Below, piece by piece: positions 1 through 33,399 of a stretch of DNA of 33,399 nt (position 1 is the stretch's first letter; each line of letters opens with the position of its first letter). Source of the stretch: Methylobacillus rhizosphaerae (GTDB lineage Bacteria > Pseudomonadota > Gammaproteobacteria > Burkholderiales > Methylophilaceae). The notes under the pieces were generated by a model. It saw only the letters and a list, made by a program, of their open reading frames with translations, had not been told where the DNA came from and ran no database searches. The translations under genes were made by a program, and so were the position numbers. The stretch covers positions 1 to 33,399 of the forward strand of contig NZ_FZOA01000012.1 of NCBI RefSeq assembly GCF_900187985.1. The letters run 5' to 3'.

Positions 1-344
1 CAGATGGGGAGGTGCTAGTCCACTCAGATCAAGGTAGTCAGTTCAGCAGCTATGATTGGCAGGCATTTTTAAAAGCGCACCGTCTCAAACCTAGCATGAG
101 CAGACGAGGAAATTGCCACGACAATGCAGTCGCAGAAAGCTTCTTTCAATTGCTGAAGCGGGAAAGGATACGTCGGAAGATTTATGAGCATCGAGAAGCC
201 GCCCGCCAAGATGTATTTGATTACATCGAGATGTTTTATAACCCTAGGCGTCGACACAGTTTCAATAATGGCCTATCGCCAGTAGAGTATGAAAAGCGTT
301 ATTTCGAGGGGCTGGAGACTGTCTAGAATAGTAGGGGCGATTCA
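1..344 (+). mobile_element. IS3-family insertion sequence, right-hand end (left part outside window)
   Basis: The 3' part of an IS3-group element: the C-terminus of its DDE transposase followed by a terminal sequence ending ...GGGGCGATTCA at 344. On the opposite strand the terminus reads TGAATCGCCCC, fitting the TG...CA ends of the family. The boundary at 344/345 is fixed by comparison with the inverted copy at the right edge: bases 250-344 are identical to the reverse complement of 33305-33399, and the flanks then differ. The element is inserted in cas9. The left inverted repeat and any target-site duplication lie outside the window. Confidence 0.93.
3..326 (+). CDS. IS3-family transposase (OrfB), C-terminal part
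   Basis: The reading frame is open to the window edge, so the gene is 5'-partial; the GTG at 12 is an internal codon. The visible 107 residues are the second half of an rve-type DDE integrase core. HSDQGSQ carries the second catalytic Asp, the family signature MSRRGNCHDNA follows, and AESFFQLLKRE carries the catalytic Glu. The C-terminus (YIEMFYNPRRRHS...LSPVEYE) is typical of the IS3/IS51 branch. It would cut and join IS ends, normally as an OrfAB frameshift fusion, but that region is not visible. The stop lies 18 bases inside the IS end. Confidence 0.93.
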   Translation, partial: DGEVLVHSDQGSQFSSYDWQAFLKAHRLKPSMSRRGNCHDNAVAESFFQLLKRERIRRKIYEHREAARQDVFDYIEMFYNPRRRHSFNNGLSPVEYEKRYFEGLETV

Positions 345-1595
345 ATTGAGTTCTCTCTCTACTTCCTCGTCTTCCTTGTAAACAGATAGCACTCGGGCGA
401 TGTCATCCAATTGTTGTGGTTGTCCATCAAGGGCAGCCACGGAAAGTTTCTGCCATTCATCTTCTAGTCTTGCCACCTTGAATGCTTTCTGTAACTCTTG
501 CCAGCCTGGAAGCTTGATGAGTTTTTCATCTTCCGGATTTTTAGCTTTTTCTTCCTCGCGCTGCTTATCGCTAGGATAAGCAAGGCTGGCAAACCGGAAA
601 CCATCCTTTTGTAAAAAACCTTCTTTCACCAGCGCGTTACCTAATTGCTTGTAACTAAAATCACTGGCTTGCTGATAAGGAAGCAGCAACGCAAAACGAC
701 GCTCAGCATCTGATAATGGTCGTGTTTTACCATCCACTACTAGCCGCAAATTATTCAATCGCGTGAGCCAGACATGACGCTCAGCAGTGAAACTAGCTTT
801 GGGTGCGCGATATTCAGTTTTCTCAAAAGTGCATTTACCCAACATTTTGAGTAAGTCTTCACCAGATAGCGCAGGTTTTTGCGCCCAGAATAGTCCTATC
901 TTACGGTCAAGCAATGCAGATTCAAGCGTTGCAGACGTATATGGATTACCCAACTCACGTTGCCGTTGAAACATAGCAGTCAACTCATCAGCCAAGAGCA
1001 GTCGGGAAAGCGCTTTGCTGTAGTCCCCACGCTTATTGCGCTGAGCATCGGGAAACTCATGAAGCACCATTTCTGCGGCAGTGCGATAGTTTTTTTCCTT
1101 CATCAGCCTCTGGGTTCCCGCCAACCCTTTCTTGACTGCGCCACCTTCCTTGTCATCGTCGGCTTTCTTTTCTTCCGCCTTACTCATCCAGTGAAAGCCG
1201 CGATGTTTGACAAGGTGATAAATCACGCGTGCCCATTCTTCGGCATTAAGCCTGCGGTCCAGAGCCTCGACGCGCAATTGCCACAAATTGGGAGTTTTGA
1301 AACCTTGGGCCGGCTGTTTCTTTAAAACATTGACATCAGCAATCAATCCTTCGCGTTTAAGCAGACGTGCCAGCTTGGTCAACCTCCATGCACGTCGCCT
1401 TAGCCGCCGACGCAACAATCGGGCTGTGCGCCGAGCAAGATTGAGCGGCTCTCCTTCCTTGGCTGTTTCTGCCTTATCGAAACAACGCACACCAAGATCA
1501 ACAATGCGATGGTCGTTCAATACCGCCCAGCCAACTGACGCAATACCAATATCCAGCCCGAATACCAAAGGCCCCAGATTCTTCTTGTTTTGCAT
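342..1595 (-). pseudogene. cas9: Type II-C CRISPR nuclease Cas9, N-terminal fragment truncated by IS insertion
   Basis: About 417 residues of a Cas9 close in style to Neisseria Cas9. RuvC-I reads FGLDIGIASVGWAVL, with the catalytic Asp near residue 15. An Arg-rich bridge helix follows (about 50-84, LARRTARLLRRRLRRR), then REC segments (WQLRVEALDR, IYHLVKHRGF, RNKRGDYS, GNPYTS, PALSG, ML.KCTFE, WLTRLNNLR). The end corresponds roughly to residue 400 of the ~1080-residue Neisseria protein. RuvC-II/III, HNH and the PAM-interacting domain are absent, so it cannot cleave DNA. The last native codon abuts the IS, and the IS end supplies the TGA stop. An upstream ATG at 1631 exists, but the start at 1595 has an AGGGG ribosome-binding site 8 bases away, and the longer start would overlap the tracrRNA anti-repeat. 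The rest of the gene may lie beyond the IS. Confidence 0.93.
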
Positions 1596-1613
1596 GCCGA
1601 AGTCCCCTATCAT
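1585..1613 (+). promoter_or_regulatory. sigma70-type promoter of the tracrRNA
   Basis: TTGTTT (-35, 1585-1590) and TATCAT (-10, 1608-1613) are separated by exactly 17 bases. Transcription would start near 1620, right at the first base of the anti-repeat. The promoter lies in and just upstream of the cas9 5' coding end, on the opposite strand. It is a prediction from consensus and spacing only. Confidence 0.6.
1604..1608 (-). promoter_or_regulatory. Ribosome-binding site fixing the cas9 start
   Basis: AGGGG on the minus strand, 8 bases before the ATG at 1595. The alternative ATGs at 1631 and 1613 have no comparable purine-rich site. This supports the shorter Cas9 N-terminus beginning MQNKKNLG. 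Confidence 0.6.
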
Positions 1614-1620
1614 TTGTTCT

Positions 1621-1709
1621 GTTGTAGTCATCCGGGGTGAGAGCCGTTGCTACAATAAGAACTTAATTGTTCGTATCCAGCCCGGCCTCTGGCCGGGCTT
1701 TCATTTTTT
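1621..1709 (+). ncRNA. tracrRNA of the type II-C CRISPR-Cas system
   Basis: The first 36 bases (1621-1656) form an anti-repeat. It ends GCCGTTGCTACAAT followed by AAG, closely resembling the Neisseria tracrRNA at the same place (CCGTTGCTACAATAAGG). It begins GTTGTAG, and its complement has the layout of a II-C repeat (ATTGTAGC...CTACAAC). A nexus-like hairpin follows: GAAC at 1659-1662 pairing GTTC at 1669-1672. A rho-independent terminator comes next: nine perfect pairs AGCCCGGCC/GGCCGGGCT at 1679-1699, then six T at 1704-1709. In II-C systems this RNA pairs with crRNA repeats and scaffolds Cas9. The gene appears intact although its cas9 is broken. Confidence 0.82.
1679..1709 (+). terminator. 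Rho-independent terminator of the tracrRNA
   Basis: A perfect 9-bp GC-rich stem (1679-1687 with 1691-1699), a TCT loop, and a T-rich tail ending in six T. It also forms the terminal hairpin of the tracrRNA. Confidence 0.85.
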
Positions 1710-1803
1710 CTCGAGTCAGTTAGTTATATCCCCGACTCCCTCGCTACATGACTATGTCACTTGCCCATGCATAGTGCAAGCTGTGCTGAAGTCTGCGATA
1801 CGC

Positions 1804-1809
1804 TATAAT
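1804..1809 (+). promoter_or_regulatory. Probable -10 box of the pcnB promoter
   Basis: A perfect TATAAT, 40 bases before the pcnB ATG. No good -35 is seen at 17 bases (CTGTGC at 1781-1786 is weak). The region between the tracrRNA terminator and here (1710-1800) shows nothing else convincing. Confidence 0.45.
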
Positions 1810-1849
1810 CCATAGCAAATTCCAGCCTTGTAAACATTCAGCCAACATA

Positions 1850-3214
1850 ATGATTAAAAAACTGCTGCAACGCGTTTTTAAGCCTTCCCAAAAGTCTGCG
1901 TCGTCCAAGAAAGTTGCTTCCAGCATCATTGCGCGGATTCCTGCATCCACACACCGCATTAACCGCTCGCTGATCAGTAAGGCTGCGATCAAGACTACTG
2001 AGGGTCTGCAGAAAGCTGGGTTTGAGGCTTTTATCGTGGGAGGGGCGGTACGCGATTTATTGTTGAAGAAGCGCCCCAAGGATTTCGATGTGGCGACCAA
2101 TGCCACGCCGGAGCAGGTGAACCGGATTTTCCGCCGCTCTCGCATTATTGGCCGGCGTTTCCGGCTGGTGCATGTGATGTTCGGGGATGAAACGATCGAG
2201 GTTTCCACGTTCCGCGGTCATCACTTGAGTGAGGAAGGTGATGCCAAGGTGGCGGATAGTGGCCGTATCCTGCGCGACAATGTGTTTGGCAGCCAGGAAG
2301 AGGATGCTGTCCGGCGGGATTTCACCGCTAATGCGTTGTATTACGACCCTGCCAGCGAGGATGTGCTGGATTTTCATGAAGGGGTATCGGACATTCAGGC
2401 CGGGATTCTGCGCATGATTGGGGACCCTGAAACACGCTATCGTGAAGACCCGGTGCGCATGCTGCGTGCAGTGCGGCTTTCTGCCAAACTGGGGTTGAAA
2501 CTCGATCCTGCCACGGAGCGGCCTATTTCCGAGCTGGCTGACCTGCTGCATGATGTGCCACCTTCGCGCCTGTTTGACGAGATGCTCAAGCTGTTCCTGT
2601 CTGGCCATGCGCTGGAGAGTGTCAATGCCTTGCGGCAACATGGCCTGCAACATGGGTTATTGCCGCTATTGGATGTGGTGCTGGAACAACCACTGGGAGA
2701 ACGCTTCGTTACGCTGGCCCTGAAAAATACGGATGACCGCGTATTGGCGGAGAAGCCGGTTTCGCCTAGCTTCCTGTTTGCCACATTGCTCTGGCATGAG
2801 GTGTTGCTTGCCTGGAAACAGTACGAGAAGCAAGGCAATAAGGCCATCCCTGCACTTTACATGGCCATGGATGAAGTATCCGATATCCAGGCTGAGAAGA
2901 TGGCCATCAATAAGCGCTATAGTGCGACCATGCGCGAGATATGGAGCCTGCAGCCACGCTTTGAGAATCGGGCTGGCAAGCGTCCATACAGTCTGCTGGA
3001 AAATCCGCGTTACCGTGCGGCTTATGATTTTCTGTTATTACGCTGCGAATCCGGGGAGTTACCTGCGGAGCTGGGCCAATGGTGGACTGATTTTGCCAAT
3101 GCAGATGGCGAAAAGCGCCAGTCCATGCTGCAACCGGACACTACACCTCGCAAACGCAGGCGCCGCCGGACAAAAAAACCTGCGGCAGCAACAGCACCAG
3201 AATCCGGAGAATAA
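1850..3214 (+). CDS. pcnB: Poly(A) polymerase I
   Basis: A 454-residue class II nucleotidyltransferase that adds poly(A) tails to RNA 3' ends and so promotes decay by the degradosome. The catalytic core is visible: GGAVRDLLL around residue 64, DFDVATNATPEQ with the metal-binding Asp pair, the RIIGRRFRLVHV motif, and RRDFTANALYYDP. It is close to tRNA CCA-adding enzymes. PcnB is favoured by the basic N-terminal lead (MIKKLLQRVFKP), the longer C-terminal region and the basic tail (RKRRRRRTKK) typical of PcnB, and the position upstream of folK as in other proteobacteria. There is no clear Shine-Dalgarno before the ATG. It heads an operon with folK six bases downstream. Confidence 0.93.
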   Translation: MIKKLLQRVFKPSQKSASSKKVASSIIARIPASTHRINRSLISKAAIKTTEGLQKAGFEAFIVGGAVRDLLLKKRPKDFDVATNATPEQVNRIFRRSRIIGRRFRLVHVMFGDETIEVSTFRGHHLSEEGDAKVADSGRILRDNVFGSQEEDAVRRDFTANALYYDPASEDVLDFHEGVSDIQAGILRMIGDPETRYREDPVRMLRAVRLSAKLGLKLDPATERPISELADLLHDVPPSRLFDEMLKLFLSGHALESVNALRQHGLQHGLLPLLDVVLEQPLGERFVTLALKNTDDRVLAEKPVSPSFLFATLLWHEVLLAWKQYEKQGNKAIPALYMAMDEVSDIQAEKMAINKRYSATMREIWSLQPRFENRAGKRPYSLLENPRYRAAYDFLLLRCESGELPAELGQWWTDFANADGEKRQSMLQPDTTPRKRRRRRTKKPAAATAPESGE

Positions 3215-3219
3215 GCCTC

Positions 3220-3711
3220 ATGTCACGTGCCTATATTGCCCTGGGCAGCAATTTGCGTGACCCTGCCGCTGAAGTCACGCGTGCCTTTGCCGAGCTGGAC
3301 ACACTGGATGGCACTCGTGTCATCAAGCACTCTTCACTATATCGCACTGCGCCGGTCGGCTATGACAATCAGCCGGATTTCATCAATGCTGTTGCCGAGG
3401 TGGAAACCAGCCTGGAGCCAATCGTGCTGTTACGTGCCATCCTGAACCTGGAAAATCTGCATGGGCGCGAGCGCCCTTTTCCCAATGCGCCACGCGTGCT
3501 GGACCTGGACCTGCTCATGTATGATGAAACCATGATGCACACTCCCGAATTAACCTTGCCCCACCCACGCATGCATGAGCGCGGCTTTGTCCTGTTTCCG
3601 CTGGCCGAAATCGCACCAGACCTCAAGATTGCGGATTATGGCACTGCGACAGACCTGGCCCGGCAGTGCGCCGATCAGGGGGTCACCTTACTGGAAACTC
3701 CAAGCACATGA
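3220..3711 (+). CDS. folK: 2-amino-4-hydroxy-6-hydroxymethyldihydropteridine pyrophosphokinase
   Basis: HPPK of 163 residues, the usual length. It transfers pyrophosphate from ATP to the pterin before dihydropteroate synthase in folate synthesis (cytosolic). Signatures: the YIALGSNL start, SSLYRTAPVGYDNQPDFINAV, GRERP and the diagnostic RVLDLDLLMYD with the Mg-binding Asp pair, then LPHPRMHERGFVLFPL. It follows pcnB by five bases and overlaps the next gene by ATGA, so translational coupling is likely. Confidence 0.97.
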   Translation: MSRAYIALGSNLRDPAAEVTRAFAELDTLDGTRVIKHSSLYRTAPVGYDNQPDFINAVAEVETSLEPIVLLRAILNLENLHGRERPFPNAPRVLDLDLLMYDETMMHTPELTLPHPRMHERGFVLFPLAEIAPDLKIADYGTATDLARQCADQGVTLLETPST

Positions 3712-4355
3712 GTATTTTCGACCGTTTTCACTATATTGTTATCGAAGGACCGATCGGCAGCGGCAAAACCACGCTCGCCCGCAAACTGGCTGACATGTTC
3801 CCGGTCAACCTGCTACTGGAGAATGCTGGCGCCAACCCATTCCTGCCACGCTTCTACCAGGATACGGCACGCTATGCCCTGCCGACCCAGATGTTTTTCC
3901 TGTTCCAGCGGGTGGAGCAGATACGTAATCTTGGCCAGCGCGACATGTTCAATCACGCCACGATCGCTGATTTCTTCCTGGAAAAAGACCCGCTGTTCGC
4001 GCAGATGAACCTGAATGATGAGGAATATGCCTTGTACCGCCAGATGTACAAGCACTTGCATGTACAAGTACCGACGCCGGACCTGGTCATTTACCTCCAG
4101 TCGCCGGTCGATACATTGCATGAACGCGTGAACCAGCGCGGGGCCAGTTATGAGCAGGAAATCTCGCGTGAATATCTTGGTCGCCTGTCAGATGCCTACA
4201 GCAATTTCTTCCATCAGTACGATGCTGCTCCCGTGCTCATCGTCAACAATGAGAAACTCGACATCACTGAAAAAGATGCGGCTATGAATATGCTGCTTGA
4301 TCGTATTATGCAGATTCGCAGCCGTCGCGAGTTTTTCAATCCCAACCTGGAGTAA
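3708..4355 (+). CDS. Deoxynucleoside kinase (dGK/dCK family)
   Basis: 215 residues starting at the ATG that overlaps the folK stop (ATGA). A longer GTG start at 3666 would run inside folK and is unlikely. The N-terminus is [20 protein letters not shown], a P-loop of the deoxynucleoside kinase family. It is followed by the [17 protein letters not shown] region and the [21 protein letters not shown] lid region. The enzyme would phosphorylate deoxyadenosine, deoxyguanosine or deoxycytidine for dNTP salvage; the exact substrate cannot be read from sequence. A folK-kinase-panB-panC order is, to my knowledge, common in betaproteobacteria. Confidence 0.9.
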
Positions 4356-4359
4356 CACC

Positions 4360-5148
4360 ATGAACCTGCTTGCATTGCAGCAGATGAAGGCTCGGGGCGA
4401 GAAAATAGCCGTGCTTACCAGTTATGATGCCAGTTTTGCCGCATTGAGCGACAAGGCAGGGGTTGAAGTCCTGCTCGTGGGCGATTCCCTGGGCATGACC
4501 ATACAAGGCCATCACAGCACCCTGCCTGTGTCACTACGCGATATGGAATATCACACCCGATGTGTCGCCAACGGCGTGCAAAATGCATTCATCATCACCG
4601 ATATGCCATTTGGCAGCTACCAAAAAACCCCGGAACAGGCTTTTGAGAATGCTGCCCTGCTTATGGCTGCCGGCGCCCAGATGGTCAAGATCGAAGGCGG
4701 CACCATCATGCGTGACACCGTGCGCTTCCTGGTAGAGCGCGGCATTCCTGTCTGCGGTCACCTGGGACTGACACCACAGTCCGTCCACCAACTTGGTGGC
4801 TACCGGGTGCAAGGCCGTGATGAAGACGCTGCCAGGCAATTGCTGCAAGATGCCAAGGCATTGGCAGATGCCGGTGCTGGCATGCTGGTGCTGGAAATGG
4901 TGCCTGCCGCGCTGGCGGCAACTATCAGCCAATCAGTCACGATTCCCGTCATCGGCATTGGTGCAGGCAAGGATTGCGATGGCCAGGTTCTGGTCATTCA
5001 GGACATGTTGGGTATTTATGCCGGAAAATCACCGCGGTTTGTACGCAATTTCATGCAGGATGCCAGCAGCATAGAGCAAGCCATCATGCATTACGTTACC
5101 GCCGTCAAGGACCAGAGTTTCCCGGCCCCGGAACATAGTTTTGAATAA
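4360..5148 (+). CDS. panB: 3-methyl-2-oxobutanoate hydroxymethyltransferase
   Basis: 262 residues. It makes ketopantoate from alpha-ketoisovalerate with methylene-tetrahydrofolate, the first committed step to pantothenate. The TIM-barrel motifs are present: [18 protein letters not shown] (metal-binding Asp), [44 protein letters not shown]. The ATG at 4360 is chosen because it has a GGAG site 8 bases upstream and gives the family N-terminus; an in-frame ATG at 4297 lies inside the kinase gene. The folate donor makes the adjacency to folK metabolically sensible. Confidence 0.97.
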
Positions 5149-5151
5149 CCC

Positions 5152-5991
5152 ATGGCACTAGAGATCATTACAGACATCGCCAGCCTGCGCGCCAGGCTGG
5201 CCCAGGAGCGCAATATTGCCTTGGTACCCACCATGGGCAACCTGCATGCCGGGCATATCCACCTAGTGCGCCTGGCACTCCAGCAAGCACCATGTGTGGT
5301 GACCAGCATCTTCGTCAATCCTTTGCAATTCGGCGCCAATGAAGACCTGGATAATTATCCGCGCACACTGGATGCCGACTGCGAGAAACTGGCAGCCGCA
5401 GGCGCGCAGATTGTCTTCGCGCCATCCGTCAGTGAAATGTACCCGGTCGCGCAAACTATGTGCGTGACATCACCTCCCATTGCCAATGAACTGTGTGGCG
5501 CTGCCCGGCCCGGACATTTCGATGGCGTGGCGACTGTGGTCATGAAGCTGTTCAATATCGTACAACCGCAAACAGCAATTTTCGGGAAAAAAGACTTTCA
5601 ACAGCTGTTCATCATTCGCGAGCTGGTACGCCAGTTCAACCTGCCCATCAACATCGTCGCCGGTGATACCCAGCGGGAAGACAGCGGCCTGGCCCTGAGC
5701 TCACGCAATGGCTACCTCAGCAATGCACAGAAACAAGAGGCGCAACGGCTGCACCGCACATTACAATTGATTGTGGATAACGTTCAGCAAGGAAACCACG
5801 ACTACGCTGCGATTGAAGCACAAAGCAGCCAATATCTCACCCAGTTGGGCTGGATCGTCGATTACATCTCCATCCGCTCCGCCCTGACGCTGATGCCAGC
5901 CAACGCGGAAGATAAAGAATTGGTAGTGCTTGCCGCCGCTCGTCAGGGAAAAACCCGCCTGATCGACAATATTGAGTTCACGCTTTCCTGA
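5152..5991 (+). CDS. panC: Pantoate--beta-alanine ligase (pantothenate synthetase)
   Basis: 279 residues. It joins pantoate and beta-alanine using ATP through a pantoyl-adenylate. The nucleotidyl-transferase landmarks are visible: VPTMGNLHAGHIHLV (HIGH-type motif), SIFVNPLQFG, DLDNYPRTLD, RPGHFDGVATVV, IFGKKDFQQ, and the KMSKS-like LALSSRNGYLS. It sits three bases after panB and ends the operon. beta-Alanine would come from PanD, encoded 3.1 kb downstream. Confidence 0.97.
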   Translation: MALEIITDIASLRARLAQERNIALVPTMGNLHAGHIHLVRLALQQAPCVVTSIFVNPLQFGANEDLDNYPRTLDADCEKLAAAGAQIVFAPSVSEMYPVAQTMCVTSPPIANELCGAARPGHFDGVATVVMKLFNIVQPQTAIFGKKDFQQLFIIRELVRQFNLPINIVAGDTQREDSGLALSSRNGYLSNAQKQEAQRLHRTLQLIVDNVQQGNHDYAAIEAQSSQYLTQLGWIVDYISIRSALTLMPANAEDKELVVLAAARQGKTRLIDNIEFTLS

Positions 5992-6154
5992 GTACTCTCA
6001 ACTTATCCAGCATCCAGGCAGGACAGGACATTCGCGCGCTTCCCTGCGGCATTTGCTATACCAAATTTTGCACAAGATTTACCTAACTTAACAATCAGCC
6101 CGGCTCCGGGTCGGTAAAATCAAGGCACTCGACAACCCCGATTAGAGGTGTGAA

Positions 6155-6313
6155 ATGATTTTGCGTAAAAGTTTTCTACTGATTGCTGTATTTGCCATGC
6201 TGCTTGGCGGCTGCTGTGGATTCGGCCCACACGGCGGTGGTCATGGAAAGCATGACAGAGGCCCTGGTCATTCCCATCACGGCCCGGGCGGCGACAGAGG
6301 TCATGGACGCTAA
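6155..6313 (+). CDS. Very small His/Gly-rich lipoprotein
   Basis: A 52-residue ORF with a good ribosome-binding site (AGAGGTG, spacing about 5). The N-terminus MILRKSFLLIAVFAMLLGGC is a textbook type II signal peptide with the lipobox Cys at residue 20. The mature part is about 33 residues, dominated by Gly and with seven His (GPHGGGHGKHD..., HSHHGPGGD). It is followed at once by a strong terminator, so it looks like its own short transcript. The family is not recognised. The His/Gly composition suggests binding of a transition metal such as Ni, Cu or Zn at the outer membrane, but that is inference. The 163 bases between panC and this gene hold no clear promoter. Confidence 0.65.
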   Translation: MILRKSFLLIAVFAMLLGGCCGFGPHGGGHGKHDRGPGHSHHGPGGDRGHGR

Positions 6314-6330
6314 GTCATCGTCATCCAGCA

Positions 6331-6356
6331 AAAAGCCGGCAATCGCCGGCTTTTTT
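6331..6356. terminator. Bidirectional rho-independent terminator
   Basis: AAAAGCCGGC at 6331-6340, an AATC loop, then GCCGGCTTTT at 6345-6354 continuing into more T. It can terminate the small lipoprotein gene on the plus strand and ypfJ on the minus strand. Confidence 0.9.
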
Positions 6357-6366
6357 CATTGCGTCA

Positions 6367-7212
6367 TCATCCCTTGCCAAAAGTATCACATGCATCCACG
6401 GCACCACTCTTGTAACCGGTATTAAACCATTGCATGCGCTGGGCACTGCTGCCATGGGTAAAGCTTTCTGGCACCACATATCCCTGTCCGCGTTTCTGCA
6501 GGTTATCATCCCCTATCTGGGATGCTGCATTCAAGGCAGATTCAATGTCTCCCGTTTCCACGATGCGATACTGGGCATCTGCATGATGTGCCCACACGCC
6601 AGCCAGGCAATCAGCCTGCAACTCCTGCAAGACAGACAGCCTATTGGCTTCCGTTTCGCTGGCGCGCGCACGCAATTGATCCACCTTGGGCAACACGCCA
6701 AGCAGGTTCTGCACATGATGTCCGACCTCATGCGCAATCACATAGGCACGGGCGAACTCTCCCGGCGCACCCAGCTGTTTTGCCAAGGTATCGTAAAATC
6801 CCAGATCAATATACACAGTACGGTCCAGGGAGCAATAGAACGGCCCCATGGCACTCTGCCCTACACCGCAACCAGTCTGCGTCGTATTGGCGCGACCACC
6901 GAACAGCACCAGCTTGGGTTCCTGGTAGGTACGACCCGCCTGTTTGAACAGCTTACCCCAGACATCTTCCGTATTGGCCAATACAGCAGAAACAAACATG
7001 GCCTGTTTATCATCCGCTACAGGCGCGCTTCCCTGCTGGGTGGCAGGTGTACTGGCGCTATCGAGCAACCCCAGGATGGTCAGGGGATTGACACCAAATA
7101 TCCATCCCGCCACCAGCGCCACCAACAGGGCACCTATACCCAGGCCGCCCTTGCCACCGCTGCCGCGCCTGTCTTCCACATTACCCGAACGTCTCAATCC
7201 ATCCCATTTCAT
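6367..7212 (-). CDS. ypfJ: YpfJ-family neutral zinc metallopeptidase
   Basis: 281 residues (KPN_02809/YpfJ family, predicted Zn protease of unknown substrate). The N-terminus MKWDGLRRSGNVEDRRG is the family start. A single membrane segment follows (about 24-48, LGIGALLVALVAGWIFGV), then a catalytic domain with HEVGHHVQ (HExxH zinc ligands), a likely third ligand in the ELQADCLAGVW segment, and a C-terminal SFTHGSSAQRMQWFNTGY motif. It is probably anchored in the inner membrane with the protease domain in the periplasm. The AGGGAG site upstream supports this start. It is transcribed away from the DUF4153 gene's 3' end and stops at the shared terminator. Confidence 0.93.
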   Translation of the reverse strand: MKWDGLRRSGNVEDRRGSGGKGGLGIGALLVALVAGWIFGVNPLTILGLLDSASTPATQQGSAPVADDKQAMFVSAVLANTEDVWGKLFKQAGRTYQEPKLVLFGGRANTTQTGCGVGQSAMGPFYCSLDRTVYIDLGFYDTLAKQLGAPGEFARAYVIAHEVGHHVQNLLGVLPKVDQLRARASETEANRLSVLQELQADCLAGVWAHHADAQYRIVETGDIESALNAASQIGDDNLQKRGQGYVVPESFTHGSSAQRMQWFNTGYKSGAVDACDTFGKG

Positions 7213-7304
7213 CTCTGATCTCCCTTGAATATCCTTACAGGTATTTAATTAATCATCAGCGCCAACGAAGCTCATATCAGGCTATTAGCTAACACCACTC
7301 TTGT

Positions 7305-9035
7305 TTAATTATCATTAGAATACAAACGCACATCTCCAATCCAGAGCTCCTTCCAGCGAGCAGGCCTGGTCAAAATCGCAGCTTGCGCAGGAAATCTATT
7401 TTCCATCAGATTGTATATACCATCCCCATACAAACTTCCAGCCAGGGACCACCGGCCATTCTCAATACTGTATATCTTGCCAATATAACTCATCAGCATA
7501 ATCCACTCATTGCGCCCATCACCATCCAGGTCCACAGACAAGACCGGACACGGTTCTGCCTCACTGCAGGTAGGTCGGACAGATGGATTGTCCAGCAGAT
7601 AGTCCACGAACTCAGCATCAAGTTCAGTACCCCGCGGATAAGGTCTCCACTGTTTAAACAACTGCTCTTGCGTCAGTTGATGTTCTTTACCCTCAGAAGA
7701 AGTGAAAGTACGGTACTCTACCGTCAAAGCAGCTTCTGCTTTCTGCTGGATCAGTACAGCATCAGGATGTATCGTATTCTTGCTGAGTTGCTGCAACACA
7801 GCATTGCCATAACGCTTTCCATTCAGGCGCAAGTATTCAAAATCAAAATCATAGGCGGCCAGCTTTCCGCTCATCAAACGGGCTACCTGGCTATTCACGG
7901 ATAATCGCACCGGGTCCAACACAGGGGTCAGGGTCAACAGCAACAGGACAACCACACTCAACGCTGCCAGGATATTCACTTGCCGCACTCCTGCCATCCA
8001 GACAGCTTGCCTTTTCAGCACCACCCAGGCGTAGCCCAGCGCGTAGATAGCTGCCAACACAACCACCAGCGCCGCCCAGACTCGATCCACTGTCCAGCCA
8101 TACTGGCTCACGCGCAGCCCCAGAGAGTATGCGCACAATGCGATATAAACCGGCATTGCCAACAGGCCGATACCGATAAAACGTAGCAGCCAGCGAGGAA
8201 AACGTTGCTCACCCGATGCATCCTGCCAGGCAGCATTAAACAGAAATATAGTGCAGGCCAGCAAAACAAGGATCAGGCTGGTGGCATATCCGGTTTTCCA
8301 TAACAAGGTGAGCCCCTGGAACGGCAGGGCCAACAGGAACAGAATCAGGATAAAACTCACCATGGGCAACAACCAGCCAAGAATGTTCAGGCTCGCGCGA
8401 TAAATGCCAACCAAAGCCTCTTCCTTTGCCGCATACAAGGAAATCCCAATACCGAAGACAATCGCCGTGACGGGATAAGCGAATATGCGACTGGTGAATA
8501 GATCCATGAACAAAGCAACATTGAGCACTTTGAACAGGCCAGCCAGCAGGAACAGTAATATCCAGAACACACCTGTGAACACTGCTGCCAGCGCAAGTTT
8601 GACGCAGTTACGCCACGCGGAGGCAAATAACAGCGAATAATTGCTGCACCAATTACCCTGGCTGAGTTGATGCTCCGCAAAAGGCAACAGGACAAACCAG
8701 CTGATGAACGCCATCGCACCTAAAAGAAAACCAGCCTGCCCAGTCCTGTGCAGAGGTAAATCCACAACCCAGGCCTGGTACCCGGTGTAGGATGCTGCAG
8801 CGGAGATCAACAGGGTAAACCCTGTCACCATGATCCATAAATACTTATCCTGCCTATATTTGGACAGCAGCATCAGGGTGGATGGCAGAATGATCACACC
8901 GGCATACAGTGGCCAGATCACACTTAAATAAGGCCCCGTGCCCGGCAGGCTGAGCAGCCACTCATGCAACAACCACAAGCCAATTCCCTGCAATGCAGCC
9001 CAGGCAATAATCCAGCTGCGCTCTGCTTTACTCAT
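7305..9035 (-). CDS. DUF4153 multi-spanning membrane protein
   Basis: 576 residues with about eleven hydrophobic segments in the first ~370 residues. The stretch around 140-215 (AWRNCVKLALAAVFTGVFW...FKVLNVALFMDLFTSRIFAYPV...GIGISLY) resembles DUF4153 proteins. The last ~200 residues are soluble and probably extracytoplasmic. They contain DLDGDGRNEWIML, a DxDxDG calcium-loop-like motif, in a part ending ARWKELWIGDVRLYS. Function is unknown for the family. A GAGGGA site precedes the ATG. The soluble C-terminus is not typical in my recollection and could be an added sensor or binding domain. Confidence 0.8.
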   Translation of the reverse strand: MSKAERSWIIAWAALQGIGLWLLHEWLLSLPGTGPYLSVIWPLYAGVIILPSTLMLLSKYRQDKYLWIMVTGFTLLISAAASYTGYQAWVVDLPLHRTGQAGFLLGAMAFISWFVLLPFAEHQLSQGNWCSNYSLLFASAWRNCVKLALAAVFTGVFWILLFLLAGLFKVLNVALFMDLFTSRIFAYPVTAIVFGIGISLYAAKEEALVGIYRASLNILGWLLPMVSFILILFLLALPFQGLTLLWKTGYATSLILVLLACTIFLFNAAWQDASGEQRFPRWLLRFIGIGLLAMPVYIALCAYSLGLRVSQYGWTVDRVWAALVVVLAAIYALGYAWVVLKRQAVWMAGVRQVNILAALSVVVLLLLTLTPVLDPVRLSVNSQVARLMSGKLAAYDFDFEYLRLNGKRYGNAVLQQLSKNTIHPDAVLIQQKAEAALTVEYRTFTSSEGKEHQLTQEQLFKQWRPYPRGTELDAEFVDYLLDNPSVRPTCSEAEPCPVLSVDLDGDGRNEWIMLMSYIGKIYSIENGRWSLAGSLYGDGIYNLMENRFPAQAAILTRPARWKELWIGDVRLYSNDN

Positions 9036-9091
9036 GTAAATTTCCCTCAGGCTGAGATAAATCTTTCGTTTATTCAGCGTGTTGTTTCCAC

Positions 9092-9097
9092 TATAAT
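9092..9097 (+). promoter_or_regulatory. -10 box of the panD operon promoter
   Basis: A perfect TATAAT 31 bases before the panD ATG. The -35 at 17 bases (TTTATT, 9069-9074) is weak. It would drive panD-rsfS-rlmH-phr. Confidence 0.5.
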
Positions 9098-9128
9098 AGT
9101 CGGTCTTGTTTTTTCACATTGACTGGCC

Positions 9129-9509
9129 ATGCAAAGAACTATGCTCAAATCCAAGCTGCACCGCGTATCCGTCACGCACTCGGAGTTGAACTACGAAGGC
9201 TCCTGTGCCATCGATGAAGTATTGCTGGAAGCAGCCAACATTAAAGAATATGAGCAGATTGACATATACAATGTCAATAATGGTGAACGCTTCACCACTT
9301 ATGCCATTCGTGCCGAACGCAATTCCGGCACCATTTCCGTCAACGGTGCCGCTGCACGCAGGGCCAGCCCTGGCGATCTGCTGATCATTGCCACTTATGC
9401 GAGCTATACAGTTGAAGAGCTCGCTGAATTCAAACCCCAGCTGGTGTATGTCGATGCGCAGAACCGTATCAACAACACACGCCAGCACATCCCGGTACAG
9501 ACTGCATAA
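9129..9509 (+). CDS. panD: Aspartate 1-decarboxylase proenzyme
   Basis: 126 residues. It decarboxylates aspartate to beta-alanine, the second substrate of PanC. The self-cleavage site is Gly24-Ser25 in NYEGSCAID; Ser25 becomes the pyruvoyl cofactor. Other motifs are [47 protein letters not shown]. An internal ATG at 9141 (MLKSKLH) is a possible start, but numbering from 9129 places the Gly-Ser pair exactly at the usual position. The stop abuts the rsfS start codon, implying co-translation. Confidence 0.97.
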
Positions 9510-9869
9510 ATGCTAGATTTAGAAGAAATGAAGCTGGCCGTCATTGACGCGCTGGAAGATATTAAAGCCTTTGATATTACGGTCATGGATGTGCGCAAGC
9601 TCACTTCATTGACCAGCTATATGATAGTGGCAAGTGCGAACTCCACACGCCAGACCAAGGCTATTGCCAACAATGTGCGCGAAAAGCTCAAAGAGAAAGG
9701 CGCCCCACTGCAGGGGATTGAAGGCGAAAAAGAAGGTGAATGGGTATTGGTGGACCTGACTGACATCGTGGTACATATCATGGTGCCTACTGCTCGCGCC
9801 TACTACAACCTTGAGCAACTCTGGGGCGAAACCGAAAACCGCCGCGCCACTGCTGCCTCCAGCAGCTGA
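9510..9869 (+). CDS. rsfS: Ribosomal silencing factor RsfS
   Basis: 119 residues. It binds ribosomal protein uL14 on the 50S subunit and blocks subunit joining when nutrients are scarce. Family motifs are present: DALEDIKAFDITVMDVR, TSYMIVASANSTRQTKAIANNV, GEKEGEWVLVDLTDIVVHIM, and YYNLEQLWGE at the C-terminus. Its ATG follows the panD stop directly. In most proteobacteria the gene just upstream is nadD, which is not here. Confidence 0.96.
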   Translation: MLDLEEMKLAVIDALEDIKAFDITVMDVRKLTSLTSYMIVASANSTRQTKAIANNVREKLKEKGAPLQGIEGEKEGEWVLVDLTDIVVHIMVPTARAYYNLEQLWGETENRRATAASSS

Positions 9870-9877
9870 TCCCCGTC

Positions 9878-10345
9878 TTGAAGCTCCGCATCCTTTCCGT
9901 TGGCCACAAAATGCCGGACTGGGTGCAGGCAGCTTGCGCTGAATATACCAAGCGCATGCCACGCGAAATGAGCGTGGATATCATTGAAATCAAGCCCGAC
10001 AAACGCGCTTCCGGGAAAAACTCGGATGTCGTGCAGGAAGCGGAAGCCAAGCGTATTCTCGAAGCCGTCGGACGCGACTATCTGATCGCGCTGGATGAGC
10101 GCGGACAGGAAGTCACGACACTGCAACTGGCAGATAAAATGCGCGGGTGGATGGAAAGCGGACGCGACGTCAGCCTGGTCATTGGGGGTGCCGATGGCCT
10201 GCATGACAGTCTTAAATCCCGCGCCGACTGGCTCTGGAGCCTTTCACGCCTCACAATGCCCCATGGCATGGTACGCGTAATGCTGAGTGAGCAACTCTAC
10301 CGTGGGTTAAGCGTCATCAATAACCACCCTTATCATCGCGAATAA
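9878..10345 (+). CDS. rlmH: 23S rRNA (pseudouridine1915-N3)-methyltransferase
   Basis: 155 residues, SPOUT-class methyltransferase that methylates pseudouridine 1915 in helix 69 of 23S rRNA on the 70S ribosome. The start is a TTG at 9878, chosen because it gives the canonical MKLRILSVGHKMPDWV and follows rsfS by eight bases. SAM-knot features: LIALDERGQ, VSLVIGGADGLHD, and the C-terminal RVMLSEQLYRGLSVINNHPYHRE. The rsfS-rlmH pairing is conserved. Confidence 0.96.
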   Translation: MKLRILSVGHKMPDWVQAACAEYTKRMPREMSVDIIEIKPDKRASGKNSDVVQEAEAKRILEAVGRDYLIALDERGQEVTTLQLADKMRGWMESGRDVSLVIGGADGLHDSLKSRADWLWSLSRLTMPHGMVRVMLSEQLYRGLSVINNHPYHRE

Positions 10346-10346
10346 A

Positions 10347-11771
10347 ATGTCCAAATCGCTGGTCTGGTTCAGGCGTGATTTGCGGGATTACGATCATGCG
10401 GCGCTATACCACGCTCTCAAGCACGCTGCGCCTGCCACATGCGTGTTTGTTTTCGATACCGATATCCTCGACACCCTAACCAACCGCCAGGACAAAAGGG
10501 TAGAGTTTATCTGGGAAAGCGTCCGGGAACTGAAACATGCTCTGCAACAGCAAGGCAGCGACCTGCTGATTCGCCATGGCCGGGCTGTGGAGGAAATCCC
10601 CAAACTTGCTTGCGCCCTGGGAGTGGAAAGCGTTTACTGCAATCATGACTATGAACCTGCCTGTATCGCGCGCGACAAATCAGTGCAGCAGGCACTAGCA
10701 AGCCACAACATCACATTTCACAGCTTCAAGGACCAGGTAATTTTTGAGCAGGATGAAATCCTGACCAAATCCGGCACCCCGTTCAGCGTTTTTACTCCCT
10801 ATAAGAACGCATGGCTCAGGACACTGAATGACTTTTACCTTCAGGCATACCCTGTAGGACCTTATCTCTCAAGATTGGCAACGAGCCTTCCAGAACCCAT
10901 GCCAACGCTGGAAAGCCTTGGATTTGAACACAGCGACCCCAACCTGCCAGCGCTTCCGACCGGTATGTCCGGCGGACAGCAACTATGCACCGACTTTCGT
11001 GACCGCATGCAACATTACCGCGATACACGTGACTTTCCAGCGATCAAGGGGCCTTCTTACCTCTCCGTTCATCTACGTTTCGGCACAGTTTCCATCCGCC
11101 AGTTGGCAAGCGCAGCCTACTATCAGGGCGGTGCTGGCGCAGAAACCTGGCTTTCGGAACTGATATGGCGCGATTTCTATTTCCAGATATTGCACCACCA
11201 CCCCCATATCGCCCATGGTCGTAGCTTCAAGCCGGAATTCGAGCAGATCCCGTTTTCCAATGATCGCGCCCTTTTCCAGGCATGGTGTAACGGAAAAACT
11301 GGCTACCCCCTCGTTGATGCCGCCATGCGCCAACTCAACCAGACTGGCTACATGCATAATCGCCTGCGCATGATTACTGCAAGCTTTCTGGTCAAGGACC
11401 TGCTGGTAGACTGGCGCTGGGGTGAGCGTTACTTTGCCACCCACCTGATTGATTTCGACCTGGCAGCCAACAATGGTGGCTGGCAATGGGCCGCTTCCAC
11501 TGGCTGTGATGCACAGCCCTGGTTCCGCATATTCAACCCGGTGACGCAATCAGAAAAATTTGATCCCCGGGGAAAGTTCATCCGCAAATACGTGCCTGAA
11601 CTCAAGCAATGTGACTCCAGGGAAATTCATGCGCCGTGGCTTATCCCTCCGCTGCAGCAGCAAGCACTCAAGCTGGTGATTGGCGAGAACTACCCCGCTC
11701 CCATCGTCAACCATGCACTGCAACGTGAGCGAGCACTTGCACTCTACAAAACGGCAGGCAGTCCACCATAG
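10347..11771 (+). CDS. phr: Deoxyribodipyrimidine photolyase (class I CPD photolyase)
   Basis: 474 residues. It repairs UV cyclobutane pyrimidine dimers with blue light, using FAD and an antenna pigment. The N-terminal alpha/beta antenna domain starts KSLVWFRRDLRDYDHAAL. The FAD/DNA-binding domain carries GPSYLSVHLRFGTVSIRQL, ELIWRDFYFQIL, GKTGYPLVDAAMRQLNQTGYMHNRLRMI, LVDWRWGERYFATHLIDFDLAANNGGWQWAASTG and the C-terminal YPAPIVNH. It begins one base after the rlmH stop, so it is probably read with the panD operon. Confidence 0.95.
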   Translation: MSKSLVWFRRDLRDYDHAALYHALKHAAPATCVFVFDTDILDTLTNRQDKRVEFIWESVRELKHALQQQGSDLLIRHGRAVEEIPKLACALGVESVYCNHDYEPACIARDKSVQQALASHNITFHSFKDQVIFEQDEILTKSGTPFSVFTPYKNAWLRTLNDFYLQAYPVGPYLSRLATSLPEPMPTLESLGFEHSDPNLPALPTGMSGGQQLCTDFRDRMQHYRDTRDFPAIKGPSYLSVHLRFGTVSIRQLASAAYYQGGAGAETWLSELIWRDFYFQILHHHPHIAHGRSFKPEFEQIPFSNDRALFQAWCNGKTGYPLVDAAMRQLNQTGYMHNRLRMITASFLVKDLLVDWRWGERYFATHLIDFDLAANNGGWQWAASTGCDAQPWFRIFNPVTQSEKFDPRGKFIRKYVPELKQCDSREIHAPWLIPPLQQQALKLVIGENYPAPIVNHALQRERALALYKTAGSPP

Positions 11772-11775
11772 CGCA

Positions 11776-11795
11776 GCCCTGCAGTCCGCCAGGGC
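11776..11795. other. Hairpin between convergent phr and fbp
   Basis: GCCCTG and CAGGGC form a six-base stem around an eight-base loop in the 48-base gap between two converging genes. No T-run follows on either strand, so it is at best a weak or rho-assisted terminator. Confidence 0.3.
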
Positions 11796-11819
11796 GCCAT
11801 ACCTCCCGGCAATCTAAAC

Positions 11820-12821
11820 TCAGGCGGAAGGGTCCTTGAAAGAGTGGTAACTGACCAATAATTCCAGCTCATTCCTGGCTCCCAGCATGACCGGCACGCG
11901 CTGGTGCAGGCTGGTCGGCTCGACTTCCAGAATGGACCTATGCCCAGTAGTCGCCATGCCACCTGCCTGCTGCACCAGCCAACCAAGGGGATTCGCCTCG
12001 TACAGCAGGCGCAAGCGCCCGCCACGCCCCACTGTGCGCTTATCCAGTGGATAGAGAAACACTCCACCACGTATCAGCAGCCTATGCACCTCGGCAACCA
12101 TCGCCGCCACCCAGCGCATATTGAAATCCTTGCCGCGCGGCCCGCTGTTCCCGGCAATGCATTCATCAATATAACGCTGTACCGGAGGCTGCCAGAACCG
12201 TTGATTGGACATATTGATGGCGAATTCCTGGGCATCCGGCGCAATCCGCATCTCCGGATGCGTTAAATAAAACTCCCCGGAATCAGGATCCAGCGTAAAT
12301 CCGTATACCCCATGTCCAAGCGTCAGAACAAACATGGTCGAAGTGCCATACAGCGCATATCCGGCGGCAATCTGACTGGTGCCGGGTTGAAAAAATGACT
12401 GCGCCACAATTGTCCCTGCCGGCTTTGGCAATAACGAGAAGATGCTGCCTACAGAAAAATTCAGGTCTACGTTGGAAGAGCCGTCCAATGGGTCAAATAC
12501 CAGCAGGTAGGCTGCATTTTTCCCACTGAACACCTGCACATGCTCCATTTCCTCAGAAGCAATGGCAGCTACATGTGGCTGCTGTTCTGCCATATTGGCA
12601 AAAATATCGTGGCTGATCAGGTCCAGGGTTTTCTGCTGCTCACCCTGGCTGTTCTCACTACCAGCATTGCCCATATTGCCGCGCAACGCTCCCCGGCTGA
12701 TTTCATAGGCAATGTCTTTGCATGTGGCTGCAATATCAGCGATCAGCGATAAACTTTCGCCCGGCACATTAAACTGCTGGCCGTGGCCGGTAAGGAATTG
12801 CGCAAGTGTCGGTGTTACCAT
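11820..12821 (-). CDS. fbp: Fructose-1,6-bisphosphatase class I
   Basis: 333 residues. It hydrolyses fructose-1,6-bisphosphate to fructose-6-phosphate (gluconeogenesis, and sugar-phosphate recycling in C1-assimilating cells). Motifs: IAAIASEEMEHV, LVFDPLDGSSNVDLNFSVGSIFSLL (metal site), YALYGTSTMFVLTLG, MRWVAAMVAEVHRLLIRGGVFLYP, RLRLLYEANPLGWLVQQAGG. The ATG at 12821 is preferred over the in-frame one at 12869 because AAAGGA lies five bases upstream and because homologues start near here. It is divergent from mlaA. Confidence 0.95.
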   Translation of the reverse strand: MVTPTLAQFLTGHGQQFNVPGESLSLIADIAATCKDIAYEISRGALRGNMGNAGSENSQGEQQKTLDLISHDIFANMAEQQPHVAAIASEEMEHVQVFSGKNAAYLLVFDPLDGSSNVDLNFSVGSIFSLLPKPAGTIVAQSFFQPGTSQIAAGYALYGTSTMFVLTLGHGVYGFTLDPDSGEFYLTHPEMRIAPDAQEFAINMSNQRFWQPPVQRYIDECIAGNSGPRGKDFNMRWVAAMVAEVHRLLIRGGVFLYPLDKRTVGRGGRLRLLYEANPLGWLVQQAGGMATTGHRSILEVEPTSLHQRVPVMLGARNELELLVSYHSFKDPSA

Positions 12822-12826
12822 GAATT

Positions 12827-12832
12827 TCCTTT
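12827..12832 (-). promoter_or_regulatory. Ribosome-binding site fixing the fbp start
   Basis: AAAGGA on the minus strand, five bases before the ATG at 12821. It removes 16 poorly conserved residues from the longest reading frame. Confidence 0.6.
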
Positions 12833-13024
12833 CAATCATGCCGGACCGATATCCGGAATCAACAGACACCGCATGATGCTCACATCAAAGGTGTTTCTTT
12901 TTTACAACTGGCAGCTCTACCCAGGCCGCACAAGGTCAAGATTCAATGGACATATAAAAACCGCTCGGTTAAAGTTAGCGCGTTTGTGTCAATTTAGAGA
13001 CACGATAACCATTAGGACAGATGT

Positions 13025-13747
13025 ATGCGCGTTAAAATTTCAGGGATTGCGCTTAGTGTTGCGCTGGCACTGACAATGTCAGGCTGTGCTACCCATGCCA
13101 ATAAGGACCCTCTGGAAAGTATGAACCGTGGGGTTTATAAATTCAATGATACTGCTGATAAAGCAGTCATCAAACCAATTGCGGGCGCCTACAAAGCAGT
13201 ATTGCCCAGCCCGATTCGTACTGGAGTCCACAATTTCTTCAGTAATCTCGGCACCTTTACCTCCTTGGTCAACAATATCCTGCAATTTGAACTCAGCAAG
13301 GCCATGGACAATGCCGGACGCCTGGTAATCAATTCCACCGTCGGTCTGGGTGGCTTGATTGATGTGGCTTCCATGGACAATATACCCAAGCATAACGCTG
13401 ACTTTGGTCAGACCCTGGGTAAATGGGGTGTCGGTAGCGGTGCCTATCTGGTATTGCCACTGGTGGGTCCAAGCAGTTATCGTGACGCCGTCGGGTTTGC
13501 TGTAGATTCAGTTTACCTCGACCCTATCCAATACCTTGATGAGACTCGTGCCCGCAATCAATTGCGACTGGTCAAGTTCATTGATTTGCGCGCCCAGTAT
13601 CTGCCTGCTAGCGACCTGATTGATGATGCAGCCCTGGATCCTTACATCTTCATGCGTGAAGCATACCTGCAACGCCGCGAACTCAGCATTACCGGCAAGG
13701 TCAGTGATGATTTCGATGACGATGATGACGATGACGACATTGAGTAA
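13025..13747 (+). CDS. mlaA: MlaA (VacJ) outer-membrane lipoprotein
   Basis: 240 residues. It is the outer-membrane component of the Mla pathway that removes mislocalised phospholipids from the outer leaflet and returns them inward. The signal peptide ends LTMSGC with the lipidated Cys at 20. Family motifs: DPLESMNRGVYKFND, FFSNLGTFTSLVNNILQ, GRLVINSTVGLGGLIDVAS, DFGQTLGKWGVGSGAYLVLPLVGPSSYRDAVG. The C-terminus ends in a run of eight Asp (FDDD...DIE), longer and more acidic than needed for the fold. No other mla gene is in the window, so it is encoded apart from the mlaFEDCB transporter. Confidence 0.95.
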   Translation: MRVKISGIALSVALALTMSGCATHANKDPLESMNRGVYKFNDTADKAVIKPIAGAYKAVLPSPIRTGVHNFFSNLGTFTSLVNNILQFELSKAMDNAGRLVINSTVGLGGLIDVASMDNIPKHNADFGQTLGKWGVGSGAYLVLPLVGPSSYRDAVGFAVDSVYLDPIQYLDETRARNQLRLVKFIDLRAQYLPASDLIDDAALDPYIFMREAYLQRRELSITGKVSDDFDDDDDDDDIE

Positions 13748-13762
13748 TCGCCAGTAAACATG

Positions 13763-13791
13763 AAAAAAGCCACGCAATGCGTGGCTTTTTT
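13763..13791. terminator. Bidirectional rho-independent terminator between mlaA and pmbA
   Basis: A perfect 13-base inverted repeat, AAAAAAGCCACGC and GCGTGGCTTTTTT, around an AAT loop. It gives a G+C stem with a T tail on both strands and serves the convergent mlaA and pmbA. Confidence 0.93.
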
Positions 13792-13812
13792 CATACCCGG
13801 CAGCAGGATGAA

Positions 13813-15201
13813 TCATTCACCACTGGCAACTGTCATCCGCTCGATCAGGATGGAGCCTGTCTGTTTGGAGCCCTGTACCAGCACATCATTTCCGACAGCC
13901 ACGATATTCATGAACATGTCTGCCAGGTTACCGGCAATGGTGATTTCCTCGACCGGATAGGCAATCACACCGTTTTCCACCCAGAAGCCTGCGGCCCCAC
14001 GGGAATAATCCCCTGTCACCATATTGATACCATGTCCCAATAGCTCAGTCACGAACAAACCGGTTCCCATCTGCCTGAGCAGGCCAGCCAGATCAAGGTC
14101 TCCATGCAGGATCACCAGGTTATGATTCCCGCCTGCATTGCCAGTACTCTGCATACCCAGCTTGCGCGCTGAATAGCTGCCCAGCATGTATCCTTCCAAC
14201 ACACCATTCCTGACCAATGTCCGGCTGCGCGTTGCCACCCCTTCATTATCAAAAGGGGAGCTGGCAAGCCCGCGCGGGGTATGTGCCAATTCCTCGATAT
14301 TGACCAGCGAGGACATGACTTGCTTGCCCAGGCTATCAAGCAGAAAAGATGACTTGCGATACAAGCTGCCTCCTGAAATTGCCGACACCAGGTGAGAAAG
14401 CAAGCCGCTGGCCAAAGGCGCCTCAAACAGTACAGGCACTTGCCCAGTCTTGACTTTGCCTGCATTCAGACGTCGCACCGTGCGCTCACCGGCGCGCAGG
14501 CCGACCTCTCGCGCAGAAGCCAGGTCACCAGCATGGCGCGCGCTGGTATACCAATAATCACGCTGCATGCTTTCACCAGCCTCCGCAATCACGGAGCAAC
14601 TGATTCCATGGCGGGAACTGGGATATCCAGCATTGAAGTCATTGCTGTTGGCATAGGAAAACAATCCTTCATAGGTGGACACTGAAGCCCCTTCGGAATT
14701 GGTAATCCGGGTATCGGTATCCCGTGCCGCCTGCTCGCATTCAACCGCCAGCGCAAGGGCATCATCGACGCTGATATCCCATGGATGGTACAAGTCCAGG
14801 TCGGGAATGTCCTGCGCCAGCAGCGCTGGATCAGCCAGGCCGCAAAATTCATCCTGGGCGGTATAGCGGGCAATATTGCATGCCGCCGCCACTGTATCCT
14901 TAAGGGCCTGGGCGCTCAGGTCTGAGGTGCTGGCATGCCCTTTCTGCTGACCGAAATACACGGTGACCGACATTCCCTTGTCACGGTTGTACTCTATGGT
15001 CTCGGTTTCACCCATGCGTACAGATACATTCTGCCCGATGCCCAGACTGACCTCAGCCTCAGCCGAGCTTGCCCCGGCATTCCGGGCCAGCTTCAATACT
15101 TCATCGCTCAAGCCCTTGAGATCATCCAGCGTGTATGAAAAGCGCGAACCACGCTCAGTCAAGTCTTTCACAGAAGTCTCTTCGCAAAAAACTGTTATCA
15201 T
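13813..15201 (-). CDS. pmbA: Metalloprotease PmbA/TldE
   Basis: 462 residues. It is the non-catalytic partner of TldD in a heterodimeric peptidase that matures modified peptides and degrades unfolded peptides. Motifs: SAEAEVSLGIGQNVSVRMGETETIEYNRDKG, TDTRITNSEGASVS, PVLFEAPLASGLLSHLVSAISG, PRGLASSPFDNEG, TGNAGGNHNLVI, MGTGLFVTELLGHGINMVTGDYSRGAAGFWVENG. tldD is not in the window. The start at 15201 is uncertain: it lies eight bases from the divergent yjgA ATG with no clear ribosome-binding site, and a GTG at 15171 is possible. Confidence 0.95.
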   Translation of the reverse strand: MITVFCEETSVKDLTERGSRFSYTLDDLKGLSDEVLKLARNAGASSAEAEVSLGIGQNVSVRMGETETIEYNRDKGMSVTVYFGQQKGHASTSDLSAQALKDTVAAACNIARYTAQDEFCGLADPALLAQDIPDLDLYHPWDISVDDALALAVECEQAARDTDTRITNSEGASVSTYEGLFSYANSNDFNAGYPSSRHGISCSVIAEAGESMQRDYWYTSARHAGDLASAREVGLRAGERTVRRLNAGKVKTGQVPVLFEAPLASGLLSHLVSAISGGSLYRKSSFLLDSLGKQVMSSLVNIEELAHTPRGLASSPFDNEGVATRSRTLVRNGVLEGYMLGSYSARKLGMQSTGNAGGNHNLVILHGDLDLAGLLRQMGTGLFVTELLGHGINMVTGDYSRGAAGFWVENGVIAYPVEEITIAGNLADMFMNIVAVGNDVLVQGSKQTGSILIERMTVASGE

Positions 15202-15209
15202 ACATCAGC

Positions 15210-15752
15210 ATGAAACCTAACAAGACAGAAAACACTGAACTCGACATCGAGCCCATCAGCAAAACCAGGCGCAAGGCGGAAGCTGACGCGGTCCAGGCAA
15301 TCGGCGTCACACTGGTCGGCCTTCCCAAGGATAAGCTTGCCAAGCTGGATCTGCCTGAAGCCCTGCAGGACGCCGTCAATGAAGCAAAACGCATTACTTC
15401 CAATGGCGCGCTGCGTCGGCAGATGCAGTATCTTGGCCGCCTGATGCGTGATATCGATACCACCCCGATTGTGGACCAGCTGCAACGCTGGGAAGGCACG
15501 CACCATGAAGAAAATGCCCGCTTCCACCGCCTGGAGCAATGGCGCACGCGCCTGATTGCAGACGAATCTTCGCTGGCGGAATTCATCAAGGAATACCCTC
15601 ATACGGAAGTGCAGCAGATCCGCAACCTGATCCGCAATGCACGCCGGGAGCAGGACGCAGCTAAACCACCCAAGAGCAGCCGGGAATTATTCAAGCTGTT
15701 ACGCAGCATTACTGAAAATTTAACGACAGAAACTGAACTCAACACCGATTAA
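15210..15752 (+). CDS. darP: Ribosome-associated protein DarP (YjgA, DUF615)
   Basis: 180 residues, highly charged. It is a late 50S assembly factor family known from E. coli YjgA. Visible landmarks: SKTRRKAEADAVQAIGVTLVGLP, ALRRQMQYLGRLMRDID, HRLEQWRTRLIAD, LRNLIRNARREQ-type C-terminal helix (here IRNLIRNARREQDAA) and ELFKLLRSI. The ATG at 15210 gives the family N-terminus; an upstream in-frame ATG at 15135 would overlap pmbA. The head-to-head pmbA/yjgA arrangement is also seen in E. coli. Confidence 0.93.
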   Translation: MKPNKTENTELDIEPISKTRRKAEADAVQAIGVTLVGLPKDKLAKLDLPEALQDAVNEAKRITSNGALRRQMQYLGRLMRDIDTTPIVDQLQRWEGTHHEENARFHRLEQWRTRLIADESSLAEFIKEYPHTEVQQIRNLIRNARREQDAAKPPKSSRELFKLLRSITENLTTETELNTD

Positions 15753-15773
15753 ACTATATCTGTAACAGCGAGC

Positions 15774-15834
15774 GGCCATGCTGCTTGCGGGTAGTTTCCC
15801 GAGGCACAGGACAATGCGACTTGCCAGCAAGGCC
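15774..15834 (+). promoter_or_regulatory. Structured leader upstream of the Mrp antiporter operon (candidate riboswitch or attenuator)
   Basis: GGCCATGCTG (15774-15783) can pair with CAGCAAGGCC (15825-15834): nine pairs with one A-A mismatch. It encloses a 41-base loop that contains a second hairpin, CGGG-TAGTTT-CCCG (15788-15801). It lies 40 bases before the mnhA start in a gap of 122 bases. A minute reading frame of 13 codons (15814-15855, MRLASKAKDYCKT) falls in the loop and stem. No known riboswitch class is recognised. A cation-responsive role is inferred only from the downstream genes. Confidence 0.4.
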
Positions 15835-15874
15835 AAAGACTACTGCAAAACTTAATAATCGCACTTAAAATATA

Positions 15875-18781
15875 ATGGTCCTGGCATATTTAACACTTAT
15901 TCCGTTTCTCGGGGCAGTTCTTACAAAACTCAGCACCAGGCTGGGACGGTACTCGTCCGCCTGGGTCGCCATTCTTTCCGCCACTTTGGCTTTATGCCTG
16001 CTTTGGGCACCGGCACAACAGGTCTGGCAAGGTAGCTCCGTTGTCCAGCAGGTCGCGCTGTGGGTGCCAGCGATGGATGTCAACCTGGCTTTCCGCCTGG
16101 ATGGACTATCCTTGCTATTCACCCTGATGATCCTGCTGATCGGGCTCATTGTAGTGATCTATGCCCGCTACTATTTATCACCACGTGACAGTATGGGCCG
16201 GTTTTATGCCTACCTGCTGCTGTTCATGGGCTCTATGCTGGGTGTCGTACTTTCGGAAAATATTATCCAGCTCCTGATGTTCTGGGAACTGACCAGTCTC
16301 TCCTCTTTCCTCCTGATCAGCTATTGGCAACAGCGCGAGGAAGCCAGCCGTGGGGCACGCATGGCCCTGACAATTACGGGGGGTGGTGGCCTGGCCATGC
16401 TGGGCGGGTTCCTGTTACTCGGCAACATGGCCGGCAGTTATGAGCTAAGTGATATCCTGCTGGCAGGCGACACCATCCGCTCCCATGCCCATTATCCTTA
16501 CATGCTGGTGCTGATCCTGCTGGGTGTCTTCACCAAATCGGCCCAGTTCCCGTTTCATTTCTGGTTACCAAATGCGATGGCAGCCCCTACTCCTGTGTCG
16601 GCCTACCTGCATTCCGCCACCATGGTAAAAGCAGGCATTTTCCTGCTCGCCCGCTTGTTTCCTGCCCTATCTGGTACCCAGGAATGGACCCTGATTGTTT
16701 CCAGTGTCGGCATTATCACCTTCATCATGGGTAGCTATTTTGCCCTGTCCAAGCATGACATGAAGGCTTTGCTGGCCTACTCCACCATCAGTCATCTTGG
16801 CCTGATTGTGGCGCTGTTCGGCATCGGCAGCCCATTAGCTGTCGTCGCCGGTATTTTCCACATCATCAACCACGCCACGTTCAAGGCATCACTCTTCATG
16901 ATGGCTGGGATTGTCGATCATGAAACCGGGACCCGGGATATGCGCCAGCTACGCGGCCTGCGGCGCTATATGCCGCACAGCGCAGTGCTGATGGTCATTG
17001 CAGCCGCGGCCATGGCTGGCATTCCTGGCCTGAATGGGTTCATTTCAAAAGAAATGTTTCTTGCCGAAGTCGTCCAGCATGGTCATGCCAGCAGCCATCC
17101 ATGGCTCTTGCCCGTAATCGTGACAGCAGGCGCTATTTTTTCTGCCGCATACTCCCTCCGCATTGCACACAATGTGTTTTTTGGCGCGGAACCCAAAGAC
17201 CTGCCCAAGAGCCCGCATGAACCCTCCCGCGGCATGCAGGTTCCTGTGGAAATCCTGGTCATTGCCTGTATCGTCATCGGCTTGTTCCCTCAACTCGCCC
17301 AGCCCCTGGTGACACTGGTGGCTGACAGTACCCTGCAACATGCCGCACCTGAATTCCATCTTGCCATCTGGCATGGGCTGACACCTGAACTGCTCATGAG
17401 CGCAGTTGCGTTACTGGGCGGTATTATCGTTTACACAAAGCGAGAGATATTCTTCTCCCTGCAGACCCATCTTGATGGCAAGCTTGATGCCAAGATGATC
17501 TATAACGGCCTCATGCGCAGGCTGTTTGCCCTGTCCAGCGTCATTACCATGAATGCTGACAACCTTTCCCAGAAGCGCATGTTATGGATATTGTTCGTCA
17601 CTTCGATTGCACTGGGAGCGTATGGTTTCTTCTCTGGTGGCAGCCCGCTTGCAGGTGACCGCCCCATGCTTCCAGTCGATCCCATGAGTGCCATGGTGGC
17701 CATCATCATGATGGTGGCGGCCGTCTCTACCGTCATCATGCACCAGCAACGCTTCACCTCGCTGGTCCTGGTCAGCGCTGTAGGCCTGGGCGTGGCCCTG
17801 ACGTTCGTGAAATTCTCCGCACCCGATCTTGCGCTCACCCAGCTTGCTGTGGAATTCATTACCGCTGTCCTGCTATTACTGGCATTGTTTTTCCTGCCGC
17901 AAACCACACCAGATGAGCAGGATAGACTACGCCAGGGACGCGACGTTGCCATTGCACTGGTCGCCGGCATCGGTATTGCAGCACTGAGTTATGCCGTCCT
18001 GACGCGTGATTACACCAGTATTGCCGATTATTTCATTGCCAACAGTATCAGTGGCGGCGGTGGCGCCAATGTCGTCAATGTACTGCTGGTAGATTTCCGT
18101 GGTTTTGACACCATGGGTGAAATCACGGTACTGGCACTTGCCGGGTTGGGTATTTACGCCATGCTGGACCAGCTCAAGCTATTGAGCCCCAAACAGGATG
18201 CCGAAGGACGCCCCTGGAACCCGGATACCCATCCACTAGTGCTGGCCACGTTCAGCCGCATCCTGCTGCCGCTCGCCTTGCTGGTCGCAGTATTTATCCT
18301 GCTACGCGGCCACAATCAGCCAGGTGGCGGCTTCATTGCCGGCCTGATCACCTCAGCGGCGCTCATCGTGCAATATCTGGCCAACGGCGTGGAATGGACT
18401 CGCAGCAAGCTTCCCGCCAATACGCACCCGCTGATTGGTTATGGCTTATTGGTGGCAGCCAGCACAGGCATTGCCAGCTGGTATTTTGGCTACCCATTCC
18501 TGACCTCGACTTTCAATCACCTGCACCTCCCCGTGCTGGGTGAGTTCGAGTTGGCATCTGCCATGGCATTTGATATCGGCGTATTCCTGGTTGTCGTAGG
18601 CACTTCGCTCCTGATCCTGATCAACCTTGGCATGATTCATCAAGTCAGCTATCTGCCACGTATCCATAAACCTGCATCAGGAAAAGATGCAAAAACATCG
18701 CGATCACAACGTGGCAGCAATACGCTCCCCATACCAAGTGACACTATCAAACAGAAAAAAGGCATGCCATGGAAGCATTGA
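15875..18781 (+). CDS. mnhA: Na+/H+ antiporter subunit A fused to subunit B (MrpA/MnhA-MnhB)
   Basis: 968 residues, the largest subunit of the inner-membrane Mrp complex that exchanges cytoplasmic Na+ (or K+) for protons. Residues ~1-500 are the NuoL/ND5-like proton-translocating part (ENIIQLLMFWELTSLSSFLLISYW, FPFHFWLPNAMAAPTPVSAYLHSATMVKAG, HDMKALLAYSTISHLGLI, INHATFKASLFMMAG, GIPGLNGFISKEMF). Residues ~590-770 are the MrpA C-terminal domain (VGLGVALTFVKFSAPDLALTQLAVE). Residues ~790-935 are an MnhB domain (LVLATFSRILLPLALLVAVFILLRGHNQPGGGFIAG). A basic tail follows. It overlaps mnhC by 13 bases. No Shine-Dalgarno is visible; the start codon is embedded in TATAATG. Confidence 0.95.
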   Translation: MVLAYLTLIPFLGAVLTKLSTRLGRYSSAWVAILSATLALCLLWAPAQQVWQGSSVVQQVALWVPAMDVNLAFRLDGLSLLFTLMILLIGLIVVIYARYYLSPRDSMGRFYAYLLLFMGSMLGVVLSENIIQLLMFWELTSLSSFLLISYWQQREEASRGARMALTITGGGGLAMLGGFLLLGNMAGSYELSDILLAGDTIRSHAHYPYMLVLILLGVFTKSAQFPFHFWLPNAMAAPTPVSAYLHSATMVKAGIFLLARLFPALSGTQEWTLIVSSVGIITFIMGSYFALSKHDMKALLAYSTISHLGLIVALFGIGSPLAVVAGIFHIINHATFKASLFMMAGIVDHETGTRDMRQLRGLRRYMPHSAVLMVIAAAAMAGIPGLNGFISKEMFLAEVVQHGHASSHPWLLPVIVTAGAIFSAAYSLRIAHNVFFGAEPKDLPKSPHEPSRGMQVPVEILVIACIVIGLFPQLAQPLVTLVADSTLQHAAPEFHLAIWHGLTPELLMSAVALLGGIIVYTKREIFFSLQTHLDGKLDAKMIYNGLMRRLFALSSVITMNADNLSQKRMLWILFVTSIALGAYGFFSGGSPLAGDRPMLPVDPMSAMVAIIMMVAAVSTVIMHQQRFTSLVLVSAVGLGVALTFVKFSAPDLALTQLAVEFITAVLLLLALFFLPQTTPDEQDRLRQGRDVAIALVAGIGIAALSYAVLTRDYTSIADYFIANSISGGGGANVVNVLLVDFRGFDTMGEITVLALAGLGIYAMLDQLKLLSPKQDAEGRPWNPDTHPLVLATFSRILLPLALLVAVFILLRGHNQPGGGFIAGLITSAALIVQYLANGVEWTRSKLPANTHPLIGYGLLVAASTGIASWYFGYPFLTSTFNHLHLPVLGEFELASAMAFDIGVFLVVVGTSLLILINLGMIHQVSYLPRIHKPASGKDAKTSRSQRGSNTLPIPSDTIKQKKGMPWKH

Positions 18782-19098
18782 TCTCCATCCTGATCGGCAT
18801 ACTCACGGCAGGAGGCGTATATCTCTGCCTGCGCAGCCATACCTTCCCCGTTGTCCTGGGCCTGACCTTGCTGTCATATGCCGTCAACCTGTTCCTGTTC
18901 ATGATGGGTCGCCTGGTGATTGGCAAACCGCCCATCATCACTGAACAGGCAAGCAACTATGCGGACCCGCTGCCCCAGGCCCTGGTACTCACTGCCATCG
19001 TCATCAGCTTTGCCATGACAGCCTATATCATTGTGCTGGCCCTCAAGGCCCGTACCGAAATGGGGAATGATCACGTGGATGGAAAGGAAATCCGGTGA
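18769..19098 (+). CDS. mnhC: Na+/H+ antiporter subunit C
   Basis: 109 residues, a NuoK-like subunit with three membrane segments (residues ~5-22, 28-48, 72-94) and the family segment DPLPQALVLTAIVISFAMTA. It overlaps mnhA by 13 bases and mnhD by four (GTGA). The tight spacing implies coupled translation of the membrane complex. Confidence 0.95.
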   Translation: MEALISILIGILTAGGVYLCLRSHTFPVVLGLTLLSYAVNLFLFMMGRLVIGKPPIITEQASNYADPLPQALVLTAIVISFAMTAYIIVLALKARTEMGNDHVDGKEIR

Positions 19099-20627
19099 GC
19101 CACCTTGCCATCATCCCGCTATTGCTGCCGCTATTTACCGGCATATTCCTGCTGTTGCTGCGCGAGCAGCGCATCTATATCAAGCGCACACTCTCCGGCA
19201 TCAGCAGTCTCATCCAGATTGCCTTTGCCGCCTACCTGCTGTGTACCGTCAGCAATGGCAATATCCTGGTCTACTCCCTGAGCAACTGGCCTGCGCCATT
19301 TGGTATCGTGCTCATGGCAGACCGGCTGGCAGCGCTGCTGATACTCACAACCTCATTGCTGTCAGTCTTTGCCCTAATTTACGCCATGCGCGGCACGGAT
19401 AGAGAGGGTCGCCAGTTTCACATCTTGTTCCAGTTACAGCTGTTCGGCCTGAATGGAGCCTTCCTGACAGCAGACCTGTTCAACCTGTTCGTGTTTTTTG
19501 AAGTGCTGCTGCTGGCGTCATACAGCCTGATGCTGCATGGCGGTGGCCGCAAACGCATCCGCTCCGGCCTGCATTTTGTCGTCATCAATGTCGTGGGTTC
19601 TTCCCTGTTCCTGTTTGCCGCAGGCATCCTCTATGGCGTACTGGGCACGCTCAATATGGCCGACCTGGCAGTCAAGGTAGCCCACATCACTCCTGACAAC
19701 ATCAGCCTGGTCAAGACTGCCGCATTGTTGTTATTTACCGTATTCGCCCTCAAGGCTGCCTTGCTGCCACTGTACCTGTGGCTGCCCTCTGCGTATTCAC
19801 AAACCAGCGCACCAGCAGCGGCCCTGTTCACTATCATGACCAAGGTAGGCATCTACAGCATCCTGCGCGTCTATACCCTTATCTTTGGCAATGAAGCCGG
19901 CCCGCTGGCCAATCTGCTCGATGACTGGTTACTGCCAATGGCACTATTGACCATCATTATCGGCAGTTTCGGGCTACTCGGCAGCAAGCGGCTAAGGCAG
20001 CAGGTCGCATATCTGGTTGTGATCTCGGCAGGCACTCTGCTCACCAGCTTCAGCCTCAATTCCGAAGCAGGCATTGCTGCAGGACTTTATTATCTTCCCC
20101 ACACCACCTTTGCCGCAGCGGCACTGTTTCTATTGGCAGACCTGATCGTCAAGCGCCGGGATCAGATGGAAGACAAACTGGAGGAAGGATTTGTCATTAC
20201 GCGCCAGCGCCTGCTGGGCATGACGTTTTTTGTGCTTGCCATCCTGGTATCCAGCCTACCCCCGCTCTCAGGATTTATCGGCAAGTTCATGGTATTGCGC
20301 GCAGCGCTTGAACACCCGGCATTGCCTTATATCATGACCATCATCCTGGCAAGCGGGCTACTGACCATCATTGCCATGGCACGCACTGGCAGCCTGTTCT
20401 TCTATGAGGCGCATGCTGTGGACAAGTCCACCAACACCTATGTGAAACAAGGCCCACCTGAACCTTTGCGTGTCAGGGAGTTGCTGCCGATCTTCTCGCT
20501 ACTGGGCTTATGCCTGCTCATCACGGCCTGGTCAGGCCCAATCAGCCAGTATGGCCAGGATACTGCCAAGCAGTTGCTGGATACGCCAACCTACATCCAT
20601 GCTGTACTCGGCAAAGGAGTCCAATAA
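19095..20627 (+). CDS. mnhD: Na+/H+ antiporter subunit D
   Basis: 510 residues with a GTG start overlapping mnhC. It is a NuoN/ND2-like proton-translocating subunit with about fourteen membrane segments. Family motifs: GLNGAFLTADLFNLFVFFEVLLLASYSLM, HFVVINVVGSSLFLFA, KAALLPLYLWLPSAYSQTSAPAAALFTIMTKVGIYSILR, SSLPPLSGFIGKFMVL. The conserved Glu in FFEVLLLASY and the Lys in the LPLYLW and IMTKVG helices are present. It overlaps mnhE by one base. Confidence 0.96.
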   Translation: MSHLAIIPLLLPLFTGIFLLLLREQRIYIKRTLSGISSLIQIAFAAYLLCTVSNGNILVYSLSNWPAPFGIVLMADRLAALLILTTSLLSVFALIYAMRGTDREGRQFHILFQLQLFGLNGAFLTADLFNLFVFFEVLLLASYSLMLHGGGRKRIRSGLHFVVINVVGSSLFLFAAGILYGVLGTLNMADLAVKVAHITPDNISLVKTAALLLFTVFALKAALLPLYLWLPSAYSQTSAPAAALFTIMTKVGIYSILRVYTLIFGNEAGPLANLLDDWLLPMALLTIIIGSFGLLGSKRLRQQVAYLVVISAGTLLTSFSLNSEAGIAAGLYYLPHTTFAAAALFLLADLIVKRRDQMEDKLEEGFVITRQRLLGMTFFVLAILVSSLPPLSGFIGKFMVLRAALEHPALPYIMTIILASGLLTIIAMARTGSLFFYEAHAVDKSTNTYVKQGPPEPLRVRELLPIFSLLGLCLLITAWSGPISQYGQDTAKQLLDTPTYIHAVLGKGVQ

Positions 20628-21115
20628 TGCAGCGTTTATTGCCCCATCCCCTGCTGACTATCATCCTGGCGATCATCTGGCTCCTGCTCAACAATAGCAT
20701 TGCCCCTGGCCAGATTACTCTCGGCCTGCTCCTGGGCTGGGCAATTCCATTCTTTGCCCTGCAATTCTGGCCGACAAAACTCAAGGTTCATAAACCTCTG
20801 ACCTTACTGAAATTCAGCTATATCCTGCTGTATGACATTATTGAAGCCAACTTCATTGTCGCCTTGCGCATTCTCGGCAAACCCGAAAAGCTGCGTCCGG
20901 CCTTCATTGTGGTGCCTATCGACCTGAATTCCGATTTTGCCATGAGCATTCTTGCCAACACTTCCTGCCTGACTCCTGGCTCATTGTCTGCATTATTGGC
21001 ACCGGATCGTAAAAGTATCCTCATGCACGCTATGGATGTGGAAGATGTAGATGTTTTCATCCACACCATCAAGACACGCTATGAACAGCCTCTGAAGGAG
21101 ATTTTTGAAGAATGA
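20627..21115 (+). CDS. mnhE: Na+/H+ antiporter subunit E
   Basis: 162 residues. The ATG at 20627 overlaps the mnhD stop (TAATG) and has AAAGGAG seven bases upstream; the longer frame from 20510 lies inside mnhD. It has two N-terminal membrane segments (LLTIILAIIWLLLNN, ITLGLLLGWAIPFFAL), an amphipathic region and a soluble MnhE domain with NTSCLTPGSLSALL. It overlaps mnhF by four bases. Confidence 0.95.
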   Translation: MQRLLPHPLLTIILAIIWLLLNNSIAPGQITLGLLLGWAIPFFALQFWPTKLKVHKPLTLLKFSYILLYDIIEANFIVALRILGKPEKLRPAFIVVPIDLNSDFAMSILANTSCLTPGSLSALLAPDRKSILMHAMDVEDVDVFIHTIKTRYEQPLKEIFEE

Positions 21116-21381
21116 TGGAAATTGCCATTCATATTGCCTTTATATTGGTTTCTGCAGCCTTGGCGCTCAATGCTTGGCGCCTGCTCAAAGGCCCAAGCAC
21201 GCCGGACCGCATCCTGGCACTCGATACCTTGTACATCAACACCATTGCACTGCTGGTGCTGTTCGGCATTCACATCAACAGCATGGTGTATTTCGAAGCA
21301 GCCCTGCTTATTGCGCTTATGGGATTTGTCGGCACCATCGCCATGTGTAAATATCTGCTGCGAGGAGATATCATCGAATGA
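21112..21381 (+). CDS. mnhF: Na+/H+ antiporter subunit F
   Basis: 89 residues with three membrane helices. The MnhF signature LKGPSTPDRILALDTLYIN, which includes the conserved Asp residues, is followed by EAALLIALMGFVGTIAMCKYLLRGDIIE. It starts in an ATGATGG overlap with mnhE and overlaps mnhG by four bases. Confidence 0.95.
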   Translation: MMEIAIHIAFILVSAALALNAWRLLKGPSTPDRILALDTLYINTIALLVLFGIHINSMVYFEAALLIALMGFVGTIAMCKYLLRGDIIE

Positions 21382-21746
21382 ATATCGCTCTTGAAATCCT
21401 GCTGTCGGTATTGATCATCACAGGTGCCTTGTTCACCTTTATTGGCTCACTCGGTCTTGCCCGGCTACGTGACTTCTATACCCGGCTACATGGCCCGACC
21501 AAGGGAACCACTCTGGGTGTAGGCTGCCTGCTGATCGCTTCATCCATTTTCTTCAGCACTCAGGGAGATGGATTCAGCATCCACGAGATACTGATCACCT
21601 TCTTCCTGTTCATTACCGCCCCCATCAGCGCCCATCTGCTGGCAAAATCAGCGCTGCACCTGAAAGTCGATTCTCTGGTGCCGTTACCGGATGAAGCCAT
21701 TGCCCGCAAGAACAGCCAGCACAAACCCTATCAATCGCTGGACTGA
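21378..21746 (+). CDS. mnhG: Na+/H+ antiporter subunit G
   Basis: 122 residues with three membrane helices and the MnhG signature GSLGLARLRDFYTRLHGPTKGTTLGVG, then APISAHLLAKSAL. It is the last gene of a complete A/B-C-D-E-F-G operon. Only 14 bases separate it from the converging gene. An eight-base inverted repeat ACCCTATC/GATAGGGT (21725-21752) spans its stop, without a T tail. Confidence 0.95.
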   Translation: MNIALEILLSVLIITGALFTFIGSLGLARLRDFYTRLHGPTKGTTLGVGCLLIASSIFFSTQGDGFSIHEILITFFLFITAPISAHLLAKSALHLKVDSLVPLPDEAIARKNSQHKPYQSLD

Positions 21747-21760
21747 TAGGGTATCAGCAC

Positions 21761-23782
21761 TCAGTGCTGCTCCGGCTTTTCTGCTACTGGCACAGCTTCC
21801 GTATCCTGCTCAACATCCACAGCCATTTTTTCACGCTTGGGTGGTAGCAGGAACATGCCTGGGTTCTGGATAAAGCGCTTGCCCAATGTCATCAATAACA
21901 ATCGCCATTGAGCGAAAGTCACCTTGCGTGACTTCATGGCCACATAAAGCGCCAGACTGAAACTCACAATCAGGTTAGCCGTACCGGCCAGCAATATTCC
22001 CAAGGCTGCGATAACCAGCATCTGCCATGAGATCATGAAATCCAGTGCCACGAACGAGTAGCCGGCGAAGGCCGATACGAAAGTGATATGACGGATATCA
22101 ATCGGCAAGCCCAACAGCACTCCCAGACCCGACATCCCACCAAGCAGACAGCCAAAATAAAAGTTACCCGCCAAGGCACCCAGGTTATTTTCAACATAAC
22201 GTGCGACACGATCCAGTCGCGCCGAACCCAGCAACCATTCCAGCCAACGCAGAGCACGCAGCCTTTGTGGAATCTTGTTATAAACGGCCAGATTATCGTG
22301 GTAACCTGCGATCAGGCCCGACAGAAACAGGCACACCCCTGCAATCGCAGCATAAAATATAGTCCCGCTATGGAAGGGATCATTCGAATCCAGCATCGCA
22401 TGAGCTTTTTCCGGCGTCACGAAATGCTCCCCTGTGAAACTGAATATCAGCCAACCCACCAGCATCGCAACCGGCACTACCAGTACAACGTTGCCCAGGA
22501 TGGCGATAGTCTGGCTGCGGAAGGTTTGCGCAATGATAGTCACCAGTTTATCCAGATTCTTGTTCTTACGGTCACTGGCATCGATACTCGCCGCAATCGC
22601 GGCTGCCGTCATTGCAGGCTGTTTGGTTGCCACAGTGAAATGCAGAATATGGATCAGTACAAAGCCCAGGCCATAATTGAGACTAAACAGAATGGCTTCC
22701 GTCAAAGGTGCATGATGGTGCGCTGCAGTCATAATCTTGATCATGGCCATAAAGGCAATAATCACCCCAGCCCCCATGGCTGACCGCATCAGACTGAAAT
22801 ACTCGCTGCGCGTTTCCGTGATGTAATGCTCACCGGTACGGCTGGCATTCTCGGTCACACGCAATGCCATCAGCTCGACATTTTCACGGCAATGCTGGCG
22901 TACAGCATTCTTGTGCCGCTCGGTAGAGACTAATGTCTTGAACAACTGCACGATGGCAATCCCGGCATCCGCCTGATTACGTACAGCACTGAGAATACCA
23001 AGCAGGCCTTCCAGGCGCTGGATCTGCTGACTCATTCTTTGCAGTAAAAACGTGAGGCGTACACTGGTGCCAGTCTGTGAGCTATTACGTCGTATCCGCT
23101 GAATCACTTGCCTGCACTGGTCAAGCATCACCAGAATATGGCCGATATCATGCTGCTCGTCTTGTGGTACCAGCAACAATGCCTGCAACTCTACATTCTG
23201 GGTGATAAAGGGAGAATCATGATGCTCGATTTCAGGGTGATTCCTCACCAACTCCGGCTCAAGACCTGATGCAGCCAGACGATAAGACAATATCTGGGCG
23301 GCATCCAGTAGACTTTTCTGGCATTCAGCCACTTTGTCTGTAGACAGCTCATGAAAATGCAAGGCCGCTACCAGCTGCAGCCATACTTCATCAGGCACAG
23401 CAGCCACCCAGCGCTCATCTCCCTCCTGGGGAAATATCTGGGCGAACAAGTCCTTGAGATAAGCCGGATTAATGGCATCCGGCAACACTTTATGTCCGAT
23501 ACGGCGGGTTAACTCAGTAAAAAATCCGCTATTAGGCTGGATACCAGAATCCACATACAAGGAAATCGGCTTGCGCCCAATCAGTAAGCTCACAATGGCA
23601 TCACGCAGTAAATCCGCCTTGCTGCGGTCACTGTTCAATATATGGCACAACGCCTGGACAGTGTGTGAGGCATGATTGATATCATTAAGCTGACGGGGGC
23701 GAATATGCGCCACCAGATCAGTCATCAGTTGGGCAGCATCAAGCGGATGCTGCGCGTAATTACGAAGAGTATTTTCCATCAT
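21761..23782 (-). CDS. Membrane protein of the 'site-specific recombinase' family (PF10136-type)
   Basis: About 673 residues. The N-terminal half is soluble and alpha-helical (LDAAQLMTDLVAHIRP..., QRMSQQIQRLEGLL). The C-terminal half has about six to seven membrane segments (SAMGAGVIIAFMAMIK, AIAGVCLFLSGLIAGYHDN, FGCLLGGMSGLGVLLGLPIDIRHITF). This matches a family named after gonococcal Gcr, but no tyrosine- or serine-recombinase catalytic motif is visible, so the name is probably misleading. The start at 23782 fits homologues; an in-frame ATG at 23854, overlapping the upstream gene by eight bases with AGGA before it, would add 24 Lys-rich residues. It probably forms an operon with the PDZ lipoprotein. 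Confidence 0.8.
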   Translation of the reverse strand: MMENTLRNYAQHPLDAAQLMTDLVAHIRPRQLNDINHASHTVQALCHILNSDRSKADLLRDAIVSLLIGRKPISLYVDSGIQPNSGFFTELTRRIGHKVLPDAINPAYLKDLFAQIFPQEGDERWVAAVPDEVWLQLVAALHFHELSTDKVAECQKSLLDAAQILSYRLAASGLEPELVRNHPEIEHHDSPFITQNVELQALLLVPQDEQHDIGHILVMLDQCRQVIQRIRRNSSQTGTSVRLTFLLQRMSQQIQRLEGLLGILSAVRNQADAGIAIVQLFKTLVSTERHKNAVRQHCRENVELMALRVTENASRTGEHYITETRSEYFSLMRSAMGAGVIIAFMAMIKIMTAAHHHAPLTEAILFSLNYGLGFVLIHILHFTVATKQPAMTAAAIAASIDASDRKNKNLDKLVTIIAQTFRSQTIAILGNVVLVVPVAMLVGWLIFSFTGEHFVTPEKAHAMLDSNDPFHSGTIFYAAIAGVCLFLSGLIAGYHDNLAVYNKIPQRLRALRWLEWLLGSARLDRVARYVENNLGALAGNFYFGCLLGGMSGLGVLLGLPIDIRHITFVSAFAGYSFVALDFMISWQMLVIAALGILLAGTANLIVSFSLALYVAMKSRKVTFAQWRLLLMTLGKRFIQNPGMFLLPPKREKMAVDVEQDTEAVPVAEKPEQH

Positions 23783-23846
23783 TATGCCGGTTTCTGTTTT
23801 TTTTAGTTTTTTGACCTGTATTTTACCTATTGCATGCAAAACTTGC

Positions 23847-24608
23847 CTACCCATTACTTCCTGGAGTCACGCGTACACGTTGCTGCGCCTGCGCACGCTT
23901 GAAGACAAGTTCCACATCCTGCCCGGCATATCGCTGGCTGGCTGCTTGCAGCACCTGTCCGGATGATAGCGCTTCACCTCCCAGTGTCAGTAACCTATCT
24001 CCAATCGCCACACCGGCTTCGGCAGCAGGAGAGCCTGTCACAACAGCCAAGACAATCAGCCCTGGCTCGACATCTCCATCCCTGCGTTGCATGACGTGCA
24101 CTCCCAATGCCTGCGGTATCAGTTTAGCCCAATAGCTTGCAAAATGGCTGTAGGCCTTCTCATTGCCGATCATGACATTTTTACGCTCGGATTGCTGCTG
24201 GGTTTGCCTGCTTCTCACTGTCGAAGCCAGCTCAACCAGAGGCTTGGTATAGACAATGACCGCTGCGGCATTCACCCGGTTGGCTTGTGCCAGCGCATAG
24301 GAATGCGGCACCTCACCCGACTCAAAACTCGCATAACCGACCATCTCATAGCCATCACTGAGCATGCGTTGATAATCGTCCATCTCCAACCGGCCCTGAT
24401 AAATCCTTGGCTGCCCTGTTGCTTCCTGCAGCTTGATACCGTGCAGGTCACGCGCAACAAAATGCTGTGTATACGGATTCTTCTCTACCTCAGGCTCGGC
24501 AATGGTCCCTTCGGGCAAAGGTGGAATGACAGGTACAGGCTCCTTGACGGCAGGCGTGCTACATGCAGCCAACATTGCAAACAATATTAATACTAAATAC
24601 GCACGCAT
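23847..24608 (-). CDS. PDZ-domain lipoprotein
   Basis: 253 residues from the ATG at 24608, which has GGAG upstream and begins MRAYLVLILFAMLAAC, a type II signal peptide with lipobox LAAC. A Pro-rich linker follows (VPVIPPLPEG). A middle domain of ~110 residues includes DDYQRMLSDGYEMVGYASFESG and may bind or sense a partner. The C-terminal PDZ-like domain reads GLIVLAVVTGSPAAEAGVAIGDRLLTLGGEALSSGQVLQAA. No protease domain is present, so it is probably an envelope adaptor. Exact function is unknown. It is divergent from mogA and 64 bases upstream of the membrane protein gene. Confidence 0.82.
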   Translation of the reverse strand: MRAYLVLILFAMLAACSTPAVKEPVPVIPPLPEGTIAEPEVEKNPYTQHFVARDLHGIKLQEATGQPRIYQGRLEMDDYQRMLSDGYEMVGYASFESGEVPHSYALAQANRVNAAAVIVYTKPLVELASTVRSRQTQQQSERKNVMIGNEKAYSHFASYWAKLIPQALGVHVMQRRDGDVEPGLIVLAVVTGSPAAEAGVAIGDRLLTLGGEALSSGQVLQAASQRYAGQDVELVFKRAQAQQRVRVTPGSNG

Positions 24609-24717
24609 CACTTCTCCACTCATTTTTTCTGGTGACAATGGTATGATGAAATCACAGTTTTTCATTGTCTATGTACAATACGCAAGCATCATTTTAACTA
24701 TTTCACCATCATAACTC

Positions 24718-25305
24718 ATGGCAACAGACACTATCCGCATAGGCTTGGTATCCATCAGCGACCGTGCTTTTACTGGCATTTACGAAGATAAAGGTGTCCC
24801 TTCATTGCAAGAGTGGCTTGGAAACGCATTGCTCACACCATGGGAGAGCACTGTCCATCTCATTCCGGATGAACAAGAGGAAATCGAATCCACATTGCGG
24901 GACCTGGTTGATTTCGATGGCTGCCACCTGATACTGACCACAGGTGGCACAGGGCCAGCCATCAGAGATGTGACTCCTGATGCCACCCTGGCAGTTGCCG
25001 ATAAAATCATGCCGGGATTTGGAGAGCAGATGCGCCAGATCAGCTTGAACTTCGTGCCGACTGCCATACTTTCCCGCCAGGTCGCTGTGATCCGTAAACG
25101 GTGCCTGATCATCAACCTCCCCGGACAACCCAAAGCCATTGCCCAGACACTGGAAGGATTAAAAGACGAATCAGGGAACACTGTCGTCCCCGGCATTTTT
25201 GCTGCAGTACCCTACTGCCTGGACTTGATCGAAGCCCCCTACATTGAAACCAATCCTGACATCGTGCAGGCATTCCGTCCCAAATCAGCACAAAAACCTG
25301 CCTGA
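24718..25305 (+). CDS. mogA: Molybdopterin adenylyltransferase
   Basis: 195 residues. It adenylylates molybdopterin before molybdate insertion by MoeA in molybdenum-cofactor synthesis. The MoaB/Mog fold is seen in IGLVSISDRAFTGIYEDKGVPSL, LILTTGGTGPAIRDVTPDAT (the GGTG loop), GFGEQMRQISL, and LIINLPGQPKAI. The GIYEDKG and length point to MogA rather than MoaB. It starts a same-direction gene run; thiL follows after three bases. Confidence 0.95.
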   Translation: MATDTIRIGLVSISDRAFTGIYEDKGVPSLQEWLGNALLTPWESTVHLIPDEQEEIESTLRDLVDFDGCHLILTTGGTGPAIRDVTPDATLAVADKIMPGFGEQMRQISLNFVPTAILSRQVAVIRKRCLIINLPGQPKAIAQTLEGLKDESGNTVVPGIFAAVPYCLDLIEAPYIETNPDIVQAFRPKSAQKPA

Positions 25306-25308
25306 ACC

Positions 25309-26265
25309 ATGTCTTCAGAATTTGACCTGATCAAGCGCAACTTCAACCGTCCACATACAGCGGCTGTTCTTGGCATCGGGGATGATGCTGCGTTGGTCCA
25401 GCCATCGGCTGGCATGGAACTAGCCATTTCAGCAGACATGCTGGTAGCAAACACCCACTTCTTCCCAGAGACAGATGCTTGGCTGATTGGATGGAAATCC
25501 CTGGCCGTGAACATATCAGACATGGCCGCCATGGGCGCCCAGCCACGCTGGGCAACGCTGGCACTGGCCTTGCCACAGGCAGATGAAAACTGGCTGGAAA
25601 AATTCGCCGATGGTTTTTTCGCCTGCGCAGATCAATTCAATGTTGCACTGATTGGCGGTGATACCACCCGTGGCCCCTTGACCATCAGTATACAAATCAT
25701 GGGAGAAGTGCCTCCCCACACCTCCTTGTTACGCAGTAATGCCCAGGCTGGTGATGATATCTGGGTATCAGGCCGGCTGGGCGATGCCGCCTTGGCCCTT
25801 GCCGCCATTCAGGGTCGCTATCCCTTGCCAGAGGCGGACATTGCCCAATGCAGTCTCGCCCTACATCAACCACAACCCAGGGTAGCCCTGGGCCTGGCAT
25901 TGCGTGGGCTTGCCCACAGCGCATTGGATATTTCAGACGGCCTGCTGGCGGATCTCGGCCATATCCTGGAGCGCTCCGGCACAGGTGCCGAAATCTGGTT
26001 GAAACATATCCCCACTTCCAAGATTGTAAGTGCACACTCTTCTTCTGAACAGGTTCAGTCCATGATTTTGAGTGGTGGAGATGATTATGAACTGTGTTTT
26101 ACCGCGCCACCACACCATCATGACCGCATCGCCAACATTACTCAGGAACTGGGTTTGAATGCAGCCGTGATTGGCACAATCACCCACCGACAACAACTCG
26201 TCGTCAGAGGCTGGAATGACCAGAGTATGACGCTCAAGGAGCATGGTTTTGACCACTTCGCCTGA
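25309..26265 (+). CDS. thiL: Thiamine-monophosphate kinase
   Basis: 318 residues, AIR-synthase superfamily. It phosphorylates thiamine monophosphate to thiamine pyrophosphate. Motifs: [108 protein letters not shown]. It overlaps pgpA by 23 bases. Confidence 0.96.
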
Positions 26266-26740
26266 TAAACACTTCCTGCTCAGCCATCCTGCACATTTCT
26301 TCGCCCTGGGTTTCGGGAGCGGTCTCGCCCCCAAGGCTCCCGGTACTTTTGGCACACTGGCCGCCATTCCCTTGTTCGGCTTGTTGTTGCTGTTGCCTGA
26401 AACCAGCCATTGCTTCATTATCGCGGCATTATTCCTGCTCGGCATCCCACTCTGCCATATTGCAGGCGCCAATCTCGGCGTCAGTGATCATGGCAGTATT
26501 GTCTGGGATGAGATCGTGGCATTCATGCTGGTACTGGAATTCACGCCTGCCTCATGGACATGGTGGTTATGTGCCTTTCTCTTGTTCCGCCTGTTCGATA
26601 TCTGGAAACCTTTTCCCATCCGCATCCTGGATCGCAAGGTTCACGGTGGCTTTGGTGTCATGCTGGATGACTTGCTGGCGGCGATATACGCCATTATCGT
26701 TCTGGAGGGATTGCAATGGCTGATGATGCAGAGCTTCTAG
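26243..26740 (+). CDS. pgpA: Phosphatidylglycerophosphatase A
   Basis: 165 residues. An inner-membrane phosphatase that converts phosphatidylglycerophosphate to phosphatidylglycerol. Motifs: [22 protein letters not shown] at the N-terminus, [10 protein letters not shown], and [36 protein letters not shown]. About four hydrophobic segments are present. The thiL-pgpA-pncC linkage is conserved in proteobacteria. The start within thiL is plausible, though a TTG two codons later is possible. Confidence 0.95.
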
Positions 26741-27219
26741 CACTTTCCGTACAGTTGGGCCAGGCTTTGCTGGAAAGACAATGGGTGTTGGCACTGGCCG
26801 AATCATGCACTGGTGGTTGGGTGGCACAATCCATCACCGCTATCCCCGGCAGTTCAGCCTGGTTTGACCGCGGCTTTGTCACTTACAGCAATCTTGCCAA
26901 AGAGCAAATGCTGGGAGTCAGCGCCTCAACCCTGGAACATTACGGCGCGGTCAGCACAGCCACTGCACAGGAAATGGCAGCCGGCAGCCTGGCCCATAGT
27001 GCGGCAGATATCAGCGCTGCCATTACCGGCATTGCCGGCCCGGATGGTGGCAGTGCGCAAAAACCCGTTGGCACCATCTGTTTTGGCTGGGCGCATAAAA
27101 ATGGATACATCATGACACAGCAAATGGTATTTTCCGGCGACAGGGAGGCCGTACGCAGACAGTCCGTGAAAACCTCCTTAAACGGCTTGTTACAACTTAC
27201 CTTGAACACTGATTTATGA
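26716..27219 (+). CDS. pncC: Nicotinamide-nucleotide amidase (CinA C-terminal family)
   Basis: 167 residues. It deamidates NMN to nicotinate mononucleotide in NAD recycling. Motifs: LALAESCTGGWVAQSITAIPGSSAWFDRGFVTYSN, YGAVSTATAQEMAAG, AITGIAGPDGGSAQKPVGTI. Only the amidase domain is present, without the N-terminal MoCF domain of full CinA. A GGAGGG site seven bases upstream supports the start, which overlaps pgpA. Its position before recA is a classic arrangement. Confidence 0.95.
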   Translation: MADDAELLALSVQLGQALLERQWVLALAESCTGGWVAQSITAIPGSSAWFDRGFVTYSNLAKEQMLGVSASTLEHYGAVSTATAQEMAAGSLAHSAADISAAITGIAGPDGGSAQKPVGTICFGWAHKNGYIMTQQMVFSGDREAVRRQSVKTSLNGLLQLTLNTDL

Positions 27220-27222
27220 AAT

Positions 27223-27246
27223 AATTGCGTGCTTTAGCAGGCAATT
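27223..27246 (+). promoter_or_regulatory. Inverted repeat in the recA leader
   Basis: AATTGC-G-TGC-TTTA-GCA-G-GCAATT, symmetric except for one G-G pair, 18 bases before the recA start codon. It could be an operator or an mRNA hairpin. It is not a canonical LexA box (CTG-N10-CAG). Confidence 0.35.
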
Positions 27247-27264
27247 CAAAAAGGGACTCCACGG

Positions 27265-28299
27265 ATGGACGAAAATAGAAGCAAAGCACTGGCTGCCGCC
27301 CTCTCGCAAATCGAGAAACAGTTCGGCAAGGGCTCCATCATGCGCATGGGTGACACTGATGTCGCAGCCGACATCCAGGCAGTCTCTACCGGCTCGCTGG
27401 GGCTGGACATCGCCTTGGGCATCGGCGGGTTGCCACGTGGCCGTATTGTTGAAATCTACGGCCCGGAATCTTCCGGTAAAACCACCCTCACCTTGTCCGC
27501 CATTGCCCAGATGCAGAAATTGGGTGGCACGGCTGCATTTATTGATGCAGAGCATGCGCTGGACCCTGTCTATGCACAAAAGCTAGGTGTGAACGTTTCC
27601 GAACTGTTGATTTCGCAACCTGACACTGGTGAGCAGGCACTGGAAATTGCAGACATGCTGGTACGCTCAGGCTCCGTTGATATCGTGGTCGTTGACTCAG
27701 TTGCTGCACTGACACCCAAGGCTGAAATTGAAGGTGAAATGGGTGACTCCCATATGGGCCTGCAAGCCCGCCTCATGTCCCAGGCGTTGCGCAAACTGAC
27801 TGCCAATATCAAACGCACCAACACGCTGGTGATTTTCATCAACCAGATTCGCATGAAAATCGGTGTCATGTTCGGTAATCCTGAAACCACCACCGGTGGT
27901 AACGCACTCAAGTTCTACGCTTCCGTTCGCCTGGATATCCGCCGCACTGGCGCAATCAAGAAAGGTGATGAAATCACCGGTTCAGAAACGCGCGTCAAGG
28001 TAGTCAAAAACAAGGTTGCTCCTCCGTTCAAGCAGGCAGAGTTCGATATCCTGTACGGTGAAGGCATTTCCCGTGAAGGTGAAATCATCGAACTGGGGGT
28101 CAACCTCAAGCTGGTAGACAAGGCGGGTGCCTGGTACAGCTATAATGGCGAAAAGATTGGCCAAGGCAAGGACAACGCACGGGAGTTCCTCAGGGAACAT
28201 CCGGAAATCGCCGATGAAATCGACGCCAAGATTCGTGAACATTCCAACCTGACCAATGCCGCAATAACGACGGCACCGGATGAAGAAGACGACGAATAA
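27265..28299 (+). CDS. recA: Recombinase A
   Basis: 344 residues. It forms ATP-dependent filaments on single-stranded DNA for strand exchange and acts as coprotease for LexA. Walker A GPESSGKT begins at residue 66. Also visible: [101 protein letters not shown], and an acidic C-terminus (DEEDDE). AAGGG lies nine bases upstream. recX overlaps its 3' end by 20 bases. Confidence 0.99.
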
Positions 28300-28747
28300 A
28301 CCTGCCACCAGCCTGCGAGAGCGGGCTTTGGCACATCTGGCACGGCGAGAATATTCCTATGAGGAATTGCTGCACAAACTGAGTTCTCATGCAGGAGAGG
28401 AGGACAACCTCCCTGCCCTGTTGGAGGACTTCAAGCAACGCGGCTGGCTATCTGATACACGTTATACCGAGCAAGTCGTGCATGCCCGCAAAGGCCGCTA
28501 CGGCTACCTGCGCGTAGCACATGAGCTCAGGCAGCACGGTGTCAGCGACGAACTCATCAGCCAGGCCGTGGCCGAAATGGCCCCAGATGAACTGGAAACC
28601 GCCAAAACGGTTTACCGGAAAAAATTTTCCCAGCCACCGCAATCGCGCGAGGAATGGGCGAAGCAAGCGCGATTTCTGCAAGGACGCGGCTTCAGTTTTG
28701 AAGTGATACGCAGAGTACTGAGCAACAGCCCGGAAGATATCGAGTGA
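28280..28747 (+). CDS. recX: Regulatory protein RecX
   Basis: 155 residues, a RecA-filament modulator. The tandem three-helix repeats are visible: [64 protein letters not shown], and [35 protein letters not shown]. The start overlaps the recA end, so it is probably made by read-through and coupling. Confidence 0.95.
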
Positions 28748-28813
28748 TACAGCAGGCTACATGCGGTGCATATTGAATTTTGACATTAACGTTTTGAACA
28801 AGAACACACATCA

Positions 28814-31438
28814 ATGAAGAGCAATCAGATTCGCCAGGCCTTCCTGGATTATTTCGCCTCCAAGGGCCACCAGATCGTCAGTTCCAGTTCACTGGTCCCG
28901 GCCGGCGACCCCACCCTGCTCTTCACCAACGCCGGGATGAACCAGTTCAAGGACGTGTTCCTCGGCTTCGACAAGCGCCCTTACACCCGCGCCACCTCGT
29001 CACAGAAGTGTGTGCGAGCGGGCGGCAAGCACAACGACCTGGAAAACGTCGGCTATACCGCGCGCCATCACACTTTCTTCGAGATGCTTGGCAATTTCAG
29101 CTTCGGCGACTACTTCAAGCGCGACGCCATCAACTATGCCTGGGAACTGCTCACTGAAGTTTTCAAGCTGCCCAAGGACAAGCTCACCATCACCGTCTAT
29201 GCCGAGGATGACGAAGCCTATGACATCTGGACCAAGGAAATCGGCGTACCCGCCGAGCGCGTAATCCGCATCGGCGACAACAAGGGAGCACGCTACGCTT
29301 CCGACAATTTTTGGATGATGGGCGACACCGGCCCCTGCGGCCCATGTACCGAGATTTTCTACGATCACGGCGAACACATATGGGGCGGTCCTCCGGGCAG
29401 CCCAGAAGAAGACGGCGACCGTTTCATTGAAATCTGGAACAACGTGTTCATGCAGTTCAACCGCGACGAACAAGGCGTAATGCATCCACTGCCCAAGCCA
29501 TCCGTCGATACAGGCATGGGTCTGGAACGCATAGCTGCCGTGCTCCAAGGTGTGCACAGCAATTACGAGATCGACCTGTTCCAGCACCTGATCAAGGCAG
29601 CGGCTCGCGTCACCAGCACCACGGACCTCGACAGCCCCTCACTCAAGGTGCTGGCCGACCACATCCGCGCTTGCAGCTTCCTGATCGCCGACGGCGTCAT
29701 CCCGGGCAACGAAGGCAGAGGCTACGTGCTGCGCCGCATCATCCGCCGCGCGATCCGCCACGGCTACAAGCTGGGCGCACGCGCCGCATTCTTCTATAAA
29801 CTCGTGGCAGATCTGGTGGCCGAGATGGGTGATGCCTATCCCGAACTCAAGAGCGGCGAGCAGCGCATCACCGATATCCTGCGATTGGAAGAAGACCGCT
29901 TCTTCGAGACCATCGAGCACGGTATGGCAATACTCGAAACCGAACTTGAGGAAATGACCAAGACCGGCAGTAAGGTATTCAACGGCGAGACCGCCTTTAA
30001 GTTGCATGACACCTTCGGCTTCCCACTCGACCTCACCGCTGACGTATGCCGCGAACGCGAAGTCAGCGTAGACTCCGCCGCATTCGATGCCGCCATGGCA
30101 CGGCAGAAAGAACAGGCTCGCGCCGCTGGCAAGTTCAAGATGGCGACCAATCTTGAATACACTGGCACCGCGACCACTTTCCACGGCTACGACACGCTCG
30201 AAGCCCAAGGCAAGGTGCTGGCACTTTACAAGGACGGCAGTCCAATCGAGGCTCTCAATGAGGGCGAGCTGGGCGTGGTCGTGCTCGACAACACCCCGTT
30301 CTATGCCGAATCTGGCGGCCAGGTTGGCGACCAGGGCATTTTGAAGGGTGTGGAAGGCATCTTCCAGGTGGAAGACACCTTGAAAATCCAGGCCAGCGTG
30401 TTCGGCCACCACGGCGTATTGAGCACCGGCACCCTGCGCGTGGGCGACGAAGTCAGCGCGCACGTAGACCTCGTCTCACGCCATCGCACCATGCGCCACC
30501 ACTCCGCCACCCATCTCATGCACAAGGCATTGCGCGAAGTGCTGGGTAGCCATGTGCAGCAGAAGGGCTCACTGGTGGATTCTGATAAAACCCGTTTTGA
30601 CTTCTCGCACAACACCCCGGTTACCGCCGAGGAAACCCGCCGCATTGAGGAGATCGTCAATGCCGAGATCCTCGCCAACGCACCAACCCAGGCACGCGTG
30701 ATGCCTATCGAAGAAGCGCAGAAAACTGGCGCCATGATGCTGTTCGGCGAAAAGTATGGCGATGAGGTGCGCGTGATCGACATCGGCAGCTCGCGCGAAC
30801 TCTGCGGCGGCACCCATGTGAGTCGCACCGGCGATATCGGCCTGTTCAAGGTCGTCGCCGAGTCAGGCGTCGCCGCTGGCGTGCGTCGCATCGAGGCTGC
30901 GACCGGCGATGTGGCATTGCACTACATCCAGCAACAGCAACACCTGCTTGCAGATGCTGCTGCTTCCTTTAAGGCGCCTGCCACCGAACTGGCTGGCAAG
31001 ATCAGCCAGACCCTGGACCAGGTCAAGGCGCTGGAGAAGGAACTTGCCCGCCTCAAATCCAAGCTGGCCTCCTCGCAAGGCGATGAGCTGGCGAGCCAGG
31101 CCGTGGACATCAACGGCATCAAGGTGCTGGCCGCCACGCTGGATGGCGCAGATGCCAACACCCTGCGTGAGACTATGGACAAGCTCAAGGACAAGCTCAA
31201 GACCGCCGCCATCGTGCTCGCCAGCGTCAATGGCGACAAGGTCAGTGTCGCTGCAGGCGTGACCTCCGACACCATTGCCAAGGTCAAGGCCGGCGAACTG
31301 GTCAATTTCGTCGCCGCGCAGGTTGGTGGCAAGGGTGGCGGCAAACCAGACATGGCCATGGCGGGCGGCACCGATGCCAGCAAGCTACCACAGGCACTCG
31401 CCAGCGTTGCTGGCTGGGTAGGGGAAAAACTGAACTAA
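28814..31438 (+). CDS. alaS: Alanyl-tRNA synthetase
   Basis: 874 residues, the usual bacterial length. It charges tRNA-Ala. Class II catalytic domain: [97 protein letters not shown]. The editing domain carries [17 protein letters not shown] and [13 protein letters not shown] (zinc ligands). A C-Ala domain ends [15 protein letters not shown]. Codon third positions look richer in G and C than in recA or lysC. No clear Shine-Dalgarno precedes the ATG. Confidence 0.98.
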
Positions 31439-31444
31439 AAAGCC

Positions 31445-31478
31445 GCCGGCATCAACAGATGCTGGTGTTTATTGATGC
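31445..31478 (+). promoter_or_regulatory. Alternative hairpins between alaS and lysC
   Basis: GCCGGCATC (31445-31453) can pair with GATGCTGGT (31458-31466, two G-T pairs). Part of its 5' arm, GCATCAA (31449-31455), can instead pair with TTGATGC (31472-31478). The two structures exclude each other. This may be a weak alaS terminator or a lysC attenuator. The tail GTTTATT is not a strong T-run. Confidence 0.3.
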
Positions 31479-31504
31479 AGCACCTTTGATACAGACATAG
31501 ATAT

Positions 31505-32731
31505 ATGGCACTCATCGTACAAAAATACGGCGGCACCTCAGTCGCCAACCCTGAACGCATCGGCAATGTCGCCCGCCGCGTGGCACGCCACAAAGCATTG
31601 GGTCAACAAGTCGTGGTTGTAGTTTCTGCCATGTCAGGTGAAACCAACCGCCTGATCAACCTGGCCAAGGAAATCATGCCCACTCCCAATCCACGTGAGC
31701 TGGACATGTTGGTATCCACCGGCGAGCAGGTTACGATCGCCCTCCTCGCCATGGCGCTACAAGAGCTTGGGGTCAAAGCCAAGAGCTATACCGGTGGGCA
31801 GGTCAAGATCACAACCGATAGTGCCCACACAAAGGCACGCATCCTCAAGATCGATGAAGAACTTATCCGCCAGGACCTAGATAACGGCTATGTCGTCGTC
31901 GTCGCTGGTTTCCAGGGCGTGGATGAACACGGCAACATCACTACATTAGGCCGCGGCGGCTCAGACACCACGGGCGTAGCGCTCGCTGCCGCGCTCAGGG
32001 CTGACGAATGTCAGATCTACACCGATGTAGACGGCGTCTACACTACCGACCCGCGCATCGTACCCGAGGCGCGCCGCCTCAAATCCGTGACCTTTGAGGA
32101 AATGCTGGAAATGGCCAGCCTGGGCTCCAAGGTATTGCAAATCCGCGCTGTCGAGTTTGCAGGTAAATACAAAGTCAAACTGCGTGTGCTTTCCAGCTTC
32201 GAAGAAGAAGGCGAAGGCACATTGATTACTTTCGAGGACGATAACAATATGGAACAACCGATCATCTCCGGCATCGCCTTCAATCGCGACGAAGCCAAAG
32301 TCACCGTTCTGGGCGTTCCTGACCGCCCAGGCATCGCCTACCAGATTCTGGGCCCTGTGGCAGAAGCCAATATCGATGTGGATATCATCATCCAGAATAT
32401 CGCCGCCGACGGCACCACAGACTTCACCTTCACTGTTCATCAGAACGATCTGCCAAGAACGCTGGATCTATTACGCAACAAGGTGCAAGGCAACATTGGC
32501 GCCCGCGAGGTGATTGGCGAAGACAAAACCGCCAAAGTATCCCTCGTTGGTGTTGGCATGCGCTCCCACGTTGGCATCGCCAGCAAGATGTTCCAGGCCC
32601 TCGCCGAAGAAGGCATCAATATCCAGATGATTTCCACTTCTGAAATCAAGATTTCGGTTGTCATCGACGAGAAATACATGGAACTGGCAGTACGCGTCCT
32701 GCACAAGGCCTTCGGGTTGGAAGAAGTTTAA
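31505..32731 (+). CDS. lysC: Aspartate kinase
   Basis: 408 residues. First step of lysine, threonine, methionine and diaminopimelate synthesis. The kinase domain has the KYGGTSVANPERI start, VVVVSAMSGETNRLI, STGEQVTIALLAMAL, TLGRGGSDTTGVALAAAL, and QIYTDVDGVYTTDPRIVPEARRL. Two C-terminal ACT domains follow (VLGVPDRPGIAYQILG, VSLVGVGMRSHVGIASKMFQALAEEGINIQMISTSEIKISVVID), the feedback-inhibitor site. This length and layout fit the lysine plus threonine sensitive, single-function type. No lysine riboswitch precedes it. Confidence 0.97.
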   Translation: MALIVQKYGGTSVANPERIGNVARRVARHKALGQQVVVVVSAMSGETNRLINLAKEIMPTPNPRELDMLVSTGEQVTIALLAMALQELGVKAKSYTGGQVKITTDSAHTKARILKIDEELIRQDLDNGYVVVVAGFQGVDEHGNITTLGRGGSDTTGVALAAALRADECQIYTDVDGVYTTDPRIVPEARRLKSVTFEEMLEMASLGSKVLQIRAVEFAGKYKVKLRVLSSFEEEGEGTLITFEDDNNMEQPIISGIAFNRDEAKVTVLGVPDRPGIAYQILGPVAEANIDVDIIIQNIAADGTTDFTFTVHQNDLPRTLDLLRNKVQGNIGAREVIGEDKTAKVSLVGVGMRSHVGIASKMFQALAEEGINIQMISTSEIKISVVIDEKYMELAVRVLHKAFGLEEV

Positions 32732-32737
32732 AAAAAC

Positions 32738-32760
32738 GCGCCGTTTTGGCGTTGCTTTTT
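32738..32760 (+). terminator. Probable terminator after lysC
   Basis: A five-base stem GCGCC/GGCGT around GTTTT (32738-32752), followed by TGCTTTTT. It is short, and its T-run overlaps the -35 region of the tRNA promoter. Confidence 0.4.
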
Positions 32761-32780
32761 ACGGCGTAATCAAGTATTGT
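32752..32780 (+). promoter_or_regulatory. Promoter of tRNA-Ser
   Basis: TTGCTT (32752-32757) and TATTGT (32775-32780) with 17 bases between them, 14 bases before the mature tRNA. A GC-rich stretch after the -10 (ACGCCC) resembles stringent-type stable-RNA discriminators. A seven-base inverted repeat GGCGTAA/TTACGCC (32763-32786) overlaps the -10. Confidence 0.55.
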
Positions 32781-32793
32781 TACGCCCTCGTGA

Positions 32794-32887
32794 GGAGAGC
32801 TGGCCGAGTGGTCGAAGGCACTTCCCTGCTAAGGAAGCATACGGGCTTAAACCTGTATCGAGGGTTCGAATCCCTCGCTCTCCGCCA
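32794..32887 (+). tRNA. tRNA-Ser (anticodon GCU)
   Basis: 94 bases including the encoded CCA. The acceptor stem is GGAGAGC/GCTCTCC. The anticodon arm is CTTCC-CTGCTAA-GGAAG with anticodon GCT in DNA. There is a long class II variable arm (TACGGG-CTTAAA-CCTGTA), and the T arm is CGAGG-GTTCGAA-TCCCTCG. It reads serine codons AGC/AGU. Its 3' end is a likely attachment site for the integrative element whose integrase begins 87 bases further on. Confidence 0.97.
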
Positions 32888-32974
32888 TCAACAACCTAAC
32901 CTCCTATTTTTTAAAGAATTCAATAGGGGCTTGGGTTTCAAGATGGCCTGGTAAGACACTGAGGTGAGACGCTT

Positions 32975-33307
32975 ATGACAAAGCGAGCCCCCGACATGAC
33001 CGTTCAGGATTACATCTATAAAGTAGATTCAACCTGGTATTTCCGCCTCACCATTCCCAAGCAAGTCAGAAATTTCATTCAAGATAGCCTTAAGGCTGGT
33101 GATGATATTTCACACATCATTCCAGAGCAGCTTCAGAAAAAATACTCCTCAAAGGAAATCAAACTTTCTCTTGAGACAAAAGATTATTCAGCAGCAAAAA
33201 AGCTCAGAGATCGTCATTTGGCAACCTACAATAGCTTCTTTGAAGCGCTCTTAGGTCTGATCTCACCAAATGAAACAATTGAAGCAGCAAGGAATATCTT
33301 GGACTGA
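32975..33307 (+). pseudogene. Tyrosine-type site-specific integrase, N-terminal fragment truncated by IS
   Basis: 110 residues remain. The segment YIYKVDSTWYFRLTIPKQVRNFI...KKYSSKEIKLSLETKDYSAAKKLRDRHLATYN matches the N-terminal SAM-like/DUF6538-type region of phage and island integrases (WYFR.R.P..., S L.T.D...A). The core-binding and catalytic R-H-R-Y domains are missing. GAGGTGAG lies six bases before the ATG. The last native codon is GAC at 33302-33304, and the first three bases of the IS provide the TGA stop. The position just behind tRNA-Ser and the same orientation fit a genomic island or prophage inserted at the tRNA 3' end. Confidence 0.8.
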
Positions 33308-33399
33308 ATCGCCCCTACTATTCTAGACAGTCTCCAGCCCCTCGAAATAACGCTTTTCATACTCTACTGGCGATAGGCCATTATTGAAACTGTGTCGAC
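33305..33399 (-). mobile_element. Second copy of the IS3-family element, right-hand end, inverted
   Basis: The exact reverse complement of bases 250-344 over all 95 visible bases. It begins TGAATCGCCCC at the integrase junction and runs off the window. No mismatch is seen, so the two copies are recent or still being exchanged. Confidence 0.95.
33323..33399 (-). CDS. IS3-family transposase, extreme C-terminus
   Basis: The last 25 residues or so of the same transposase as at the left edge (FNNGLSPVEYEKRYFEGL...), ending with TAG at 33325-33323. The gene is 5'-partial because the window ends. Confidence 0.88.
   Translation of the reverse strand, partial: RHSFNNGLSPVEYEKRYFEGLETV

Follow-up and report, generated by a model that had tools for sequence, protein, structure and literature searches.

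A Cas9 fragment closed by an insertion sequence in Methylobacillus rhizosphaerae, with its tracrRNA gene, is very probably the relic of a type II CRISPR-Cas locus

The closest described systems are the type II-C CRISPR-Cas loci of the NmeCas9 type. The locus described here resembles them in that the N terminus of its Cas9 aligns with theirs, a tracrRNA gene with an anti-repeat lies beside cas9, and its relatives have the gene order cas9-cas1-cas2-array. In contrast to those systems, the locus lacks cas1, cas2, and an array as well as two thirds of Cas9 and retains a stub and the tracrRNA gene. Among type II loci of Mollicutes, at least 8 of 21 systems are predicted to be degraded, and there is one case in which a part could not be identified, yet a putative tracrRNA was predicted (PMC6882279). 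Those loci belong to another phylum, and the accessible part of that report does not describe a cut by an insertion sequence (IS) that supplies the stop codon (PMC6882279). In the core defense hotspots of Pseudomonas aeruginosa, various defense systems are found at one place between core genes, according to the available portion of that study (PMC10250203); the slot that we compare with them lies in another genus and, across six genomes, holds differing CRISPR-Cas types, one per genome. Our literature search, which most subscription papers lay outside of, found no paper on the present locus.

The stretch of DNA that we analyzed (the window) makes up all of contig 5 (C5; 33,399 bases) of the draft genome of M. 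rhizosphaerae, which has 2,368,811 bases in 17 contigs and a completeness of 99.99. On its minus strand, an open reading frame spans positions 342 to 1631, with 429 amino acids counted from the ATG at 1631 or 417 from the ATG at 1595. The first-pass annotation had assigned this entire frame to a Cas9 N terminus that stops at the end of an IS3-family element. The frame exists and the assignment holds, except that bases 342 to 344 belong to the IS, so the Cas9 coding sequence extends down to 345. The ATG at 1595 is the more likely start of cas9, because positions 1596 to 1631 run into the anti-repeat of the tracrRNA gene. The cas9 fragment thus delimited (345..1595, minus strand; 417 codons) was recognized by profile matches and by matches to sequences of solved structures, and it contains a GLDIG motif, an arginine-rich helix, and a further region, which we take to be RuvC-I, the bridge helix, and REC, respectively.

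Several searches identify the fragment as Cas9. The Cas9 model TIGR01865 matched window positions 345 to 1631 (minus strand) with 267 bits, against a cutoff of 100, over profile positions 2 to 404 of 1070; the Cas9 models of PADLOC also matched (best, 1.6e-73), as did Pfam Cas9_a (9.3e-07). At E values up to 0.001, we found 34 distinct PDB sequences, every one of them named as Cas9 or a Cas9 fusion (best, 3.2e-75). In the top structure match, 6jdv_A, presumably NmeCas9, residues 21 to 426 of the query align with residues 11 to 398, the REC region included. Eleven loci were confirmed by tblastn as relatives of the fragment in genome contigs, and its nearest relatives are Methylophilaceae and other betaproteobacterial records. 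Although the score places the fragment in TIGR01865, the frame stops before the HNH and RuvC-II/III motifs of that family, as the annotation had said, and no other TIGR01865 match occurs in the genome. In the 1,168-residue Cas9 of the sister genome G053, the motifs EMARD, DHALP, and HHALDA, which we assume to represent RuvC-II, HNH, and RuvC-III, begin at residues 556, 638, and 778, and the cut in the window corresponds to residue ~433. By its sequence, then, the fragment comprises the N-terminal third of one Cas9 protein, and since HNH and the later RuvC motifs are missing, it would not be expected to cut DNA.

The fragment is closed by the right end of an IS3-type element (1..344, plus strand), inside which the contig starts. 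Elements of the IS3 family have an OrfA with an HTH_Tnp_1 domain, an OrfB with rve domains, and TGA...TCA ends. All of these features were found here: the 3' end of OrfB with rve_2/rve_3 domains (3-326, plus strand) lies within the right end, OrfA read from a left end has HTH_Tnp_1, and the terminal inverted repeat (plus strand) ends in GGGGCGATTCA at position 344, with its last 45 bases about 80% identical to the left ends. On the minus strand, this terminal TCA reads as TGA and provides the stop codon of the cas9 frame (342..344, minus strand). Seven right ends in the draft are identical up to the base corresponding to 344 and diverge beyond it, two of them comprising just 94 to 95 bases of the IS, and seven left ends lie at other contig ends. 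The assembly breaks inside this element at all 14 ends seen. Another of these right ends closes the far end of the window (33305..33399, minus strand), as identified by comparison of the IS ends. There, within 32794 to 33399, a tRNA-Ser (gct) is followed by a DUF6538 frame (32975-33307) that is cut by this further copy of the IS, whose end again gives a TGA stop; this frame resembles the first part of an integrase belonging to an element at the tRNA.

The three bases flanking the IS at the cas9 junction are ATT. The flanks of the left ends terminate in AAC, AGT, GAT, CCC, ACG, CCA, and GTC; ATT occurs at 0 of these 7, and therefore no left end carries the short target duplication. A simple insertion of the IS into cas9 is thus unsupported. 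One pair of ends (the C5 end and the C10 end) has GTC in common, which could be chance among 49 pairs, and for six of the seven right ends, there is no left end with a matching flanking triplet.

Antisense to the cas9 leader lies an apparently intact tracrRNA gene (~1620..1708, plus strand), recognized from sequence, alignment, and fold and absent from the first-pass annotation. Its anti-repeat (1622..1655, plus strand) matches the CRISPR repeat of relatives. It is followed by a middle GAAC/GUUC hairpin (1659..1672, plus strand), which is seen in the fold, varies in length among relatives, and lies outside the consensus structure, and by a terminator hairpin (1679..1699, plus strand) with a T-rich tail, which was located by terminator scan, fold, and covariation. 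The terminator scan found 1 terminator, compared to 0.6 expected from shuffles. The fold of 1620 to 1708 has an energy of -36 kcal/mol (z, -4.35), with 0 of 200 shuffles equally good. When the window was aligned with 13 relatives (n = 14; L030 was omitted for its N run and L078 as a duplicate of L029), 7 of 21 consensus pairs showed two-sided changes that keep the pair. All 7 are in the terminator hairpin, and the pairs of the anti-repeat show one-sided changes or none. The first 59 nucleotides are identical, as compared by eye, to those of the G053 tracrRNA (61 of 64 without gaps), and the G053 repeat pairs with the anti-repeat of the window at -52.8 kcal/mol, equal to its pairing with G053's own anti-repeat. 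The tracrRNA with an anti-repeat that belongs to a type II-C locus is accordingly present in sequence and structure. A putative -10 element, TATCAT (1608..1613, plus strand), lies inside the cas9 leader, and an AT-rich hexamer is seen by eye near this position in relatives; a promoter scan of 1400 to 1900 reported neither TATCAT nor any other plus-strand promoter for the tracrRNA. A search of window positions 1 to 3000 against Rfam gave no match at E values up to 1. The gene may still be transcribed, although without a partner.

The remainder of the system was not found in the draft. Cas9 models matched the window fragment only, and models of Cas1 had no match in this genome, whereas the same Cas1 search detects Cas1 in the sister genomes G053, G054, and G055. 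The sole match of the relatives' CRISPR repeat to this genome is the anti-repeat of the tracrRNA, and there is no regular CRISPR array in the window or in positions 1 to 12000 of contig C15. When the Cas9, Cas1, and Cas2 of G053 were compared by tblastn with the outer 3 kb of contigs 2 to 17, with the masked contig C1 (1,157 bases, N throughout) left out, the window fragment was again the only match. The cas1 and array of a type II-C locus, and the cas2 beside cas9 that was sought near contig ends, were thus not found. Since there is a single Cas9 match, no Cas1, and only the anti-repeat as a match to the repeat, the distal part of cas9, cas1, and the array are, within the reach of these searches, missing from the draft. 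The annotation's suggestion that distal cas9, cas1, cas2, and the array may survive beyond the IS was not borne out in the draft, with cas2 sought near contig ends.

They could still be in the cell, either lost to a gap in the assembly or lying next to the IS in a stretch that was not assembled, given that 14 contig ends stop inside this element and that one contig of 1,157 bases is masked. We consider this unlikely. The missing part comprises cas1, cas2, and the array in addition to ~2.2 kb of cas9 and would amount to several kilobases of unique sequence, which should assemble; the completeness is 99.99; left and right ends are equal in number (seven each); and within 3 kb of the seven left ends, there is no sequence of Cas9, Cas1, or Cas2. 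Rather, a type II CRISPR-Cas locus (II-C-like and related to NmeCas9) has very probably lost its distal part to an IS-driven deletion, with the fragment and its tracrRNA gene as the relic.

An intact counterpart of the locus is found in G053 (L075), where pcnB (6292-7647, minus strand) is followed by a divergent cas9 (7861-11367; 1,168 amino acids), cas1, cas2, an array with a 67-base period and 21 to 22 copies, a FadL-like gene, and cysA. The cas9, cas1, cas2, and array are contiguous, and csn2 and cas4 are absent as judged by gene order alone. In the window, the gene next to the tracrRNA gene (1850..3214, plus strand), a pcnB-like gene that we name after the first-pass annotation, is the fixed neighbor of the CRISPR slot within the genus. 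The cysA, cysW, and cysT genes of M. rhizosphaerae are on C15, the first 340 bases of which are a left end of the IS; between that end and cysA lie genes for a TonB receptor, a BNR-repeat protein, a small protein, and an RDD protein. No match to the G053 FadL-like gene turned up in this genome, in a search that lacked a positive control. Placing reversed C5, the IS, and C15 in a row would restore the order and orientation of G053. We infer this join from synteny and orientation only, because the assembly breaks inside the IS at 14 ends.

From this comparison, an ancestor would have had tracrRNA, cas9, cas1, cas2, and array between pcnB and cysAWT, like G053 at present. An IS3-type element would have inserted in cas9 past about codon 417, and another copy, oriented alike, would have inserted before the TonB receptor gene, where its left end now starts C15. 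In the simplest case, recombination of the two copies would then have removed the last two thirds of cas9 together with cas1, cas2, and the array, leaving one IS without a duplication; a deletion adjacent to the IS is an alternative to recombination of two copies. Left over would be the 417-residue RuvC-I, bridge helix, and REC fragment closed by the TGA of the IS, together with a tracrRNA gene that has a conserved anti-repeat and terminator. We infer this order of events, and with it the loss of CRISPR-Cas9 immunity. At 2.37 Mb, the genome is smaller than five sister genomes (3.0 to 3.2 Mb), and it may have shrunk and been rearranged through the IS.

Comparison with relatives confirmed that their Cas9 proteins run on longer, as in the 1,168-residue protein encoded beside pcnB in G053, and that several of the loci have cas1, cas2, and an array. 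The nearest protein relative that we found is the cas9 of Methylophilaceae bacterium SKW116 (G049; L029, JANZZG010000061.1), a member of another genus, at 81% identity over the fragment, compared to 71% for the G053 Cas9. The G049 gene is open over 914 amino acids up to its contig end. Unlike in the window, cas9 and pcnB are on separate contigs in G049, an unrelated gene precedes cas9, and the G049 tracrRNA differs from that of the window, which matches G053. Cas9 matches occur in 13 of 187 genomes of the family, M. rhizosphaerae included. By tblastn of the G053 Cas9 against the loci of 11 of the 12 others (the twelfth being G053, the source of the query), the cas9 genes of G071 (L079), G116 (L077), and G126 (L063) shift frame part-way, with about 40 residues of G053 skipped at the join in G116; these frame changes are either true breaks or sequencing errors. 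The cas9 of G183 is split by a run of N, and others reach the end of the stretch compared. In G138, a 73-residue open frame (L068; G138:C190:9738-9944) matches the Cas9 N terminus, with 57% over query residues 17 to 81, and may be a further case of a cut Cas9 among these genomes.

The fragment shows no sign of decay. In a comparison of 11 sequences, with 7 in the core set (that of the window included) and G071 and G116 dropped by the filter, it alters 5 of 215 columns that are otherwise invariant, compared to a range of 2 of 212 to 18 of 228 in six relatives. The synonymous-site difference to these six relatives (pS) is 0.80 to 0.87, that is, saturated, and the rate test is therefore without power. 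With no sign of decay, the fragment is either young or still under constraint; a recent break of cas9 would suit these data. One could argue that the fragment and tracrRNA are kept for use, with the nuclease-free stub binding the tracrRNA and acting, for instance, in regulation or as a protein that binds RNA, as the frame is intact across 417 codons, there is no excess change at invariant sites, and the tracrRNA is identical over 59 nucleotides to that of the intact sister locus. However, a recent break predicts the same lack of decay, and the saturated synonymous sites leave no close comparison. Moreover, no stub like this one was seen in the 12 other Cas9-matching genomes of the family, which were compared by reading frame, and G071, G116, G126, and G138 show other kinds of breakage. 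We therefore regard a retained use as improbable, more so than a hidden remainder of the locus; the relic most likely has no function, and a kept stub is possible, with the lack of decay as its sole positive evidence. An IscB- or TnpB-like origin of the fragment, in which RuvC-I and an arginine-rich helix occur as well, can be rejected with near certainty, because the matches are Cas9 models and solved Cas9 structures, with REC aligned to residue 398 and several relatives accompanied by cas1, cas2, and an array, and no IscB or TnpB model is among the listed matches of the profile searches.

The position of the relic led to a second observation that the first-pass annotation did not include, namely, that sister genomes carry CRISPR systems of different kinds in the gap between pcnB and cysA. 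Across six genomes, the slot between pcnB and cysAWT contains the relic (M. rhizosphaerae, given the C5-IS-C15 join), the Cas9 locus of G053, a distant Cas9 (G054), a type I-C system (G055), or no CRISPR system (G056 and G057). The Cas9 of G054 (L083:6118-11332) is 24% identical to that of G053 and comes with a cas1, a cas2, and an array, the latter with at least 8 copies, of its own. The slot of G055 (L082:5608-13116, L089) has Cas3c-Cas5c-Cas8c-Cas7c-Cas4c-Cas1c and an array that seems to extend over kilobases, in line with repeat-like frames. In G056 and G057, which have no Cas1 or Cas9 match genome-wide, the slot has Sulf_transp/DUF6691 genes. In both, this pair beside pcnB (L084:7267-8113 and L081:5582-6446), identified in G056 by the domain of its first gene, lies in identical order and on the same strand with respect to pcnB, and it may be an older filling of the slot.

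In G053, G054, and G055, there is one cas1 per genome, and it is located in the slot. Among 22 of 187 genomes of the family with cas1, only these three have it within 10 kb of pcnB. No cas1 was seen within that distance in the other 19, which were compared by eye: in 18 of them, cas1 is at least 60 kb from pcnB or on another contig, in which case nearness is still possible, and in G183, pcnB was not found. A role of pcnB as a CRISPR neighbor throughout the family was thus not seen. In 75-base windows along the relic, G053 is the nearest relative in the first two (1715 down to 1566) and tied in the third, and some other relative outdoes it in 14 of the 15 later ones. That G053 is closest in the tracrRNA and leader and other genera are closer in the cas9 body hints, on small windows, at recombination in the slot, and it would be a trace of exchange. 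Tentatively, and with less confidence than we place in the relic itself, we suggest that the gap between pcnB and cysAWT could be an exchange slot in which whole unrelated CRISPR loci (type I-C and two distant Cas9 lineages) swap by homologous recombination via the conserved neighbors, and that the window would be a recently emptied state with the tracrRNA left as a border piece.

The cut Cas9 is genuine and of a familiar sort; because CRISPR loci broken by an IS are already known, the stub itself alters little, and more interest attaches to the slot that the genomes share. Its states in six genomes of one genus form a small natural series on how whole CRISPR systems swap, which also bears on the question of whether an orphan tracrRNA outlives its Cas9.
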